In this document: positions 1-64,000 of the stretch, one piece after another
How the letters are laid out: every line of letters begins with the position of its first letter
Numbering within the stretch: the first letter of the stretch is position 1
Virus record (IMG/VR): IMGVR_UViG_3300003690_002850
Location: 1 to 64,000 of that record
Source: a virus
Reading direction: 5' to 3' (one strand)
DNA: 64,000 nt
Position numbers and translations under genes: made by a program
The notes under the pieces: model-generated
The model's database searches: none
Told to the model about the DNA's origin: nothing
Seen by the model: only the letters and a program-made list of their open reading frames with translations

Positions 1-2
1 AT

Positions 3-959
3 GAAAGCTTGCTAGAAGATCCTAATTTTCCTGATTGGGCAAAAGATCTTCTTGCAAGAGGTATGGCCCACTCGGAAGCTGAGGATGAGGAGCCTGGTTC
101 AGGTGAGATGAGTGGTGAAGATTTTAAACGGTTTGAGACGCTAATGGATTCAAGTTACTTTGACGAGGATCCCGCTGGTGAGGTGTTCGATTATGAACAA
201 GAAGAGATGGAAGATATGTTGAAAAGTCGGACTGGAGCGCCTGATAATGTGAAATGGCTTGGTTCGCACGGTCCTACTCAAGGAGGTGATGTACCAATGC
301 AAAGGAACTTGAATAAACATGAACAACCTTCAGGACAATCACGCAGTTGGCAACATATGATACCGCCCGGTGGTGATGACAATGAATTAATTGGTAATGT
401 TTTTGACTACATCATAAACCTCAAGCGTGAAGGAATTGGCTTTGATCAGCTACGTAAGATGAATTTTGAACGAGAGTTTTTACCTCAAGTCGGAAATTAT
501 GTGAGAAAGATGGTTGTGGCCCATCAAGCTTTGGGCCACGCGCATGCACAGCAATCAGCCGCAGCAGATGCTCAAAAAGCTAAAGATGAGTTACAAAAAG
601 ATCAGCTACCTAAAAGACCAGGCCAACCAGATGAATTCAGCGATGATGTAAATCCGAATGTTGAATGGTGGGCGCCATCCGATTTTGAATGGTGGGATCG
701 GCGGGATGATGTTATTGCATATCGCGATATGCATAATAGTGATAAGATCGAACAATATAAGAACATCGCTGATAAAATAATAGAGAATCCTTTTGACGAC
801 GGACTGCACCATTTTAATGGTCTAATGCTTCCCGACAAACACAAGCAGACGAATGGCTTAAGCAGTATCATAGTACAAAGGATAGTAGAAAGCCCAATCA
901 AGCACATATCAAACATCCATATGGAGCAGGTGGCCCTCAGAGTGCCTTACAAACTATGA
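3..959 (+). CDS. Hypothetical acidic protein, 5'-truncated by window edge
   Basis: I do not recognise this family. The frame is open to the left edge, so the true start lies outside the window; the first possible internal start is a TTG at 9. The visible ~316 residues are hydrophilic and acidic, with WW-containing patches (around residues 222-232) and an Ala/Gln/Lys stretch near residues 180-200 that could be helical. The stop overlaps the ATG of the next gene (ATGA). The last ~35 codons are doubtful: from about 830 another frame reads a more phage-like tail (HPYGAGGPQSAL) that runs straight into the next gene. By position it may be an internal virion protein, which is inference only. Confidence 0.6.
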   Translation, partial: ESLLEDPNFPDWAKDLLARGMAHSEAEDEEPGSGEMSGEDFKRFETLMDSSYFDEDPAGEVFDYEQEEMEDMLKSRTGAPDNVKWLGSHGPTQGGDVPMQRNLNKHEQPSGQSRSWQHMIPPGGDDNELIGNVFDYIINLKREGIGFDQLRKMNFEREFLPQVGNYVRKMVVAHQALGHAHAQQSAAADAQKAKDELQKDQLPKRPGQPDEFSDDVNPNVEWWAPSDFEWWDRRDDVIAYRDMHNSDKIEQYKNIADKIIENPFDDGLHHFNGLMLPDKHKQTNGLSSIIVQRIVESPIKHISNIHMEQVALRVPYKL

Positions 960-2122
960 GTAATCGACCATCATTTAAAGAGTTCTTTGCAGACTCGCTT
1001 GAAGAAGGAATAACAGATAAAGCATTTATATTGTTGGCATGGTCTGATAGAGGAATGAGTCAAATAAAGATTACATCTGTCCCGAAAGTAGATATGCCAT
1101 CTGTGTTTTTAACTGGTCTTCGTGCATTGAACGAAGATGGAGATGAAGAAGGATTCGAAGTCATGGAACCAGAAGAGCTATCTATACAACAAGTAATAGA
1201 ACAGTCTGGTAAAATAGATGCTGACCTTACCCTCACAGATGATGATTTTCTGGCAATACGACAAGATCTTAATGGGATAAAAGCCGCTCTTGATCAAGAA
1301 GCATTTGAGGATGAAGATAGAGAAAATGTTACTAAGGTACTTACCAAGATAATTGACGACGGAGTAGCAGACTATTTTGAATTTCAACACGGTAATCATA
1401 TGGAAGAAGAGCCTGATGTGATCTTCTTTCCAACAGATCCAAATAAGTGGTGGGATGTTAAGGCAACTGATCATGTCGACACTCTGATTAAGCAACGCAT
1501 CCGTCAGAACTTTGGCCATGGATCGTCTGATCCGCTAATTGATACAGGCAACGAGAGTAAACACCCAACATTTAAGCAGTACTTTAATGAGGCAGGAAGT
1601 GATCGTCCCAGTCGGTTTATCAAGCCCTCTAAAGCAAAATCTGCCAAAGTTGGGCTCGGCCTCCGCTCCAGCGTGCTCCCGCCCGCTGTAGCAGCAGTAT
1701 TACATGATGAACTGGCTGTGAAAAAATTACATGATGATAATAATGGTAGTGCTTCAGAAGTAGCTCGACAACTAAGTGCACAATTGAACACCACGGTTCA
1801 CATATCCGCCGTTGCAAGGTATTTTAAAAAATACGGTTTACCGGTGTTTCAGTCTGGACTTGGCTTGCCCCGGAAAGGTTATCGAGTCTCCGACGATGCC
1901 GACTTGCAGATTCGAACAAGACAAATATTAAGAGATCCCGTTCAATTAAAATACTACCATGATAAACATCAAGGAAATGCTGCTGCTGTGGGTAGAGAAA
2001 TAGGACGCGCAAGAGATACTGGTATACCAGGCAATGTAGGTGCAGCACATCAGACTTTCCCAGGATCGTCTCAAACTGTAAAGACTAATCTACCAGGACC
2101 AAGAAGAGGTAAAGGACATTAA
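956..2122 (+). CDS. Putative internal head protein with helix-turn-helix-like C-terminus
   Basis: 388 residues, family not recognised. The N-terminus (PSFKEFFADSLEEG) resembles a T4 capsid-targeting peptide: a short amphipathic leader with an L-x-E site of the kind the gp21 prohead protease cuts. A second copy-like segment, TFKQYFNEA, lies near residues 205-213. Residues 1-200 are very acidic. Residues ~254-295 (SASEVARQL...AVARYFKKYGL) look like a helix-turn-helix, and a similar half-repeat follows around residues 328-350 (NAAAVGREIG). The product may therefore be a DNA-binding protein packaged in the head. The ATG overlaps the previous stop. Confidence 0.6.
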   Translation: MSNRPSFKEFFADSLEEGITDKAFILLAWSDRGMSQIKITSVPKVDMPSVFLTGLRALNEDGDEEGFEVMEPEELSIQQVIEQSGKIDADLTLTDDDFLAIRQDLNGIKAALDQEAFEDEDRENVTKVLTKIIDDGVADYFEFQHGNHMEEEPDVIFFPTDPNKWWDVKATDHVDTLIKQRIRQNFGHGSSDPLIDTGNESKHPTFKQYFNEAGSDRPSRFIKPSKAKSAKVGLGLRSSVLPPAVAAVLHDELAVKKLHDDNNGSASEVARQLSAQLNTTVHISAVARYFKKYGLPVFQSGLGLPRKGYRVSDDADLQIRTRQILRDPVQLKYYHDKHQGNAAAVGREIGRARDTGIPGNVGAAHQTFPGSSQTVKTNLPGPRRGKGH

Positions 2123-2126
2123 AAGG

Positions 2127-2134
2127 AATAAATA
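2127..2134 (+). promoter_or_regulatory. Late-type promoter (AATAAATA)
   Basis: AATAAATA matches the T4 late promoter core (TATAAATA) with one change. Six bases separate it from the ATG at 2141, so the expected start of transcription falls within a base of that ATG and leaves no room for a leader. Confidence 0.5.
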
Positions 2135-2140
2135 ATTAAT

Positions 2141-2449
2141 ATGAGCGAGCTTAGCAATGCAGTATCACCGACGTTTAATAAGACGATTAAACGTTTATCT
2201 GAAAGTGATGCTTTATCGATAGCTAATAGCCATATGGTAAGTACAAAGACCTCTGGGCTTGGTACTCCTCAACTACATATACTAGATGCAGCAGATGGTG
2301 ACTCTGGTGTAGTAGAATATCCAAATGAACAATATGGTGGATCAACAGTAGTAGTTGTCAAGGATGGTGAAGTTATCTGGTCTGGCCTATCTTATGAAGG
2401 AATAAGTAATATTGGTCAAGATGCAGAGCGTAGTATTGGGAATAGATAA
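2141..2449 (+). CDS. Hypothetical small protein, 102 aa
   Basis: Not recognised. The N-terminus contains RLSESD near residue 20, an L-x-E site like other genes of this block. The C-terminal half (about residues 50-100) alternates short strands with glycine turns (GGSTVVVVKDGEVIWSG), suggesting a small beta domain. There is no Shine-Dalgarno; a late promoter element lies immediately upstream. The context suggests a minor head-core protein. Confidence 0.55.
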   Translation: MSELSNAVSPTFNKTIKRLSESDALSIANSHMVSTKTSGLGTPQLHILDAADGDSGVVEYPNEQYGGSTVVVVKDGEVIWSGLSYEGISNIGQDAERSIGNR

Positions 2450-2452
2450 ATA
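2445..2452 (+). promoter_or_regulatory. Late-type promoter (GATAAATA)
   Basis: GATAAATA overlaps the stop codon of the preceding gene and lies nine bases before the ATG at 2462. The core TAAATA followed by AATTA recurs upstream of many genes in this window. Confidence 0.5.
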
Positions 2453-2461
2453 ATTAAAACA

Positions 2462-2797
2462 ATGAAAGATACAGAAGCACAACTAATGTGGGAAGCCATG
2501 CAAAAGGCGAAAAAAAGTAACGAAGAACCGATTGAAGATAATTCAACAGAAACTGTTGCTTACAGTGAGAAGCATGATACAGCTAAGTGCGATCGTTGCA
2601 ATGGCACCGGACGTCATGGTGATCAAGACTGTAAGAAGTGCGGTGGTGATGGCTGGATAGACGCTAAAGATGTTGTTAAACCATCGGGCGCGACACCACA
2701 AGAAAAACCAAAACAAAAAAATCCCGGCAAGGGTCCCGCGCGACTGAGTCGATCTCCGTACGGTGGTGCTGGTGGCGCACAACACAAATTTCTCTAA
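2462..2797 (+). CDS. Leader-bearing protein with DnaJ-like zinc module
   Basis: 111 residues. It begins with MKDTEAQLMWEA, one of five near-identical N-terminal leaders in this region (also at 3755, 4232, 4820 and 6747), interpreted here as a capsid-targeting peptide cut after Glu. Residues 43-66 hold two CxxCxGxG motifs (CDRCNGTG and CKKCGGDG), the signature of half a DnaJ cysteine-rich zinc domain, but no J-domain is present. The C-terminus is basic and Gly-rich (SPYGGAGGAQHKFL). It is likely a small zinc-binding internal head protein; the function of the zinc module is unknown. Confidence 0.6.
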   Translation: MKDTEAQLMWEAMQKAKKSNEEPIEDNSTETVAYSEKHDTAKCDRCNGTGRHGDQDCKKCGGDGWIDAKDVVKPSGATPQEKPKQKNPGKGPARLSRSPYGGAGGAQHKFL

Positions 2798-2808
2798 GGA
2801 TTAATACC

Positions 2809-3747
2809 ATGGACACACAAAACCGAACAAGTAGATCAGAGGGCTTAGATAAAATCGTAGAGTCTATGTATAGCCCTGTAACTGAGGGTAAGAGCCATAA
2901 TTGCGCCACACATGTAGAGCATTCTAAATGGGGCCACGGCGCATGTATTGCTGAGGGCCATGCTGAACCAGATGCAAATGGCAATGTAGCATGGTATAAT
3001 GTTATATTTGAACACGGTACTGAAAAAGTGAATACCGATGATGTTAAAGTAGTTAAGTCTAGCCATCATATGCACGCCAGTCATAAACCTAAGAAAAAGA
3101 AAAAGGCTAATGAGGCTAGGGATCCTAGAATTAATATATCGCGTCAGCGTGGCGAGGAGTACTTGAAGACGAAAAAGGCAGAGGCTGAAGGATGGAGGCG
3201 TTGTCCTCACAAGTGCAAGCCAGACGACAAGGGTATATATCGCATGACAGATGGTGCATTTTGTGACGAATGTGACGGAAAGGGGTATGTTCCTCAAGAT
3301 CATATCTCACCTGGCGCGCGAGGGAAGCTTGATGTGCCGAGCACTGACACTGATCGAGTCCAAGGAATGTACGCTTCTGTTAAGGTTGAAGATAATAGTC
3401 TAGATGCTTGGAATACTAAGATGCAAGGTGAGGAGGGCTTCCAGTCTGGAGATTTTGTAGATATTGAAGATCCTGATGATGAATATGCCAGTCAGGCTGA
3501 ATGGGTAGTTGTTCAAGTCGAAGGAGATGAGGTTACTGTTGCTAAAGTCGATGAGAATGATGTTCGCACATTACCTGCACAAAATGTTACAAGGACAGGT
3601 GGCGGTAGCACATCTCAAGTATCTTCAATGTTAGATGCTGCAGCAGGTGGAGACTTTATCAGCCATCTTAATTCGATCGAATTCGACGAGCGGGGCGCTG
3701 CTGCTCTTGTTGAATGGTTAGCACGATATAACTTAGGCGCATCCTGA
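2809..3747 (+). CDS. Putative internal head protein with zinc ribbon and SH3-like segment
   Basis: 312 residues, family not recognised. The leader contains KIVESM (I-x-E, residues 16-18). Residues ~40-85 form a chromo/SH3-like strand-rich segment (WYNVIFEHG...VKVV) followed by His- and Lys-rich sequence (KPKKKKK). Cysteines 132/136 and 152/155 (CPHKC, CDECDGKG) form a second DnaJ-like zinc knuckle, echoing the gene just upstream. Residues ~212-262 look like another small SH3-like beta domain. An AAGGA precedes the ATG by 8 bases, so this start has a Shine-Dalgarno, unlike most neighbours. Confidence 0.6.
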   Translation: MDTQNRTSRSEGLDKIVESMYSPVTEGKSHNCATHVEHSKWGHGACIAEGHAEPDANGNVAWYNVIFEHGTEKVNTDDVKVVKSSHHMHASHKPKKKKKANEARDPRINISRQRGEEYLKTKKAEAEGWRRCPHKCKPDDKGIYRMTDGAFCDECDGKGYVPQDHISPGARGKLDVPSTDTDRVQGMYASVKVEDNSLDAWNTKMQGEEGFQSGDFVDIEDPDDEYASQAEWVVVQVEGDEVTVAKVDENDVRTLPAQNVTRTGGGSTSQVSSMLDAAAGGDFISHLNSIEFDERGAAALVEWLARYNLGAS

Positions 3748-3754
3748 TAATACA

Positions 3755-4225
3755 ATGAAAGATAATGACGCACAACTAATGATGGAAGCTTTGAGAGACA
3801 ACGACCGCTGGGATGCCCGGCGCGGACGCGATGATGGGAGCGGAGCAGAACATGCCAAGGCTGTACAATGGACTAAAGATATCAAAGCCAAACTTGCACA
3901 AGCGCAGGAGGTCGGTGACTCGAAAGAAGCAAATAAGCTTCAACGTTATCTCGACATGCATGGTATTGACGAAGATGGAGGTGCCCAACAGTTTGATCCT
4001 GGTATACATGGACCATTAGACAGAGTCTCCGTTCTAGTCATAGGTAAAATAAGTGACTTTAAAGATAAATCAATCGACGATCTTATCTATTCATCTATAG
4101 AAGATGTTGAGTCTGAAATGGGTGATGACCCGTCAGCCAAACACGATCTTAATCAACTTGATGTCAATAGTAAGGTTAAAGATTTAATCATTGATAGTCT
4201 CCATCAGCTAGTCTATGGAAAATAA
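3755..4225 (+). CDS. Leader-bearing hypothetical protein, 156 aa
   Basis: Starts with MKDNDAQLMMEA, the shared leader. The rest is unrecognised: a charged helical stretch (residues ~15-70) with RWDARRGRDDG, then an acidic helical C-terminal half. The leader DNA (3755-3790) matches those at 4232, 4820 and 6747 almost base for base, whereas the downstream parts are unrelated. This fits a swappable targeting cassette joined to different cargo domains. It is likely a minor internal head protein. Confidence 0.6.
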   Translation: MKDNDAQLMMEALRDNDRWDARRGRDDGSGAEHAKAVQWTKDIKAKLAQAQEVGDSKEANKLQRYLDMHGIDEDGGAQQFDPGIHGPLDRVSVLVIGKISDFKDKSIDDLIYSSIEDVESEMGDDPSAKHDLNQLDVNSKVKDLIIDSLHQLVYGK

Positions 4226-4231
4226 AAATCT

Positions 4232-4816
4232 ATGAAGGATAAAGACGCACACCTAATGATGGAAGCCTTAAAAGAGGCGACGCTAGATAAGTGGCCAACC
4301 GATATTGCACCAGGCGAGCGTAGCGCACCCGGGACTCAACCAAACTCTGCTGTTGGTGCTCGTGTCAGATTTAAATCTATTTTTCTTTGGAACTTAGCTA
4401 CTGCAGAGCATAATGCTAAGAAATCACCGAAAGTTGTTATTGCAGATAATGGTGAGACTGTTATGGTAAGTAATGCAGGGCCACGTGACGAGGACTTCTT
4501 AACTAAATACCCGGCTGAAGGTCCGTTTGAGAAATCTGAATTCTTTTTAATGACTGATGATGAAAAATACGATGGAGAAGCGGCAAACAGCCAATATGAA
4601 CGTTTCTTTCCTCCAGAATCTACGGCAGCAGCTTTTGAGGCTGAGTTTCAGGCCAAGCGAAAGGAGTACTATCGTAACAAGGAGTACTGGGCCGATTACC
4701 AGCAGAAACAATCATACAAAGATCAGGGGGCAAAGGATAAAATGGCCGACAAGAAGCGCGCTGGAATGACTCACTGGCCCTCCGACGTCGATACCGGCGT
4801 CGGTACACCGGTCTAG
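4232..4816 (+). CDS. Leader-bearing hypothetical protein, 194 aa
   Basis: Starts with MKDKDAHLMMEA, the shared leader. Residues ~40-105 are strand-rich (ARVRFKSIFLW, KVVIADNGETVMV) and the C-terminal third is helical, charged and Tyr/Gln/Lys-rich. No family recognised. It lies six bases after the preceding stop and four bases before the next leader-bearing gene, so the set probably forms one late transcription unit. Confidence 0.6.
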   Translation: MKDKDAHLMMEALKEATLDKWPTDIAPGERSAPGTQPNSAVGARVRFKSIFLWNLATAEHNAKKSPKVVIADNGETVMVSNAGPRDEDFLTKYPAEGPFEKSEFFLMTDDEKYDGEAANSQYERFFPPESTAAAFEAEFQAKRKEYYRNKEYWADYQQKQSYKDQGAKDKMADKKRAGMTHWPSDVDTGVGTPV

Positions 4817-4819
4817 ATC

Positions 4820-5212
4820 ATGAGAGATAAAGACGCACAACTAATGATGGAAGCGTACTTGCACGAGGATCTGAAGATCGATCCTAAGACACAAGAACCA
4901 CAACCGGTTGGGTTATCTGGTGCAGGACTTACTTCATGGATTACCACTACAAAACATCTAAAAGAATTTACTCATAAGTGGATGGATGAGCATAAAGAAA
5001 GGATAAAATATCTTAATGAAGATGAAGTCCAGGTATTAGTTTTAGCTGCATATAAAGAAGAATACCCATCACTGTGGCGAACAGTAACTGATGAAGTGAA
5101 AATATGGGTGCGATGGTTCATACAAACTATTATATGGATATTCATGACTGTTGGAAAAAAACAGCAGGATTTTAAGGATATTGGTAATACAGGAGAAGAC
5201 AATGTTAGATAG
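4820..5212 (+). CDS. Leader-bearing membrane-associated hypothetical protein
   Basis: 130 residues beginning MRDKDAQLMMEAY. After the leader comes a charged helical region, then one hydrophobic, Trp-rich segment at residues ~96-112 (WVRWFIQTIIWIFMTVG) that could cross a membrane. A targeting leader together with a membrane segment is unusual: if it is a packaged protein it could act at the host envelope after injection, which is inference. The end overlaps the start of the next gene by 11 bases. Confidence 0.55.
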   Translation: MRDKDAQLMMEAYLHEDLKIDPKTQEPQPVGLSGAGLTSWITTTKHLKEFTHKWMDEHKERIKYLNEDEVQVLVLAAYKEEYPSLWRTVTDEVKIWVRWFIQTIIWIFMTVGKKQQDFKDIGNTGEDNVR

Positions 5213-5531
5213 AGAACAAGATAAAGCAATTAATGAGGCTATGAGGCGATTGGATGAAGCTCTTCCTGGGTTTAGTACTGATAATCCACGGGATAAAGAA
5301 GATTACGTGGCTGCAATGGTTGCCAATCATGCTCCTAAGTTACATCAGGTATTAAAAGGAAAAGACCCTGACAAAGACTTCGATGTTATTAAAGGTGAAA
5401 TATTAAGATGGTCTACAACTAAAAATCTTGATCATGCCGCTGCTGTACAAACTGTACTGCTTAATCGGATTCTACAATTGTTAGATCGGGATAAAGGTCA
5501 ACCTGATCCTGGTATTACCCAATGGCGGTAG
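5202..5531 (+). CDS. Hypothetical protein with I-x-E leader, 109 aa
   Basis: Start chosen at the ATG at 5202 because GGAGAAG lies just upstream and the product then begins MLDREQDKAINEAM, with an I-N-E site near residue 11 like a capsid-targeting peptide. The rest is predicted mainly helical (KGEILRWSTTKNLDHAAAV). Family not recognised. It overlaps the previous gene by 11 bases in another frame. Confidence 0.5.
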   Translation: MLDREQDKAINEAMRRLDEALPGFSTDNPRDKEDYVAAMVANHAPKLHQVLKGKDPDKDFDVIKGEILRWSTTKNLDHAAAVQTVLLNRILQLLDRDKGQPDPGITQWR

Positions 5532-5537
5532 ATTAAA

Positions 5538-5654
5538 ATGGATACTTATAAGGCGACGAAGCCGACGTTAGACGAACTAGAAAAACAGATAAAGAAGCTC
5601 CGGTTTATTGATATAAGAGATAATCCGTGGAGTATCTTATACATGTTTATATAA
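5538..5654 (+). CDS. Small ORF, 38 aa
   Basis: Starts at ATG 5538, seven bases after the previous stop, and encodes a helical, charged peptide (KPTLDELEKQIKKLRF) ending in a hydrophobic tail (WSILYMFI). The codons fill the gap to the next late promoter, which overlaps the stop. There is no homology evidence; support is position and an intact frame only. Confidence 0.35.
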   Translation: MDTYKATKPTLDELEKQIKKLRFIDIRDNPWSILYMFI

Positions 5655-5657
5655 ATA
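5650..5657 (+). promoter_or_regulatory. Late promoter, exact TATAAATA
   Basis: A perfect T4 late promoter core. Seven bases separate it from the ATG at 5665, which has no Shine-Dalgarno, so the mRNA would begin at or just before the start codon. Confidence 0.65.
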
Positions 5658-5664
5658 TATATAG

Positions 5665-6126
5665 ATGAAGGCATTTAAAGAATATTTCCGGCAACTTCCG
5701 GCCATCAAGGAGAAATTAAGTCCTGATGCATCCTTTAATTACCGTTCATCGCGATCTGATCTGCCACCTGTAGAGCCTTCACAGCCAGACGAACGCCCAG
5801 CGTCGCAAGTTAAAGTGTCATTCGAAGCACTTAAGTTGTTAAATGCTTATACGGCTCAAATTGGGGAGTCGCCTGACCGAGCTCGACAAAACGTCGAGGA
5901 CACAGCGTTTGGCTGGGAAACTGCCTTTAAAGATCTTGTTGTAGCCCATCTTATTAAGATGCGAACTGCTAGTAGTGATGTGGGAACTGGATCGGCACAG
6001 GCTGATAGTCTATCGCGCGACTACATTACACAAGTATTAGCTATTATAGATCCACCAGAAGATGAATTTGGTCAAGCAGGTTCAGAGCCAGTTGGTCCAG
6101 ACGATCTCGTAGGAGCTCCAGCATAA
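5665..6126 (+). CDS. Putative internal head protein, 153 aa
   Basis: Begins MKAFKEYFRQLPAIKEKL, which closely resembles T4 capsid-targeting leaders (an F-K-x-Y/F-F amphipathic helix followed by I-K-E). Residues ~50-130 are helical and the ends are Pro/Asp-rich and acidic. Family not recognised. An exact late promoter drives it. Confidence 0.6.
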   Translation: MKAFKEYFRQLPAIKEKLSPDASFNYRSSRSDLPPVEPSQPDERPASQVKVSFEALKLLNAYTAQIGESPDRARQNVEDTAFGWETAFKDLVVAHLIKMRTASSDVGTGSAQADSLSRDYITQVLAIIDPPEDEFGQAGSEPVGPDDLVGAPA

Positions 6127-6149
6127 AGATAGAACTTTAACAACTTCCC

Positions 6150-6157
6150 GATAAATA
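6150..6157 (+). promoter_or_regulatory. Late-type promoter (GATAAATA)
   Basis: GATAAATA ends five bases before the ATG at 6163. The transcript would start on or within a base of that codon. Confidence 0.5.
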
Positions 6158-6162
6158 CATAT

Positions 6163-6363
6163 ATGAATATTCATGATGCAGAGACGATGCTGAAGACCTT
6201 GTCAAAATCGACTAAAGGTAAGATAGGTGAACAAGTACTCGGTGCACCGGTACCTAACCCCAATGAGATATGGGCCACTGTAGTAGCTATTAATAGTAAA
6301 TTAGCTGTTCTTCAGGAATCCTTTAAAGAATTAGAGAAGAATCAGACAGCTCCGTCATTTTGA
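6163..6363 (+). CDS. Small hypothetical protein, 66 aa
   Basis: Hydrophilic protein with a helical C-terminal half (SKLAVLQESFKELEKN, possible short coiled coil). It starts MNIHDAETML, loosely like the D-A-x-x-M part of the shared leaders but without a clear cleavage site. Not recognised. Confidence 0.5.
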   Translation: MNIHDAETMLKTLSKSTKGKIGEQVLGAPVPNPNEIWATVVAINSKLAVLQESFKELEKNQTAPSF

Positions 6364-6397
6364 AGATAGGAATTGCTCTTCTCCGTAACGTTATTAG

Positions 6398-6425
6398 TTG
6401 ACTTCTTCTAGTGCTATGCTATAAT
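6398..6425 (+). promoter_or_regulatory. Strong sigma70-type promoter (TTGACT-16-TATAAT, extended -10)
   Basis: TTGACT (6398-6403) and TATAAT (6420-6425) are separated by 16 bases, with TGC just before the -10. The ATG at 6433 lies eight bases after the last T, exactly where transcription should begin, so the message is predicted to be leaderless. With the hairpin at 6700-6728 it isolates one early gene among late genes. Confidence 0.8.
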
Positions 6426-6432
6426 ATACTCT

Positions 6433-6675
6433 ATGAACGCAAAGACATATGCACAATCCCAGTTGGATTTCGTAGGTGGTAATCGCGCGTCCTGGTTCAA
6501 GGATAACGCTCGATCGCGTCGTGTGACGGTGGAGATGACCCGCCAGCCAAACGGCGACTATTACATCAACTCAGCTAAGGCTAACTACAATGTAGGTGGC
6601 TCTAAGACTCAGGTTGGAGTTAACAATCGTAACCTACGCTACGAGCTTCTCACTAGCAATATCACAACTGGTTAA
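6433..6675 (+). CDS. Early monocistronic gene, 80-aa basic protein
   Basis: Not recognised. The product is basic (KDNARSRRVTVEMTR) with strand-like repeats and Gly/Asn turns, suggesting a small beta-rich protein. It has its own strong promoter and its own terminator, a self-contained cassette typical of an early host-takeover gene. There is no Shine-Dalgarno; the ATG sits at the expected transcription start. Confidence 0.65.
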   Translation: MNAKTYAQSQLDFVGGNRASWFKDNARSRRVTVEMTRQPNGDYYINSAKANYNVGGSKTQVGVNNRNLRYELLTSNITTG

Positions 6676-6699
6676 ACAATAATCGTAAGATTATCAGCA

Positions 6700-6728
6700 A
6701 GAGTATGGAGAAATCCATACTCTTTTTT
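6700..6728 (+). terminator. Rho-independent terminator
   Basis: A perfect 10-bp stem (AGAGTATGGA with TCCATACTCT) closed by a GAAA tetraloop and followed directly by a T-run. It ends the cassette that starts at the promoter at 6398. Confidence 0.9.
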
Positions 6729-6746
6729 ATTAAATATTTTAAAGCC

Positions 6747-7037
6747 ATGAGAGATAAAGACGCATATCTAATGATGGAAGCTTATAGTTCTAAGAAGTTA
6801 GATGAACAGCTGAATTCAGACTTTAGCTCATTAGGCAATGATGTCGACGGTATACCTGTCGATCAAGGTCACATAGTTCAATTAGTCAATAGTCCGGATC
6901 CTGAAAAGCAATACATTGTTTATGGAGCAGCTGCTGCTGGACCAAATGATGAAGCTATGGTAGATATAATCGAACTAGGGAAAGACATCAGCTTACCGAC
7001 GCAAAGATTAAAAGTTATAGGTGAATTAGGCGGATAA
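6747..7037 (+). CDS. Leader-bearing hypothetical protein, 96 aa
   Basis: Start set at ATG 6747 because the product then begins MRDKDAYLMMEAY, the fifth copy of the shared leader; the longer frame from 6705 would begin inside the terminator. A TTAAATA element lies 12 bases upstream. The rest is a small acidic, beta-rich domain (HIVQLVNSPDPEKQYIVYG) of unknown family. It is separated from the main leader-gene cluster by the early cassette. Confidence 0.6.
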   Translation: MRDKDAYLMMEAYSSKKLDEQLNSDFSSLGNDVDGIPVDQGHIVQLVNSPDPEKQYIVYGAAAAGPNDEAMVDIIELGKDISLPTQRLKVIGELGG

Positions 7038-7252
7038 AAGTTATACTTTCTCCCGAAAAGTATATGAATTCTAGGATTTATTGAATCACTGATAATTATT
7101 AAACCATTGAGAATTAATAAGATAGCGCATATTCTGTGCAGATTTATACAAAAATACTAGAAAGATCAGAATTTACTAACGGCCACAGCAACAATTTCTA
7201 TCAATGTCTTCGGAGTAAAGGAAAGTAAAGTGAAAATAACCGGAGAAAGGTG

Positions 7253-7281
7253 TTGCCAGATCCCCGAAAAGTTCCGATAAT
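7253..7281 (+). promoter_or_regulatory. Sigma70-type promoter (TTGCCA-17-GATAAT)
   Basis: TTGCCA (7253-7258) and GATAAT (7276-7281), spacer 17. The GTG start at 7291 is ten bases after the -10. The ~215 bases between the previous gene and this promoter show no convincing gene or RNA. Confidence 0.55.
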
Positions 7282-7290
7282 ATAGGCGTT

Positions 7291-7734
7291 GTGAGTGAGA
7301 TAGATAAGAAGATCGCAGAGGCAAAGAGGTGGGGTATCCAGCTCGGGATTGAGATAGGCATGAAGCGCGCAGGTGAGCTGATGGCTCGCGAGCTGCACAA
7401 CTTCAAGTTTCCAGAGGGTAAGATAGCTCATGAGGATGATGCGCTCAAACAATATGAGCCGAAGGATGATTCGACATTCGAATTCTCGTATCAGACATAC
7501 ACCGAGCGGGTGATGGCGAAGGAAGCGGCACGTCGCGTGAGAGGTGAGCGTGAGGATGCACAACGCAATGTGAGACGCCGCCGATCGAATCGCATGGTTG
7601 CTAAGAACCGTAAGCGCCGGACGGCAAGTAAGCCGAATGGGACGATATCACCTCCGGTTGACTTTTCTAAGATCGATGATGATCACGGCTATGATGAGCT
7701 CTTAGCTGAAGAAGGTATTTACGTTAAGGAATAA
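7291..7734 (+). CDS. Early basic protein, 147 aa
   Basis: Starts with GTG at 7291, close behind a promoter. The N-terminal third is helical (KKIAEAKRWGIQLGIEIGMKRA), the middle is acidic, residues ~85-120 are highly Arg/Lys-rich (RNVRRRRSNRM) and the tail is acidic. It could bind nucleic acid. The KRWG motif recurs in the small gene just downstream. Family not recognised. Confidence 0.6.
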   Translation: MSEIDKKIAEAKRWGIQLGIEIGMKRAGELMARELHNFKFPEGKIAHEDDALKQYEPKDDSTFEFSYQTYTERVMAKEAARRVRGEREDAQRNVRRRRSNRMVAKNRKRRTASKPNGTISPPVDFSKIDDDHGYDELLAEEGIYVKE

Positions 7735-7737
7735 GTA

Positions 7738-7765
7738 TTGACATTAGCTCCGGATACACTATAAT
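7738..7765 (+). promoter_or_regulatory. Consensus sigma70 promoter (TTGACA-16-TATAAT)
   Basis: Both hexamers are perfect: TTGACA at 7738-7743, TATAAT at 7760-7765, spacer 16. The ATG at 7773 is eight bases past the -10, the same geometry as at 6433 and 11594. Confidence 0.85.
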
Positions 7766-7772
7766 TATGGCA

Positions 7773-7913
7773 ATGGAAGAGATGAAAATGACAGAGAAGC
7801 AGACACAGAAGCTTAAGGATTGGAAGCGCTGGGGTCTGATGATGAAGCTCCTCAAAGCGATACACAGGGAGATTGAGCCTAGGAAGAAATTTTTACACGA
7901 TGCTATCAACTAA
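7773..7913 (+). CDS. Small early protein, 46 aa
   Basis: Encodes a Met/Lys-rich helical peptide (MEEMKMTEKQTQKLKDWKRW then LMMKLLKAIHREIEPRKK). The start at 7773 is chosen from the consensus promoter geometry; ATG 7788, with GGAAGAG upstream, would give 41 aa, and ATG 7767 lies too close to the -10. It shares KRWG with the preceding gene's N-terminus, so the two may be related. Function unknown. Confidence 0.5.
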   Translation: MEEMKMTEKQTQKLKDWKRWGLMMKLLKAIHREIEPRKKFLHDAIN

Positions 7914-7971
7914 AGAACAATTTATACCACACGGTCTAGGCAGATTTGCTACAACCCCTAAGAAGAATATT

Positions 7972-8439
7972 ATGAGTACGAAGAGTAAGAAGAACCCCGC
8001 CCCGGTACTGGCATGTATCATTACTGGCCAAGCGCGGAAGACATCCCACAACTACTTGAATGATAAGGCCAAGCGCCTTGGAGTCGGTAGTGATTGGTTG
8101 CTTAACAATTATGTGAGCAAGTTCGTTTGTAGTCAACTGCGCGCTGGTAAAGCGCTTAGTGACCTTCAGACGACAGATCGAGAGATCACAGATCAGCTGC
8201 TGACCGATCTGGTTAGGAAGAACTCTAAGAGCCGAGTGACTAATTTCTGGTTTAAGAATGGAGTTTATCAGACGGCTAAGCCCACCCCAAAGAAGGTCAA
8301 TAAGACAGAGCCTACTGTTGATGTTGAGTCACTTACTGCAAAGGTAAATGAAGAGCAAGCTGAGGCTGCAACGGTCCCAGCGCCTGCTAAGGTTGCATCC
8401 TTTGATGAGGTGTTAGATGAGCTGACCCAGCTGAGTTAA
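7972..8439 (+). CDS. Hypothetical protein, 155 aa
   Basis: Start chosen at ATG 7972 (MSTKSKKNPAPVLACIITGQ), because upstream in-frame codons overlap the previous small gene. The N-terminal 100 residues are basic and helical and look like a folded domain; the C-terminal 50 are Ala/Pro/Glu-rich and acidic. I do not recognise the family. By position it belongs to the early-gene cluster. Confidence 0.55.
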   Translation: MSTKSKKNPAPVLACIITGQARKTSHNYLNDKAKRLGVGSDWLLNNYVSKFVCSQLRAGKALSDLQTTDREITDQLLTDLVRKNSKSRVTNFWFKNGVYQTAKPTPKKVNKTEPTVDVESLTAKVNEEQAEAATVPAPAKVASFDEVLDELTQLS

Positions 8440-8542
8440 CCCACGCACAACACGTAAGGGGTGGGAGAGTAATAGGTAGCTCTCCTATCCCTCTCTCTCA
8501 CACTTAAGTACGAGTATCTGGATAATATAGAGTATACTGGGA

Positions 8543-8562
8543 AACAGGTCTGAACAGGTCTG
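8543..8562. repeat. Tandem 10-bp direct repeat (AACAGGTCTG x2)
   Basis: Two exact head-to-tail copies of AACAGGTCTG lie 35 bases upstream of the promoter at 8597. The spacing is about one helical turn, so this could be a binding site for a regulator. The 194-base gap around it has no gene. Confidence 0.35.
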
Positions 8563-8596
8563 CAGCGCATGCTAAATTATTTTTCAAAATCATTTT

Positions 8597-8624
8597 TTGC
8601 AATTATCAATCGAGATATTATAAT
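8597..8624 (+). promoter_or_regulatory. Sigma70-type promoter (TTGCAA-16-TATAAT)
   Basis: TTGCAA (8597-8602), TATAAT (8619-8624), spacer 16. The ATG at 8634 is ten bases past the -10, leaving a leader of at most a few bases. Confidence 0.65.
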
Positions 8625-8633
8625 AAGATTTAT

Positions 8634-8906
8634 ATGAAAGATCGATACTACACAGTCGAGCATTTCTGTCAAGGTCACCGTGCACCTCCGCGATGCCGTG
8701 CACTCACTGGAGCCGACTATCCTGTTATAACAAAGACTGAGACTATATTTCATGAAAAAGAGTATGGTGATAAAACATTATCATTAGCCATAGAGAAAGC
8801 TAAACAAAACCATACTACTGTATTTGATCACAATGGAAATGATATCTGGAACTGGGACGACTGGATAATTTCATTAGCTACTAGCCCTAAACATAAATTA
8901 GCATAA
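8634..8906 (+). CDS. Early hypothetical protein, 90 aa
   Basis: Not recognised. Contains Cys/His in HFCQGHRAPPRC (residues ~10-21) that might bind a metal, and an acidic Trp-rich C-terminal part (NDIWNWDDWI). It is the first gene behind the promoter at 8597 and is followed closely by two more small genes. Confidence 0.55.
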   Translation: MKDRYYTVEHFCQGHRAPPRCRALTGADYPVITKTETIFHEKEYGDKTLSLAIEKAKQNHTTVFDHNGNDIWNWDDWIISLATSPKHKLA

Positions 8907-8914
8907 ATTATTAT

Positions 8915-9166
8915 ATGCCTGCAGGACATAAAGATGACACATGGGATAAAAGTCCGGATACTACCCCGTCGATACATTACAAGGTTAAAGTCACACAAAG
9001 AGATATGGATGAGATTCATCATTTAGTTAAACGAAGTTATGCTGGTTTGACAATAGCCTGGCTGCCTGCGATGATTGCTGTCACAAAAGTATTAGATCAA
9101 ATTAGTAAACAGGATGAAGAACTCGATAATTACGATTATGACGGGACTTGTCCTCCGTATGATTAA
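8915..9166 (+). CDS. Hypothetical protein, 83 aa
   Basis: Eight bases after the previous stop. It has a polar N-terminus, a hydrophobic stretch (AGLTIAWLPAMIAVTKVL, residues ~43-60) that may associate with a membrane, and an acidic tail (EELDNYDYDG). No family recognised. Confidence 0.5.
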   Translation: MPAGHKDDTWDKSPDTTPSIHYKVKVTQRDMDEIHHLVKRSYAGLTIAWLPAMIAVTKVLDQISKQDEELDNYDYDGTCPPYD

Positions 9167-9178
9167 ATATTTTATACA

Positions 9179-9715
9179 TTGAAGAAGTCTAAAAAAAAGC
9201 CTAAGATTATAATGCCATGGCCTGTGTATAATTATTCATCACCACCTAAAGCTAGTGATATGGTAACAGTTAATAATTTAGGATCTTTAGGATCCATAGA
9301 AACTCTGGAATCCATAGAAACTATCGATGATATAATTAATGTTCAAACAGATAATCTAGAGTCTATAGAGTCCATTGATGGTATAATTAACGTTCAAACA
9401 GATAATTTAGCAGCTATAGAAGCTATAGAAGGTATAGTCAATATTCAGACTGATAATATAAAGTCAATAGAAGATATAGAAGGTATAGTTAATATTCAGA
9501 CTGATAATATAGAATCCATAGAATCCATAGAAGCCATCGATGGTATATTTAATATTCGGACTGATAATTTAGAGTCAATAGAAGCTATAGAAGGTATAGT
9601 TAATATTCAGACTGATAATATCAATAGTATAGTTAATATTAAAACTAATAAATCTATAAATCCTATAGGTAAGATCCGAAAATTATCAGATAATCCATTA
9701 CGACGTGATAATTGA
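9179..9715 (+). CDS. 17-residue tandem-repeat protein
   Basis: 178 residues. A basic N-terminus (KKSKKKPK) is followed from about residue 35 by five to six copies of a 17-residue unit of the form N(V/I)QTDN(L/I)xSIExIxGI(I/V); one copy is three residues longer. The spacing of Ile/Leu and the polar Asn/Gln/Asp layers suggest a trimeric coiled coil or stacked-turn rod, as in phage whiskers or fibres. The start is TTG at 9179; ATG 9212 is possible. DNA copies are similar but diverged, and the repeat is in frame. Function unknown. Confidence 0.6.
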   Translation: MKKSKKKPKIIMPWPVYNYSSPPKASDMVTVNNLGSLGSIETLESIETIDDIINVQTDNLESIESIDGIINVQTDNLAAIEAIEGIVNIQTDNIKSIEDIEGIVNIQTDNIESIESIEAIDGIFNIRTDNLESIEAIEGIVNIQTDNINSIVNIKTNKSINPIGKIRKLSDNPLRRDN

Positions 9716-9737
9716 TAGTAGTAAATGTCTCTAGATA

Positions 9738-9746
9738 TGCTATAAT
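9738..9746 (+). promoter_or_regulatory. Extended -10 promoter for tRNA
   Basis: TGC followed by TATAAT (9741-9746), 17 bases before the tRNA. No good -35 is seen, so recognition would rely on the extended -10. Confidence 0.45.
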
Positions 9747-9763
9747 ATAGGTTAATGAATAAT

Positions 9764-9839
9764 GCACGGCGACCGAGCAAGTGAACGGCGTGGTCTGCAA
9801 AACCATCGATGCAGGGGGCGGTACCCTGGCTGTGCTCCA
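9764..9839 (+). tRNA. tRNA-Cys (GCA anticodon)
   Basis: 76 bases including an encoded 3' CCA. The acceptor stem is 7 bp (GCACGGC with GCTGTGC, one G-T), the anticodon stem 5 bp around loop CTGCAAA giving anticodon GCA, the T stem 5 bp (CAGGG with CCCTG) and the D stem 3 bp. The discriminator base is T, as usual for tRNA-Cys. The oddity is the T-loop, GGCGGTA, which lacks the usual TTC start and A58, so it may be non-standard or weakly functional. Confidence 0.8.
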
Positions 9840-9857
9840 CTTTAGTATGTTTTAAAA

Positions 9858-10493
9858 ATGGTAGCTTCGAAGTTTATAACGGAGAATGACATTGGGCCGG
9901 ATGACGCATGGGTCTTAATATGTGGTCCGACGTGTATAGGTAAAACTCATTTTCGTAACATTCATAAATTTTATAAAACCAGCCCAGGTATGTCCGAATT
10001 TAAAGGTGTTCCAAAGTCGGTTTGGACAGAACCATTCGTCGACGAGTATAATTTGGTAACAACTAGTAATTTTAAGCATTGGCCGGCTGGATGGTTTTCA
10101 AAAGACTATATAATAAAAAAAAGAGCAATTATTCTAGGTGCACCGTATTTTATATGGAAAAAAAGAGTAAAAGAACGTAGAAAAAAATGTCCACCAAGGA
10201 GCATCGAGCACCTCGATCGCGTCCTGGCTAACTTTACCTCCGGAGAACATGCCCAGACTTTCAAAGAAAATTATCTTAAATATATTAGAGAATTAAATGA
10301 GTATAATATTCCGTATATTCTTGTTGATAATAGAAATGATTATCCGATATTAGATGAATCAAATTTTTTAATAATGCTTAGTCAGAGTCAGGTAGGACAT
10401 GCATATTGGCATCGAAATGAATTTAATGTATATCAGAGGAAAATGCCTTTTCGTAACCCGGGCCCAGGGTTCTCTTTAAATAAATATGACTAA
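9858..10493 (+). CDS. P-loop NTPase/kinase-like protein
   Basis: 211 residues. A Walker A motif, GPTCIGKT, lies at residues 23-30 after a hydrophobic strand (AWVLICGPT), as in nucleotide or nucleic-acid kinases. Basic segments follow (KKRVKERRKKCPPRS), then a second hydrophobic strand (IPYILVDNRNDYP) like the C-terminal strand of kinase folds. No diagnostic substrate motif is visible, so the substrate is unknown. It overlaps the next gene by eight bases. Confidence 0.6.
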   Translation: MVASKFITENDIGPDDAWVLICGPTCIGKTHFRNIHKFYKTSPGMSEFKGVPKSVWTEPFVDEYNLVTTSNFKHWPAGWFSKDYIIKKRAIILGAPYFIWKKRVKERRKKCPPRSIEHLDRVLANFTSGEHAQTFKENYLKYIRELNEYNIPYILVDNRNDYPILDESNFLIMLSQSQVGHAYWHRNEFNVYQRKMPFRNPGPGFSLNKYD

Positions 10494-10713
10494 GACTAAA
10501 CTAGTAACATCTGCACAGATTAACGATGCCACACAGACACGGTTTTTTCCAGCCAAGCGTCTAGGTGAGATCGCGGCACGAAACCGCAAAAAAAAGCCGG
10601 ATTTGCCGGATGACCGACCTCCGGTATATGCTGTATTTTTAATACCATTTATTTTACTATTAATAAAATTATGCGATCTATATGACTGGATAACATCGAA
10701 AAAGAATAAATAA
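10486..10713 (+). CDS. Small single-pass membrane protein, 75 aa
   Basis: A basic N-terminal half, then a hydrophobic helix at residues ~47-65 (VYAVFLIPFILLLIKLC) and a short basic tail, so a bitopic inner-membrane protein is likely. The start overlaps the preceding gene, and TTAAATA lies just upstream. Function unknown. Confidence 0.55.
   Translation: MTKTKLVTSAQINDATQTRFFPAKRLGEIAARNRKKKPDLPDDRPPVYAVFLIPFILLLIKLCDLYDWITSKKNK
10705..10712 (+). promoter_or_regulatory. Late-type promoter (AATAAATA)
   Basis: AATAAATA, seven bases before the ATG at 10720; it overlaps the stop codon of the previous gene. Confidence 0.45.
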
Positions 10714-10719
10714 TATTAT

Positions 10720-11235
10720 ATGGCATTCGAAGCGAAAATCTTAACTGGATCTAAGAACAAACAAGCTAAATTATTAAGAGCTGCTAGTGTTGCCGCTAAG
10801 TCTCCAGACACAGGAGTTAAGATACTTAAGAAGAGTGCCTATTATGTTATAAGGGACTGTGCTAAGGTTACTGAGTTATATCTGCCGCATTTTATATATT
10901 CACAATTAAAGAATCCTATTCAGATGTTAGAAGGTATATTTTCAAAGGCAGATTGTACAGATTTTCTAGGAAGAGCTAAGAAGGACTTAGTTACCAATCA
11001 GTTATTAAATTTAATTATCATAGATATAAAGAAGCAGAACATCCTTGAATCTGCTTCCACTGTATTTAAACGACCAGCGATCGATACATCATCATTTGAT
11101 GAGGAAGATGGAGAAGATATTTACGGTGATTACGAGTCCGGCGGAGTTACAGTAGAAGAAGAACCAGAAGTAATAGTTGAAGTTGAAAAAGATACATTAC
11201 AATTATTGTTAGATGCCTTCAAAGTTAAAAACTAA
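10720..11235 (+). CDS. Hypothetical protein with acidic C-terminal tail, 171 aa
   Basis: The N-terminal ~110 residues form a basic helical domain (KNKQAKLLRAASVAAK, CAKVTELYLPHF); residues ~118-160 are strongly acidic (SFDEEDGEDIYGDYES), and a hydrophobic helix ends the protein. Not recognised. It overlaps the next gene by 23 bases. Confidence 0.55.
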   Translation: MAFEAKILTGSKNKQAKLLRAASVAAKSPDTGVKILKKSAYYVIRDCAKVTELYLPHFIYSQLKNPIQMLEGIFSKADCTDFLGRAKKDLVTNQLLNLIIIDIKKQNILESASTVFKRPAIDTSSFDEEDGEDIYGDYESGGVTVEEEPEVIVEVEKDTLQLLLDAFKVKN

Positions 11236-11428
11236 GTACGATTATAAGTACTATTATACTGATTTAGCAACTTTGCTAATCACCCAAGGGACTGCTCTAC
11301 ACAATTGTAAAACTGATCAAGAGGTTTTAGATTCTAATAATAAATGTATAAAACTTGCAGAGCAGTTCATTAAACAAGTATCTCCACCTCCTGTTACTGA
11401 AACCGGAGGACATTCCGAGCTTTCGTAA
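11213..11428 (+). CDS. Small hypothetical protein, 71 aa
   Basis: Starts inside the end of the previous gene. Tyr-rich N-terminus (YDYKYYYTDLATLL), helical middle, Pro/Thr/Gly tail. Its TAA overlaps the ATG of the following small membrane protein, suggesting translational coupling. Not recognised. Confidence 0.5.
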   Translation: MPSKLKTKYDYKYYYTDLATLLITQGTALHNCKTDQEVLDSNNKCIKLAEQFIKQVSPPPVTETGGHSELS

Positions 11429-11562
11429 TGATATTAGAATTAATATTATTACCTTTTATTATAGTAGGATATAAGATATATTGTGTAATATTAAAAGGGT
11501 TAATATCAATAATCGATTGGATTGAGTATCTTTGCTCGAAGTATCCTAAACGAAAAGCTTGA
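11428..11562 (+). CDS. Very small membrane protein, 44 aa
   Basis: ATG overlaps the previous stop (TAATG). The product starts with a hydrophobic helix (ILELILLPFIIVGYKIYCVI) and ends with a basic tail (SKYPKRKA). It fills the gap before the next promoter, whose -35 begins inside the last codons. Confidence 0.45.
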   Translation: MILELILLPFIIVGYKIYCVILKGLISIIDWIEYLCSKYPKRKA

Positions 11563-11586
11563 CTGTGTAGAATAAATAGCTATAAT
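11559..11586 (+). promoter_or_regulatory. Sigma70-type promoter (TTGACT-16-TATAAT)
   Basis: TTGACT (11559-11564), TATAAT (11581-11586), spacer 16. The ATG at 11594 is eight bases after the -10, so the transcript should start at the start codon. Confidence 0.8.
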
Positions 11587-11593
11587 ATAAGTT

Positions 11594-11716
11594 ATGAAAA
11601 GGCCGACTACCCTTCGTCGACGAGTTCAGTTTAATACTGGGACGAGAGTTCATCGACCGAAAAAAGGGCCTGGTTCATATATCCGAAAGAAAAAAAACAA
11701 TGGCAGCGAAAAATAA
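11594..11716 (+). CDS. Tiny highly basic protein, 40 aa
   Basis: Placed exactly at the predicted transcription start of a strong promoter. About a third of the residues are Arg or Lys (TTLRRRVQF, VHRPKKGPG, IRKKKNNG), as in nucleic-acid- or ribosome-binding peptides. It overlaps a second basic ORF by 17 bases. No homologue recognised. Confidence 0.5.
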   Translation: MKRPTTLRRRVQFNTGTRVHRPKKGPGSYIRKKKNNGSEK

Positions 11717-11810
11717 AAAACAAAGAGTATGGGAACGTATCCGCAACGGTGTTAAGACACGTAAAACTGTGACTGTGACTAAACAGCGAGTACCTCGACG
11801 AAAAAAGTGA
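11700..11810 (+). CDS. Tiny highly basic protein, 36 aa
   Basis: Overlaps the previous ORF in another frame and probably depends on its transcript. The sequence is Lys/Arg-rich (AAKNKKQRVWERIR, KTRKT, VPRRKK). Two consecutive tiny basic proteins behind one strong promoter suggest small early effectors, although nothing shows the target. Confidence 0.45.
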   Translation: MAAKNKKQRVWERIRNGVKTRKTVTVTKQRVPRRKK

Positions 11811-11828
11811 TTTCCTGAAACAAAGTAG

Positions 11829-11857
11829 TTGATTAAGTCTTCAAGACAGTCTATAAT
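11829..11857 (+). promoter_or_regulatory. Sigma70-type promoter (TTGATT-17-TATAAT)
   Basis: TTGATT (11829-11834), TATAAT (11852-11857), spacer 17. The ATG of the DUF932 gene at 11867 is ten bases past the -10. Confidence 0.65.
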
Positions 11858-11866
11858 AATGGTGTT

Positions 11867-12124
11867 ATGAGAATTAACGATAGGAACGTAGCCTTACAGG
11901 ACATAAACGAACATTCAGCCATTGCGGTTGAAGGTGTTCAGAACATATCGAAGAAGTCTGATCTTTATGATAAATTGGGATTAGATTTTGAGGTAGAAGC
12001 GGTAAATCTCGGTAGAATGACCGGAGATGATAGTTATGATAGGTTTTACGGATTGCGTAATAATAAATCCGGAACGATGAAGTTCGCGAAATGTACGGCG
12101 GTAAGTATAAATCGGCTGGCGTAA
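11867..12124 (+). CDS. DUF932-type protein, N-terminal fragment (gene disrupted)
   Basis: The first ~70 residues match the start of DUF932/TIGR03299 phage-plasmid proteins (KLGLDFEVEAVNL then DRFYGLRNNKSG). After NNKSG (about 12073) the frame diverges into a short unrelated tail and stops at 12124. The conserved block expected next (G-x-V-G...Y-x-P-V-Q-N) is absent, and the rest of the family is encoded in another frame from about 12070. About 60 bases appear to be missing. The start is set by the promoter. Confidence 0.65.
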   Translation: MRINDRNVALQDINEHSAIAVEGVQNISKKSDLYDKLGLDFEVEAVNLGRMTGDDSYDRFYGLRNNKSGTMKFAKCTAVSINRLA

Positions 12125-12834
12125 TGCGTGGTGGCAGTCGTATTTGGGTTCAGGCAGAACTTCCTAAGAAGTATTCATTTGATATCCCTAATCGGAAAGG
12201 CGATAGGATTAATTCTATGATCACTATGTTGATTGGTCATGATGGAATTATTTCCAATTGTATTTTTCCGACATCGATGCGCGTTGCATGTAACAATCAG
12301 TTTGTTGCAATGACTCGTGAATCTACTCGGGAATATCGAATTCAGCATTATTCGAATTATTCGGATAGGTTGGATGTTGTTAGAGATGTGTTCGCTAAGA
12401 ACATTAATAGTCTTAAGGACATGTATAAAGGGTTTGCTGATCTTGATAGTAAAGCGATGTCTAAGACCGAGCTCTATAATTTCTTGAGCGAGGTATATCC
12501 AATGAAGGATGAAGATGACGAGCGTACAGTTGGTCTGCACAATGATGTTGCTGCCTTGTTTAGCCGTGGTGCTGGTAACCTCGGTAAGTCACGTTGGGAT
12601 GCATTTAATGCAGTGACTGAGTTTGTTGATCATCATCAGCATGCGACTCGGATGGTTAATGCCATTGAGAATAAGAATCATACTTATATCCAGAATCGGA
12701 TTGGTAGTTTAAGCACTCCAGGTGGATCGATGGATCGGTTTAAGCGCCGGGCATTGAATTTACTTGTCGACGGAGATTTTAGAACCGTCTCTCCGCGCCG
12801 TGCCAAGCCCACTGAAATTACACTTACTGTCTAA
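12070..12834 (+). CDS. DUF932-type protein, C-terminal fragment (gene disrupted)
   Basis: The open frame resumes as NDEVREMYGGKYKSAGVMRG and continues through family landmarks: GGSRIWVQAEL, then LIGHDGIISN and RVACNNQF, with the usual helical C-terminal half. An ATG at 12091 could serve as start but lies inside the domain. DUF932 proteins are common in phages and plasmids; their role is not established. With the upstream fragment this is one gene interrupted by a frame-changing deletion, real or artefactual. Confidence 0.75.
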   Translation, partial: RNDEVREMYGGKYKSAGVMRGGSRIWVQAELPKKYSFDIPNRKGDRINSMITMLIGHDGIISNCIFPTSMRVACNNQFVAMTRESTREYRIQHYSNYSDRLDVVRDVFAKNINSLKDMYKGFADLDSKAMSKTELYNFLSEVYPMKDEDDERTVGLHNDVAALFSRGAGNLGKSRWDAFNAVTEFVDHHQHATRMVNAIENKNHTYIQNRIGSLSTPGGSMDRFKRRALNLLVDGDFRTVSPRRAKPTEITLTV

Positions 12835-12845
12835 GTAAATCACAA

Positions 12846-12882
12846 CAAAAATAGGGACCCCGGGAAACCGGGGAATCCCTAT
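12846..12882 (-). terminator. Rho-independent terminator on the minus strand
   Basis: A 13-bp hairpin (ATAGGGA/TCCCTAT plus CCCCGG/CCGGGG, two-base AA bulge) closed by a tetraloop (GAAA in the + sense). A T-run follows only on the minus strand (complement of AAAAA at 12847-12851), so it should stop leftward transcripts entering from the tail-fibre operon. On the + strand it is a stable hairpin after the DUF932 stop without a U-tract. Confidence 0.65.
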
Positions 12883-12951
12883 CACCAAATGTTGTATTAC
12901 TTATGTTTTTTAATAGGAGAGATTCTAGTGGTTTGTATTACAACAGGCTCG

Positions 12952-12959
12952 ACTAAATA
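12952..12959 (+). promoter_or_regulatory. Late-type promoter (ACTAAATA)
   Basis: TAAATA core followed by ATTAT, five bases before the ATG at 12965. Confidence 0.45.
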
Positions 12960-12964
12960 ATTAT

Positions 12965-13456
12965 ATGATTACGATTGATTTAAAAGCCAAACCTCGAGTT
13001 AAGCGCTGGTTAAAAGATAACAAAATCAATTTTAAGACACTACAAACCACGTCCAACATCTTTTTTAATCAAATTCAAAAGCGTAGTAAGATTAACAAGC
13101 ATTATAATTTAGAAATTAAGATATGTCCACAGAGTAGCAGTGGATATTATTTCGGGTTTGATGAGCTTCACGTAACACAAAAGTTAGATCAGCATGGTTG
13201 GAGTAGTGATAAGAAGTTCGATACATTTGCTGCTCATTTTCTTCATGAGTTTAGACATTGGATACAAGACAATATGCTTCATGTTTCTGAGCATCGGTTA
13301 AATTATACTGATGAAGACAGTGAGAAAGAGAATGACAAATATTATTATAACAAATGGGAGATAGATGCTCGGAAATTTGAACGTCAATACAAGAGAGAAT
13401 TTATGCAATTGTATTATCTTCTAGATACTCTTTCAAACAAAAAACTTTTTTATTAA
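12965..13456 (+). CDS. Zincin-like putative metallopeptidase
   Basis: 163 residues. HEFRH at residues 94-98 is an HExxH zinc site on a hydrophobic helix (AAHFLHEFRHWIQ), and a downstream Glu in NKWEIDARKFER (E132) could be the third ligand, as in gluzincin or SprT-like folds. The preceding strand GFDELHVTQKL would be the edge strand of such a fold. The small size fits a minigluzincin. Substrate unknown. A late promoter drives it and it precedes a glycosyltransferase-like gene by two bases. Confidence 0.55.
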   Translation: MITIDLKAKPRVKRWLKDNKINFKTLQTTSNIFFNQIQKRSKINKHYNLEIKICPQSSSGYYFGFDELHVTQKLDQHGWSSDKKFDTFAAHFLHEFRHWIQDNMLHVSEHRLNYTDEDSEKENDKYYYNKWEIDARKFERQYKREFMQLYYLLDTLSNKKLFY

Positions 13457-13458
13457 TT

Positions 13459-14757
13459 TTGATAACTAATATAACGTATGAAATCGGTATAGTGTTGCAC
13501 GGGCAGCCGCGATACTATAATATTGTAAAAAAATATTGGGATGAAGCTTTTCCAGATTGTAAAATTGACTATTTCATACACGCTTGGAATATTGATAGTG
13601 TTGATGGTCGGAATCAATTCCCGGATGATCGCTGGCAACCTTACAATAAAAACGAAGGCCCGGAAGCTAGTGACCCATGGATCGTTAGATATGATGCTAG
13701 TAAATTAAAAAAAGAGCTGCAAGATATATATAATACTTCAAATGTAATTGTTAGTGATTATGATAGACATGTGCACGGGCTTAGACGGGTACCTAATCTG
13801 GACGGATCACATATAAATGGTAAGCTGTATGTACATCAATGGAGATCATTTGAGAAGGCTAGTCAGCTTTTAAAAAGATCAGAAAAGGAATATGATTTAA
13901 TTTTATGTAGTAGGCTTGATCTGATATTAGAACCAAAGCCTGATTTAGTTAGACGATTGTTACAGGTAATAGAAGAAAATGAATCTCCAGATGATGAATT
14001 AATAATATGCTGTACTTTTCCAGAAAATACTCCTTCGTCCTTTGATGGAATGTATGATTGGCTTTGGTTTGGGACAAAACAAGGTATGATTAGATTTGGT
14101 CATAATTTTACACGTAATCAAATAGCCGATCCAAAATTTCTTGATAGAGGATATAGAGTAAGGTGGGGTGATCAACTTAAACGAAATAGAGTTCCTGTGT
14201 ATATAATACCAGATCATAAATGGGAAGTGAACTGGGGATTAGCTACATTAATAAAACCTGAATGTCCTAGCTTTGATATTAAAACAATAAAGAATTATTC
14301 TAAATACCATGAGGATAATACACGTGGAAAAATAGAGCTTGCAGAGTTAAAGCCATACGACCCTAAAGTTAAGTATTGGAATAGTGATTGGAATTCTGTA
14401 GATGAAAAATACGACAGTAAAGGTGAGCGACTAAACGATGATTACGATCCTATAATTCACGATTTTAAAATTAAAAAAGAATCTCTCTTTTATGACATTG
14501 AGCGACGATCGAACGAGAGTTTTGAGCGATCTGTAGCTCGGTCTCCATATGGGGTTAATTCTGATTTAATAAATCAAGAGACCCTCGGTTCATTGAATGA
14601 GTATCTCCAGGAGTTTGATGATGAAGATGAAAAGTACACCGCGGTGCAGCACATGATGGCCAACAAACCGGTTGTCATCGATGAGAGTGTAAATAAAAAA
14701 TCCGAGAATAAAGATTGGGATCCTGATGGTGAAGTATTCCAATATTTTAAATATTAA
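13459..14757 (+). CDS. Glycosyltransferase-like protein, 432 aa
   Basis: Starts at TTG 13459, directly after the previous stop; no earlier start is possible. The N-terminus EIGIVLHGQPRYY...KIDYFIHAWN and the later YDLILCSRLDLILEP (residues ~145-159) match a pattern seen in phage and bacterial capsule or glycan glycosyltransferase-like proteins (a loop with an R-x-D element in place of a classical DxD). Residues ~150-260 complete that domain. The C-terminal ~150 residues are charged and low complexity. It may decorate virion or host surface glycans; donor and acceptor are unknown. Confidence 0.5.
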   Translation: MITNITYEIGIVLHGQPRYYNIVKKYWDEAFPDCKIDYFIHAWNIDSVDGRNQFPDDRWQPYNKNEGPEASDPWIVRYDASKLKKELQDIYNTSNVIVSDYDRHVHGLRRVPNLDGSHINGKLYVHQWRSFEKASQLLKRSEKEYDLILCSRLDLILEPKPDLVRRLLQVIEENESPDDELIICCTFPENTPSSFDGMYDWLWFGTKQGMIRFGHNFTRNQIADPKFLDRGYRVRWGDQLKRNRVPVYIIPDHKWEVNWGLATLIKPECPSFDIKTIKNYSKYHEDNTRGKIELAELKPYDPKVKYWNSDWNSVDEKYDSKGERLNDDYDPIIHDFKIKKESLFYDIERRSNESFERSVARSPYGVNSDLINQETLGSLNEYLQEFDDEDEKYTAVQHMMANKPVVIDESVNKKSENKDWDPDGEVFQYFKY

Positions 14758-14761
14758 TAAA

Positions 14762-14769
14762 TATAAATA
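14762..14769 (+). promoter_or_regulatory. Late promoter, exact TATAAATA
   Basis: Perfect core, ten bases before the ATG at 14780. Confidence 0.55.
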
Positions 14770-14779
14770 TAATCATATT

Positions 14780-14995
14780 ATGACAAATGTATCAGAATTC
14801 GAACACACAAAGCCGGTGCAGGCATATGCTGCTCTTGATAGCGCAATTGCTAAGTATCGTCAAATAGTTAACGAGCATACTTACCAAGGTAAACAATTGA
14901 TTATGGAGAGTGCTGATGCGCAACGCGCATCATTAGCGCAGCAAATTGTTAGTGACCTTGAGAATATAAAGAGAGTATTTTTAACTGGAGCTTAA
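14780..14995 (+). CDS. Small helical protein, 71 aa
   Basis: Start at ATG 14780, chosen because it follows an exact late promoter; the longer frame from 14726 overlaps the previous gene. The product (MTNVSEFEHTKPVQAYAALD...) is predicted all-helical and may be a minor virion component. It converges with the tail-fibre gene and the two stop codons overlap in a shared TTAA. Confidence 0.5.
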   Translation: MTNVSEFEHTKPVQAYAALDSAIAKYRQIVNEHTYQGKQLIMESADAQRASLAQQIVSDLENIKRVFLTGA

Positions 14996-17900
14996 GTTAT
15001 TGTTATATTTTCTACCTCATCAAAATATGGAGTAATTTTTTGAAGCTCCATTGCGACTCGCTTTTGAATTTTATCTTGTAACAACCTGTCTGAGATATCT
15101 GTATGCTGTATATCTACTTTATACTTGTTAGCAAGCTTTTCAGGATAATTAAATTTAAATAATTTATCAATAGTGTCAATATATGTTCTTTGTCCTAAAG
15201 GATAAGACCAAATTACATCTTTATCTTTAACATGATAATTATAATGCGCTAACATATCAAAATAATTCATAGTTTTATTATAAATCTTAAACCCTTTTAT
15301 TTTTGCATTATGTACGAAATACTTTTTCTCTTGTAATAATTTATTAGCTAGTGTTAAATAAAACGGAGTTGATACTGCACCTACATATAATCCTGTTTCG
15401 AGTACGTTTGCTAAAGCGTATTTACCTGCTGAGAAGTTTACTTTAGATACTGATTTTCCGTTAACGAATAATTCCATATAACCATTTGTTAAAGATACGT
15501 TAATAAAGAAATGATTGTATCCCGGATTCAATGTAGAAAAGTCAAAATCAATAATTGATTTTTGTTTATAATATTTACCAGTACTTGAGAATTTTGGTTT
15601 CTTTTTTAATACAACTTTAAGTCTGTTTTTATTTGCACCTATCTTTTTTAAATAACCATATGATGTAACTGTTTTAGTTAACTTAAGAGAAGCAATATTA
15701 ATACCATTAAGTTTCTTACTATAAACTATTCTTAGTGTTTCAGGATCGAGTTTTGATAATCTAGCACCTCCATCAAATTCCTGTATTAGTAATATATATT
15801 TTTTGTATTCTCCGCCTTCAAAATCATATATTAAATCTATATATGTTGCACCTATTGTCCATTTTAAACTACAAAATTCTCTAGTACGAATTAATTTGCG
15901 ATTATTATCTAATATAGAAATAACATTTTCATCGTGTAATACTATTATATTATTTTCATCGTCATTTAGAATGCTATTAATTTTCGATCTTTTATCTAGG
16001 CCTGCTAATATTCTATTAGTTTTATCTGTACCTGCCCCTCTATAATCTGTTACGTGTTTCTTATCTAATTTTTTAATATGAGTTTGGATATTAGCTTCAT
16101 CACCTGGATCATCTTGTCTTATTACCCACGGTACATTATTATTATCAAGTATTACTTCATTTCCGTTTCCGTTTTTATCAACTTCAAATTTGTATACTAC
16201 ACCATCTTTTCTTATTAATTTACCCTTTTTACCGGGTACTGTTCGGCTTGCTGGGTTCTCTACATATCCAGGACAAGCTGTACTCACTTGTGTCCATGTA
16301 GAAGGATACCAGTCCTTAACAGCGACTGTATCACTAAAAATATTTTTTTTAGTATTATATGTAAAATGTTTAAACTCACCAACAGGTGCGAATAAGACAT
16401 CAAGCTTGTCTTCATCTACTTCGAAATCATCTATCTCAATATCTGAATCTTTTAAGTTTTCTATTTTACCTATTAGATGATTATTATTATTAAAAATATA
16501 TATTATATGTTCTTTTCTTTTTTGACATTCTACATCTCTTTGCATGTACTCTGCACTATCATATACAGTGCTCACTTTCCATGTATGAGCAAGGACATAG
16601 TATTCAGAGAAATTATCTTTACGAGCAATACCGTCGATGGTTACTTCTTGATTACCTTCTTTTAGAATAATATAATCATATACTTCGAAATCATTATTTA
16701 AAAATAATAATTTACTGAAGTGTTTTTTACTTAAACTATTTTTATCTGTTGTGTTATTTACAGGTAATATAATATTAGGGGTTACAAGGTCAGTATTAAA
16801 TATACCTATTCCATCATCAAAATAATTACCTAATAATTGATAACAAAAAGGTTTATTATTATCTTTAGTGTGTAACCAGAAATTAATACTCATATCACCT
16901 TGTATATCAGTTTTATTTCTTGCAAGGTTGTTGCCATCTAAAATTATTTCACGATCTCTTTTAATATATGTCTCCGGTATCGGTACACCTTTATAATTTA
17001 AATATTCAGTTTCTGTTGTTTTGTTATATTTGGTATTGTATGCCCTGAATAATTTTTCATAATCATGTCCTCCAACATGATAATATCCATAATCATTATT
17101 AGGTTCAAATGTTAAACTAGATGATACGTCAAACGTTTCTGTTGTTTCTGCTCCAGCGGCTGTTATAACTCTATAATGTGATGTACCAGATAATGCTTGA
17201 GAGAAATTAGAAGCTAATGGGTTATAATATCTATCTACCCATCTAGTATTTCCGTCACTGTTACCTGACAACCAACTACATAAATACATTGGATTAACGT
17301 CATCACTAAAACTATTATTTTTAACTACTTCTCTTCTTTTAAAAACTTTATCTGACATTAATGGATTACTACCAGGTACAGATCCTAAGTTTTCAATCTT
17401 AGAGTCATTAATATTAAGAACTGTATATGGCGATATAGAATTAGGAGTCGTAAAATAGGTTAGTTTATTAGGTTTAAAATTTATATCATATGTTCCGATA
17501 TTATAAGATAATCCTATTTTATCATATCCGTGTTGTTGATGGACACCGGCGTTTATTTTTTCATATACTCTATTGTTAGTATCAGCTTCATAATTATAAT
17601 GGTTGTTTTCAGAATAATATTCATGTAAGGTTGCTTGGTTTTTTAATGGAAAGAAATCAACATGAGCGATAAATTTATTTTCACTATTATCTTGGTAATA
17701 ATTATAATTATTATTGAATACAAAATAGTTGTTGCTAACTGGTGTTACGTTAGTTAATGATACATTATCAACATTAGGGCCTGATTTATATTTGTTAAAA
17801 TTACTAGGTAATGTTTTAAAGTCTTTAGTTAATAAATTTCTGCTAACAGTAAAGAAGCTAGCATTTAAATCTGCTATAGCATTTTGCCAAGCACCGGGAG

Positions 17901-18612
17901 CTGATAGATATAATAAATCAGATTTATTTATTAAGATATTTGCTAGACCAGGAGCAGTAGTTCCGATACCAACATTAACATCAGGGTCTGTTGTTGGTTT
18001 ATTATGTAAAGTTATTTTGTCATTATCTAAAGTAAAACTAAGCCAAGATCGGTTATCAGTAGTTGGAGTAATAGTTATCCATTTAGCTGCTTCATCTTGA
18101 TGATATGGTGCACTTAGATAGTACGTCTCACTATTATATGTTTGAGTTATAAAAAGCGCCTCTCTTTTATTTAAAGGCTTATCAGTTAGACCGGCATTAT
18201 TGGTCGGGGCTGGTATACTACTAATATGAAAAGTAAAGAAAAATTGACTACTTAAATTACTAAATTCTGACGAATCTACGAAATTAGACTTTACAAAACC
18301 ATCAGGAGAAGTATAGTCATTTTTTAGGTACTTATCTCCGTGTTTTATTGTTGTAGTAAATGCACTAACAGCATTAGTTGTAAATGGTAATTTAAGTTCT
18401 GCTATCGTAGATAATTCTTGTAAATCTGTTAATGAATATTGTGTATTAAAATTTGTTTTTTTATCTTTTAAATTTCTATTAAAATAATATTGATTTGTAA
18501 TTAATCCAAAATTAAAATTTTCTCTATATTTACGTAGTACTATTGTTGCATCGTGTATATGACGATACTCAATTATCGGTAGAGAGCTACTATCAATAAT
18601 TTGTACTTTCAT
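14992..18612 (-). CDS. Large tail fibre/adhesin-like protein with LamG-like domain
   Basis: 1206 residues, the last gene of the leftward tail operon. Most of the protein is Asn/Tyr/Thr-rich and strand-rich, as in phage fibres. Near the C-terminus (about residues 1010-1120) a concanavalin/LamG-like module can be recognised: NHFFINVSLTNGYMELFVNG, a loop, GLYVGAV, then AKIKGFKIYNKTMNYFDMLA. This fold binds glycans in many adhesins. A helical tail follows. It is likely a fibre or baseplate protein contacting the host surface; no T4 equivalent can be assigned. It starts two bases after the upstream gene's stop. Confidence 0.6.
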   Translation of the reverse strand: MKVQIIDSSSLPIIEYRHIHDATIVLRKYRENFNFGLITNQYYFNRNLKDKKTNFNTQYSLTDLQELSTIAELKLPFTTNAVSAFTTTIKHGDKYLKNDYTSPDGFVKSNFVDSSEFSNLSSQFFFTFHISSIPAPTNNAGLTDKPLNKREALFITQTYNSETYYLSAPYHQDEAAKWITITPTTDNRSWLSFTLDNDKITLHNKPTTDPDVNVGIGTTAPGLANILINKSDLLYLSAPGAWQNAIADLNASFFTVSRNLLTKDFKTLPSNFNKYKSGPNVDNVSLTNVTPVSNNYFVFNNNYNYYQDNSENKFIAHVDFFPLKNQATLHEYYSENNHYNYEADTNNRVYEKINAGVHQQHGYDKIGLSYNIGTYDINFKPNKLTYFTTPNSISPYTVLNINDSKIENLGSVPGSNPLMSDKVFKRREVVKNNSFSDDVNPMYLCSWLSGNSDGNTRWVDRYYNPLASNFSQALSGTSHYRVITAAGAETTETFDVSSSLTFEPNNDYGYYHVGGHDYEKLFRAYNTKYNKTTETEYLNYKGVPIPETYIKRDREIILDGNNLARNKTDIQGDMSINFWLHTKDNNKPFCYQLLGNYFDDGIGIFNTDLVTPNIILPVNNTTDKNSLSKKHFSKLLFLNNDFEVYDYIILKEGNQEVTIDGIARKDNFSEYYVLAHTWKVSTVYDSAEYMQRDVECQKRKEHIIYIFNNNNHLIGKIENLKDSDIEIDDFEVDEDKLDVLFAPVGEFKHFTYNTKKNIFSDTVAVKDWYPSTWTQVSTACPGYVENPASRTVPGKKGKLIRKDGVVYKFEVDKNGNGNEVILDNNNVPWVIRQDDPGDEANIQTHIKKLDKKHVTDYRGAGTDKTNRILAGLDKRSKINSILNDDENNIIVLHDENVISILDNNRKLIRTREFCSLKWTIGATYIDLIYDFEGGEYKKYILLIQEFDGGARLSKLDPETLRIVYSKKLNGINIASLKLTKTVTSYGYLKKIGANKNRLKVVLKKKPKFSSTGKYYKQKSIIDFDFSTLNPGYNHFFINVSLTNGYMELFVNGKSVSKVNFSAGKYALANVLETGLYVGAVSTPFYLTLANKLLQEKKYFVHNAKIKGFKIYNKTMNYFDMLAHYNYHVKDKDVIWSYPLGQRTYIDTIDKLFKFNYPEKLANKYKVDIQHTDISDRLLQDKIQKRVAMELQKITPYFDEVENITIT

Positions 18613-18614
18613 TA

Positions 18615-19670
18615 TTAGAACATCCTTACACCAGAAAATGATGATCCGTTTGCTATTAGTGGAGCATTATATCCTGTTCTACCACTGGCGCCGTATTTTA
18701 TAAGAATAATATCATCATTTGTTACTTCATCGACAAAGCTAAAATCATAGATATGTTTGTTTGAACCTATTTTTTTCGGATAACTTTTACGCACCGGATT
18801 ACCACTAATAAATATCTCGATCGGTATATCATCAGTGGTATATATTATCTCTATATAAGCATTAAACGATATTGTACTTGTTGAAAATGATCCAATACTA
18901 GGATATGTCATTTTAAATGGATCACGAACTAAAGTACCAATAGCTGGATCGATAGCTGTTCTATTAAAGGAAAGATTACCGCTAGTAGGAAGTGATATAT
19001 TATTTCCTGTAACTGATACTTTAAAGTTTACAGAGTTTACTGTTGATGATGTTTCTGATAATAGACGAGCTGGCATTGTGACAATGTCTGCATCTGTACC
19101 ATCTTCCATAACTGTAAGATCTGCTGGGCGGTTGTCATACCATTCCCAGTCTTTCTTTTGGCTACTAATAGTAGCAGAATGCCATGATTTGTCTTTAAAT
19201 AATCGTAATTTTGCGCCAGGTTTAAGAGCCACTGTTTGAGGTGTTTCTAACAGAGCTGTAATTTGACCTAACCTCGCTAATATATTTTGTATATCGCCTC
19301 GGTTCTGGCCTGGTAGAGCTGAAAGAGCTGTTCCACCTGAATCATCTGATAATGCAGTGTATGCCTCATAATTACGTTTACTAAGTTCTATACTTCCTTT
19401 TAAATCGGAATATGTAGGTTTATGATCTTCGTCTGTATCTGTTCTTAATAACTTATACCCACCAACTGTCATGAATTGTTTATTACCGACATTATCACCT
19501 CTACCAGATATTAAATGATAAAAACTAATATTATCAACACCAATGACGAAATCTTTAAAGTCTAATAGCTTAGTACCATTATTAGTTTCGACAATTAGCT
19601 TATCTGTTTTTAATATCTCAGTCCCGATATCTAAATCAGATATATTTACAATTTCGTCTTCTATAGCCAT
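18615..19670 (-). CDS. Putative tail fibre/baseplate protein, 351 aa
   Basis: Not recognised by family. The N-terminus (EDEIVNISDLDIGTEILKTD) resembles attachment segments of T4-like structural proteins; a helical linker at ~110-150 precedes a strand-rich C-terminal domain ending in a Gly/Ser-rich sequence (GASGRTGYNAPLIANGSSF). It lies between two large fibre-like genes and has its own late promoter, so it is very likely structural. Confidence 0.5.
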   Translation of the reverse strand: MAIEDEIVNISDLDIGTEILKTDKLIVETNNGTKLLDFKDFVIGVDNISFYHLISGRGDNVGNKQFMTVGGYKLLRTDTDEDHKPTYSDLKGSIELSKRNYEAYTALSDDSGGTALSALPGQNRGDIQNILARLGQITALLETPQTVALKPGAKLRLFKDKSWHSATISSQKKDWEWYDNRPADLTVMEDGTDADIVTMPARLLSETSSTVNSVNFKVSVTGNNISLPTSGNLSFNRTAIDPAIGTLVRDPFKMTYPSIGSFSTSTISFNAYIEIIYTTDDIPIEIFISGNPVRKSYPKKIGSNKHIYDFSFVDEVTNDDIILIKYGASGRTGYNAPLIANGSSFSGVRMF

Positions 19671-19675
19671 ATAAT

Positions 19676-19683
19676 TATTTAGT
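19676..19683 (-). promoter_or_regulatory. Late-type promoter, minus strand (ACTAAATA)
   Basis: On the minus strand ACTAAATA lies five bases before the ATG at 19670, the same element and spacing as at 12952. Confidence 0.45.
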
Positions 19684-19685
19684 CG

Positions 19686-20795
19686 TTAATAATCTACAAA
19701 TGCAGTTATCGTACTTATTCCGGTAGTAATAGTATTACAGCTCTGTGGGTCATATACATCTACCATAAAATAACCACCAATAGGTAGTTGTGAAACGGAT
19801 ACACCAGTTCCTACATTAGTAAAATAATAATATTGTGAATCCGCTAATGAGGTTCTTGTTCCTGTTATATCTAATAATGGTATTGATATTATTTTTTTAG
19901 CTAAATCTGTATCTTTAAGTAAATCTCCAGCGTTCCAATTTAAATACCCAGTCAAATGCACAAACGATGAATTAGCAGTAAGAGGTACATAAAGAGCCTC
20001 ATCTGGATTTGCAGGGTATGAAATGGTACCAAGATCAGGATGAGCAGCACGTGTTCTATATCTTAGAGTTATATTATCGTTATCTTTTTGTTTTTTATTA
20101 ACTGGATTAGTGACATCGTGGATTGCTACTATAATATCTTGTCCTGTATTAGATTCATTTGCATCTACTCGTACGTATTCTGTAGTGAACCCAACGTTAA
20201 ACGATTCAGAACTAATAGTTTGACTGTATGTTAATGCTGGGTCAAATTCACTTCTTGCTACAGAATTAATATCTATTAAGTTTAATCCTAATACTTCTGG
20301 ATTTTTATTAATAAAGGTTAATAGAAGTTTTTCGTCTGTAGAGTTTTTTGTATTAAAATAATCAGTATTAATTAAATTAACATCTTCAAATGTCTCAATA
20401 CCGGGTTGATTCATTGTGAATTGAATATCAATCATATCAACTATAAGATCATCTCTATATAAAGTTAAATATACATTTTTTATAGTATTATCAATTGGCT
20501 CAGTTTCAAGAACATGGACGAATGTATTTGTAGATATAGCAGGTATTGAAGTTGTTAGTATTGGTCTATTTATTATTAATTCATTAGAACCATCTTTCTC
20601 AAAATCAACAATTATTTTATTAAGTTTTCTAGTTGCATGATCATCGTACGCTGAAAGTCCAGATAAAGAAAATGTTACACTAGTGGTACCAGTGAGTGAG
20701 ACAGAAAACGTAGAGAGAGTGCTCGTAGCAGTTGGAGTACCGTGGGTGAGTCCACTGGAATTTCCTCCGGTAACTGTATATGCGTACGTATTCAT
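19686..20795 (-). CDS. Putative tail structural protein, 369 aa
   Basis: Thr/Ser-rich N-terminus (TVTGGNSSGLTHGTPTATST) followed by strand-rich sequence throughout, with repeated immunoglobulin-like strand patterns (NVYLTLYRDDLIVDMIDIQF). No catalytic motif. It sits one base downstream of the 1177-residue protein in the same operon. Probably a fibre or baseplate accessory protein. Confidence 0.5.
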   Translation of the reverse strand: MNTYAYTVTGGNSSGLTHGTPTATSTLSTFSVSLTGTTSVTFSLSGLSAYDDHATRKLNKIIVDFEKDGSNELIINRPILTTSIPAISTNTFVHVLETEPIDNTIKNVYLTLYRDDLIVDMIDIQFTMNQPGIETFEDVNLINTDYFNTKNSTDEKLLLTFINKNPEVLGLNLIDINSVARSEFDPALTYSQTISSESFNVGFTTEYVRVDANESNTGQDIIVAIHDVTNPVNKKQKDNDNITLRYRTRAAHPDLGTISYPANPDEALYVPLTANSSFVHLTGYLNWNAGDLLKDTDLAKKIISIPLLDITGTRTSLADSQYYYFTNVGTGVSVSQLPIGGYFMVDVYDPQSCNTITTGISTITAFVDY

Positions 20796-20796
20796 G

Positions 20797-23700
20797 TTAT
20801 TGACTCAAGCTACTCTGTGCGATGTGATCTACAAATCCTAAATCTGTATTTTGTGTGTTGGGTATTCCTTCTTTTGTTCGCCAGTCCCAAGCAGCTTCAT
20901 TTGTATATTCTGTACCGTCGGTATGGTCTTTGTAAGCAAATCCGTCATCATCATACCACATAGCTGCACCATGGCCTCCGTGCTGATTAGCTTTCATTGC
21001 CTCTTCTAAAACATTTCCATGAACAATAAAACAATCGCCCCATGATATAGTATTATTGTGACTAATTCTTGATCCCCACTTTCTGAAAAAGGTTATACCA
21101 TTTGGGAATTCATTGTTAACATCCTCTCTGTAGCTTAATTGATCATAAGGATAATATTCGACTCTTCCAAATAATTGGCCCCATATTTGTTTCTCTATTT
21201 CAGTTTTATCTTCATTTGTGGTAGTGTAGTTTAGAAATTCATTTACAGCTTTTGGTGATTGGGTGTCACTTTCAATTCTATAATGACGGAGATCGGTTTG
21301 AATTATATCCCATGTAGTTACTGAACATTTACCTACCTTAGTTATAGGCTCAGGTGTAGGAAAGTCTTCTTCCTCATCTCCGTCAACGGCACCGCATGCT
21401 CCGAGTAATGTAGCTTCTTCATCATTAAGCCATACAGCTTCTTTGACCCATGTTCCTGTAAATTCACCGGATGGTGTCGGCGCTGTTGGATGGTTGGCGT
21501 TGCCCTTCTCAAAGTATTCGAAATTCCAGTTGGCTTCAATACCACTAATCTTACTAGCAAGGTCTAGAAAGCTTTTATTAAACATCATGTCCGATTCCTC
21601 TCTAATATAATCTATTGGAACGTAGTCTGGTAGGATCAGTCCTTCTCCACCTAAACTTGTTTCCCAGGTGATTGCATACTTACGACCTTTTATTATTGAT
21701 TCGGTTAGCATATCTCCGAAAATAGGAGCTGCCGTACGATGCCAACCGCTGAGCCATCTTTTTGGTCGATTATCAGTGGGCGCACCAGGTTCGGTTTCTG
21801 TTAAAAGTAGAAACCAACCACTGCATTTTGATGTAGTAGGCTTTAATACTGTTGGAGATTCATCGGGAGGACCAGGTATATCATTTCTTCTTTTTGTAAC
21901 ACCTGTCCATTTTGCTTCAACTTCACTATCTACAAATTCCGGTATTTTACCACATAAAGTAATTCTGTCGATAAGAGATTGGCGTTTTATTAACATTGTA
22001 ACATCGACAGGATCTGCAGTAGGCATAGTAACTAAATCTCTTCTTAAATTAGCAGATGATTCTTCTAGGTATTCTACTGTAGTTATATTATCTATTTTTT
22101 CTATTGATTTAATTGGATCGCCCATTTTTACACCTGTTACTTTAAATGAGAGTAATTCAAAATGACTAGTATATTCTGATGTTGTAAATGATAATCCTAC
22201 ATTAATAGGTGCAATTAATCCCTGTGATGGAGTTCTTCCACTCGGGTAAAGGTTAATATCGTCGGCATTGTCAATAATAATTGGAGGTGGTTCTATATTA
22301 GTAGTTATTGGTGCATTATATGGTGCTGGTATTACTGTTGGTGTTATATCAATAGATGGAGTCATCTCAATAATTATACCCTCATCAGTAGGTTCTGGTT
22401 TCCATGGTCTTCTGGGTCGGTCGTAGCGTGGTGTAGGTGGGCGCCCAGGAAGGAGTCCTCCAGGATCTGGATATGTTGGTGTCCACTGTTCTTCTGGATC
22501 AGTCGGTAATTCCGGGCTTATAGGTGGATCTGATGAGATCGTCTCGACCGGTACCGTTGGAGGTTTTACCGGATCACCTGGAGCTCCAGGATCATGTGGT
22601 GGTCGTCCAGGATCTGGATACAGCGGATCAAACCATCCAGTTCCTCCACCTCCGCCAGGATCAAAGTAAGCCATTTTACTAATGGGACGAGGAACGTTTG
22701 CCCCAGGGTATTTACTAGCAGGAGTTCGACTACCCCAAGGATAAGGTACAGGAACTACTGCGCCGCGTGGTCGGGTTGCCGGTGGATTAAATTGTTGATT
22801 ATAATATCCAGACCATGGGCTATAAAATATTCCTTTTTCATTCTTTACACTATTTAAATCAAATTGTAATATTGTATTATAATCAGTAGTACTTGTAAGT
22901 TTATTATATACTGTTACACGAGTACCCTTATGGGTAAGATCAATTCTATAATCTTGAAAATCTACATCAGAACCAGTACTGTTAGCTGATTGTTGATGCA
23001 TAGAGACAGCGCTAGCTGCAACTGTTGATATTGATATGCATGTTAATACTCTTGTAAAGGTATCTCTATTAGACCGAATTCCTACTGAACATGGTGCTGT
23101 TGTGTTAGTAAACCCGCCTGAATGTTTTCCATGGCTCCATCTTCCAGGGCCGCCACCAGCAGATAGCCAACCTTCTTTACCTTCTGAAGTGGTGCAAAAA
23201 TCACCTTTAATATCAAACCCTACACCTAAAAAACTATTAGCAGGTTCTCCATACCCCTTGTGGGTCGGATCGGCCCCTGCGTTATTAATAACTAGACCTG
23301 AAACATCTTTTAGTTCACCCTCAATCTCACTTACTACACTACTTGCTTTTGCATAGCCTAATGTACTACCTATTCCTTGAGGCTCAACAACACCAGCTAA
23401 AGGGTTCCTATAAAAAAATGCACAAAAACCTTCCCCAGCTCCAGATAGACCACTCAATGCGGTAGCAGTATCTATCCATCTAGATGGCTGTGGATCGTCT
23501 TTGTCAGATTGAATTGATTTATAAGCGGTCATTAAGGGTACCTGAAATGACTTAGCTGTGAAATCTACACGAATATCATAATTAGGGTCGAATGCTGCAT
23601 ATTTAGGATTATACGTAATATAGCCCCCTGACCATTGAAACGTATGTTGACGAGTTGCAGTAAGACAAGTTGACTCACTACTACCACCACCTACGCCTTT

Positions 23701-24330
23701 ACGACAATACCCCATTAAATTAAAACCTAAACTATCATTATAATCGATATGTGTAGGCTTAATAACATAATCTGTTACTCTTTCTGCATGAGATGTATCA
23801 ACCTCTTCATTGAATCTAAGTGGGTTACCACCTATAAGAAAATCAGAATTTAAATACCCGTTTTTAAATGTAAATATATTATTTTCTGCTTTAGCTTTAG
23901 GTATATATGACCGGGCATCTAATAAATAAAAATTGGTATCTATATATTGAAAAATATAACTTAAAACTCCAAAACCATCAGACGTAGCAGCATATCTACC
24001 TATACACGTAACTGAATATCTATCTGAGGTTTTATTATAATTTATAAGCGGTTTTGTAATGGCGGAAAAATTTGTGTTTTCGCCATAATAATTACTTGGA
24101 AGTAAGTCGAATAAATCACTTCTATTATCAGTTGCAAACGTGTCAAGATTTTTAGGGTATATTATTGATTGATAATTTGTATTTTTGTTTATTTTATATA
24201 CTATAGGTAATGCACCAAAAACGGTATCTGGTCCTTCACATCTTTTACCTGAAATAGAGCTTACCTTACAAACAAACATTTCCTTTGTTTGATCATTATA
24301 AAAAACGTCTGATTGTTTTGTTGTGAACAT
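20797..24330 (-). CDS. Giant tail protein with L-type lectin-like domain and proline-rich linker
   Basis: 1177 residues. Residues ~230-510 resemble a legume-type (L-type) lectin/ConA-like beta sandwich: FQWSGGYITYNP, GEGFCAFFY, then SFLGVGFDIKGDF and a terminal DYRIDLTHKGTRVTVYN strand. Residues ~540-720 are a Pro/Gly/Asp-rich disordered linker (DPLYPDPGRPPHDPGAP), encoded by locally GC-rich DNA at about 22170-22790. A third region (~720-1177) is folded and Trp-rich. It is likely a glycan-binding fibre or spike protein. Start at ATG 24330 with a late element upstream. Confidence 0.6.
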   Translation of the reverse strand: MFTTKQSDVFYNDQTKEMFVCKVSSISGKRCEGPDTVFGALPIVYKINKNTNYQSIIYPKNLDTFATDNRSDLFDLLPSNYYGENTNFSAITKPLINYNKTSDRYSVTCIGRYAATSDGFGVLSYIFQYIDTNFYLLDARSYIPKAKAENNIFTFKNGYLNSDFLIGGNPLRFNEEVDTSHAERVTDYVIKPTHIDYNDSLGFNLMGYCRKGVGGGSSESTCLTATRQHTFQWSGGYITYNPKYAAFDPNYDIRVDFTAKSFQVPLMTAYKSIQSDKDDPQPSRWIDTATALSGLSGAGEGFCAFFYRNPLAGVVEPQGIGSTLGYAKASSVVSEIEGELKDVSGLVINNAGADPTHKGYGEPANSFLGVGFDIKGDFCTTSEGKEGWLSAGGGPGRWSHGKHSGGFTNTTAPCSVGIRSNRDTFTRVLTCISISTVAASAVSMHQQSANSTGSDVDFQDYRIDLTHKGTRVTVYNKLTSTTDYNTILQFDLNSVKNEKGIFYSPWSGYYNQQFNPPATRPRGAVVPVPYPWGSRTPASKYPGANVPRPISKMAYFDPGGGGGTGWFDPLYPDPGRPPHDPGAPGDPVKPPTVPVETISSDPPISPELPTDPEEQWTPTYPDPGGLLPGRPPTPRYDRPRRPWKPEPTDEGIIIEMTPSIDITPTVIPAPYNAPITTNIEPPPIIIDNADDINLYPSGRTPSQGLIAPINVGLSFTTSEYTSHFELLSFKVTGVKMGDPIKSIEKIDNITTVEYLEESSANLRRDLVTMPTADPVDVTMLIKRQSLIDRITLCGKIPEFVDSEVEAKWTGVTKRRNDIPGPPDESPTVLKPTTSKCSGWFLLLTETEPGAPTDNRPKRWLSGWHRTAAPIFGDMLTESIIKGRKYAITWETSLGGEGLILPDYVPIDYIREESDMMFNKSFLDLASKISGIEANWNFEYFEKGNANHPTAPTPSGEFTGTWVKEAVWLNDEEATLLGACGAVDGDEEEDFPTPEPITKVGKCSVTTWDIIQTDLRHYRIESDTQSPKAVNEFLNYTTTNEDKTEIEKQIWGQLFGRVEYYPYDQLSYREDVNNEFPNGITFFRKWGSRISHNNTISWGDCFIVHGNVLEEAMKANQHGGHGAAMWYDDDGFAYKDHTDGTEYTNEAAWDWRTKEGIPNTQNTDLGFVDHIAQSSLSQ

Positions 24331-24338
24331 TTATTAAA

Positions 24339-24346
24339 TTATTTAC
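24339..24346 (-). promoter_or_regulatory. Late-type promoter, minus strand (AGTAAATA)
   Basis: AGTAAATA on the minus strand, eight bases before the ATG at 24330. Confidence 0.4.
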
Positions 24347-24350
24347 TATG

Positions 24351-26660
24351 TTATGTGCTCAAAACTAGTGTTTTAGAGCTCGCATCGACCTTAAATACTT
24401 TATCTTCAAATTTATATTTTTCAGTTATCGTTTCCGCAGATGTTTGTATATATATTGTGCTCTCTACAATATCAAAATCTACAATATTACTTGTTGACAA
24501 TATATTAGATTTTGTGTTACCCGTCGCAGAGCCGTCTGTCCAACCGTCAGTATGTTTATTAAACACATTTACAAACACCGTTGACAATGGTTCAACTAAT
24601 TGTGTCGCTACATTTCTTACATAAATTTCACCGGCGTTTACATATTGTTGTTGGAATAATGGTATTGGTGTAGCAGCAAAATCATTAAGAGATGTACTTT
24701 CAAATTTAGTAGCATTATTTGTATAAATAGCAGTTGTATTTATTACAAAATACGGGACTGTTGTTTCTTGGAAATTTATTGACATTAAATCTGTTCCAGT
24801 TCCGGGATGGTTTTTAAACGAACCACAGTCTATAGCAGATGTAGCTGAAACAGAATTACACGACAAAGCGTTAGTTTGAGCTTCAGTACAGTTTGCTGCT
24901 GAGAATGGAGCACTAAAATTGTCATTAGCACCATCAGCACAACGTGTAGTTTTACTTACTATAAATGTATCATACATACCTGTGACGCTACTATATAGAG
25001 TACCACTAGTTCTATATTCTGCAGAGGATATTGCAGTTAGTAGTGTGTCAAAAAATAAACCGTCATAATATTCTGCGGTTGTAATACATGCAGTAGTAGT
25101 GGTGGCGGCCGCAGCAATATGTGCTGCATCGGCTTTTCGTTTTGGATATACAGATTTTACAAAATAAAATTCATTACCATAAATATCACTTCTTATTTTT
25201 ATTCCTGTTTTATTATAAATTAATAAATCATCTAATCTGGTCGTTTCAGGATATACATTTAAATCCTCTATTGGATATGTATCATCATTTAACCATACAA
25301 CATGAGTTGGATCATCACTCCAAAAGCTTATTGCATCTTCTTTCTTATTAATACCTGTAAATGAATAATCTAAACTATTTTCTTTGCTTTGATAACCATA
25401 GTTACGTAATAATTTATTATTATAAATGTTAACGCCTGGATTAATGTTATCGTTTTTAAATTGAGCATTTTTAGCTTTATATTTAAAAGGTGGTTTTCTT
25501 TTTCTATATATGTTTCTAAGTATTTGACCGGTAGTACTATTTTTAATATCACCGACACATTTAACACCTGATTCAAATTTAGACGGGTCAGGTAAGATAT
25601 ATTCATGACCACGAAGACTTGATAATTCTATTGAATAAGTTAAATTGCTTGAATGAAATACAGTTATTCCAGTATTATAAAAAGACAATTGTTGAGGATA
25701 TATTTCATTATGTTTAATGTTAATTAATTGTTTGAATAAATTTGGACTATATCTTTGAGAAAGGTTATTTGTCGTGTTGGTGTGCTCAAATAATTTATTT
25801 ACTTCTTTAGCTACACTGTTTATGTAGTAAAGATCATTAGAGACATATTTTCTAATTAAATCTCGTTCAATAATAAATTTTAAATTACTGAGGGTTTTTT
25901 CTTCATCTTTAAAATATCTAACTGGAAGTCTCTCATAATTTGAAAATAGTTGATTTATACCTAGTGTGCTATTAAGTGAACCTATATTATTTATTGTGAC
26001 TTTTACTGGCTTTCCATTTGTATTAACTGTTAGCACTTGACTGATATTAGGTACTTCATCTATAACTCTTTGCGGGATATTTAAGATAAGATTTTTATCT
26101 ACTTTATGAAAATTATATACAAACTCATCTGATGCATATGTATGTAAATTAATAGTAAAATTGTTTGCTATTTTTGGTAAGTTGATATCACTTACAAGAG
26201 TTTCAGTCCCTTCAGTAACAAACGCATCATCACTAAGTAATCGTATAATAAAGTTTTTAAGATACTTTGTTATTCCTATTTTTGAAGATTTAAGTTTGTT
26301 TTTTATTTTAGTGAATTTAAGTTCTTCTCTTAAATTACGAACATTTTTTAATTGATCTTTTATTATTACAGAATAATAGTGTACTGCTAGTTCTAATTCA
26401 TAAATGTTATTACTTTTAATTCGATCAAGAAATCTTACTATATTATTATCTATTGTGCTAAGATTTATATTTTTAAGAAATTGTGTATATGTATTTTTAA
26501 CATAAAGGTCATCATCTGTTTGTCTCTGTAATTTTTCTGTTTTCCATTCAGTAAGATAATTATTATATAGTATGGATAATTCTGACGCATCAAAAGAATC
26601 TTCATAATGACTTCTCCATTCTTTATATGATAACGGATTATGTGTGTGTTGTAATACCAT
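24351..26660 (-). CDS. Putative baseplate/tail structural protein, 769 aa
   Basis: Family not recognised. The N-terminal ~130 residues are helical with a YNNYLTEW motif typical of T4-like structural proteins placed after gp6; the middle is Asn/Tyr/Lys-rich and the C-terminal third is Thr/Ala-rich. Its ATG overlaps the upstream gene's stop by one base. By synteny (after gp25, gp6 and a PKD protein) it may do the job of T4 gp7 or gp8, but sequence similarity is not visible to me. Confidence 0.5.
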   Translation of the reverse strand: MVLQHTHNPLSYKEWRSHYEDSFDASELSILYNNYLTEWKTEKLQRQTDDDLYVKNTYTQFLKNINLSTIDNNIVRFLDRIKSNNIYELELAVHYYSVIIKDQLKNVRNLREELKFTKIKNKLKSSKIGITKYLKNFIIRLLSDDAFVTEGTETLVSDINLPKIANNFTINLHTYASDEFVYNFHKVDKNLILNIPQRVIDEVPNISQVLTVNTNGKPVKVTINNIGSLNSTLGINQLFSNYERLPVRYFKDEEKTLSNLKFIIERDLIRKYVSNDLYYINSVAKEVNKLFEHTNTTNNLSQRYSPNLFKQLINIKHNEIYPQQLSFYNTGITVFHSSNLTYSIELSSLRGHEYILPDPSKFESGVKCVGDIKNSTTGQILRNIYRKRKPPFKYKAKNAQFKNDNINPGVNIYNNKLLRNYGYQSKENSLDYSFTGINKKEDAISFWSDDPTHVVWLNDDTYPIEDLNVYPETTRLDDLLIYNKTGIKIRSDIYGNEFYFVKSVYPKRKADAAHIAAAATTTTACITTAEYYDGLFFDTLLTAISSAEYRTSGTLYSSVTGMYDTFIVSKTTRCADGANDNFSAPFSAANCTEAQTNALSCNSVSATSAIDCGSFKNHPGTGTDLMSINFQETTVPYFVINTTAIYTNNATKFESTSLNDFAATPIPLFQQQYVNAGEIYVRNVATQLVEPLSTVFVNVFNKHTDGWTDGSATGNTKSNILSTSNIVDFDIVESTIYIQTSAETITEKYKFEDKVFKVDASSKTLVLST

Positions 26661-29131
26661 TATAATTGTAGTCCTTTTCTAATTTGATAGTCTAAATTTT
26701 TGAATACGATTCCGCCATCGGGATCCCAGGATGCACTAAGAGATGATGTCGATCTTGTAACGGTATTGTAATTATTATTATAGTCTATAATATTATTTTG
26801 TACGTTTTCTGGAGAAACAATATTATAGGCTGTATATGGATAAAACTCATAAAATAAATCTAACCCAGAAGCTCCAGTAACAGTAGTATCTAATGGCCAG
26901 CCCCAGGTACTATATCCACTTAGAACAGGTGAATTATATGTAGATAAATAATAGGTAGATAGGATAGGGTTATTAGCGTCTACTTCACCATCTGCACTCA
27001 AGTTTGGAATCTGTTGAGGCCTAATTAAAATATACTCGTTATTAAATTTTTGTCTAACAACAAACGGTGTACCAGCAGTTACTTTATAAGTAGAAGCAGT
27101 AATTGGATTATCCAAATCTATATTTCTACTTGCAGCAGATGAAGTATAAAATTGTGTATCAAAACTTTGATCATATCGTTCATAGTCGCCTAATAGTTTA
27201 GAAATTTTTATACTAAACAAGTCATATAATCTTTTTAATTCAGGAGGTGCTTCCGGTAGTGCTATATCTATATCTTCATTGAAAAACTGATAAAAGGATT
27301 CTAGTGATTTAATTTTACAAAAATCAACATCACTATTATTCATAGTAAAGTTTGCGATTTTCTCGAAAATTGTTTTACCAAACGTTGTTGGGCTTGAGCT
27401 TGCTTGACCTACGAATGATGTAAATATACCGTCAAACAGTTTGTCATATTCATGCTGTAAAGATTGAAATCTATAACTTTTTAGTATTTTTGAATAATCT
27501 ACATCTTCATTAACTTTATAAACCTCTACATCATTAGTAGAAGGAAATACAGTAAAGGTATAAGAACCCATAATTAACGCAGCACCGCCCGTTGCTGTGG
27601 ATTCAGGAACTCCTAATGTTACTGGTCCGAGCGGCCCAGATGGATCATAATCTGTAGTCTTCATCAATGCAGAGAGACCAGCAGTCTCGGAGGCGAATGA
27701 ATCTAATCTTCCTGTTATATTTAACGACCATGTACCAGCACTAACTGGATCAATATTAAAATATGCAAAACTACTTAAAGCAGTGTCCGTTCCATCATAA
27801 GGAAAATATTCTGTACATAGACTGCTAATGTTAGAAGTTGTAGTAGTCGTACCATCTGACCATTCATACGCAAATTGTCTATCTTGTGGTGGGTTAGTTG
27901 CTCCTGCAAGCAAGTAAAATACATTATAATATTTTCCTATGTTTAGTTTCTTATCTGCAAGTGCTACAAATACTTGAAATTTATCACCTTGGCGTTTGTA
28001 TTCTATGCTAGACATCTCTTTCATCCCAGTAGATGTAAATGATAAACGACTTGTAAATGGTGTTAGTACTCTAACTGGTACACCAATACTACTTCCGACA
28101 TTTAGATTAACAGTAGACGTGTCTTTAACTGTTGGTCGAGCAACATCTGTTTCTAAAAAGTTTCGATTACTATTATTAATATCTGTATCAATACCATCTA
28201 CATAGAAATTCTTTATTCTATGTCTACTGGTATCTAATCGTATTAATAAATTTACTTGACTGGTTGGTATATCATCATAATATTTAAATATTATAGGTCG
28301 ACGGATTAAGGGTGATCCTGTACTAATATATTCATCTGAACTTGAATATAAAAGCTTAGCATCGGAGGTTGAGCCAGACAGAGCCTGTTTTTCTGTACAC
28401 TCTCTTATTATTGATGATGAACCTATATAAAAATAATGCGGATATAATAATGTTTTTAATCCATAAACATTATTAATATGAGTATTGTATACATCGTAAA
28501 AGGCATTATATGGAACTATATGTCCGTATTTATTATTAAAATCATATGGTTTTGCTATACTGCCACTAGAAGTAAAAAAGAATGTTTGAGCTTCGTTAGG
28601 ATCTGGAATGTCTTGCCAAGATCCAGTCGTTGCCATATTAAATGTTTTGAGTTCACCGGCAATTATATTTCTTGCATTTGCACCATCGCTTTGTGTTATG
28701 TTTCGTGTTTCTACGGCAATCCCTGTATTTGCATAATTATATATTGATATTGTTTCTGTAAATGTTGATTTGTATGCATTACTATCTTTATCATATAAAA
28801 ATACTGCAACTGTATAAATACCCGGTACGTTATAGATATGTGTAGCAGTAAACGCATCGGCACCGCTTAATGAATATCCATCACCAAAGTCCCATTTTGC
28901 TATACTATTAGATACTTTATGTGGAAATAGGTCTTGAATAGCTGGTGTTCCCTCCGTCGCAGAGATAACAGGAGTTAATGTGAATTTTGATATACGAGTA
29001 AACCCTGCATGAGTATCAGCTTGAGGATGACCATCGACACTATTTGGAGTAGTCCCAGAAGTATTAACAGTTACTGTAAATGGTACTGGTAAGTTTTTAG
29101 GACAATTGAGACTGGTTGTTGATGTACTCAT
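26660..29131 (-). CDS. Baseplate-region protein with PKD domain
   Basis: 823 residues. Residues ~78-132 are a clear PKD (polycystic kidney disease) beta-sandwich domain: AKWDFGDGYSLSG, THIYNVPGIYTVAVFLYD, ETISIYNY. Later regions are strand-rich with Thr/Ser, and a helical stretch near residues 590-690 precedes the C-terminus. PKD modules usually mediate protein or glycan contacts. It is translationally coupled to gp6 (stop and start share a base). Probably a baseplate arm or fibre anchor. Confidence 0.6.
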   Translation of the reverse strand: MSTSTTSLNCPKNLPVPFTVTVNTSGTTPNSVDGHPQADTHAGFTRISKFTLTPVISATEGTPAIQDLFPHKVSNSIAKWDFGDGYSLSGADAFTATHIYNVPGIYTVAVFLYDKDSNAYKSTFTETISIYNYANTGIAVETRNITQSDGANARNIIAGELKTFNMATTGSWQDIPDPNEAQTFFFTSSGSIAKPYDFNNKYGHIVPYNAFYDVYNTHINNVYGLKTLLYPHYFYIGSSSIIRECTEKQALSGSTSDAKLLYSSSDEYISTGSPLIRRPIIFKYYDDIPTSQVNLLIRLDTSRHRIKNFYVDGIDTDINNSNRNFLETDVARPTVKDTSTVNLNVGSSIGVPVRVLTPFTSRLSFTSTGMKEMSSIEYKRQGDKFQVFVALADKKLNIGKYYNVFYLLAGATNPPQDRQFAYEWSDGTTTTTSNISSLCTEYFPYDGTDTALSSFAYFNIDPVSAGTWSLNITGRLDSFASETAGLSALMKTTDYDPSGPLGPVTLGVPESTATGGAALIMGSYTFTVFPSTNDVEVYKVNEDVDYSKILKSYRFQSLQHEYDKLFDGIFTSFVGQASSSPTTFGKTIFEKIANFTMNNSDVDFCKIKSLESFYQFFNEDIDIALPEAPPELKRLYDLFSIKISKLLGDYERYDQSFDTQFYTSSAASRNIDLDNPITASTYKVTAGTPFVVRQKFNNEYILIRPQQIPNLSADGEVDANNPILSTYYLSTYNSPVLSGYSTWGWPLDTTVTGASGLDLFYEFYPYTAYNIVSPENVQNNIIDYNNNYNTVTRSTSSLSASWDPDGGIVFKNLDYQIRKGLQL

Positions 29132-30987
29132 TAATATTCTACTATAGCCTTAGTTTCCAAAACACTGACAACTTTAATTTTATTTTTAAATGCTATTTCA
29201 TTTTCTATGTATGGTATTTGATATGGTTTTAATTTTAATGTCGTATCAATAAATTTTAGATCTTTTCCGTTATATATAGGATTAAAAATGCATAACGATA
29301 ACCCCGGTATTTCTACACCTGTATCTGTTCTTTTTGTCTTAAAATCAACTAATCCAGGGATGCCTTCAATTTCATTATTTAAATCTCTTACATTTATTGT
29401 TGCTCCTAATTTTAATTTTTTAAGATACGAAGATATAATATTAAATACTTTCGATTTTAAATTAGATTCATTAATTAATGATCGAGCCTCTCTGCGTAGA
29501 TGTAGTTCGGTAGTGTTTTTATACCCAACATTATAATGTTCATGGCCAGATTTAAGTGATAAATCAACGCTTAAATAAACAGGATCTAGAAAAGAAATTT
29601 CACTATTTAATAGTTTATAGTTTTGAATTTCTAATTGAATTTTTTCTTTTAATGAAGGTGGTAAATAATTAGATCGAATAACTACAGATTTTTCTTTTCG
29701 TAATTTAGGTACAATAGTTAAGTATATATTATTTGAATCAGCGCTATCCGCATAATAATATTGATTAAGCAATGCATTTGTGTCTTTAGTATAATCAGTT
29801 AATCCTAATTCATCATTTATATATCTTAAATAATCATTTGTGTAATCACTGTTGTTAAGTACAGTACAATCATATACGAAATTTTTATAATTACGTTGAA
29901 TAAAACTCTTATAGTCAGCTTTAGTAGTTAATCTATATTCTGAACTAAAAAATCTTGGAGCATTTTGCTTAATTTCTGATGCAGTTTCTGGTGCACCGAA
30001 TTCAGTACTGTCTTGAGTGTTAGTTATAGTAATATTAGGTGAAGCTGATATACTCATATAATTAAGAGAAGTGTCTTTAATATCAGCAAATATTTCATCG
30101 TATTGTGAGGTATTGTAAATATTTATAGTACTATCTTTTAATGTATTTTTTGTTACTTTGCCTCGCGTACCTGATGATTTTAAATAATATATTGCTACGG
30201 AGTCTCCTAAGTTTAATTTCTTACCATTAATACTATTTCCAAATTTAAGTTCATATTTTTTATTTTCATTATATGTAACTTCAAATTGTCTATTATTTGG
30301 TTTTGATAAGAATAAACTTGGTGTTCTGCTCCATTCATACCATTTATTTTGTTCATTTACTTCTTTAACAAAAACAAAAATATTAAAATGATCTATTAGT
30401 ATATCACCACCCGGGTTTAAAAATATTGTTTCGTATTTTTCGCCTATAGGAAATAATATTGGATATTCTTCTATACTACCTTCATACAATAGTGTATTAC
30501 CTACAGGTGTTACTGTTTCAGCGGTAGTCAGTGTTTTTTCAAATGTTATATCTTGTATAACAGTAAATGTTTGACCACTACCCGCTGTAAAAGTGAATTT
30601 TGGTACAGTATAATATCCTTTGCTTAATGCAGCCTTTCCGGTTACATTAATCGGTAATATACAAGTTTGTGAACCGAGCGGCTTGTATCCTATTAATTTA
30701 ACAATTCGATTTACATTTTCATATAATTCAGCGTCGGCAAAATTACTTTCAGCACTTGTCTGGTTTAAATAAAATAATAATGTGTGATATGTATACGCGA
30801 GTATGTCTATAAGAGCGGAGATGTTACTACCTTCAAAATTTTGATCTGTAAAATTAATTGTTGTGTCGTCGTTAAGGCGACTGACAATTAAATCGCGCAT
30901 ACTTTGAGCATCAAAGCTAGTGTATGCATTTGTTGGTAAATTAAACTCTGTTAAATTGGATCGTGTTGTAGTTGTATATTGACTCAT
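29131..30987 (-). CDS. gp6: Baseplate wedge protein gp6-like
   Basis: 618 residues, close to T4 gp6 (660). The N-terminus (FNLPTNAYTSFDAQSMRDLI, then FEGSNISALIDILAYTYHTLLFYLN) is the typical start of T4 gp6/baseplate J proteins, including the conserved region on isolating layers of structure before ENVNRIVKLIGYKP. The C-terminal half (LKEKIQLEIQNYKLLNSE, INVRDLNNEIEGIPGLVDFK) also fits. gp6 forms the iris of the baseplate wedge. It directly follows gp25, as in related phages. Confidence 0.85.
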   Translation of the reverse strand: MSQYTTTTRSNLTEFNLPTNAYTSFDAQSMRDLIVSRLNDDTTINFTDQNFEGSNISALIDILAYTYHTLLFYLNQTSAESNFADAELYENVNRIVKLIGYKPLGSQTCILPINVTGKAALSKGYYTVPKFTFTAGSGQTFTVIQDITFEKTLTTAETVTPVGNTLLYEGSIEEYPILFPIGEKYETIFLNPGGDILIDHFNIFVFVKEVNEQNKWYEWSRTPSLFLSKPNNRQFEVTYNENKKYELKFGNSINGKKLNLGDSVAIYYLKSSGTRGKVTKNTLKDSTINIYNTSQYDEIFADIKDTSLNYMSISASPNITITNTQDSTEFGAPETASEIKQNAPRFFSSEYRLTTKADYKSFIQRNYKNFVYDCTVLNNSDYTNDYLRYINDELGLTDYTKDTNALLNQYYYADSADSNNIYLTIVPKLRKEKSVVIRSNYLPPSLKEKIQLEIQNYKLLNSEISFLDPVYLSVDLSLKSGHEHYNVGYKNTTELHLRREARSLINESNLKSKVFNIISSYLKKLKLGATINVRDLNNEIEGIPGLVDFKTKRTDTGVEIPGLSLCIFNPIYNGKDLKFIDTTLKLKPYQIPYIENEIAFKNKIKVVSVLETKAIVEY

Positions 30988-30989
30988 GA

Positions 30990-31472
30990 TTAAATGTAAT
31001 TAAAGGTTCCTTCTGTTAAGATTGCAGTTGAGGTTGCTGCTTTGTTATCTAATGAAGGTATAATAATAGTTATAGATACTTCATATTCATTATCATCAGG
31101 TTTTGCAACAACATCAATCGAGTCCACTGTTATACGTGGTTCATGTATAGGTAGTTCTTCAAGTATTGTTTTACCAATAATATCTGCATTCTCTTTAGAA
31201 ATATTATTAAATAAAAATACTTCTAAATCTAAACCGAATGTAGGGTTTAGAATTTTTTGTCCTTTTTTAGTATTAAAGATATTTTTGATAGAATTAAAAA
31301 TAGCGTGTTCGTCGTAACTTAATCTAAAATCTATAGGGTTTTTACCGACTCCTACAGGGGTAGACGGATAATGACTACTAAGATCAAGATCTAATTTTAA
31401 ATCAGCGTAAGAAAATTTACGATAGGCATCCGTATTTTTTCGATCTTTAAGTATATCAAGTCTTATCGCCAT
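30990..31472 (-). CDS. gp25: Baseplate wedge protein gp25-like
   Basis: 160 residues. Contains the gp25/GPW core: DEHAIFNSIKNIFNTKKGQK then LNPTFGLDLEVFLF, followed by EPRITVDSIDVVAKPDDN and the ending strands. gp25 joins the wedge to the tube-proximal baseplate. First gene of a leftward late operon (gp25, gp6, PKD protein and fibres) with a late element just upstream. Confidence 0.9.
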   Translation of the reverse strand: MAIRLDILKDRKNTDAYRKFSYADLKLDLDLSSHYPSTPVGVGKNPIDFRLSYDEHAIFNSIKNIFNTKKGQKILNPTFGLDLEVFLFNNISKENADIIGKTILEELPIHEPRITVDSIDVVAKPDDNEYEVSITIIIPSLDNKAATSTAILTEGTFNYI

Positions 31473-31479
31473 GTATAAT

Positions 31480-31487
31480 TATTTAAT
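31480..31487 (-). promoter_or_regulatory. Late-type promoter, minus strand (ATTAAATA)
   Basis: ATTAAATA seven bases before the gp25 ATG at 31472. Confidence 0.5.
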
Positions 31488-31504
31488 TTATAAGTGCTTA
31501 AAAC

Positions 31505-31512
31505 AATAAATA
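31505..31512 (+). promoter_or_regulatory. Late-type promoter (AATAAATA)
   Basis: AATAAATA six bases before the ATG at 31519, divergent from the gp25 promoter. Confidence 0.5.
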
Positions 31513-31518
31513 ATTGAA

Positions 31519-32028
31519 ATGAGTAAGTTCGATACATTATTTGAAGAACAAATTGGTCAGTTTACTAGGCCCGGTCCAGTTGCTGGAGATTATGTTAAAA
31601 TTAAAGGCACTTGCAAGTCGTCTGATTGGTATAAAGGTCTCGGTGAGGCTAGACAAAATTATGTCAATGAAATTTTAACGTTAGTTGAGCAGGGCAAATA
31701 TCTTATGCTTTCTACTATAAAGAAGAATATGTATGAGACAAGGCACCCTAATAAGTCTGAAGCTACAGATTCACAAGGATGGGATATTGCTGATATCGTT
31801 GTTGAAGTTAACCCAGGCTTCTTCTCACACAATTTAACAGTTCCTATGGATTTGTTAGAGTTTGATATGTCATGGGAAGAAGCAAGAGCAACGCGACCAG
31901 TTAAAGGTGAAGATCCTGAAGTTGAGTTGAAGCCTAAAGACGTAGAAGATAAAGCAATTGATATAGGTCAGCAAACTAAAGTACCTGATGGTGACTATCA
32001 CTTAAGTACTGCGAATTATTTGCCTTAA
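31519..32028 (+). CDS. Putative virion protein with capsid-targeting-like leader, 169 aa
   Basis: Begins MSKFDTLFEEQIGQF, with L-F-E at residues 7-9 as in prohead-protease sites. The central domain (KGTCKSSDWYKGLGEARQNY, strands, WDIADIVVEVNPGFFSHNL) is compact; the tail is acidic and disordered. Family not recognised. It is a lone + strand gene inside a minus-strand block, and its stop overlaps that of the clamp-loader gene in a shared TTAA. Confidence 0.55.
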   Translation: MSKFDTLFEEQIGQFTRPGPVAGDYVKIKGTCKSSDWYKGLGEARQNYVNEILTLVEQGKYLMLSTIKKNMYETRHPNKSEATDSQGWDIADIVVEVNPGFFSHNLTVPMDLLEFDMSWEEARATRPVKGEDPEVELKPKDVEDKAIDIGQQTKVPDGDYHLSTANYLP

Positions 32029-32933
32029 ATTTGTAAATCAAGTATACAAGAATAGAAGTTGATCTCTTGATCTATACACTGACTATTCTGGTAAAAGTAT
32101 TTAGAGACTGTAATTAGACAGTCTCTTTTTTTCTCTATATCCATTTCAGCTGTATACATATAATCAAATAAACGTTTAAATAGCTCATCATAATCATTAT
32201 TAAATAATCCTTCATTTTGAATTATATGTTTGCGTATTAATACATATTTTTTATGAGTTAGAAGATCATGTAATCCATCGAAGAAGTCTTTTACATTAAA
32301 TACATTATCATCTTTACCATCTGATAGAAAATATTGTTGTAAAGTATTAATACCTTTCCGGAAATCTGGATAGCAGCTATTAACGATAGTAGTAAATTGT
32401 TGTTTGTTAATTTTTACTTTTTCAGATTTAACAATAGATATTAATTTAGTTATATAGTCATTTTTATCATAATTAATATCAAATATTTGACACCTACTTT
32501 GAAGAGCAGGAATAATCTTATGTTTATAATTTGCCGTTAAAATGAATCTTGTTAAGTCGTGATATTCTTCTATCGAGTTGCGTAGCGCTTTTTGCGCATC
32601 AATAGATAATCCATCACACTCGTCGAGTACTATGACCTTAATATCCCCAAAGAGACTTTGAGTCTGCGCGAAGTTTAGAACTTTTGTGCGTATAGTATCT
32701 ATTCCGTTTTCATCAGATGCATTAATATAAAGATATTGACATTTAAGAATGTCTTTTACGATAATTTTAGCTAAAGAAGTTTTACCAATACCTGGTTTAC
32801 CTACGAATAATACATTAGGTATATTTTTTTCCGATTGTACTTTATTAAAATAAGTCCTAGTATTCTTATCTAAGACTATTTCATCTAAAGTACTTGGTCG
32901 GTATTTTTCACACCAAATATCAGAAATTGTCAT
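32025..32933 (-). CDS. gp44: Clamp loader large subunit gp44 (AAA+ ATPase)
   Basis: 302 residues (T4 gp44 is 319). Shows EKYRPSTLDEIV, Walker A GKPGIGKT (45-52), Walker B VIVLDECD (100-107), sensor LTAN and the SRC arginine-finger motif (146-148). It opens and loads the sliding clamp at primer ends with gp62, which I do not find in this window. The gene overlaps dUTPase by four bases and is probably co-transcribed with it from an early promoter. Confidence 0.93.
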   Translation of the reverse strand: MTISDIWCEKYRPSTLDEIVLDKNTRTYFNKVQSEKNIPNVLFVGKPGIGKTSLAKIIVKDILKCQYLYINASDENGIDTIRTKVLNFAQTQSLFGDIKVIVLDECDGLSIDAQKALRNSIEEYHDLTRFILTANYKHKIIPALQSRCQIFDINYDKNDYITKLISIVKSEKVKINKQQFTTIVNSCYPDFRKGINTLQQYFLSDGKDDNVFNVKDFFDGLHDLLTHKKYVLIRKHIIQNEGLFNNDYDELFKRLFDYMYTAEMDIEKKRDCLITVSKYFYQNSQCIDQEINFYSCILDLQI

Positions 32934-33415
32934 CCGGTAGACCCAAACCCATCTTTACCGCGGTCGGTATTATCAATTTTATTAGTTTCTGTTACTTTTG
33001 CTGTAAAATGAAGATATAATACTATTTGTGCAATTTTACTACCTTTAGGTAGTGTTACACTAGTATCACTAAAATTATATAATTTTACTCCTAGATCACC
33101 TCTATAACCGTTGTCGATAATACCTAAATGAGGTTGGAGATTATGTTTAAATCCTAAACCACTTCTAGGCTCTATTCTAAACCAGCAGCCCGGCGTTAAA
33201 TATCCTAGAGTTAATCCTACAGGAACTACAGTTGAACCACCCTCCGGGACAACAACTTCTTCAACACTATATAAATCATACCCGGTATCGCTTTTATGTG
33301 CTTGTTCCGGTAGCTTTGCATCTGGATGTGTCTTTACAAAGCTCATTTTAAAATCTGTTGGCCAGCGACCGCCAGTTGCTTTTAATTGTTCATTAATGCT
33401 GCCTTTTAAACTCAT
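32930..33415 (-). CDS. dut: dUTP diphosphatase (trimeric type)
   Basis: 161 residues with all five dUTPase motifs in order: SDTGYDLY (42-49), PRSGL (83-87), GIIDNGYRGDLG (98-109), GSKIAQIVL (125-133) and RGKDGFGSTG (152-161). It hydrolyses dUTP to dUMP, feeding dTMP synthesis and keeping uracil out of phage DNA. The ~25-residue extension before motif I is short and charged. It has its own early-type promoter. Confidence 0.95.
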   Translation of the reverse strand: MSLKGSINEQLKATGGRWPTDFKMSFVKTHPDAKLPEQAHKSDTGYDLYSVEEVVVPEGGSTVVPVGLTLGYLTPGCWFRIEPRSGLGFKHNLQPHLGIIDNGYRGDLGVKLYNFSDTSVTLPKGSKIAQIVLYLHFTAKVTETNKIDNTDRGKDGFGSTG

Positions 33416-33421
33416 ACGATA

Positions 33422-33449
33422 AATATAGTGTATATATTTGATTTTTCAA
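33422..33449 (-). promoter_or_regulatory. Sigma70-type promoter, minus strand (TTGAAA-16-TATATT)
   Basis: On the minus strand TTGAAA (33449-33444) and TATATT (33427-33422) are 16 bases apart; the dUTPase ATG at 33415 follows six bases later. The geometry matches the early promoters on the + strand. Confidence 0.55.
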
Positions 33450-33456
33450 GTAAATA
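33449..33456 (+). promoter_or_regulatory. Late-type promoter (AGTAAATA)
   Basis: AGTAAATA ends five bases before the ATG at 33462. It abuts the -35 of the divergent dUTPase promoter, so early leftward and late rightward signals share this 46-base gap. Confidence 0.5.
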
Positions 33457-33461
33457 ATTTT

Positions 33462-33923
33462 ATGGATGACATTAATCCCGCTGATTTAATATCACAATTA
33501 AAAACATTACCGAAAGATAATAAAAAACTACTTCGAGTTGCTGAAGACAGTACTGACTTACGTAAAGAAGACGTTGAGCAATTTATAATTCAAAAGTCTT
33601 CAAAATTAATTCAAGATTCATTAGAGTTAATAGATAATATGAAAGAAGTAGTTCATCATATGCCTGAAGCAGAAAATGTTTCTTCTCTCGCTGAGCTTAT
33701 TAAAGCATCTACTGGAGCTATAGAAACGTTAAATAAATTAGTTGTTCAAGATAAGAAATCTAATACTACAATAAAAGCAAAACAATTAGATATTGATTCT
33801 AAAAAACAACTTCTAGCATCAGACCAACAACATGCATTAATGTTAAGCAGAGAAGAAGTTCTTGATCGTTTATTAAAAAAGGCAAATGTTATTGAGATTA
33901 ATAAAGTAGAAACTAAGACCTAA
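33462..33923 (+). CDS. gp16: Candidate small terminase subunit (gp16-like)
   Basis: 153 residues from ATG 33462, preferred over the longer frame because of the late element. The central helices (KLIQDSLELIDNMKEVVHHM, SSLAELIKASTGAIETLNKL) with a polar C-terminal coil resemble gp16 of T4-like phages, which forms rings that regulate the terminase motor. Identification is from helix pattern and size, not a diagnostic motif. It lies 14 kb from gp17 and on the opposite strand, unlike T4. It overlaps the end of the next gene by 11 bases. Confidence 0.5.
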   Translation: MDDINPADLISQLKTLPKDNKKLLRVAEDSTDLRKEDVEQFIIQKSSKLIQDSLELIDNMKEVVHHMPEAENVSSLAELIKASTGAIETLNKLVVQDKKSNTTIKAKQLDIDSKKQLLASDQQHALMLSREEVLDRLLKKANVIEINKVETKT

Positions 33924-34767
33924 TATCATCCATAGTAAATGTTCGCCATGAGTCTTGAATTGCGTTCATTAGATCATCTACTTCTTGTTCGGTATTTTCT
34001 ACTGCAAGAGTATGTACAACAGGAATAGCTTCTTGCTTATTAGCTATTTTATTGCACGTTAGCCAAAATAATACTTTATATGCTCCGCCTAATATTCTTC
34101 CTATTTCTATCATAATGTCACTATGTATTTCTCCCAAGCGTTGGTAGTGTACATAATCAGTAACAAGATTGGTTCCGTGCGCGAGATTTGGTTTCCCGTC
34201 GTCACCGTAAATAACCTGTCGCATGTTACGTCCAAAAATAGCTTCAGCTCGTTTGCTTAATCCTAAAATATTTTTATGGGTATCAAAATCTAATTTGTCG
34301 ACTATTATATTATTATAAGGAAATGGTGTGATACTAGGGTCTTGTTCAGAATCAGGGGTTGGGTCAAATTCATCTGCATAGTGCATACTTCTACGTTGCG
34401 GAGTCAGGTATTGAGAAAATAATAATCCAACACTCTCTGATATAGTTTGAAGTATAGTATCTTCTATATTAGGTAATCTTTCTTCTAATAATTCTTTTAC
34501 TTTAGGATGAGCTTTACGATATTTATCTAACCACCAAGCAACAAATTCTCCGCTACTATCTATACCTGCTATATCAACTGGTTGGGTGTTTGCTAAATTT
34601 TCCCAGAAGTCGACTTCAGCTGTTATTGGATCGTTTTTATATTTTATACTACGGTATTGTTTTGCTAGATTATGAAAATCTATATATTGAGGGTCTAGTG
34701 TATCTGGATTTAAAGCATCACTATCCACTATATCTGGTATACCTGTTTTTAATGGTACTGTGCTCAT
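33913..34767 (-). CDS. Hypothetical structural-region protein, 284 aa
   Basis: Not recognised. Mostly helical with several Trp-rich segments (DFWENLANTQP, GEFVAWWLDKYRKAHPKVKE) and a helical C-terminus. It is coupled to the upstream hub-like gene by a four-base overlap, which suggests a role in baseplate or tail assembly. Confidence 0.5.
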   Translation of the reverse strand: MSTVPLKTGIPDIVDSDALNPDTLDPQYIDFHNLAKQYRSIKYKNDPITAEVDFWENLANTQPVDIAGIDSSGEFVAWWLDKYRKAHPKVKELLEERLPNIEDTILQTISESVGLLFSQYLTPQRRSMHYADEFDPTPDSEQDPSITPFPYNNIIVDKLDFDTHKNILGLSKRAEAIFGRNMRQVIYGDDGKPNLAHGTNLVTDYVHYQRLGEIHSDIMIEIGRILGGAYKVLFWLTCNKIANKQEAIPVVHTLAVENTEQEVDDLMNAIQDSWRTFTMDDIRS

Positions 34768-36152
34768 TCTTTTTCTCTATCTAATTTACCACAAATAACT
34801 TTTGATGTAAATACTCCTGGTCGTAATACAGTTGTATTTTGTAAAATAAACCATAATCCTGAAATATCTCTCATTTCTCGGTTAAATGGGATACCGGTTA
34901 ATTCAAGATTTACAAAATTACTGCCCTTTAAATATAAATTTCCAAGTAGTGGTATTGTTATTTTTTTGGAACAGTTTATAAATTTTTGTTGTAAGACTAA
35001 TCGACCTGTATAATTGGTTTGGGTTTGTTCATTTTCAAAAGCAGTTAATATTACTCTGTTAGATTTATTTAAACTAGATGGCTCCTGATTAACGGCTGCT
35101 TCTTTGATCGTTGCACCGAGCCGGGATAAATTAAAATTAGCATAATTAAGGATATCTTGTTTTAATTTATTTACAGTACCTTCTTCATTGAATAAATTAA
35201 ATTCTTTATTAGAGAAATTGTATGATGATACGGAATGATCTATTACTGTATCAACCTCGACTGTCGTTTTTTGTGGTATAATATTTATTTTAGATATATG
35301 AGCAGGCATGCCTGGTTTATTTGTTTGTTTTGTATTACTATATGATTGTCTATTATCTTCTGTTTCTATTCGTATTAACCCAGCGTAGTTTCTTAGGGAT
35401 GCCTGTTTTATAAGTTTACCTAAAGAGGTAAGTTGGTATACTCCTTTATTTTTTGTTAATATTCCCATGTCATGGTCTATTTTAGAATTATATTTAGATA
35501 TTAAATAGTTTAATCCTGCAATTGCAGGTTGTTGGTTTTTTAATGTGTATTCTATTTTCGAGGAACTCTCCTCCCAGTTGTTTACATCAATGATTGATTC
35601 TGGTTTGGATTCTCTTTTGTATAATGAAACTAACAAATGCTTGATTGCGTCACTAACTAAAATTTGTTTGTCGTTTGTACTTTTATGAGTAGCATCATTT
35701 ATATAATTATTTGTTGACCATGGGAATTTAGTATACATTAATGGTCCATAGTCTATGTTTACAAAAAAGTAGTTTAATACTTTTTGTCCGTCGTTAAGAC
35801 CGATCTCTACGTTTTGTACTATATATGTTTCGGATAATATTGTAACCTTTTGGTTAGTAGTAGGATTATAAACTTGTTCAACAGCAATATAAATAAATTC
35901 CCCACCACTAGTAACCATATTGTAATCAAATGATTTAAATGGTGCTACTGTTTGAAATGTACTACGTTCAAACTTATTATCTAATTGTAACCGACCTCGC
36001 ATGAACGGAGTAAGGTATGACGATTCGAATGTTAATTTTTTAAAATCTTGGCCAGGAATAACTTTAGTTTGACCTTTATCATTTACGAACTGAATAGTAA
36101 CCAAATATTCTGTACTATTTGCAGTAATTCTAAGTGGTTCATTGCTAGCCAT
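34764..36152 (-). CDS. Candidate baseplate hub protein (gp27-like)
   Basis: 462 residues. Alternating strand-rich segments at both ends and a helical middle (QQPAIAGLNYLISKYNSKID) recall hub proteins of contractile tails; the C-terminal stretch IPLLGNLYLKGSNFVNLEL is typical of the tube-fold domain of gp27/gpD hubs. It follows gp53-like and gp48-like genes in a baseplate cluster. No motif proves the assignment; it could be another tube-fold baseplate protein. Confidence 0.45.
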   Translation of the reverse strand: MASNEPLRITANSTEYLVTIQFVNDKGQTKVIPGQDFKKLTFESSYLTPFMRGRLQLDNKFERSTFQTVAPFKSFDYNMVTSGGEFIYIAVEQVYNPTTNQKVTILSETYIVQNVEIGLNDGQKVLNYFFVNIDYGPLMYTKFPWSTNNYINDATHKSTNDKQILVSDAIKHLLVSLYKRESKPESIIDVNNWEESSSKIEYTLKNQQPAIAGLNYLISKYNSKIDHDMGILTKNKGVYQLTSLGKLIKQASLRNYAGLIRIETEDNRQSYSNTKQTNKPGMPAHISKINIIPQKTTVEVDTVIDHSVSSYNFSNKEFNLFNEEGTVNKLKQDILNYANFNLSRLGATIKEAAVNQEPSSLNKSNRVILTAFENEQTQTNYTGRLVLQQKFINCSKKITIPLLGNLYLKGSNFVNLELTGIPFNREMRDISGLWFILQNTTVLRPGVFTSKVICGKLDREKE

Positions 36153-36158
36153 TATACT

Positions 36159-36527
36159 TTATATTAGTTGTTGTTTTATTTCTGCGAGTATAGTATTTAC
36201 ATATGATGGTCTTATAAGTTTATAAGCCTTCCCGACCTCAGGATTAACAGTCGGGTTTTGTATCTTATTTACACCGCATATAAGCCACCAGAGGTTTTGA
36301 TCTCCATATACTTCATGTGCTAGTGTTGTCCATGGAATACTAGCGGTAGTATATTGTTCATAATATACTTCTGTCCCGAGGTCATCTGGAAAGTTAATTT
36401 TTTTAATAATGTTATAAAAAAGATAATTATCACATAAACTCATACTAAATATATTTTCATATCTAGTATCACTTAGCGGTAATAAAGTATCAATATTATT
36501 TCTCTTTTTTTGTAAATCAGTTATCAT
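36159..36527 (-). CDS. gp53: Baseplate wedge protein gp53-like
   Basis: 122 residues. The region TTLAHEVYGDQNLWWLICGV followed by NKIQNP and EVGKAYKLIRP has the LysM-like pattern of T4 gp53 and its relatives (W..LA...YGD..LWW.I...N.I.NP). gp53 is the last wedge protein and bridges wedge to hub. It is shorter than T4 gp53 (196). Its start abuts the upstream gene's stop. Confidence 0.75.
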   Translation of the reverse strand: MITDLQKKRNNIDTLLPLSDTRYENIFSMSLCDNYLFYNIIKKINFPDDLGTEVYYEQYTTASIPWTTLAHEVYGDQNLWWLICGVNKIQNPTVNPEVGKAYKLIRPSYVNTILAEIKQQLI

Positions 36528-37850
36528 TTATTCTTTAGGGTCTGGCGGAAAAATTCCGTGGTCTTTTTGTCTTTGTTTTGACCAAGGTGAAAGACTTTGA
36601 GGGACTCCTTCTCGTAACGCGTTTCCTTTCTCAATGTCGGATTCACTTGATTCTTTAACGACTTCAGTAGCATTTACAGCGTTATTAAGACTATCAAAAA
36701 ATAAGTTCTTTGTTTCTGGTGTAAGACTGGTTAGTGTTAATTGTACCTCGTATCCTTCAGGAACAATAGCTTCGACTTGTTCTCCGCCAAGATTTGCATG
36801 AAAGGGTCTTCTTACACCGACAAAATTTACATTAATTTTACTCAAAAAGCTCCATCGATAACTAAAAACACCTGGACAGAAAGCTTGATATATAACCGGG
36901 GGTGTTAATGATGTTCTATTAATCCTATTAGGTAAATTTTGATAAAGTAACAAATATATAAAAGTAAGATTATCAAGGGCGGTTGATTTCTGATCGTATA
37001 CTGTATTATCTAAGAAAAAGTTTATATCATAGCTCGGACCAGCTTGAGGATAGTCAAAAGTTTTAGCAAAATCGACTCCTACGGACGGTGAAAGTAGGCT
37101 TGTAATGTTTGATAATGCCCCAACTGATTTTATTAGGAAATTTGAGCCTTCACTACCCCATGAATTGTTTATTTGTTTATATGAATCTTCTAAGTAAGGT
37201 ATGTTATATTTAAATCCAGTATAATGTATACCATATATTCTTTCATAATTTCTTAAATATGCTGGTCCAGATATACGATTAGCTCCTAGTACATGTTTCC
37301 GTAGAGCTTCAAAGTCAGCTGATACGGCATTTGCTCCAATTACTCCGGAACTAAATAGTTCGTGAATACCTTTGCCAGCCCAATCACTAATGCCACCTGC
37401 GAGGTCGCTCCAAAAACCACCAGGTGCGTCAGGATCAACTCCTGATCGCTGAATAGCTCTCTGTACAGCAGTACCTTGCTGAGGGCCAGTTAGTTTTTGA
37501 CCTATGTCAAGTAATCCTGTTCTTTCTGGTGAAACTAATTGATCTATAAAAAGAGCTAGGTTATTAAAAAACGCTGGGTTTACTACTTCCATTTCCCTTA
37601 AAGTAATAGTTGGTGTATTATTTACAGTAACGGAATTTAATGAGGATTTTGTCCATCTAAACTTCTTTACAATATTAAACAGACCATCGTTAGTAGGTAC
37701 TGCTATCTTAGCCATGTTTTTAGAATATCTTTGACTCTTAGCTGCAGTTTGTACTGTTCTAAGAAAAGTACTACCAGACGCCTTTACTGCTTGAGTAGTT
37801 TCTGGTTCAACTGATTCAAATCTAAAAAATTTTGTCGGTGTTTGTATCAT
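36528..37850 (-). CDS. Candidate baseplate tube cap protein (gp48-like)
   Basis: 440 residues. The C-terminal region (NFVGVRRPFHANLGG then PEGYEVQLTLTSLTPETKNLF) resembles the closing tube-fold strands of gp48, where a cargo-contact segment precedes a strand pair ending before the C-terminus. A Gly/Ala-rich helical insertion occupies ~130-210. The position between tape-measure-like and gp53-like genes supports a baseplate cap role; sequence support alone is modest. Confidence 0.4.
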   Translation of the reverse strand: MIQTPTKFFRFESVEPETTQAVKASGSTFLRTVQTAAKSQRYSKNMAKIAVPTNDGLFNIVKKFRWTKSSLNSVTVNNTPTITLREMEVVNPAFFNNLALFIDQLVSPERTGLLDIGQKLTGPQQGTAVQRAIQRSGVDPDAPGGFWSDLAGGISDWAGKGIHELFSSGVIGANAVSADFEALRKHVLGANRISGPAYLRNYERIYGIHYTGFKYNIPYLEDSYKQINNSWGSEGSNFLIKSVGALSNITSLLSPSVGVDFAKTFDYPQAGPSYDINFFLDNTVYDQKSTALDNLTFIYLLLYQNLPNRINRTSLTPPVIYQAFCPGVFSYRWSFLSKINVNFVGVRRPFHANLGGEQVEAIVPEGYEVQLTLTSLTPETKNLFFDSLNNAVNATEVVKESSESDIEKGNALREGVPQSLSPWSKQRQKDHGIFPPDPKE

Positions 37851-37856
37851 GATATA

Positions 37857-39974
37857 TTAATTTGGCATAACGGGCACGTACCTCGGCATACTATACTGTT
37901 GATGAGTTTGATCTAGAACGTTATCATCGCCGACCTTCTCGAGGACCGTAATTGGTGATCCCACTGTTCTATTTTGTTGTTCGGCATGCCGATCTAACCA
38001 TTGCATAAGAGTTTTGCTATTTGCATTTAAAGATTCTCGCATTATTCGTTGAGTATCCTCCGTTCTCTTTTGTAGTTGAGCTCTACCATGGTCGGTCGAG
38101 AGCATTGTCGCTTCTTCTTGGCGGTGTTGTGCGAGATCGACATGATCAGATTTAAACTCATGTGCAGTCATGTCATATTCTGCAGCTAAAAGCTTTACGT
38201 TCTTGTCTGTCATATACGGTAAGTCAGACGGTTTAATAATATCTGCCTCCCATAGCGCAGCTAATCTCTTTCCCTTTATTTTGTCAACGTTAGCACTCGT
38301 AGTATAAGTTAGATCTTTTTTTGTAGATTCTCTCGAGGCTCGATTCGCTTCTGATTTCCTATGTTCTTCGCGCTGTTTCCATGTTATACGTTCTTTACTA
38401 TCCTTTGTAAGCTTATATGCTTTACGAGTAGAAACTTCTTTAAGAGAGGTAGAGATTACTTTTAACATTGTTAAGTTTTGTGTTAAGAGTTCTTCTGTTT
38501 GCATGTACCGCTTTACACCGGGTCTTTCAGCTCCTACCGGTGCCCATCCCGGGAAACCATATGGATACTGAAGACCATCATCATTCATTTGTATATTTTT
38601 TATTTGTGTCATCCGGGCTTTATGGTAACTCTTATATGTATATCCAGCAATTTTTCGGTCCGTGGCCCTGTAGCCTCCCTGTGGATCCATCAATGCAGCC
38701 TCGTGCTTTCCAGCTAGTACAGGAGCTGCAAGGGCAGCTTGTAGTGCTGTGTCTGAAAGTAACTCGATTGAGGCAGCAGGGTTAAGTAACAGGAGACCAG
38801 CTTTACCTGCGTAACCTGCCTCCTGAAATTCCTCTTTAAAATCTTGGAATGCACTTGCATCTGTCATTAGCTCATGTACATCTGTTACTGTGAACCCTAA
38901 TTCAACTAGTAAACCAACAAAAGGAATTGGTTTTGTCCAAGCCCTAAATCCTGTTTTTGCTATAGCTTTACTAGCGTTTTTTCCAAGAGCTTTGTTAAAT
39001 GCTTTATTTACTCCTCTTCCAGCGCCCGGTACCCTTGACACTAATTTACCGGTGAGATTATCTACAATTCCTACAATTTTACCAGCTTTAAAATGAACCA
39101 CACCAGCGCGAGTCATTTTTGTTCCAGTATAACCTCTTAATCTTGTATATGTGAAGGCGGATCCCTTTCCAATATTCGAAGCATATGTCTTCATCCTTCT
39201 TTGTGAGTAGAATGGTGATGTTATACCTCTGGCCATGCCAGCTAAACGGGCACGCCCTCCTTTATATAACAGTTGTGACCCTGCCGCTAGCGGCACACCA
39301 TAGTCAACTGCGGCTTTTCCTAATCCGCCCATTACCCCAGTTCCTTCGAAACGATCCCAACCACCCATACTTGGTCGGCCAGGACTCCCGAGGCCATGTT
39401 CAGCATAATCTCGACCTAGTTTCATTGCAAGTAATATAGGTAATGCGGTTGATAATGCTCCTCCAATTTTATATAACATTTGAGGAATACCGAATGCTGT
39501 AAGGGCACTTCCTCCTGCTGCGTATGCTAGGTTTCGCATAGAAAAAAGATGTCCTTTATTAGATTTTTTTAAGATCTCTTCTAAGCCATCTTTTGACATT
39601 GACGCTATAGGAGCACCTCCACCACCTTTTGGTCGTTTAGTAGCTCCTGATAACCCAGGACCTCCTGGACTCATTTTTCTTAATTCATCAAGTTGTAGTC
39701 TATTGATGTCTATTAATTTTTGTATTCCACCTAATTTGTTATCTATACTTGAAAGATGTGTTTTAGAAGATTTACTATGAGTTTCATCTTTTAATAAAAG
39801 TTTTGATAGAGCACTTTTTGCTCCAAATAATGTAACAAAGTCAGTATTTAGCTGAGTTATTGCCGTTTTTGTGTCCTCGGTATTACGATCGACATCAGCG
39901 AGCCCGGCTGCTACGTTTTCTAGCGCTTTTGCTATGCGATTTATTAATTGTACACCTATAGTCTCTTCAGCCAT
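37857..39974 (-). CDS. Putative tape measure/tail length protein (gp29-like)
   Basis: 705 residues. An N-terminal coiled coil (LENVAAGLADVDRNTEDTKT), a Gly-rich linker (~100-125), a hydrophobic Ala/Gly region (~145-185, GGALSTALPILLAMKLG) and a long helical, charged C-terminus are the usual layout of tape measure proteins. It is preceded by two chaperone-like genes and followed by baseplate genes, as for T4 gp29. T4 gp29 is 590 residues, so the tail may be longer, if this call is right. Confidence 0.55.
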   Translation of the reverse strand: MAEETIGVQLINRIAKALENVAAGLADVDRNTEDTKTAITQLNTDFVTLFGAKSALSKLLLKDETHSKSSKTHLSSIDNKLGGIQKLIDINRLQLDELRKMSPGGPGLSGATKRPKGGGGAPIASMSKDGLEEILKKSNKGHLFSMRNLAYAAGGSALTAFGIPQMLYKIGGALSTALPILLAMKLGRDYAEHGLGSPGRPSMGGWDRFEGTGVMGGLGKAAVDYGVPLAAGSQLLYKGGRARLAGMARGITSPFYSQRRMKTYASNIGKGSAFTYTRLRGYTGTKMTRAGVVHFKAGKIVGIVDNLTGKLVSRVPGAGRGVNKAFNKALGKNASKAIAKTGFRAWTKPIPFVGLLVELGFTVTDVHELMTDASAFQDFKEEFQEAGYAGKAGLLLLNPAASIELLSDTALQAALAAPVLAGKHEAALMDPQGGYRATDRKIAGYTYKSYHKARMTQIKNIQMNDDGLQYPYGFPGWAPVGAERPGVKRYMQTEELLTQNLTMLKVISTSLKEVSTRKAYKLTKDSKERITWKQREEHRKSEANRASRESTKKDLTYTTSANVDKIKGKRLAALWEADIIKPSDLPYMTDKNVKLLAAEYDMTAHEFKSDHVDLAQHRQEEATMLSTDHGRAQLQKRTEDTQRIMRESLNANSKTLMQWLDRHAEQQNRTVGSPITVLEKVGDDNVLDQTHQQYSMPRYVPVMPN

Positions 39975-39983
39975 GTCTATAGA

Positions 39984-39991
39984 TATTTAAT
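39984..39991 (-). promoter_or_regulatory. Late-type promoter, minus strand (ATTAAATA)
   Basis: ATTAAATA nine bases before the ATG at 39974. Confidence 0.4.
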
Positions 39992-39998
39992 TTAAAAA

Positions 39999-40676
39999 TC
40001 AATAAAAAGAGGAATAATCGGCTTCAAGTAAGCGTGTATTAGCTACTTTTTCAAGAACTTTAGATACTGTTTTTGCAATTTCTCGGAGATGTTCTATATC
40101 GAATAATAAAAATAGTTTATGTAATTCCTGTATAGATATATTGTCTATAAGATATTCGTGCTTATCAATATCTATTGAATGTAAGAATCTAAAAACATCA
40201 AAAAATATTATATCCATATCAGTTTTTTCTTTGGCTTCTTCCAACAAAAATGTTAATATTGTATTTTCTTCTTCTAAAGTAGGTTGTTTAAATTTAATTA
40301 AAGGTTGTATGTTATTTAAATTAAGTTTTAATTTGATATCGTTTAATTTATCCATACATTTTAAATCTTCTGAGAGGTTAGAAGAATTATCAGAAGACTC
40401 TATATCTTTTTTCCAAAAATCAAGAAGAAATAATTTATCTCTATGAGTGAATGTTCTTTCTGAATGAAGCTCAATTATGTACTTGTTCATAAATTTAATG
40501 TATTCAAGTACAAAAAGATTATCAACATTTTTCGCATCATCCGGGAGATTGGTAAAATGAGAATGTAGTTTGGTTTGAAAATGTACATTTAATTTGTTTA
40601 AAGTTATTTCCTTACTATCCGGAAGTATAACATTAGTTGTACATAAATTTTTAAATTTATTTAATAGATCAGTCAT
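39999..40676 (-). CDS. Candidate tail assembly chaperone/hub-assembly protein (gp51-like)
   Basis: 225 residues, all-helical, Leu/Lys/Asp-rich, without catalytic motifs. It overlaps the previous gene by eight bases and precedes the tape-measure-like gene. T4 gp26 and gp51, members of one baseplate-assembly family, sit in comparable positions. The assignment is from synteny and size only. Confidence 0.4.
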   Translation of the reverse strand: MTDLLNKFKNLCTTNVILPDSKEITLNKLNVHFQTKLHSHFTNLPDDAKNVDNLFVLEYIKFMNKYIIELHSERTFTHRDKLFLLDFWKKDIESSDNSSNLSEDLKCMDKLNDIKLKLNLNNIQPLIKFKQPTLEEENTILTFLLEEAKEKTDMDIIFFDVFRFLHSIDIDKHEYLIDNISIQELHKLFLLFDIEHLREIAKTVSKVLEKVANTRLLEADYSSFY

Positions 40677-41340
40677 CTTTATTGAGTTTTAAATTAATTA
40701 TTTTTACATATGCATTTATTGAATTTATTGTAATATTATTAAAATCTTGATATGTAAAATTATATTGTTTCATGAGAAGTAACTGCTGTTGTATTAAACT
40801 GTCATAATCTTGAACGAAACACAAATATATTATATTTATAATTATATCTTTATGATATAGAAATCCACTATTATATTTTTCACTTACATAATACACATAC
40901 ATTTCATTTAATTTATTAAGATATGTTTGTATATATGGTGTACATTTTTTTACCAACGATAAAGGTATATAATCATAGTTGCTCGGATTAACATCTAAGA
41001 ATACATTTTGATATTGAATTTTTTTAATACAAGAGGCAGGTAATGTTGAGCCTGTGCTCGGATATCCTATAGTAATTTTGTAATTGTCAATATGATAAAT
41101 ATCTTCTTTATCCAGAGGTACGTTTTTAAGAAAATCGTCTTTATAAATTATTAATTCTTTTTTTGATATATCTAATTTTATACAATCGTTAGTTTCTATA
41201 AATTTTTCAGCTTTACATTTTTTCAAAAAATCTATAATATTTTTACTTGGTAGTTTTTTGGTAATATATGAAAATACTTTATCGTATTGTTTATGTTTAT
41301 AAAGCTTAGAAACTTCTAATACGTCGTTATAACTTATCAT
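40669..41340 (-). CDS. Candidate baseplate hub assembly protein (gp26-like)
   Basis: 223 residues. A strand-like core containing YKITIGYPSTGSTLPAS (residues ~88-104) is followed by a helical half with DYDSLIQQQLLLMKQYNF, a pattern seen in T4 gp26-family proteins. It is one of a pair with the overlapping downstream gene, just ahead of the putative tape measure. Moderate support. Confidence 0.45.
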   Translation of the reverse strand: MISYNDVLEVSKLYKHKQYDKVFSYITKKLPSKNIIDFLKKCKAEKFIETNDCIKLDISKKELIIYKDDFLKNVPLDKEDIYHIDNYKITIGYPSTGSTLPASCIKKIQYQNVFLDVNPSNYDYIPLSLVKKCTPYIQTYLNKLNEMYVYYVSEKYNSGFLYHKDIIINIIYLCFVQDYDSLIQQQLLLMKQYNFTYQDFNNITINSINAYVKIINLKLNKDD

Positions 41341-41347
41341 TTAATTT

Positions 41348-42859
41348 TTAACCACCACCGCCACCGCCTTTTTTCTTCTCTTGTTCAATTCGTTCTTGTT
41401 GTTGTTTCGTCCATTTATCTACTTCAACAGGGTTAAACGGTATCTCTATAGTAGGTTTTGTGCTTTTCTTCGAAGTAGCGCTAGCTTGGCGCATATCTTC
41501 CCCTGTTGCTTTTATGTTGGCGTGCAGATCACGAACTTGCTCCGTTATTGATTTTGGTGGAGGTGCTAGCGCTTTGGCGGCCTTTGCGGCCGCAGCATCC
41601 GCGGCATCTTTTGCCCATGATACTTTCAAGCGTTCCATCACAGTCGTAATCGGCGGCCCTTCATGTACTTTTGGTACTTTTGTCATCGGGTTGGGTTTAC
41701 CCTCGGCCTTCGCTTTAGCTGCTTCCCGGGCATCTCTTGCCCAGGATTCTTTCAAGCGTTCCGTCACAGTCGTGATCCTTTCCCCCTCTGGGCCGCGCTC
41801 ATGAACTCGGCCTCCAGTTTTTAAAGGATCAAATAATGGTTCTATCCTAACATCTGTTTTCTTAGAAGTAGCGCTACCTTGCAGCATATCTTCCTTAGCG
41901 AGTTGTACGTTTTTCTCTGCAGCATCGAGTGTTAAATCTTCACCTCGTTTTAATCTATCCTGTTCTTCTTCTTTAGGTTCCTCAGTAGTATCATTAATAG
42001 GTTTTTGAGGAGCTGGTTCTTTTTGGTTGGACTGTAAAGAAAATTCAGCATCAGCATCAATTTCTTGTTGATCTAATGGTCCTCCATTAGGAAGATATGG
42101 AATTTCATGTTCTGTTGGTACCGGCATAAAATCTTCCATAATACCTTTTGCTAAGTTCGCACCTCGTACTGGTATACGGACATCGTATTTAGAAAATCTC
42201 CAACCTACTGCTATAGAGCCTAATTTTGTATCACCATCATACTCTGCAACATTAGCATCTTTTATTACATATGGGATACAATCTTTATATGTATATATTT
42301 TAGTAATCAATGGTGCACTATCATATGGGTTGTCATTTTGCTTCGATATAAAATATATTGATACATCTGTTGATAGTGGTCGGTCTCCTAAGTTACCATA
42401 TACACTGTATAATTGAACCCATGATCTAAATAAACTATCTATAATGCTTATATTAGTTTCAGAGAATTGTATATCTAAATCATTATCAGGAAATTCTCTT
42501 GATTCCATAAAAGGACCAACTGGTAATAATCCATTAATTAATGTACCTCTATTATTTACAGATGTAGTTTCCGTAGTAAGATTAACCCCTGTTGCTAAAA
42601 ACATCCAATTATTCCCACCACCAAAAAACGGTTCAAATACTTGTTTTTTAGCTAAATTCAAGCCAGTTGAGTTACCAGTACCGGGTCGTATTCCTAACTC
42701 ATTTACATTTGATTCTAGTACATAACCTGGTAGTTCATGAATTTGGACTAGAAAGAAATTTTGTGCAGCAGGGAAAGTTGAAAACTGTAGTAAAAGTTCA
42801 TAGAACTTTTGTCTAAGATCTGTTACACCAGAGCTTTCTAATTGAAGGCCAGCTGCCAT
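41348..42859 (-). CDS. Tail tube-fold protein with repeated C-terminal extension
   Basis: 503 residues in two parts. Residues 1-240 look like a tail-tube paralogue (gp54-like initiator candidate): FSTFPAAQNFFLVQIHELPG, FRSWVQLYSVYGN, YTYKDCIPYVI then DGDTKLGSIAVGWRF. Residues ~270-503 are charged, disordered and internally duplicated: ITTVTERLKESWARDA recurs as ITTVMERLKVSWAKDA, and SATSKKTDVRIEPLFDP as SATSKKSTKPTIEIPFNP. The extension DNA is noticeably GC-richer than its surroundings. It ends in a polyglycine tail. Confidence 0.5.
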   Translation of the reverse strand: MAAGLQLESSGVTDLRQKFYELLLQFSTFPAAQNFFLVQIHELPGYVLESNVNELGIRPGTGNSTGLNLAKKQVFEPFFGGGNNWMFLATGVNLTTETTSVNNRGTLINGLLPVGPFMESREFPDNDLDIQFSETNISIIDSLFRSWVQLYSVYGNLGDRPLSTDVSIYFISKQNDNPYDSAPLITKIYTYKDCIPYVIKDANVAEYDGDTKLGSIAVGWRFSKYDVRIPVRGANLAKGIMEDFMPVPTEHEIPYLPNGGPLDQQEIDADAEFSLQSNQKEPAPQKPINDTTEEPKEEEQDRLKRGEDLTLDAAEKNVQLAKEDMLQGSATSKKTDVRIEPLFDPLKTGGRVHERGPEGERITTVTERLKESWARDAREAAKAKAEGKPNPMTKVPKVHEGPPITTVMERLKVSWAKDAADAAAAKAAKALAPPPKSITEQVRDLHANIKATGEDMRQASATSKKSTKPTIEIPFNPVEVDKWTKQQQERIEQEKKKGGGGGG

Positions 42860-42866
42860 ATGTAAA

Positions 42867-42874
42867 TATTTAAG
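42867..42874 (-). promoter_or_regulatory. Late-type promoter, minus strand (CTTAAATA)
   Basis: CTTAAATA seven bases before the ATG at 42859. It overlaps the end region of the tail tube gene. Confidence 0.45.
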
Positions 42875-42878
42875 GCAA

Positions 42879-43469
42879 TTAACCTACTAGAGCGCCTGCT
42901 AATTTACCGACAGCATTAACAGTACCACGTATAGCAGGATCTCTCCTAAAGAATTGATATGCCATAGCTACAGTAACTGTAGCGACTTCTCCATCCCCAG
43001 ACATCGAATAACCGATCTCACCGCAGTCAACAGGAAAAACACCGTGAAGCTTATATGTACGCATTGGTTCGAATTTAGTGTTTAATTGAACTAATGTAAT
43101 AGTACTATTATTATGAAGGACGCCATCACCTGTAGTAGTTTCGTCATCATATGTTTCAGTTATCCAATTTTCCATTGCAATGCGGGCATTTGTTGTTGCA
43201 TCACAATAAAAATCAATTGTATAAGAATCACTGTTAGTATAAGAAACAGTACCGGGTACTCTAAATTCAAATCCATTATATGGTACTGGTTTTGTCGCAA
43301 TTGTTTTACCAGGGAGCGTTGCAGTTGTAGCATATACTAAATCGTCTTGTGTAAAGACAGGTATACCTTTATTAGCAATATCTAATACGCGGAATTGAAA
43401 GTCACGTGCAAAGTCCCTCGTTTGAGCTACCTTATAAAAATCTTGAATTGTTTGTTTAATATCAGCCAT
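42879..43469 (-). CDS. gp19: Tail tube protein gp19
   Basis: 196 residues (T4 gp19 is 163). Typical features are the N-terminal FARDFQFRVLDI, DLVYATTATLPGKTI, then VSYTNSDSYTIDFYCDATTN, ENWITETYDD and the ending strands YKLHGVFPVDCGEIGYS and VTVAMAYQFFRRD. It polymerises into the rigid inner tube. It follows the sheath gene, as in T4. A longer C-terminal tail is rich in Gly/Ala. Confidence 0.9.
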   Translation of the reverse strand: MADIKQTIQDFYKVAQTRDFARDFQFRVLDIANKGIPVFTQDDLVYATTATLPGKTIATKPVPYNGFEFRVPGTVSYTNSDSYTIDFYCDATTNARIAMENWITETYDDETTTGDGVLHNNSTITLVQLNTKFEPMRTYKLHGVFPVDCGEIGYSMSGDGEVATVTVAMAYQFFRRDPAIRGTVNAVGKLAGALVG

Positions 43470-43480
43470 GATGTTATAAT

Positions 43481-43488
43481 TATTTAGT
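43481..43488 (-). promoter_or_regulatory. Late-type promoter, minus strand (ACTAAATA)
   Basis: ACTAAATA eleven bases before the tail tube ATG at 43469, allowing independent expression of the very abundant tube protein. Confidence 0.5.
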
Positions 43489-43500
43489 GTTTACTTTAAT

Positions 43501-44574
43501 TTATTGTCCAACTATCTCCTGAAAACTAACGTCTGTGTTAACGGCGTAGAAGTTAACCAATATAAATTCTGCGGCACGAACGGGCTTCAAATAGATATCT
43601 ACTCTCAGTTCATTTTGATCGATAACACTAGCAGGGTTATTCCTATCGTCACAAATAATAAGGTAATCATATACACCTTCTGTTTGTTTACAATTTTCAA
43701 ACATCGGTGTTAATGTATTAACAACCTTGTTTCTTGTTAGGAACGTATTAGGTTCAAAGACAAAGAATTTCAATGTCTCTCGTGTTCTTTTCTCTAAGTC
43801 GAGGAACAACCTACGAACATTAATTCTATCAAATGCCGTGGGTGTCCGTTGCAACGTCTTTTGGCCAAATATAACTATTCCTTCACCAGGGAATTGTGTC
43901 ACAGGATTGATTGCAATTCTATATAATTGATCTCTTTGACGTTGTGTCGGGCTAATAGCAATATCATTTACACCACTAACAACACCGCGATTGAATCCAG
44001 CAGGTGCGTACCACGGTGCATATGCTGCATCGTTTTGTGCAAAGATCTTTGCAGCAACTCCAGAGAACGGAATCCAAGTTTGTGTACCACTTGTTCCATC
44101 TCCAACCTTTGCCCAGTTTCCATATGTTGTTGCAAAATTACTATTAGCAACACCAAATTGATGTCTTAAGGGCCAATACACATGCTTACTAAAGTTCTTA
44201 GATTTATCATCTAATACTTTTTGGCCAGGCGCTGAACCTTGAACAACTAATGGTCGGAATGCATCAGCAATAAAAATATGATCTTTTCTAGTCTCACGGG
44301 CAAATGATTCAAATTTATTGAATATAGTTCTATAATCGTCCCTATACCCTATTTGAGTAGTAGTTCCTTTCATGTTGGGATCTGCTGTATAGAATCCTGT
44401 CCCAGTGGTTGCATTACCAACATTTACAAAAGTAGTATCATCAAATGTAGATCCATTACCTAAGGCATGAATTGTTCCTAATCCAGCTTCAACGGTAACA
44501 TCCATTTGAAATACGTCAATATTACTACCAATTTCAAATATTCTAGTTAATTTATCTGGAATACTACCAATATT
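43501..44574 (-). CDS. gp18: Tail sheath protein gp18, C-terminal part (after frameshift)
   Basis: Read from 44574 this frame begins NIGSIPDKLTRIFEIGSNID and continues through the conserved sheath C-terminus (VFQMDVTVEAGLG, NVRRLFLDLEKRTRE, then FVFEPNTFLTRNKV and the final LRVDIYLKPVRAAEFI). It has no start of its own except an internal Met inside the domain (44505), which would be an unlikely start. It continues the sheath N-terminal part after a one-base shift at 44573-44577. The tube and baseplate contacts of gp18 depend on this region. Confidence 0.85.
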   Translation of the reverse strand, partial: NIGSIPDKLTRIFEIGSNIDVFQMDVTVEAGLGTIHALGNGSTFDDTTFVNVGNATTGTGFYTADPNMKGTTTQIGYRDDYRTIFNKFESFARETRKDHIFIADAFRPLVVQGSAPGQKVLDDKSKNFSKHVYWPLRHQFGVANSNFATTYGNWAKVGDGTSGTQTWIPFSGVAAKIFAQNDAAYAPWYAPAGFNRGVVSGVNDIAISPTQRQRDQLYRIAINPVTQFPGEGIVIFGQKTLQRTPTAFDRINVRRLFLDLEKRTRETLKFFVFEPNTFLTRNKVVNTLTPMFENCKQTEGVYDYLIICDDRNNPASVIDQNELRVDIYLKPVRAAEFILVNFYAVNTDVSFQEIVGQ

Positions 44575-46181
44575 TTTATTGGGAACAATCCTTGTTCTTT
44601 AGCATAATTAACTGAACCTCTTAGGCCAGCTACCGTACCGCCACGCGCGCTTTGCGCCAAAGTAGCTGTTGTATCCAAAGCAGTTTGTAAGCAACCAGCA
44701 TTTGTACTATTAGTATGAATCGCTCGTACAAACTTTTTAGGTGCACCACCAGCAGCAGTCCACGAACCACTATGGGTACTAATATATGGATTTACTAAAA
44801 CTTTAACATTAGGAGATCCTGTTTCAACATTTTCAATGAAAATTGATTTTTGTCCTCCACCGTTTTCGTCTTGAACTTTTCTAGACGCATCTAATGAACC
44901 AGTATATCCTTCTGCTAAGAATTGTGTTAGTTCAATTTCAGAATTTGAGAATGGAGTATTTCTAATCTTAAAAACACCTAAATTAATTGTATCAATAAAT
45001 TCTGCGCCTAATTCCCACTTGGAAATATTTTCAAGAGATTTACTTACACTACTCTTTTCATCTGTTGCTGATCCAGATAGTGAAAAATCAATTCTTGATG
45101 TCGGTACAGTTGCATACTGCGCTGGTGCTTTATTTCCTGTAGAAGTTGTAGTGTAAACATAAGCTCCTGCAGCATCATATGGTGTTGATGGGTTAGTATG
45201 TGAACTATCTGAAATAGCTGCATAATAACCTTCAAAATTGTCGTTAATATAAGTAGCGCCTTTATTTAAAACAATAATACCAGCTTTACCTAAATCTGTC
45301 GTTGAGGCGGTAAATGTATTAGCAGCGCCAGCAGATAAATCATTTGACCAAGTAATGTTACCATCCTTAACTGCATTATATTGTGTTTCGGTTAATTCAA
45401 TTAGTGTTGGGTTACCGATAACATAGTAATTAGATGAACTTAAGGACTTTGTTGTTCCGTTATTACCATCAAATGTAAACATACCAAAATAGGAAGCAGC
45501 TGTACTGTGTACCTCACCCGCTACTAATGATGTGCCTGTTGCCGTAAGAGCAGAGAACTCAGAAGTTGTACCCCACGATTGGGCCGCTGATGAAATAGCA
45601 GATAATGTTACATTAGTCCGGCTACCGACAGTACCATTATCCACTAATGGTACATAATCGTTTGTCTTTGCAGAAACATAAGTTAAATTATCATTTGCAT
45701 CTTTAAGAATTAATTCGACACCAAGATCTGATCCACCATATGTACCAGACCCGTCGTCAACGAATTGCTCCTGTGTAGCGCTTATCATACCCATAGTATT
45801 TTTATTAAGATATAAAGAACCAGTAGTAGCATTAAATCCTGTAACTGTGGCGGTGTTAAGAGCGTTAACAGGATAAACTAGAGCAGAGTATCTCCGGTCG
45901 CCGGTGTTGCCGCCATAAGGTATACGAGAAACAAACACATTGGCGTCACTATTAAACACTTGACGCGCCGTATGATAAAAATATCTCTCGGCGGAGTTTG
46001 TCGGCTTGCCGTAAATTTCTTGAAACTCTGCGAACGTACCAACATTAAAAATTTCATCTGTTGGCCCTTGATCAGAGAATCCGGCGATAAATACACTTGT
46101 TCCTACTGCGGCAGCGGGACGCTGTGTTAAATCGATTTCCCTTATTTCTACACCTGGTGATTGAATTGTTCGTCTACTCAT
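44547..46181 (-). CDS. gp18: Tail sheath protein gp18, N-terminal part (frame ends early)
   Basis: Start set at 46181 (MSRRTIQSPGVEIREIDL), the classical sheath N-terminus, with an AAAGGT Shine-Dalgarno and a late element upstream. It continues through GTSVFIAGFSDQGPT, a long variable insertion, and the conserved GLRGSVNYAKEQGLFPIK, then runs out of frame at a run of five A (44573-44577, complement) and stops at 44547. Joined with the following part by a -1 shift it gives about 893 residues, longer than T4 gp18 (659) because of the inserted domain. Either programmed frameshifting or an indel error. Confidence 0.88.
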   Translation of the reverse strand: MSRRTIQSPGVEIREIDLTQRPAAAVGTSVFIAGFSDQGPTDEIFNVGTFAEFQEIYGKPTNSAERYFYHTARQVFNSDANVFVSRIPYGGNTGDRRYSALVYPVNALNTATVTGFNATTGSLYLNKNTMGMISATQEQFVDDGSGTYGGSDLGVELILKDANDNLTYVSAKTNDYVPLVDNGTVGSRTNVTLSAISSAAQSWGTTSEFSALTATGTSLVAGEVHSTAASYFGMFTFDGNNGTTKSLSSSNYYVIGNPTLIELTETQYNAVKDGNITWSNDLSAGAANTFTASTTDLGKAGIIVLNKGATYINDNFEGYYAAISDSSHTNPSTPYDAAGAYVYTTTSTGNKAPAQYATVPTSRIDFSLSGSATDEKSSVSKSLENISKWELGAEFIDTINLGVFKIRNTPFSNSEIELTQFLAEGYTGSLDASRKVQDENGGGQKSIFIENVETGSPNVKVLVNPYISTHSGSWTAAGGAPKKFVRAIHTNSTNAGCLQTALDTTATLAQSARGGTVAGLRGSVNYAKEQGLFPIKILVVFQIN

Positions 46182-46198
46182 AGTAAAACCTTTACAAT

Positions 46199-46206
46199 TA
46201 TTTATT
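46199..46206 (-). promoter_or_regulatory. Late-type promoter, minus strand (AATAAATA)
   Basis: AATAAATA 17 bases before the sheath ATG at 46181. Unlike most late genes here, the spacing leaves room for a leader with a ribosome binding site (AAAGGT), which fits high-level sheath synthesis. Confidence 0.6.
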
Positions 46207-46228
46207 GTTTTCCGTGGACATATTTTAG

Positions 46229-46255
46229 TTGATTTGGCAAAATAAGCATTATAAT
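46229..46255 (+). promoter_or_regulatory. Possible sigma70-type promoter for rmlA, overlapping a late core
   Basis: TTGATT (46229-46234) and TATAAT (46250-46255) with a 15-base spacer; the ATG at 46264 is nine bases after the -10. An exact TATAAATA (46255-46262) overlaps it but ends only one base before the ATG, so it is badly placed as a late promoter for this start. Confidence 0.5.
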
Positions 46256-46263
46256 ATAAATAT

Positions 46264-47130
46264 ATGAAAGGTATCATTCTAGCTGGTGGTACAGGATCAA
46301 GAGTTTATCCTAGTACTAAAACAGTTTCAAAGCAACTTTTACCGATTTATGATAAACCTACTATCTATTATCCTTTATCGACTTTAATAAAGTTAGGGAT
46401 AAAAGATATAATGATTATTACTAATGCTCAAGCATACCCTCACTTGTTATATTTGTTTCATCAAACAGATAAATTCCGACCATATTTAGGGATTAATTTT
46501 ACTTTTAAAGTACAAATGTATCCTGCTGGTATAGCTGAGGCATTAATTATTGCCGAAGCTTGGCAAGGGGATGATGATGTATGTTTAATCTTAGGAGATA
46601 ATATTTTTACTGGTATACGTAAACCGAAGCTTAATAATGGTACTGAGGCTTGTGTTGTAAGTTATAAGGTTTCAAATCCGTCTGATTATGGTGTTATAGA
46701 GCTTGATGCAACTGAAACAATAGTTTCTATAGAAGAAAAACCAAATGTTCCTGCTAGTAATTTAGCAGTAACAGGTATTTATTTTTATAATAATACAGCA
46801 GGGGAGCGGGCGCGAGCGTTAAAGCCGTCCGCGAGAGGTGAATTAGAAATTACTGATTTAAATAAAAGTTATTTACAGGATAATGTACTAGGTCATAGTA
46901 GTTTAAATAGTAATTATGCCTGGTTTGATACCGGTAATCCTGATGAAATGTTTGCTGCTTCCATGTATGTAAAGTCTATACAAGATAGAACCAATACAAT
47001 GATTGGTTGTATTGAAGGAGAGTCATGGAAACAGGGTAATATTAAATATGAAGAATTACAAAAAATTGTCGATAAAATGCCTGCATGTTCATATAAGACA
47101 AATATTGTAATGAGCTATTATTTTGATTAA
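46264..47130 (+). CDS. rmlA: Glucose-1-phosphate thymidylyltransferase (RmlA)
   Basis: 288 residues, full length for short-form RmlA. N-terminal nucleotide-binding signature LAGGTGSRVYPSTK (6-19) then SKQLLPIYDKPTIYYPLSTL, the metal-binding LGDNIF, VEEKP-like SIEEKPNVPASNLAVTGIYF and the C-terminal WFDTGNPDEM. It makes dTDP-glucose from dTTP and glucose-1-phosphate, the first step of dTDP-deoxysugar synthesis. The other pathway genes lie at 56574-59036 on the opposite strand. The gene is intact, unlike its partners. Confidence 0.95.
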   Translation: MKGIILAGGTGSRVYPSTKTVSKQLLPIYDKPTIYYPLSTLIKLGIKDIMIITNAQAYPHLLYLFHQTDKFRPYLGINFTFKVQMYPAGIAEALIIAEAWQGDDDVCLILGDNIFTGIRKPKLNNGTEACVVSYKVSNPSDYGVIELDATETIVSIEEKPNVPASNLAVTGIYFYNNTAGERARALKPSARGELEITDLNKSYLQDNVLGHSSLNSNYAWFDTGNPDEMFAASMYVKSIQDRTNTMIGCIEGESWKQGNIKYEELQKIVDKMPACSYKTNIVMSYYFD

Positions 47131-47133
47131 ATA
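47126..47133 (+). promoter_or_regulatory. Late-type promoter (ATTAAATA)
   Basis: ATTAAATA overlaps the rmlA stop and ends five bases before the ferredoxin ATG at 47139. Confidence 0.5.
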
Positions 47134-47138
47134 CTTTT

Positions 47139-47378
47139 ATGGCAGATGTTGATGATAAGGTATCTGAAAGCATAGTAGGAAAATATTATGTAGATACGCA
47201 ATGTATTGATTGTGATTTGTGTCGCGAAACAGCAAGAGATAATTTTACCAGGCATTCAGAGGAAGGTTATTCATATGTTTACAAGCAACCTCAAAATGAA
47301 GAAGAAGAGGAGTTATGTAAAGAGGCTATGGAGAATTGTCCAGTCGACGCAATCGGGGATGATGGTGATACTAAATAA
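47139..47378 (+). CDS. 4Fe-4S ferredoxin
   Basis: 79 residues. Cysteines in CIDCDLC (22, 25, 28) and CPVDAIG (67) form one 4Fe-4S site of the monocluster bacterial ferredoxin type; C60 is extra. VPGKYYVD-like VGKYYVDTQ and GYSYVYKQP also match bacterial ferredoxins. It would carry electrons for a host or phage reductase; the partner is not visible here. It is bacterial-type, unlike the plant-type 2Fe-2S ferredoxins of cyanophages. A late-type promoter lies upstream. Confidence 0.88.
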   Translation: MADVDDKVSESIVGKYYVDTQCIDCDLCRETARDNFTRHSEEGYSYVYKQPQNEEEEELCKEAMENCPVDAIGDDGDTK

Positions 47379-47382
47379 CGAA

Positions 47383-47586
47383 ATGCCAAATAAAGAACAC
47401 AACTGTCGTGCACGGGGCCTTGTACACCGAAACGAACGTTGGATTCAAAATTCTACACACGAATATGATCCGTACCACAAGTGGTATGGAATACTTTTAT
47501 ATGCATATAGACAACATGAACTCGATGAGGAAGAAGAAACGGATGGTTGTCCTGTAGAAGCGATAGGTAATGACGGTGATGCTTAA
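47383..47586 (+). CDS. Small protein with ferredoxin-like C-terminal motif, 67 aa
   Basis: Begins four bases after the ferredoxin stop. The end, DGCPVEAIGNDGDA, nearly repeats the ferredoxin end NCPVDAIGDDGDTK, and YDPYHKWYGILLYAYRQHE fills the middle, but the CxxCxxC binding loop is absent (only NC near residue 7). It looks like a decayed or repurposed duplicate that cannot hold a normal cluster. The stop overlaps the converging minus-strand gene in a TTAA. Confidence 0.55.
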   Translation: MPNKEHNCRARGLVHRNERWIQNSTHEYDPYHKWYGILLYAYRQHELDEEEETDGCPVEAIGNDGDA

Positions 47587-47798
47587 ATTTGAGTCCCGAC
47601 TGTTCCTTCAATATTATAATATTGTAAGTATTTCTTTACTTCATTAATATCTACAAAATATTCCGGTAACAATTCTCCGTCTTTACTTACCTCTGAACTT
47701 GATACAATAAATTGCCCAGTCCTTTCTATAATAACTGTTTTATTTTTTATATTATATATAAAGTCAGGGTATGATTCTAATAGTCGCCTCATATTCAT
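47583..47798 (-). CDS. Small hypothetical protein, 71 aa
   Basis: A compact strand/helix pattern (YNIKNKTVIIERTGQFIVSS, VDINEVKKYLQYY). Not recognised. It directly follows the tube-fold gene in the leftward direction and is probably part of the terminase transcript. Confidence 0.5.
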   Translation of the reverse strand: MNMRRLLESYPDFIYNIKNKTVIIERTGQFIVSSSEVSKDGELLPEYFVDINEVKKYLQYYNIEGTVGTQI

Positions 47799-47800
47799 AA

Positions 47801-48388
47801 TTAAATTAATTTTGCTTCTAGTCTTGTAAACTCAAAAGTAGCAGCTGAAGTAATTTCTTCACTAATAGCATAGTTCCATTTAATTTCGGTTAATTTAGTT
47901 GGAAAGGCTCCAATATAGTCCCATTGGATTTTACGGTTTTCATATTCATCTAAACCGTATACTGTTAAATTAGATGAATATATAGGAAGTTGTTGAGAAG
48001 GACTCATTAACTCTTGAGCCGATTTATATTTTATAATATCATCTTCATTAAAATTACCAGTTTTAATATCATTAATAATATCAAGCCATTTATATATTGC
48101 CCAATAATTTTTAAATTCGTTATCAATTTTAAAATCTATATTTAAAGATTCATATGACGGGCGAGCGTGAGAGCTAACTTTTATAGTTTGTGCTCCATAT
48201 GGAACAGTTTTTTCAGGTATACTAATAGTAGGTGTAACAGCTCCAGCAATACTAATTTCTAAGCTATTAGCGTCAATTCTATTTGTATTTCTAGTTATAT
48301 TATCTACGATATTTTTTATACCTTCGGGTAAGTTTAAAATTAGTATAAATTTATCTTGTCTATTTTTATTAAGTGGTGCTTGGTTCAT
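47801..48388 (-). CDS. Tail tube-fold protein (gp19/gp54-like)
   Basis: 195 residues. The order of elements resembles a tail tube subunit: SHARPSYESLNIDFKID then a helix with NYWAIYKWLDIINDI, SSNLTVYGLDEYENRKIQWDY, and the closing IGAFPTKLTEIKWNYA and TSAATFEFTRLEAK strands. It is the second or third tube-like protein in the window, so it may be a tube initiator or terminator rather than the main tube. Its start overlaps the terminase stop by four bases. Confidence 0.6.
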   Translation of the reverse strand: MNQAPLNKNRQDKFILILNLPEGIKNIVDNITRNTNRIDANSLEISIAGAVTPTISIPEKTVPYGAQTIKVSSHARPSYESLNIDFKIDNEFKNYWAIYKWLDIINDIKTGNFNEDDIIKYKSAQELMSPSQQLPIYSSNLTVYGLDEYENRKIQWDYIGAFPTKLTEIKWNYAISEEITSAATFEFTRLEAKLI

Positions 48389-49827
48389 AGTTTAACATAT
48401 CCTTGTGCTTCTAATTCGTCCATATCTGCATTATAGTTAGGACCTGTGTCCTCATTAAAAATATTTATATCTGTAAAGTGAACCTCATGTGGTTTCCAGG
48501 TATCGTCAATATTTTGCATTTTATAATCTTGTAGAAAGTTGCTAAACTTTTGATCGATATATGGTCCTAGTTCTATTTTTGCAGGCCGTTGATTATCATC
48601 AATTTCTACAACATTGTAATATTTTTGTATAACGCTATTTTCTAATATTAATAATGCCCATACCATTGCCATAACTCTATCATCATGATCAAATCCAGGT
48701 TGTGCCGCCCAAGACCCATTAGGATATCTTACAAAATTTTTCATTTCTACGACAGTAGGTTTTGATTTTATATCGACACACTTAATATCATTAACCCAAT
48801 ATCTCATATTAGTAATACCTTTATATTTGGTATTAGTATGAGCATACACTCCTATCCTATCATATTTTATTTGACCTATTTTAGGAGACCAATTAACTAT
48901 GTTTTTATAATTATATTGGTGATATAAATTATCGACTACCTGACTACCACAATTATTTCTTTCTATTAATACAGGGGGTGCTCCCCAGTGATAACATATA
49001 TCACGGACTTTAGTAGTAAACTCAAATGGATTGATTTCATTAGATGCATATTCTGCGACTTGTTTTATATCTTGTAACTCAGTTATATCTAAGACTTGTA
49101 TAACGCTAAAATTTTGACCGACACCTTCTGCTACATCAACTCCAATAGTATATAAATGATCTTTATCAGGCTCAGTCCATATTTTATAACAACCATCATC
49201 AAACACATATGTTGGTTCTGTTGCATTTGCTAATAATTTTTCAAAAAAGATTTCATCAATAAATGAATCACCGGTATCAAGAAACTTACAATCAAACTCT
49301 TGCGCAAAGGCTTCTTCACTGCCTATAGATTTAATTGTGTCAATTTTCCATTCCTCATCGCGACCAGGAACTTCATGCCATAATATTTTTTCTGCTTGCC
49401 AGTTGTTTATTCCTTTTACTGCTTCTGTGTATAATGTATGAAATAAATTACCACTACCGTTTGGAGTAGATGCTACAAATATTTTAGATTTTGTTGAGGC
49501 AGAAATAATAGGATATACTGACTTCCAAAAAGATTCAACGAGATTATTTGGGATAAACGCTAACTCATCTAAAATTAATACATTAACAGATTCACCACGA
49601 CCGGCGTCTGAGCTTGTAGTACTAATACCAATACTACTACCATTGGCTAATTTCATAGAAGTTTTACCATACTCTACAACTCCAGGTTTTAAATAATTTG
49701 GTAAATTCTCGTATGCAAGTCTAACTCGTGAAAAAATACTAATAGCAGTTTGTTCTTTATTAGCAACAATTAATATACGTTGATCGTCTTGAAAACAAGC
49801 AATCCATAGAGCATAAATTGTCATCAT
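48385..49827 (-). CDS. gp17: Large terminase gp17, main part (N-terminus separated by in-frame stop)
   Basis: The frame resumes after the stop as KTTMMTIYALWIACF and covers the rest of the ATPase (Walker B VLILDELAF, motif STPNGSGNLF) and the nuclease domain (GVDVAEGVGQNFSVIQV, VLIERNNCGSQVVDN, FDHDDRVMAMVW). It packages DNA into the prohead and cuts concatemers. The first possible Met (49827) is beyond the Walker A, so this fragment alone cannot be functional. Compared with relatives about 15 residues containing the start of the P-loop (R-Q-x-G) are missing. Confidence 0.92.
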   Translation of the reverse strand: MMTIYALWIACFQDDQRILIVANKEQTAISIFSRVRLAYENLPNYLKPGVVEYGKTSMKLANGSSIGISTTSSDAGRGESVNVLILDELAFIPNNLVESFWKSVYPIISASTKSKIFVASTPNGSGNLFHTLYTEAVKGINNWQAEKILWHEVPGRDEEWKIDTIKSIGSEEAFAQEFDCKFLDTGDSFIDEIFFEKLLANATEPTYVFDDGCYKIWTEPDKDHLYTIGVDVAEGVGQNFSVIQVLDITELQDIKQVAEYASNEINPFEFTTKVRDICYHWGAPPVLIERNNCGSQVVDNLYHQYNYKNIVNWSPKIGQIKYDRIGVYAHTNTKYKGITNMRYWVNDIKCVDIKSKPTVVEMKNFVRYPNGSWAAQPGFDHDDRVMAMVWALLILENSVIQKYYNVVEIDDNQRPAKIELGPYIDQKFSNFLQDYKMQNIDDTWKPHEVHFTDINIFNEDTGPNYNADMDELEAQGYVKL

Positions 49828-49836
49828 AGTAGTTTT

Positions 49837-50058
49837 TCAACTGCGTAATACCCTTTTTTGGTAAGAATATAAAGTTATTAACATTTTGCCTTGATCGAGA
49901 TTAACAATGTGAAAAAAGTTTTCTGCAAAATGAAGAATATTCTGTCTCGACTTCTTAAGAGACTTAACCATCTCAGGAGTCCACGCGTACTCCATATTAG
50001 GGTTAGGTAGGTTTGTATTACCTAAATAAAATTTATCGTCCTTTTTTAGCCTCGGCAC
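49837..50058 (-). CDS. gp17: Large terminase gp17, N-terminal fragment
   Basis: 73 residues from a GTG at 50058: NLPNPNMEYAWTPEMVKSL, ILHFAENFFHIVNLDQGKML then LYSYQKRVLR, matching the gp17 N-terminus and adenine-binding region. It stops at TGA (49837-49839) in the same frame as the main part, exactly where the P-loop should be. The stop looks like the scar of a ~45-base deletion rather than a point mutation. Confidence 0.88.
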   Translation of the reverse strand: MPRLKKDDKFYLGNTNLPNPNMEYAWTPEMVKSLKKSRQNILHFAENFFHIVNLDQGKMLITLYSYQKRVLRS

Positions 50059-50066
50059 TATAAATA
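50059..50066 (+). promoter_or_regulatory. Late promoter, exact TATAAATA, overlapping a divergent one
   Basis: TATAAATA ends five bases before the ATG at 50072. On the other strand TGTAAATA (50072-50065) ends six bases before the terminase GTG at 50058. The two promoters overlap within the 13 bases between the two start codons. Confidence 0.6.
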
Positions 50067-50071
50067 TTTAC

Positions 50072-51508
50072 ATGACCAGCAGAGATTTAAACTCTATTAA
50101 TGAAGCCTTTACCAAAGCTACGGGAAAGGTAGTTGCTGAAGAGACTGTAGAGTCGAAAGAAATTATAACTGAAGTCGCCGAGTCCTCGGGGGATCCGGTG
50201 GCACAGCAACCAAAGCGCCGCGGCATGTTTGATCCAGATTGGCGTTCGCGTAAGGGCAAGCATACGAAAAAAGCGACAAAAGCGGAGTTGAGACAAAGAG
50301 AACGTGAACGTACCCCTAGATCGAAGAAGGTAAAAGAAGATCTTGGACCGGATTTTGGTGATGAAGAAGATTTAGGTGATCCTTCTCGTCATAGTGGTGA
50401 TTATTTAGATGATGAGCCATTAGAGGTTGGAGATATAGTAGAGGTTGAAGGTGAAGGTTCAGATTTTGTAATTCTTAGTATTGATGGAGACTGGGTTTCA
50501 GCTGCCGAGGTAGGTGACGGAATTGAGGTTAAAAAAGATGCAGTTGTAAAGACATCGAGCATGACATGGGGCAAGAAAGAGTCAGTTAGAATTGAAAGAA
50601 AGCTAGTTACATTAAAGGAGAAAAAGAAAAGTATGAAGTATGCAAATATAATGGAAGATTTTGAAAACCTCTTATCGTCAAGTTCCAAAGGGTTTTCATT
50701 AAAATCTAGAATAAATGAAGAAGATGGGACGTCATTTAACCAGCCTAAGGAAGATGTTGGAGTTAAGCTTAATAAAAACCAACGCCCAGCTGATGAAGTT
50801 GATTCAGAAAAACAAGAATCGTCTACAGAAAATGTTGATGATGACGTACAAGAGCCAAAAGAAGCAGACAAAGCAGACAAGCCAGAAGAAAAAAATACTA
50901 AAAAAGAGAAGAAAGTTGTTGAGGATAGTATAAATAATTGTAACAAAGGTAATATTATGTCAGAAGATAAATCCATATTTGATAAGCTCTATGAGCAAGT
51001 TATGAGTGAAGACGACGATTTCGGTGCTGAGTTAGGTTTACCCGGCGGGGATGAAATCAGTGTTGGCGATGATGAGTTTGGCGACGAGGGTGGTGAAGAC
51101 ATCACTGTAACGTTAACTCCTGATCAAGCTGATGCTATTCGTGCTGTCGCTGATCAGCTTGCTCCGGCGGACGATCTTGATGCCGAGCTAGATGATCTCG
51201 GTGGTGAAGAGGAACCAGAAGAGGGATTTCGTCGCGAGGGCGCCGAATCTAGCGAAACAGTAGCTGAGGGAGATGAGACATCTTCTGGCAAGCCGACAAG
51301 TGACGGTGCGAAGACAGGTGTAGATCCTTCGAAGAGCGGGCACCACTCGGAACTACCTGCTGATGCTTTAGGTGGTAAGTCGACAGGTACAGGTGATGCG
51401 AAGGTTACGGATGATGCTCCTACAACCGGTAAAGCGACAACTGACGGTAAGACCGTGGGCGATAAGAAACACGGTAAAGGTCCGTTAAAGGCTAAAGCTA
51501 AGATCTAA
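50072..51508 (+). CDS. Acidic head-core-like protein with three leader-like modules
   Basis: 478 residues, strongly acidic and low in aromatic residues. Three sites look like capsid-targeting leaders, each preceding an (I/L)-x-E: at the N-terminus (DLNSINEAF), at 50632 (MKYANIMEDFENLL) and at 50957 (IFDKLYEQVMSED). AAGGAG lies upstream of the second Met and AAAGGT of the third, so internal starts are possible. Residues ~112-165 look like a small SH3-like domain (LEVGDIVEVEGEG). The C-terminus is Gly/Thr/Asp-rich. Probably a scaffold or internal head protein. Confidence 0.6.
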   Translation: MTSRDLNSINEAFTKATGKVVAEETVESKEIITEVAESSGDPVAQQPKRRGMFDPDWRSRKGKHTKKATKAELRQRERERTPRSKKVKEDLGPDFGDEEDLGDPSRHSGDYLDDEPLEVGDIVEVEGEGSDFVILSIDGDWVSAAEVGDGIEVKKDAVVKTSSMTWGKKESVRIERKLVTLKEKKKSMKYANIMEDFENLLSSSSKGFSLKSRINEEDGTSFNQPKEDVGVKLNKNQRPADEVDSEKQESSTENVDDDVQEPKEADKADKPEEKNTKKEKKVVEDSINNCNKGNIMSEDKSIFDKLYEQVMSEDDDFGAELGLPGGDEISVGDDEFGDEGGEDITVTLTPDQADAIRAVADQLAPADDLDAELDDLGGEEEPEEGFRREGAESSETVAEGDETSSGKPTSDGAKTGVDPSKSGHHSELPADALGGKSTGTGDAKVTDDAPTTGKATTDGKTVGDKKHGKGPLKAKAKI

Positions 51509-51534
51509 TACAATTAAAACATAGTACCTTTGAT

Positions 51535-51563
51535 AGCCCCTTACAATGTAAGGGGCTTTTTTT
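51535..51563 (+). terminator. Rho-independent terminator
   Basis: A perfect 10-bp stem (AGCCCCTTAC with GTAAGGGGCT), three-base loop, followed by a run of seven T. It ends the acidic head-core transcript. Confidence 0.9.
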
Positions 51564-51571
51564 ATTAAATA
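51564..51571 (+). promoter_or_regulatory. Late-type promoter (ATTAAATA)
   Basis: ATTAAATA directly after the terminator T-run, six bases before the ATG at 51578, so the two genes are insulated and separately expressed. Confidence 0.5.
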
Positions 51572-51577
51572 ATTAAA

Positions 51578-51886
51578 ATGTTATTCACTCGGAAATTCCT
51601 TGAAGCGTTAGGGTGTAAAAATTTATACAAATTGAGAGGGAGTACAGGTTCTGGTAGAAAGCATCAAAATTTGCTACCTGCTAGTAGTCGTGCGAAACCT
51701 GAGCCAAACAGTTTTAAAATTTTAAAAGCATCTCAAACAGGTACACATCGTTTAAGTGTTCAAGATATACAAGAACTAAAACAATTATATGGAATTACAG
51801 ATCTTGAGAAAGAAGGATCTAGAAATTTAGGTAATACAGGAATAACAATGTATATTGATAACAATCAATATTTTATTAAAAAGTAA
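51578..51886 (+). CDS. Hypothetical late protein, 102 aa
   Basis: Basic N-terminal half (TRKFLEALGCKNLYKLRGS) and a compact C-terminal half (SVQDIQELKQLYGITDLEKE, YIDNNQYFIKK). The start contains F-L-E, weakly like the leader sites. Not recognised. It ends one base into the neck-like gene. Confidence 0.5.
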   Translation: MLFTRKFLEALGCKNLYKLRGSTGSGRKHQNLLPASSRAKPEPNSFKILKASQTGTHRLSVQDIQELKQLYGITDLEKEGSRNLGNTGITMYIDNNQYFIKK

Positions 51887-52638
51887 TGGCATCGGCATGG
51901 AGTACAGATACAGTTACGGCAGTTAACTATCATAGTGACGCTGAGGATATTATTCGGTTTAATAATAAATCGTTGGGTGCTAACGAGCGTAATAAAACAT
52001 ATAAAAAATGGTGGAAGGAGCAAATAAGATTATATGGAACTAACGTTAGTTATTACGTCCGAAAATTTGATTTAGCTAACACTGATAAAGTGTATGGTGA
52101 AAACCCGTATCAAGGATATCAGGTTGCTCAGACCATGACTATGTTAATAGACTTAACCGATGGTGCAATAACATATTCTCAATATGGTTTAGTATCTGAT
52201 GATGAATTAACAGCAGTAATAGATATTGAAACTTATCAGCAAACTCTCTCTTCTTATTATCATTCTTCTGGTTATACTGGTACGTTAAGCGCTATGCCTA
52301 ATGCAGGGGATGTATTTCAATTAACCGAATATGGTTCAGTTGATCGACCTGGAGGAAAGGACGGAAAGATATTTGAAATTACAGAACGTATAGATCAAAT
52401 GGTTGGTGAGATCAATCAGCTCCAAGGTCATTATGTATTTAGACTCCGTGCTCGTAGAAACGATCATACATTCTTACCAGGATTGCCTGCTGAAGCTAAA
52501 TCTACTCAAGTTACTGATACGTCTGGTGTTGGGCCTTTAACAGCTCTCGAGACTGATTATATTAATGACTTAGATACAGAACAAGCGACATATTTTGATT
52601 ATGGATCTAACGACGATGTGTATGGAGATTATTACTAA
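51886..52638 (+). CDS. gp14: Neck protein gp14-like
   Basis: 250 residues (T4 gp14 is 256). The arrangement IRLYGTNVSYYVRKFD, then YGENPYQGYQVAQTMTMLID, GLVSDDELTAVIDIETY, GDVFQLTEYGSV then FEITERIDQMV and GHYVFRLRARRND follows the gp14 pattern (LYG.x.xYY, promoter-free core, load-bearing strands). gp14 joins the head and tail with gp13, which I do not find here. Its stop lies 32 bases inside the converging minus-strand gene. Confidence 0.55.
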   Translation: MASAWSTDTVTAVNYHSDAEDIIRFNNKSLGANERNKTYKKWWKEQIRLYGTNVSYYVRKFDLANTDKVYGENPYQGYQVAQTMTMLIDLTDGAITYSQYGLVSDDELTAVIDIETYQQTLSSYYHSSGYTGTLSAMPNAGDVFQLTEYGSVDRPGGKDGKIFEITERIDQMVGEINQLQGHYVFRLRARRNDHTFLPGLPAEAKSTQVTDTSGVGPLTALETDYINDLDTEQATYFDYGSNDDVYGDYY

Positions 52639-52828
52639 ATTCATACTCTACATCTTTTAATACAGAGTGATATCGCTCAGCGATATATTTGTTAATAGGA
52701 ATCGGCTTTAGACAATCTTTTGTATGTCCTATTTTTTCTGCTTTATCGGCGATAATATTTACTGCTTCAAATAAGCACAACCATCTCGCCAGTTGTGAAT
52801 AGTCTTTAGTAGGGGGGTTATTTCTCAT
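52607..52828 (-). CDS. Small hypothetical protein, 73 aa
   Basis: Predicted helical, with KDYSQLARWLCLFEAVNIIA then PINKYIAERYHSVL. Not recognised. Overlaps the upstream membrane protein gene by 11 bases and the neck gene on the other strand by 32. Confidence 0.45.
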   Translation of the reverse strand: MRNNPPTKDYSQLARWLCLFEAVNIIADKAEKIGHTKDCLKPIPINKYIAERYHSVLKDVEYEFSNNLHTHRR

Positions 52829-53231
52829 AAATCATATCAATTCCCTGATCAGGGAATGTTGTTGGTAATACAGTACTAATATCAATTTTTACTTTATTCT
52901 GAGCATCACAATCTTCACAAGTAAATTCATTGTCGTCCTTTGTTAATATTACGTATACATTATTCATTTTTTTACAGCTTTGACATTCAGCTAAAATTCG
53001 ATTTTGTTCTGCTAATTGAGATAAATGTAGCACCTCTTTTTCTAAATTTAAGCGAGCGTGATATCTAAGAATATTATTATATAGAAAAAAGAACAGTATT
53101 TGAGCACCGGTTGTTGCTATGAATACTTTTATAAAGCCAGTAAGGGAGGGATAAAATAAAACTGTTATACCGCTAATTGAACTTGAAATTAAAATTAAAA
53201 TTAATAAACTCTTAACTATCTGATTCGTCAT
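52818..53231 (-). CDS. Membrane protein with zinc-ribbon tail, 137 aa
   Basis: Two hydrophobic helices (about residues 7-27 and 33-51), then a helical basic linker and a cytosolic-type zinc ribbon: CQSC (83-86) and CEDC (105-108). The design suggests a membrane-anchored protein with a metal-stabilised domain. Function unknown. It overlaps both neighbours. Confidence 0.5.
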   Translation of the reverse strand: MTNQIVKSLLILILISSSISGITVLFYPSLTGFIKVFIATTGAQILFFFLYNNILRYHARLNLEKEVLHLSQLAEQNRILAECQSCKKMNNVYVILTKDDNEFTCEDCDAQNKVKIDISTVLPTTFPDQGIDMIYEK

Positions 53232-53574
53232 GATCTAAATCTTCTGACACTGATTTTATAAGATCCTGAATTTTTTGCAACTTTAAAGTTGCGGATTGTA
53301 CAACTTTTTCATCCATGTGTGTGGAAGGATTTTCAAAAAGTTGATTTAATAAATAAGTGGCATCAGATACATTTTTATATGCACTACCAAGTTGTTCGAT
53401 AAGATGATCACCAGGAAAAGGAACAAGTTCAGCTGAAATTTTATTATAAGTTGCTGGACTAGCCTTTGCAATATCAGCAAATGTTTTTGTAGTTGGTCGA
53501 ACGTGTCTAGACTTCACATCTTTCCAATACTTGTTAGTGTACTTATATAAATCTTCGAAAAGTAGGCCTTTCAT
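53212..53574 (-). CDS. Hypothetical late protein with leader-like start, 120 aa
   Basis: Start set at the second ATG (53574), which lies six bases from a minus-strand late core; the first (53577) is only three bases away. The N-terminus MKGLLFEDLYKY has an L-F-E site as in the leader-bearing genes, followed by a basic helical region and an acidic tail (SEDLDHDESDS). It overlaps the next gene by 20 bases. Function unknown. Confidence 0.5.
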   Translation of the reverse strand: MKGLLFEDLYKYTNKYWKDVKSRHVRPTTKTFADIAKASPATYNKISAELVPFPGDHLIEQLGSAYKNVSDATYLLNQLFENPSTHMDEKVVQSATLKLQKIQDLIKSVSEDLDHDESDS

Positions 53575-53580
53575 CATAAG

Positions 53581-53593
53581 TATTTATTAAATA
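53581..53593. promoter_or_regulatory. Bidirectional late promoter element
   Basis: TATTTATTAAATA reads AATAAATA on the minus strand (53588-53581, serving the gene starting at 53574) and ATTAAATA on the plus strand (53586-53593, serving ATG 53599). The flanks extend it to a near-palindrome (AAGTATTTATTAAATACTT). Confidence 0.55.
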
Positions 53594-53598
53594 CTTAC

Positions 53599-54033
53599 AT
53601 GGGAAAGTTTGAAAACAAATTTTTATCTTTACTTTTAGAAGATGAATTTGATGCAGCAGAACCATCAGCTGCTCCTGCCCAAGCGCCTGCCCCAGCAATT
53701 GATGCAGATCCAGAAGCCGATCGACAATCTTTTGCAAATGCTTTAGATGAACCAGATCATGCTAAAGATTTTGAAGATGTAATAGATTCGAACCCGAACG
53801 AGCAACAAGAACTTTCAGATTTACAAGAATGGATTACCAATATTGATGAGGTATTACAATATCTTAATGGTGGTATTTCTAGTGTGTTAGGTAAATTAAG
53901 AGATGATAATAAAGTAGGTACTATTTATGCTGATGTTACTGATGCTACAAAAAATGAAATTTTAGATGTATGTGAAAGATTAGCAGGATTAAATCAAATT
54001 TTTAAAAACCTTTATATAGAAAAACATAAATAA
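53599..54033 (+). CDS. Putative prohead core protein, 144 aa
   Basis: Begins MGKFENKFLSLLLEDEFDAA, with L-L-E near residue 12 as in T4 core-protein leaders. A Pro/Ala linker (APAQAPAPAID) follows, then an acidic helical region and a folded helical C-terminus (LQEWITNIDEVLQYLNGG). No exact match known to me, but leader, acidity and late promoter fit a prohead scaffold or core component. Confidence 0.6.
   Translation: MGKFENKFLSLLLEDEFDAAEPSAAPAQAPAPAIDADPEADRQSFANALDEPDHAKDFEDVIDSNPNEQQELSDLQEWITNIDEVLQYLNGGISSVLGKLRDDNKVGTIYADVTDATKNEILDVCERLAGLNQIFKNLYIEKHK
54025..54032 (+). promoter_or_regulatory. Late-type promoter (CATAAATA)
   Basis: CATAAATA at the end of the preceding gene, nine bases before the ATG at 54042. 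Confidence 0.4.
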
Positions 54034-54041
54034 TTAATATT

Positions 54042-54500
54042 ATGGCAGATACAGCAAGACGAGCGGAATTACAACGAGGAATAGAGGGTCACGAGATCCA
54101 GTCTAGAAAAGCTCGCATGGCTTGGAAAGCAGCGAGATCGGCATGGCAAGAGATTGAGAAGGATCATGACGGTGCTCCGGGAGCGGACATAACCGCTGCT
54201 CATGAGCGTGAAGAGAAGGCCGCTGAAGAGGTATATAGGGAAGCGAAAAAAGACAGAAAAAGAGCAGAAAAGGTATTAGCTGAATTTGATGCCGCCGAAG
54301 CTGCTGCTGATGCCACAGCGCCAAAGCCAGCACCAGCGCCAAAGCCAGCGCCAAAGCCAAAGCCAGCGCCCAAGGCGTCAGGTTATAAGTCTGATCTTGA
54401 TAAGAAATGGGCTGTTTATATAGCTGGTGAAAGAGCGGTTACTGATAAAGCGTGGGCTGATGAAATAGCTGGACCAAGGCCTGCAGGTTGGACTGGTTAA
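54042..54500 (+). CDS. Coiled-coil protein with Pro/Lys/Ala repeats, 152 aa
   Basis: Residues 1-90 are a charged, Ala-rich helix likely to form a coiled coil (AWKAARSAWQEIEKDHDGAP). Residues ~92-112 are a TolA-like PKPAPAPK repeat linker, followed by a short folded end (GYKSDLDKKWAVYIAGER). The codons are GC-richer than those of neighbours. Late-expressed and converging exactly on the primase stop. Function unknown, possibly structural. Confidence 0.5.
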   Translation: MADTARRAELQRGIEGHEIQSRKARMAWKAARSAWQEIEKDHDGAPGADITAAHEREEKAAEEVYREAKKDRKRAEKVLAEFDAAEAAADATAPKPAPAPKPAPKPKPAPKASGYKSDLDKKWAVYIAGERAVTDKAWADEIAGPRPAGWTG

Positions 54501-55529
54501 TTAAATTCTAGATAATAATAATTTACCTTTTAATTCAGTATAACTATTTTTAATTATAAACCGAGATGTAATTTCGTCTCGGTTTATTTTTACGCACAAA
54601 TCATTAAAATCTTTAAAATTTAATAACTCTTCAGGCCATATAAAACACTTTTCTCCTTGACTGAGTAATAATCGAGTTTTTTGTTTTGATGTTTCATCAC
54701 AGTGTTGATTATCAAGAACCCAAATACGTTTGTGAAAAGGTTTTTGAATTATTTGTTGTTCTTGTCGTTTTGTAAAACAAGATCTACCTTTACTGATACC
54801 ACCTACTGCAACACCATTTTTAACAAAAAAACTATCTATCGGTCCCTCGAAAATAAAAATATACTCTAAATTATTATCTATTTTATCGATATTAAATATT
54901 GTTTTATCAGCTCCTATTTTTGAGAGATATTTTGGCTTTGTATCTTTTTTGTTTTGTTTTAATTTTCTTGATTGATAAAATATGATTTTATTATTATCAT
55001 AAAACGGTATTATTATTCTATTTTTATGTACAAAATCATTTCTACTAAACCACAAAGATTTAGGTTTATTAATTGCTGTTAATAGTCTCCTCTCTTTGCA
55101 TGTAATTATAGCATGTGTTACCATTGGTTCATGACTATAAAAACTGCACTGGACTTTATCGTATAAATTAATACAATCACCAGGAAGAGATTGTGGTGGG
55201 TTATCGGGAGTTAATTTATCTTCTGTTTCAACGGGAATGTTAAATACATCTATATCTTTACATTCATTAATTATATCAATATAATTCTTACCTGTTACTT
55301 CTTGAACCCATTTTACAGGTGAACCACTCCAACCACAATTATGACAGAAAATATGATCTTCTTTTACTATATAGTAGAGTCTTCTCTTTTTATTCCAAGA
55401 CTTACCTTCTCTACAAACAGGACAACCTCCTTCATATACGTTAGTTAATTTCTTATACTTAGGATACCCCGCATATTGATAAAATTTTTCTACAATATAT
55501 TCTTGTGGTATTACGTCATTTAGGCTCAT
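54501..55529 (-). CDS. gp61: DNA primase gp61-like
   Basis: 342 residues (T4 gp61 is 342). Zinc finger CPVC (36-39) and CHNC (62-65), then a Toprim domain: FIFEGPIDSFFVKNGVAVGG (E228 region) and WVLDNQHCDE (D273). It makes RNA primers for lagging-strand synthesis, in T4 with the gp41 helicase, which is not in this window. The first gene reached after the + strand head genes; overlaps the next small gene by 14 bases. Confidence 0.9.
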   Translation of the reverse strand: MSLNDVIPQEYIVEKFYQYAGYPKYKKLTNVYEGGCPVCREGKSWNKKRRLYYIVKEDHIFCHNCGWSGSPVKWVQEVTGKNYIDIINECKDIDVFNIPVETEDKLTPDNPPQSLPGDCINLYDKVQCSFYSHEPMVTHAIITCKERRLLTAINKPKSLWFSRNDFVHKNRIIIPFYDNNKIIFYQSRKLKQNKKDTKPKYLSKIGADKTIFNIDKIDNNLEYIFIFEGPIDSFFVKNGVAVGGISKGRSCFTKRQEQQIIQKPFHKRIWVLDNQHCDETSKQKTRLLLSQGEKCFIWPEELLNFKDFNDLCVKINRDEITSRFIIKNSYTELKGKLLLSRI

Positions 55530-55707
55530 CTACTGATCGAACATCAACTATTTGTTTTGTAATAAATTGGCCGGTGTGAGGATCAGTATAATGCGCTTCT
55601 GTACGTATTTCATCACCCATTCTAACTTCTCTCATTGTAGGTGCAATTGTATTACCAGCAGGTCCCATTATATTATGAGGGTTTCTCTTATATTCAACTT
55701 TTTGCAT
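55516..55707 (-). CDS. Small hypothetical protein, 63 aa
   Basis: Lies between RNase H and primase and overlaps both by 14 bases. Mixed sequence (NPHNIMGPAGNTIAPTMREV then GDEIRTEAHYTDPHTGQFI) without clear fold; small and basic-polar. Not recognised. The overlap suggests translational coupling in the replication operon. Confidence 0.55.
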   Translation of the reverse strand: MQKVEYKRNPHNIMGPAGNTIAPTMREVRMGDEIRTEAHYTDPHTGQFITKQIVDVRSVDEPK

Positions 55708-56602
55708 TTTTAATCGCCTTCTTAATAATATTTATTATATTTTCATTATTATTAAATGATTCTCGCCATGAAGAATAATTTCTTACAATAGACCACATAT
55801 TTAATTTCTTTGCTTCTTCTATAAATTTATTATGATTACTTTTATGAGTTTTACATTTTTTTAATTGTTCTTCATATATAGGTACCTCATCTGGATAATA
55901 ATCATAACCAATTGACAAGTCCATTAATTCTAAGTTTCTTTCATAAATAACTTGCTGTTCTTCTGTTAATTTAGTTAGATCTAATTTTTTAAATCGAGCA
56001 AGCCCATATCTAGGTATACCTGGTATATTATCAGATTTATCACCTGTTACAGCTCTGTAATTTAAATATTGGTCTTTAGATACTCCTGTATATTCTTCAA
56101 AATTTTGTAATGTAACTATTTTCTTTTTTATAGGACTATAGATTTTAGTATCAACGGATATTGTTTGTAATAAATCTTTATCAGTTGTTACTATAACACT
56201 TTTACCAGGGAGGTGATCCGATAACCAAGCCATTAAGTCATCAGCTTCCATTCTAAGCGGAAACATATTATGTACACCTAGTAGGGAAATAATCTCTTGG
56301 ATTTTTTCTGAATACTCATGTACATCTTTAAATTTATCGTCATCCCTATTCGCTTTATATTCTACGGTAATAACTTCATTCCTGAAATTAGTAGAAGGCC
56401 ATTCTAATTTTTTATCCCATGTACAATAAATTTTTTTTGATTGAAATTTATCTACATAAGATTTTAGAGCTCGTAAAAATAGAAATATTTGACCTGGACT
56501 GTTTGCTTCGTCTAATTTAAAATTATTAGTCCAAAAGATTCGGTATAATAGATTGTTGCCATCTATTATAAGATTATTTGTTCCACCATTTTTCATTTTC
56601 AA
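55694..56602 (-). CDS. rnh: RNase H / 5'-3' exonuclease (T4 rnh type)
   Basis: 302 residues (T4 RNase H is 305). Flap-nuclease motifs in order: LIIDGNNLLYR (11-21, first Asp ligand), EADDLMAW (119-126), TTDKDL (139-144) and GDKSDNIPGI (187-196) of the helix-hairpin-helix. It removes RNA primers and flaps from lagging-strand fragments, in T4 with gp32. The start overlaps the end of the broken rmlB gene by 29 bases. Confidence 0.93.
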   Translation of the reverse strand: MKMKNGGTNNLIIDGNNLLYRIFWTNNFKLDEANSPGQIFLFLRALKSYVDKFQSKKIYCTWDKKLEWPSTNFRNEVITVEYKANRDDDKFKDVHEYSEKIQEIISLLGVHNMFPLRMEADDLMAWLSDHLPGKSVIVTTDKDLLQTISVDTKIYSPIKKKIVTLQNFEEYTGVSKDQYLNYRAVTGDKSDNIPGIPRYGLARFKKLDLTKLTEEQQVIYERNLELMDLSIGYDYYPDEVPIYEEQLKKCKTHKSNHNKFIEEAKKLNMWSIVRNYSSWRESFNNNENIINIIKKAIKNAKS

Positions 56603-57002
56603 TATACCACATTATAGTGTATCTTAAATCATCGGCAAATGTTTTTTTGGTTTCAGAAAATTCTAATTGTTGTCCTGTCTGAATTATCATTGATCGATAT
56701 ATTGAATCCATTAAGCTATATCTAAGATCATGACCTTTTCTATCTTCAACATATCTAATTAATTTTTTAGGCTTTTTCAAAATCGTCAAAATTATCTCTA
56801 CAATTTCAATATTAGATATTTCTGAATGGTAGTCTGTGTCAGGAGCAAGGTTATATATCTTTCCTGCATCTCCTTGTGTTAATACGTTGTATATTTTTTC
56901 GCAATGGTCTTTGACGTATATCCATTGACGTATGTTATTACCTTTTCCATATACTGGAATTTGTTCATTATTATTAGCTTTGTAAGCAATAACTGGAATA
57001 AA
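56574..57002 (-). CDS. rmlB: dTDP-glucose 4,6-dehydratase (RmlB), C-terminal fragment
   Basis: Read from 57002, this frame begins FIPVIAYKANNNEQIPVYGK then GNNIRQWIYVKDHCEKIYNV and ends with KLIRYVEDRKGHDLRYSL and NEKWWNK, the standard RmlB C-terminus. It cannot be translated from a start of its own inside the domain except Met 56789, which lies too far in. About 23 residues (the usual NNYGP segment) separate it from the N-terminal part, now lost with a frame change. It overlaps rnh. Confidence 0.85.
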   Translation of the reverse strand, partial: FIPVIAYKANNNEQIPVYGKGNNIRQWIYVKDHCEKIYNVLTQGDAGKIYNLAPDTDYHSEISNIEIVEIILTILKKPKKLIRYVEDRKGHDLRYSLMDSIYRSMIIQTGQQLEFSETKKTFADDLRYTIMWYIENEKWWNK

Positions 57003-57511
57003 TTATGAAAGGATAATGCTAATAAATCTGCCCCAGCTTTTGTTGCTGAATATATAGATGATGGTTCTAGTAAATCATATTCTTCACTGGGCGCAGAATT
57101 AAATTGTAAACTACCATATACCTCATCTGTACCTACTTGAAGAAATCTTGTATTGTCAGGTAGTTGTTTTAGCAATTCATATACACCTACATAATTACTA
57201 TCGATAAAAACATCACCGTCTTCGATGCTATTATCTACATGTGATTCAGCGGCAAAATTTACAATATAATCATATTGTTTATCTAATTTAAAATCTGAGA
57301 TGCTCTGATATATTATATCTAATTTATTGCTAGACACATCCGGATGCTTATATAAATCCCATAGATAATCTTCAGTGTTCTGTGATACACAATAGGCATA
57401 ACTATCTATTATTGTTATATTACAGTTTTCACATTCACGGTGAAGGAGCTCTACAAAATGACTTCCAATAAATCCTAAACCGCCTGTTACTAAAATATTT
57501 TTATCTTTCAT
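56879..57511 (-). CDS. rmlB: dTDP-glucose 4,6-dehydratase (RmlB), N-terminal fragment
   Basis: Good RmlB up to about residue 170: NAD-binding GGLGFIGS (10-17), catalytic TDEVYG (128-133) and Y-x-x-x-K in IYSATKAG (Y154, K158). After FHN the frame continues into an unrelated ~40-residue tail (LLLTKLIIM...). The family continues in another frame from 57002. It would convert dTDP-glucose to dTDP-4-keto-6-deoxyglucose if intact. Confidence 0.9.
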   Translation of the reverse strand: MKDKNILVTGGLGFIGSHFVELLHRECENCNITIIDSYAYCVSQNTEDYLWDLYKHPDVSSNKLDIIYQSISDFKLDKQYDYIVNFAAESHVDNSIEDGDVFIDSNYVGVYELLKQLPDNTRFLQVGTDEVYGSLQFNSAPSEEYDLLEPSSIYSATKAGADLLALSFHNLFQLLLTKLIIMNKFQYMEKVITYVNGYTSKTIAKKYTTY

Positions 57512-58188
57512 GGTTTTAATGTGTTAAATACCTTATCAATATATTCTTGCGTTCTATAATTCCACCAATGATGATGAGCAAAGCTATCGCGAATATTTGA
57601 TTCTGAAGATTGTACGTTAGATACTACTCCTTCACTTAATTTTCCATCAATATTTTGTCTTATATTTGGATATTCAAAATACAAATGTTTTATCATTTCT
57701 TGATCGTCAGCGCTTTTTTGAGATCGCGGAAATTCAGATATTGTTGTTGGTTTTAAAAGAGTGCATGTGTTAAAGAATCCTCTACTAAATATTGTATTTT
57801 TTATAATCATAAACCCAGTGCATAGCCCGTGAGAATCTGATGATATAGTTATATCTTTATGTATTAAATTTTTAGATTCATCGAATATATTATAAGTAGG
57901 GTCTTTGATGACAATATCAATATCAGAATATATAATATATTTGTAATTATACCCGTACCGTGTCCACGGCCCAGGGTCCGAAAATTCTAGTTGGTTTGTG
58001 ATAAGACTTAGTTTTCGAAGACGGCATATATTTGGATCTATATCATCGATTAAAATATGTTTATATTCGTAGTTATTAGCTATAGCATACTTTTTAAAAT
58101 ACGGCTCAGTATGTTTATATAAATCATGATATATTGATTCAGCGGCTGAATCGCGATATGTCATAAGTAATATACTTTTATCTTTCAT
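57508..58188 (-). CDS. Glycosyltransferase (GT34/galactosyltransferase-like)
   Basis: 226 residues. YIIYSDIDIVIKDP (85-98) holds a D-x-D metal site, and HGLCTGFMIIKNTIFS and the His/Trp cluster HHHWWN near residue 210 are typical of GT34-type and related galactosyltransferases. It lies in the dTDP-sugar cassette, overlapping rmlB by four bases, so it probably transfers the sugar made by it. Acceptor unknown. Confidence 0.65.
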   Translation of the reverse strand: MKDKSILLMTYRDSAAESIYHDLYKHTEPYFKKYAIANNYEYKHILIDDIDPNICRLRKLSLITNQLEFSDPGPWTRYGYNYKYIIYSDIDIVIKDPTYNIFDESKNLIHKDITISSDSHGLCTGFMIIKNTIFSRGFFNTCTLLKPTTISEFPRSQKSADDQEMIKHLYFEYPNIRQNIDGKLSEGVVSNVQSSESNIRDSFAHHHWWNYRTQEYIDKVFNTLKP

Positions 58189-58312
58189 CCGCTAATTCTT
58201 TAGTAAAGTATGTTTCTTTTTCGCTCAATATTCTCATTAACGCATCTCGCTCCTGTGGCATATCTAATCCGTATACTTTTAATTTATCTGTTGATAGAAT
58301 ACAATTAGATCT
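58178..58312 (-). CDS. RmlD-like reductase, C-terminal fragment
   Basis: Read from 58312 the frame gives RSNCILSTDKLKVYGLDMPQ then RDALMRILSEKETYF and stops at 58178-58180. It fits the RmlD-like family ending (N-C-x-L-S-T-x-K-L...), and follows the N-terminal part after a one-base shift near 58310. The stop overlaps the ATG of the glycosyltransferase. Confidence 0.6.
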   Translation of the reverse strand, partial: RSNCILSTDKLKVYGLDMPQERDALMRILSEKETYFTKELADER

Positions 58313-59036
58313 GTCCATGTTTATCTAAGATTTCACAAACTTGTTTTGTTGTGAGGGGCTCAGGATTTACGCAATTATAAATACCACTGGGTAAATCTTC
58401 AATGGTAATAATTTTATTGATTACAACAAGCAAATCTTCAATAATAGTTTTAGAGTTTAATCCATCGAGAATATTATTATATTTTAAGATCTTACTTAAA
58501 TAATTTTTCCGAGAGTTAAAGTCATTACAAACAGGCATTCTTATACGTAAAGTATAAACATTATTAAAGTTCTTTAAACATAATTCTGCTGCATGTTTTG
58601 TTTTACTATACCAACTACTATCAGGATTAGTTAATCCAAAATTTGGTTCATCTTCTTCTGTGTAATGTACATCTTCGGGACCGTCATATATACAGCCAGA
58701 GCTTACGTTAATAATTTTTATATTATGTTGGTCACAAAATTGAGCTAAAATAGTAGGGAATGTTACATTTAAGTCCCAGCAAATTTGCTTATTTTCCTCA
58801 CAGGCATCCACATTAGGAGCACCAGTGTACCCAACACAGTTTATTATCCATTTAGCTTGTGAGCCGCGAAACTCGGATATTAAATTACTAAATAATGTTT
58901 CTTTTAATTTTTCGGGCGCAGTATATGGATAGTTTGATAAATGAACTACGTCATATATATTTTCTAAGTTTTCGAGAAAATGCTTATAAGCTTTTTTCCC
59001 AATATACCCATTACCTAAAACAACTATTTTATTCAT
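58305..59036 (-). CDS. dTDP-4-dehydrorhamnose reductase-like (RmlD-like SDR), N-terminal part
   Basis: 243 residues in frame. Nucleotide-binding start VVLGNGYIGKKAY (5-17), NCVGYTGAPNVDACEEN, INVSSGCIYDGP, and the active site YSKTKHAAE (Y-x-x-x-K). It is a short-chain dehydrogenase of the RmlD-like group; the reductase step gives a dTDP-deoxysugar from the RmlB product, normally after RmlC, which I do not see. The gene ends early at 58305 after a one-base shift. Confidence 0.75.
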   Translation of the reverse strand: MNKIVVLGNGYIGKKAYKHFLENLENIYDVVHLSNYPYTAPEKLKETLFSNLISEFRGSQAKWIINCVGYTGAPNVDACEENKQICWDLNVTFPTILAQFCDQHNIKIINVSSGCIYDGPEDVHYTEEDEPNFGLTNPDSSWYSKTKHAAELCLKNFNNVYTLRIRMPVCNDFNSRKNYLSKILKYNNILDGLNSKTIIEDLLVVINKIITIEDLPSGIYNCVNPEPLTTKQVCEILDKHGQI

Positions 59037-59310
59037 CTGTATTCTTTTGTTCTTGTATGTCGCTGAAGAAATCTATACTACTTACTCGTCTTAATAATGT
59101 CTCTATAGCGTCATAATCTTGAGGGGTCTTACCTGAAACAATTACAACGCTTTCTCCTTTAAGGTCATATCCAAGTAGTATAAATGATTTTAAATGCTCT
59201 GCTAAATAATCGTTAATAAACGACATATCTTGTTCTTCCATTGAATCGACATTATCAACGGCATTAATACTAGACTTTAATAAGTTATCAAAATTCCTAG
59301 GTTTGGGCAT
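59029..59310 (-). CDS. Hypothetical protein, 93 aa
   Basis: Start at ATG 59310 (MPKPRNFDNLL); 59343 would overlap the upstream gene by 47 bases. Helical acidic N-terminal half and a strand/helix C-terminal half (GESVVIVSGKTPQDYDA). Not recognised. It overlaps the RmlD-like start by eight bases. Confidence 0.5.
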   Translation of the reverse strand: MPKPRNFDNLLKSSINAVDNVDSMEEQDMSFINDYLAEHLKSFILLGYDLKGESVVIVSGKTPQDYDAIETLLRRVSSIDFFSDIQEQKNTDE

Positions 59311-59611
59311 TTGTCTTTTCATTAGGTGTAATATTCTTTTCAATTAATTTAGTCATGATAACTTCCATGCTGTCAGTTTTTAATTGATAGCTCTTAAAGT
59401 GACTACCGTCATTTAGTTCAAATTTAAAATCTCCACTCCAATCATAATTAACATAACACGTTATATATAAGGCATTTTGTTCTGGATTAATCATTATGGT
59501 CCATCGCCGAGGATCATTTGATGTATAATCTGAGAAAATTCTATTTACTGTATATCCGTTATCTCTTAAACGTTTAATAAAATACCCGCATGTCGTGACT
59601 TTATTTTTCAT
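59297..59611 (-). CDS. Hypothetical protein, 104 aa
   Basis: Mixed alpha/beta small protein (CGYFIKRLRDNGYTVNRIF, RRWTIMINPEQNALYITCYV). Not recognised. It is coupled to the clamp gene (one-base overlap) and lies in the replication operon, so it may be a replication accessory factor. Confidence 0.5.
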   Translation of the reverse strand: MKNKVTTCGYFIKRLRDNGYTVNRIFSDYTSNDPRRWTIMINPEQNALYITCYVNYDWSGDFKFELNDGSHFKSYQLKTDSMEVIMTKLIEKNITPNEKTNAQT

Positions 59612-60342
59612 TAGTTTTTATAACTCGTACTAACAAATGTAAGTTTGATATTATCAATATTAAGTTTAAGCATAAGCATTTTATATTGGTTATTTATATT
59701 AATAATTGCCTCATTAAAATTTAATATAGAAATAAGCCTAAACAACTCAATATCTAAGATTAATTCATAATCTAAAGCTTCTCCATCATATTCATCTGCT
59801 AATAAAGTTGTATAACTATCTACGTTTTGTAGTTTTTTATCTGATAACTCAGCATATACATTTGTGTTTTCGGTTTTAATATATATTTTACTAGATTCAG
59901 TTACAAACGGGAGTGCTTTTAAGATTGCACTATTTTTTTCTTTTGTAAGTTTAAAGTTAGTGTTAAATGTAATATCATCAATTTTATTAAAATCAAATGC
60001 AGTGTCTTTAGTTATACTACTATCAAATAAATGATATGTAAATCGAGTAACATCACTATTATATTTTATACAATTTTTTTCTATTTCAAGATGTAAATCG
60101 TTTTCGTCTAAGCACGATAAAATCTTAATTAATTTTATTGTATCAGGTAAGCATATAGTACATTCTTCTGGTTGATCGCCCCAACTGATCTTATATTCTG
60201 CTTTAAGAAAAATATTAGAATTATTATGAACTATAGTAGATATAGTATCGTGTACATCTAATGTCGCAGATGAATTTAATCTCGATATTGGATTAAGAAA
60301 ATTTTGAATAAAATTATCTTTATTCTTTATTGGTAGAATCAT
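59611..60342 (-). CDS. gp45: Sliding clamp (gp45-like) candidate
   Basis: 243 residues (T4 gp45 is 228). The strand-rich sequence with repeating helix-strand units is clamp-like: KDNFIQNFLNPISRL at the start, DTIKLIKILSCLDENDLHLE in the middle, and an interdomain loop. The operon position near gp32 and the presence of gp44 support this, but clamps diverge strongly and no single motif is diagnostic. It would tether polymerase and, in T4, activate late transcription. Confidence 0.65.
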   Translation of the reverse strand: MILPIKNKDNFIQNFLNPISRLNSSATLDVHDTISTIVHNNSNIFLKAEYKISWGDQPEECTICLPDTIKLIKILSCLDENDLHLEIEKNCIKYNSDVTRFTYHLFDSSITKDTAFDFNKIDDITFNTNFKLTKEKNSAILKALPFVTESSKIYIKTENTNVYAELSDKKLQNVDSYTTLLADEYDGEALDYELILDIELFRLISILNFNEAIININNQYKMLMLKLNIDNIKLTFVSTSYKN

Positions 60343-60703
60343 TATTTTCGTTTAATTTGATTCGTATATTAATTTCTTTTGCGTTTTTTGCAACTCTTCG
60401 TTCAATTAAAGTTATAAGTTTAGTAAATTGTTTCTCAACGCCAGAGACCCGCTCTATTAAACTATTCAATAGAGCAGGATCTCCCGTGATTTGCGGTTGA
60501 GGAGCAACTGGTTGTTGATATAGCTGCTGCTGCTGTTGTTGTGGTGGTGGCGTCGGTTGTTGTTGTTGCTCTTTTTTATATATGTCCTTATTTACAGGGA
60601 TATCTTGCATTGTTGCGCTTTTTTGAATAATATCTTTATTCAAGTTCTTTGCTTGGTCATTCATTTGATGAATGAACATTTTTACTGCGACATCTTCGTT
60701 CAT
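60320..60703 (-). CDS. Gln/Pro-rich protein, 127 aa
   Basis: An N-terminal helix (FIHQMNDQAKNLNKDI), a low-complexity Gln/Pro stretch (~45-75, QQQQPTPPPQQQQQQ) and a basic coiled-coil C-terminus (NSLIERVSGVEKQFTKL). Not recognised. It lies between gp32 and the clamp, overlapping the latter by 23 bases, so it may be a linker-type partner in the replisome. Confidence 0.55.
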   Translation of the reverse strand: MNEDVAVKMFIHQMNDQAKNLNKDIIQKSATMQDIPVNKDIYKKEQQQQPTPPPQQQQQQLYQQPVAPQPQITGDPALLNSLIERVSGVEKQFTKLITLIERRVAKNAKEINIRIKLNENNDSTNKE

Positions 60704-60706
60704 TTT

Positions 60707-61567
60707 TTATTCCAAAGTATCAAGCAATTCTTTAACTTTATCATCAGAAATAGGAGGTGAATCAGAATCGGTTTTTGATTTAGAATCTAAATCATCAAAA
60801 GGTAAATCATCTTCTTCAGGTGGAGTGCTTGTGGGTTGTTTCGGTGTAGTTTCTGCTACAGCCTCTTCTGTAACACCATGATAATGTTCATTGAGCATTG
60901 TCTGTAGCTCGTCATAACTCTTAACAGGAAAAACATTTTCTAAATCAAACGTTTGTTCGTAAACATCTTTAATAGTACTAGTTGTTACTCCTGAGATTTC
61001 AGAAGGCATAGCAAAACGAGAACTTACATATGTCGGATACCCGCCTTGCTCTTCAACTTTGACTCGAAAATTACAACCTTCTTTTGAGAGGTCAAAGATC
61101 CTTTCACCGAATTCTTCTGCATCTTCTCCTTCCATTGCCTCCATAACAATTTTATGTAATTGACGACCAAATCTAAGAATTTTCACTTTACCTTCATTTT
61201 CTGGATTATCAGGGTCTTTTACTACGTAAACATTAACAAGCCAATTTTCCTTACGATTTAAAGCTTTTGCCTTTTCTTTTTCTTCTTCAGAACCAGTACG
61301 AGAGAGTCTATATCGAGCCTCTGCAATAGGATCTCTTTCTCCCCATGTCTGTGGACTAATCGAACTTTGAAATTGTCCTGTCATTTCACTCACCCAGCCA
61401 TGTGAGTAATAATGAAAAAACGTTTTACTAGGATCTTTTACAAACGGTACAAGCCGTAATATATACGTATTACTTGGCTTTAGTCGCATAATATTACTAG
61501 TTGAAGTTTGTTGCGCGGTCTGAGCCATCGCTCCTCTAATTGATTCAAACATATTCTTCGTTGTCAT
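60707..61567 (-). CDS. gp32: Single-stranded DNA-binding protein gp32
   Basis: 286 residues (T4 gp32 is 301). The core matches: NTYILRLVPFVKDPSKTFFHYYSHGW, then NWLVNVYVVKDPDNPENEGKVKILRFG and the ending acidic domain (LPFDDLDSKSKTDSD) that recruits partner proteins. The N-terminal helical segment would mediate cooperativity. It lacks the Cys/His zinc ligands of T4 gp32 in the core, having only one Cys (EGCNF). Coats ssDNA in replication, recombination and repair. Confidence 0.9.
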   Translation of the reverse strand: MTTKNMFESIRGAMAQTAQQTSTSNIMRLKPSNTYILRLVPFVKDPSKTFFHYYSHGWVSEMTGQFQSSISPQTWGERDPIAEARYRLSRTGSEEEKEKAKALNRKENWLVNVYVVKDPDNPENEGKVKILRFGRQLHKIVMEAMEGEDAEEFGERIFDLSKEGCNFRVKVEEQGGYPTYVSSRFAMPSEISGVTTSTIKDVYEQTFDLENVFPVKSYDELQTMLNEHYHGVTEEAVAETTPKQPTSTPPEEDDLPFDDLDSKSKTDSDSPPISDDKVKELLDTLE

Positions 61568-62205
61568 TTTGTTTTTAGTATTTTATTTATAGTATTCGTT
61601 AATTTTATTCCCAAAGGTTTCATTTTTTTCGAAAATGTATATTTCGATCTCAAACTACTTAAAGTATTATAAAAGCTTCCACATACAAATTCAACTATAT
61701 TTTTTTCTAGCTTAATATTTTTTTCTGATACATCAAGAGACAATAAGGAATAATAATTAATATCATTATTTTTTAGATCTAGAATAAAATTAGGATATAT
61801 TCCTGACTGTATGTCGAGATATTGGTCACAACTTGTTAAATTGTGCTCAATACACATATCATAGATAAATTTAAAGCTATTTCTTAATCTAGTAATATTA
61901 AATTCATGATCAGGTTTTGTTAATTCTATATCCGTTGTGTATTTTTTATATGTAGAAATAGCGTTAAATGTACTATAAAAATCAAGCGGTACATATTTTT
62001 CTGAATATAATTTATATGGTGCATTAAAAAATATAATTGGATCTATTTTTTTATTTTTTAAAGTGTTTGATATTTTCTTAAGTAAAACGTATTTTGTATC
62101 GTCTAGTTTGTTAAAATCTTTTCGAGGGGTAAATCCTTTTTTATTTCTAGAAGTTTTAAGATATATATTATATATATTTTTCTCAAATATCGATAATTTA
62201 TTCAT
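61564..62205 (-). CDS. gp59: Candidate helicase loader gp59-like
   Basis: 213 residues (T4 gp59 is 217), basic and helical. The C-terminal part (GIYPNFILDLKNNDINYYSL then LDVSEKNIKLE) aligns in pattern with T4 gp59 around its SSYIFKLLQSN...ETFILLDSF region, and DDTKYVLLKKISNTLKNKKI with its earlier helix. It directly precedes gp32 with a four-base overlap, the T4 order 33-59-32. It would load the replicative helicase onto gp32-coated forks. Confidence 0.6.
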   Translation of the reverse strand: MNKLSIFEKNIYNIYLKTSRNKKGFTPRKDFNKLDDTKYVLLKKISNTLKNKKIDPIIFFNAPYKLYSEKYVPLDFYSTFNAISTYKKYTTDIELTKPDHEFNITRLRNSFKFIYDMCIEHNLTSCDQYLDIQSGIYPNFILDLKNNDINYYSLLSLDVSEKNIKLEKNIVEFVCGSFYNTLSSLRSKYTFSKKMKPLGIKLTNTINKILKTK

Positions 62206-62477
62206 AAATCTATAGAATTTTTCTTAAGATATTTAGTTATATATTTACTTTTATATAGATAAGGATCATGTTGTAAAAATAATTTAACTAATTCAAAATT
62301 ACTATCTAATAATAACGATCTTTTAAATAATTCTCTGTATTTCTCTTCTTTAAGAATTAATAAGAATACATTTGCGAGATTAATTTTTCTATTTTCGCAA
62401 ATAGAAATAAAACTACATAACGTTAAAAAGACATGTATCATATCTTTTCGCTCTAAGATTGTATATGGACTATCCAT
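62202..62477 (-). CDS. Small helical protein (gp33 position), 91 aa
   Basis: All-helical, basic. Only synteny (just upstream of the gp59-like gene) suggests T4 gp33, the late transcription coactivator; T4 gp33 is 112 residues. No clear clamp-binding tail motif is seen (ends NSIDL). Alternatively an unrelated small replication-operon protein. Late promoters of T4 type in this window imply gp33/gp55 equivalents exist somewhere. Confidence 0.35.
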   Translation of the reverse strand: MDSPYTILERKDMIHVFLTLCSFISICENRKINLANVFLLILKEEKYRELFKRSLLLDSNFELVKLFLQHDPYLYKSKYITKYLKKNSIDL

Positions 62478-63366
62478 TTAATGGTTCAAATTGTTTACTT
62501 AATGCTAATACATTGTCGTTTAAGATACCTCCAGCAGCATATTCGTGCCCACCTCCATCACATATTTTTTTTGCGAACTTACTTAAATTAAAATCAATAT
62601 TTCTATTTCTACGTAGATATACTCTGTTATTTTTTAGATTAATCATCATACATACATCACATGCATGATTATCAATTATAAATTGACCTAAATCATTAAT
62701 ATACTCGCTTGCAAATGTACTAATAAAATTGTATTGTTTCCCTGCTATGGAAAGTGTCGCCTTAAACAAGTCTATATTTTCTCTTAGTTTTTTAAATTTG
62801 TAAAAATGATAGCTAATTATTTTATTTTGTTCATTTGTGAATCCAAAGAACCCATTTTCGAAATCATTAATAAAATTTTGCAGTTTGTCACCGTTTGTAT
62901 ACCAGAGGTAAAAGTTTAATTTATTACTTTCCGGGTATTTTAATTCATAACAATCATAATCATCCGCAAACATTATTAATTTTTTTTGTTCTTTAGTTAA
63001 GTTAATATTTGGATATATATGATTTAATATTTGATAAATGTGCTTACTACATGATGTTTGCTCTGTATTGATAAATGTTTTTGCCCGTGAGTATTCATCT
63101 TCATGTGATTTGTGATGATCAAAAATAATTACATTCTCTTTATCGATTAAGTCTTTAATTTCTGTAGTGTCTAAATCAAAGAAATACACTCTTTTATAAT
63201 CTTCAATTTTATTGTAGTTAAGCCATCCTAATAGTTTTTCACGGATATTAGAAACCTTTAATGTAACAGCTTTTGGTTTAGTTTGCTTAAACCACGTATA
63301 AATTAAATAACTACAGCAACCATCAAGATCTAAGTCGGTAAAGATTATTTCGTCTTTATTTATCAT
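62470..63366 (-). CDS. DHH/DHHA1-family phosphoesterase
   Basis: 298 residues. Metal-binding motifs: TDLDLDG (10-16), FFDLDTTE (62-69), FDHHKSHE (82-89, the DHH) and C-terminal GGGHEYAAGG of DHHA1. Such proteins hydrolyse short oligonucleotides or related phosphodiesters (NrnA-like) or pAp; the exact substrate is not readable. It could recycle nucleotides from degraded host nucleic acid. Overlaps the small upstream gene by 11 bases. Confidence 0.85.
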   Translation of the reverse strand: MINKDEIIFTDLDLDGCCSYLIYTWFKQTKPKAVTLKVSNIREKLLGWLNYNKIEDYKRVYFFDLDTTEIKDLIDKENVIIFDHHKSHEDEYSRAKTFINTEQTSCSKHIYQILNHIYPNINLTKEQKKLIMFADDYDCYELKYPESNKLNFYLWYTNGDKLQNFINDFENGFFGFTNEQNKIISYHFYKFKKLRENIDLFKATLSIAGKQYNFISTFASEYINDLGQFIIDNHACDVCMMINLKNNRVYLRRNRNIDFNLSKFAKKICDGGGHEYAAGGILNDNVLALSKQFEPLNG

Positions 63367-63523
63367 TTGTTTCTTTTTCTGTTAAAATATTGCCATAATG
63401 AGGCCAACCATAAACTTCTGGATCTTCTCCTAAATATCGCCAGCGTATTACGTTAGTATCAGGATTGCGTTCATATATTTTAGGTCGTGTTGATTTTTTA
63501 TTGATATCTTTGGATGTTGTCAT
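63356..63523 (-). CDS. Small conserved-looking protein, 55 aa
   Basis: Runs from ATG 63523 (MTTSKDINKKSTRPKIYERN) through DTNVIRWRYLGEDPEVYGWP to a stop at 63356-63358 inside the start of the DHH gene. The YERNPDTxxIxxR/W-type sequence occurs in other T4-like phages as short uncharacterised proteins; the function is unknown. It fills the gap between two genes, two bases after the upstream stop. Confidence 0.6.
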   Translation of the reverse strand: MTTSKDINKKSTRPKIYERNPDTNVIRWRYLGEDPEVYGWPHYGNILTEKETNDK

Positions 63524-63525
63524 AA

Positions 63526-63999
63526 TTATCCTTTGTAATTAATTCTTAAAGCCCAAAAACAAGCAGAATCTATTGATTGTTTTTTCATATCTCCTTTAAT
63601 CGATTTTTTTAATCGGTCGTTATATTTATCTGGGTGTGTTTTTCTTTTGTCGGGGTGCCCAAACATTGATTGTGTAATATATTTAAAATGAAGATTATTA
63701 CAATCTTCACCGCAAAGCCCGAAGATTTTAATATCACAAAAATCTTTAAATAGATTTATTATTTTATTAAGAGCATTTTGACCGTATTGTCTATAACCGT
63801 GAGTTAGATATAGTCTAAGACTTTCCGGTGCTGGTACTAAATGTACTTGAGTAACAGGTTTTTTGTTTTTTAAAATATATTCTTTTATTTGTGTAAAAAT
63901 TTCTAAATCATATTTTATATGTTCTAACGCAGATTGAGACATAAAGAAATTTATTTTTTCTGGGAAAAATGATTTTAAATTATCGATATTTTTATCAAT
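63526..63999 (-). CDS. Hypothetical protein, 5'-truncated by window edge
   Basis: Open to the right edge: 19 codons upstream of the first ATG (63942) read IDKNIDNLKSFFPEKINFF without a stop, so the gene starts outside the window or at 63942 (138 aa). It contains Cys/His residues (FGLCGEDCNNLHFKY, FGHPDKRKTHPDKY) and a basic end (KKSIKGDMKKQSIDSACFW). Not recognised; may bind a metal. Confidence 0.5.
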   Translation of the reverse strand: MDKNIDNLKSFFPEKINFFMSQSALEHIKYDLEIFTQIKEYILKNKKPVTQVHLVPAPESLRLYLTHGYRQYGQNALNKIINLFKDFCDIKIFGLCGEDCNNLHFKYITQSMFGHPDKRKTHPDKYNDRLKKSIKGDMKKQSIDSACFWALRINYKG

Positions 64000-64000
64000 G

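Follow-up and report, generated by a model that had tools for sequence, protein, structure and literature searches.

The internal head proteins Ip1 to Ip3 of phage T4 have only their leader in common and, once injected, inhibit GmrSD restriction enzymes (PMC12373910). Packaging in T4 needs only the first 10 residues, and the gp21 protease cleaves after L/I-X-E (PMC9026906). In the SPN3US/phiKZ system, gp53 and gp54 are identical in their N-terminal 15 residues, and the propeptide is cut after Glu by a gp21 homologue (PMC5694885). The N-terminal 30 residues of P1 DarB suffice for sending a reporter to the capsid (PMC9024508). In our literature search, no leaders of this kind turned up beyond the T-even and giant phages, and the view that a short head address can serve a varying repertoire of injected anti-defence proteins is based mainly on T-even phages.

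Here we describe a leader family in G000 (IMG/VR virus record IMGVR_UViG_3300003690_002850), a distant, uncultured T4-like lineage in which the address differs, cargo genes are more numerous, and recombination between address and body has left direct traces. The principle is already known; the novelty lies in the motif, the number of its copies, and the evidence that bodies are swapped. The window analyzed is the first 64,000 bases, at the left end, of this incomplete record of 132,284 bases. Comparison of positions 1 to 8000 with a phage collection gave zero direct nucleotide relatives. G001 and G002 are related IMG/VR phages with the same leader.

RESULTS AND DISCUSSION

One leader precedes unrelated proteins

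Five genes in G000 share a leader of about 36 nucleotides that runs exactly from the ATG to codon 12 (Table 1). All five starts translate as described in the original prediction, with one leader before unrelated bodies, and a six-frame search of the window for the peptide motif M[KR]D-x-[DE]A-x-LM[MW]EA gave substitution-free matches at just these five sites. The near-identity of the first 36 or so bases that had been claimed for the last four genes was borne out by a 35-nucleotide DNA pattern (up to 3 mismatches), which matched exactly those four copies and gave 0 matches in 100 shuffles. A repeat finder grouped all five copies as one family. Identity between copies was 0.83 to 0.91 over positions +2 to about +31; it was at background level upstream of the ATG and returned to that level at +38. 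The Leu codon of the leader is CTA in 5/5 copies despite a share of only 12% among the Leu codons of the genome, and therefore the leaders are copies of one DNA sequence and not convergent peptides.

Table 1. Leader copies, genes, and a terminator in the window (a slash marks the predicted cut position)
Feature	Position	Strand	Description
Neighbor gene	956..2122	+	T4-CTS-like start (PSFKEFFADSLEE/G) and internal TFKQYFNE/AGSD
Cargo gene 1	2462..2797	+	111 aa, leader and candidate zinc-module body (CDRCNGTG...CKKCGGDG)
Leader copy 1	2462..2497	+	MKDTEAQLMWE/A; the G000 copy that diverges most, with W at P2
Protein lacking leader	2809..3747	+	312 aa, N-terminus ...GLDKIVE/S
Cargo gene 2	3755..4225	+	156 aa, leader and helical body
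Leader copy 2	3755..3790	+	MKDNDAQLMME/A
Cargo gene 3	4232..4816	+	194 aa, leader and body with no relatives
Leader copy 3	4232..4267	+	MKDKDAHLMME/A
Cargo gene 4	4820..5212	+	130 aa, leader and body with single hydrophobic segment, residues 93-111
Leader copy 4	4820..4855	+	MRDKDAQLMME/A
Sixth gene	5202..5531	+	109 aa, looser leader variant MLDREQDKAINEA, MLDREQDKAINE/A
Neighbor gene	5665..6126	+	MKAFKEYFRQLPAIKE..., T4-CTS-like start lacking a clean early cut site
Intrinsic terminator	6701..6729	+	GAGTATGG-AGAAA-TCCATACTC-TTTTTT, just upstream of 6747 gene
Cargo gene 5	6747..7037	+	96 aa, leader and SH3-like beta-barrel body
Leader copy 5	6747..6782	+	MRDKDAYLMME/A

The leader had been expected to recur in related phages as a DNA repeat on differing bodies, and G001 and G002 indeed carry it on three to seven genes per phage, together with looser variants. 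Across the three phages, which are the only records with the leader, 14 copies are directly alignable and show start-anchored, sharply bounded DNA identity. The first gene of G000 is truncated at the record end; its homologue, G002:81765, bears the leader. For most pairs of leader genes, BLAST similarity was confined to the leader, and the bodies were unrelated. The G000 protein at 2809, which has no leader, matches over residues 22-230 the sequence directly behind the leader of G002:83475 (51% over 220 columns), and its C-terminal 32 aa (residues 276-307) match the body of leader-bearing G002:85354 (62%). G001:3562 and G002:85354 each follow the same gene (3200 and 84860, respectively) and start with the same leader, but their bodies differ. 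The body at 6747 has a relative in G001:9740, which lacks the leader, and cargo gene 2 is homologous to G001:3200 and G002:84860, each of which has it. This recombination of leaders and bodies across three phages supports the earlier idea of a mobile leader cassette.

In G000 and G002, the leader family was recovered by a scan for DNA repeats anchored at gene starts. The same scan gave nothing in G017, three weak pairs in G023, none of them leader-like, and only glycosyltransferase paralogues in 100 kb of S-SSM7. In IMG/VR, the 2809 protein had no matches, and the alignment of the 3755 family returned G001 and G002 again and nothing further. Relatives of gp21 (134 loci; 26 records searched) were devoid of the leader, an absence that says little because almost none of them span this genome region. 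Matches to looser DNA patterns in L023, L024, L026, L027, and L028 were judged to be due to chance, as they lie inside long unrelated ORFs or on a contig with no leader at a gene start.

The leader compared with T4-type capsid-targeting sequences

The gp20 portal, gp21, and gp23 genes lie in this order at positions 125113-132106 of the G000 record, as expected of a T4-like myovirus (Pfam E values, Portal_T4, 9e-105; Peptidase_S77, 3.9e-29; Gp23, 2e-87), and, as in T4, share a genome with the leader genes. The gp21 protein of G000 retains the GELNHP, SSR, and D-V-PS positions of T4 gp21, and a gp21 protease is encoded in G001 and G002 as well. The closest named relatives of the G000 gp23 are cyanophage proteins, at about 31-32%.

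Leader variants end in (M/I)-x-E, where x is free, mostly followed by Ala. In 20 variants, lined up by eye at the Glu, P3 was Met in 12 and Ile in 8, P2 was M, W, N, A, or F, and P1' was Ala in 16. Of the (M/L)-x-E before Ala that had been proposed, the Ala stood, but Leu at P3 did not: P3 is Met (M-M-E, M-W-E) and Leu is P4. The Glu is residue 11 in standard copies, and Met at P3 falls outside the published L/I-X-E rule. The homologue of the 5202 gene, G002:86052, reads AINE/S, and the gp23 proteins of all three phages have a conserved C(L/I)RE/GN in their N-terminal region. In a comparison defined only after the cluster had been seen, [ILM]xE[AGS] occurred within residues 4-24 in 9/13 cluster genes (6747 start used) versus 8/152 elsewhere, and in 4/8 cluster genes when the leader family was left out (p = 0.001).

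Like the T4 IPI, IPII, and IPIII capsid-targeting sequences (CTS), the leader is a start-anchored segment of 10 to 11 residues that ends in hydrophobic-x-E/A and is common to otherwise unrelated proteins. Leader identity at the DNA level is also a feature of T4, in which the first 32 nucleotides of ipII and ipIII are identical. In contrast to T4, the leader has another sequence, with Met or Ile at P3, and its copies number five to seven, for the most part within a single run, rather than three genes at two loci. In IPIII, Tyr4 and Phe7 carry the targeting; the leader equivalent of position 7 is Leu and that of position 4 is Asp or Glu, not an aromatic residue. The helical hydrophobic moment was 0.15 for the leader versus 0.45 for T4 ipIII. 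Because position 4 does not match, the leader is not by sequence the T4 CTS itself, and our claim is that it works like one.

The leader gene G002:81765 directly follows 80384 (MIPFKQYIAE/A) and 81172 (MKSFIDFINE/A), whose starts are close matches to T4 MKTYQEFIAE/A and lie in the same gene run as the leader. Cyanophages P-SSM7 and S-H38, of the T4-like genome type, also have T4-type starts, the full set being MIPFKQYIAEA, MKSFIDFINEA, MKKFSAFLTEA, and MKSYKEFLSEA. Unlike the leader, these retain the aromatic T4 pattern and gave no near-identical DNA repeat in our scans. The head propeptides of SPN3US and phiKZ are similar in that a common N-terminal propeptide is present on diverged head proteins, but they are cut at A-X-E or S/A-X-E, are mostly much longer, and precede homologous bodies (34% identical). 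The DarB packaging signal of P1 is longer and belongs to an unrelated phage and sequence.

We consider it likely that the leader is a T4-like capsid-targeting sequence particular to this lineage, that gp21 cleaves it, and that it is attached to head cargo proteins whose assortment has been shuffled. T4-style targeting, as originally predicted, is the best-supported reading, with a gp21 with T4 blocks, a gp23 site that fits the same rule, canonical T4-type leaders in the G002 run, and T4 internal-protein leaders that are alike at the DNA level. As the head assembles, the 11-residue segment M-[KR]-D-x-[DE]-A-x-L-[MI]-x-E would bind to the prohead core and bring the attached protein inside; gp21 would then cut after the Glu, so that most of the mature proteins begin with Ala. 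The mature cargo would stay in the head and probably be delivered with the DNA, and the bodies may have a take-over or counter-defence role. Since all of the targeting would reside in a brief segment at the protein start, recombination within or beside the leader could swap bodies while the address is kept, and the near-identical leader DNA would be its record. More tentatively, and with considerable doubt, one phage lineage may use two head address tags, the classical aromatic T4 type and the DKDAQLMME type, for different cargo places or amounts, the DNA of the latter being near-invariant because it serves as a crossover site for body exchange between coinfecting phages.

Cargo bodies and alternative readings

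Family searches on the bodies returned no function. The DnaJ-like zinc module proposed for the 2462 body is hinted at by a Pfam DnaJ_CXXCXGXG match (E = 3.7e-4, below the family cut-off), and the membrane helix proposed for the 4820 product is plausible (mean Kyte-Doolittle of 1.4 over the hydrophobic segment). The 3755 body was modeled as helical with low confidence. The 6747 body was modeled as a beta barrel, for which a fold search gave weak SH3/KOW/Tudor-like matches only (best E of 0.025). The mature bodies show no homology to the T4 internal proteins and, unlike those basic proteins, four of the five are net acidic (-10, -4, -3, and -8; the 2462 body is +4).

Such acidity would also suit scaffold or core proteins, like T4 gp67, gp68, and gp22, that the leader targets to the prohead core and that are then cut up and lost. 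T4 gp22 starts MLKEQLIAE/A, and its QLIAEA stretch resembles AQLMMEA more closely than the IPIII leader does. However, the bodies look accessory, in that they vary between close relatives, unlike the conserved core proteins, and include putative zinc, barrel, and membrane modules, and a scaffold-like gene already sits between gp21 and gp23 in the G000 record; we regard this reading as improbable.

Somewhat less probable still is that the leader acts in translation or as RNA, as a start-region enhancer or regulator binding site, with the peptide incidental. The same codon is used between phages at 88-99% of leader positions (93/94, 162/185) versus 67-78% in orthologous gp21 and gp23, an unusual conservation of synonymous positions that would fit such an element. 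Yet the genes have no sequence in common upstream of the ATG, structure prediction on the leader alone found no RNA structure, and the indel and substitution variants MKYDTEAQLIWEA, MTETNKEEAKLIWEA, and MLDREQDKAINEA retain the hydrophobic-[MI]-x-E peptide and far less of the DNA.

Ordinary tandem duplication, giving paralogues with fast-diverging bodies and a constrained N-terminus but no swapping, would account for adjacent, codirectional genes, as are T4 ipII and ipIII, but is very improbable, since silent sites of the leader are nearly unchanged while similarity between the bodies is undetectable, certain bodies recur elsewhere both with the leader and without it, and divergence alone does not produce a sharp boundary at codon 12.

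Leaders as possible search keys, and gene starts

If the capsid-targeting reading is true, the leader is a search key, the genes that it precedes are candidates for injected effectors, and start-anchored DNA repeats offer a general route to head cargo in large phage genomes. A start-anchored repeat search of the whole T4 genome returned ipII/ipIII as the top pair, and five of its nine pairs were internal-head or CTS-like genes; this recovery of known internal proteins served as a positive control.

The T4 late-promoter-like NATAAATA lies upstream of 2141, 2462, 5665, and 6163, but a promoter reading was dropped because the reversed motif is equally common upstream of genes. For cargo gene 5, a longer in-frame ORF opens at 6705; this start is unlikely because it falls within the terminator hairpin, and homology favors 6747. 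A near-identical terminator hairpin is present in L007.

Leader and boundaries

The peptide motif M[KR]D-x-[DE]A-x-LM[MW]EA opens genes 2462, 3755, 4232, 4820 and 6747 (genes are named by their start coordinates), as the original prediction held, and a six-frame search of the window returned perfect matches at those five gene starts only. The near-identity claimed for the leader DNA of the last four copies was also borne out, a match that was never found in shuffled sequence. Boundaries were measured as mean pairwise identity among 14 directly alignable leader copies from three phages. Identity was 0.24 to 0.27 at positions -40 to -16, rose at the ATG, was 0.83 to 0.91 up to about +31 and was at background by +38. 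What the copies have in common is confined to their first 12 codons. No shared sequence was found upstream of the ATG in these copies, which argues that the leader is not a promoter or ribosome-site cassette. The copies also have rare codons in common: in the G000 genome, from which the window comes, CTA is the Leu codon in 5/5 leaders and makes up 12% of Leu codons genome-wide.

Leader copies in related phages

The G000 record (132,284 bases), whose bases 1-64000 form the window, is an incomplete T4-like genome. The best named matches of its gp23 are cyanophage gp23 proteins of only ~31 to 32% identity, placing the lineage far from the whole phage collection. The leader was sought, as had been proposed, as a DNA repeat attached to different bodies in related phages, and it was found in two IMG/VR records, G001 (122 kb) and G002 (200 kb), whose gp21 proteins are 90 to 92% identical to that of G000. 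At positions encoding the same amino acid, leader codons were identical in 93/94 cases between G000 and G001, 162/185 between G000 and G002 and 107/119 between G001 and G002, against 67 to 78% for gp21 and gp23 orthologues; the leader comparisons are non-independent, each copy being counted many times, but the contrast is still large. Such sameness means recent leader exchange, selection on the leader DNA, or both.

Head genes and leader copies (gene start coordinates)
Feature	Record	Start
Portal gp20	G000	125113
gp21 protease	G000	128732
Scaffold-like gp22	G000	129572
gp23	G000	130532
Leader copies	G002	81765, 83475, 84275, 84591, 84860, 85354, 85786
Looser leader copy	G002	56761
Variant of the type at window gene 5202	G002	86052
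Leader copies	G001	2686, 3200, 3562
Leader variants	G001	2112, 3955

Exchange of bodies

The idea of a leader cassette was strengthened by bodies exchanged among the three phages with and without the leader. Gene 2809 of G000 lacks the leader, and its residues 22-230 match G002:83475 (51% identity, E 1e-67), where the 2809-like body sits directly behind a leader; the final 32 matched residues of 2809 (276-307) align with the body behind another leader, that of gene G002:85354 (62%, E 3e-9). A further module is common to G002:83475 and G002:84860. The upstream genes G001 3200 and G002 84860 are homologous, and the genes that follow them, G001 3562 and G002 85354, have leaders that are near identical but bodies that differ. 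The 3755 body stands behind the leader in all three phages, and the 6747 body weakly resembles leaderless G001:9740 (E 4e-5 without composition correction). Together these cases provide direct evidence for leader and body as separable units.

Residues 25-73 of 2809 (window 2809-3747; SHNCATHVEHSKWGHG...) form a module also present in Kyanoviridae cyanophages, where it adjoins 'cytitidyltransferase'-annotated genes with starts like the T4 capsid-targeting sequence (CTS), MKKFSAFLTEA and MKSYKEFLSEA.

No function could be assigned to any of the five bodies by family, fold and sequence analyses. DnaJ-like zinc modules had been proposed; the 2462 body does carry two CxxCxGxG zinc motifs, but its match to Pfam DnaJ_CXXCXGXG (E 3.7e-4) falls below the cut-off. 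The predicted membrane helix agrees with a single hydrophobic stretch in the 4820 body. A low-confidence model of the 3755 body is all-helical, and a moderate-confidence model of the 6747 body is a five-stranded SH3-like barrel for which no significant structural match was found. No relatives of the 4232 body were found.

Comparison with T4 internal proteins

In T4, the first 10 residues of the internal-protein leader suffice for head packing, with residues 4 and 7 serving targeting and residues 8 and 10 processing, and gp21 cleaves after L/I-X-E (PMC9026906). The leader is the sole part shared by Ip1-3, which are injected and each inhibit different restriction enzymes of the GmrSD type (PMC12373910; also PMC3012670). 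The first 32 nt of ipII and ipIII are identical (ATG...GCCGAAGC) and the remainder is unrelated, the same pattern as in the window. We scanned T4 and G000 genome-wide for start-anchored repeats with diverged bodies. In T4, ipII/ipIII ranked first and alt/alt.-1 second, ipI and gene 61.1 (MKTFKEFIKED) also paired with ipII/ipIII, and the four remaining pairs were homing-endonuclease genes; G000 yielded ten leader pairs and, at 83-89 kb, a single family of true paralogues. That family, outside the window (G000 83971-89403, L008/L009), is a run of genes starting MxYNILCAGCSFTxG or MxILNxGCSFS. T4 gene 61.1 (L156, start 19130, minus strand) matches ipII and ipIII at 22-23/30 bases and so seems to be an additional T4 gene whose start resembles a capsid-targeting sequence.

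Judged by its sequence, the leader is distinct from the T4 CTS, since the equivalent of Tyr4 is Asp/Glu in standard copies, P3 is mostly Met rather than the L/I of the gp21 rule, and the mature bodies are mostly acidic whereas T4 internal proteins are basic (PMC9026906). It nevertheless probably works like one, the prohead-core partner presumably having changed along with it, and we infer for the leader proteins targeting, cleavage, presence in the virion, injection and purpose. Alternatively, the leader genes may encode core components, a role we retain as a rival because the final part of the T4 gp22 start, MLKEQLIAE↓A (arrows mark presumed gp21 cut points), resembles AQLMMEA more closely than does the leader of IPIII.

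The putative cut site

For the CTS-like reading, a head protease and a site in gp23 are present: G000 gp21 keeps the GELNHP and SSR blocks and D-V-PS positions of T4 gp21, and C(L/I)RE↓GN lies near the gp23 N-terminus in all three phages, the T4 counterpart being FLTE↓AE. Among 20 leader variants aligned on Glu, P4 was Leu in 18, P3 Met or Ile in all 20 (Met in most copies), P2 any of five residues and P1' Ala in 16. A fixed Glu, free P2 and constant aliphatic P3 are what an x-x-E protease site should show. [ILM]xE[AGS] within residues 4-24 occurred in 9/13 G000 cluster genes (8/13 with 6705, the longer in-frame start of 6747) versus 8/152 elsewhere, and in 4/8 cluster genes without the leader family (Fisher p = 0.001), for a cluster picked after the region had been seen. 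G002 80384 (MIPFKQYIAE↓A) and 81172 (MKSFIDFINE↓A) closely resemble the T4 leader and immediately precede leader gene 81765 in a single codirectional run.

Neighbouring observations

A single ORF of 538 aa in G001 (L022:63-1679) is the counterpart of the two overlapping ORFs at window 3-959 and 956-2122; the gene is therefore split or frameshifted in G000, either genuinely or through sequencing error. The 956-2122 protein contains an internal T4-CTS-like TFKQYFNE↓AGSD (~1565-1605) at the exact end of the G001 homologue (STFKEYFNKY*), with a second body fused behind it in G000; the homologue has an internal RPTFKQFFAESLQE↓G too. The protein could be polyprotein-like cargo. TTGACT-16-TATAAT (window 6398-6433), resembling a strong sigma-70 type promoter, lies immediately 5' of the 80-aa gene 6433, and both are present in G002 (L007, ~4740-4776). 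G002 has a gene for a prepilin-type protein (RGFTLIELLVVIAIIAILAALLLPALGSAK...) at 64393-65385 (L021). Such proteins are abundant in Verrucomicrobiota and Planctomycetota, which presumably hints at a host in this group.
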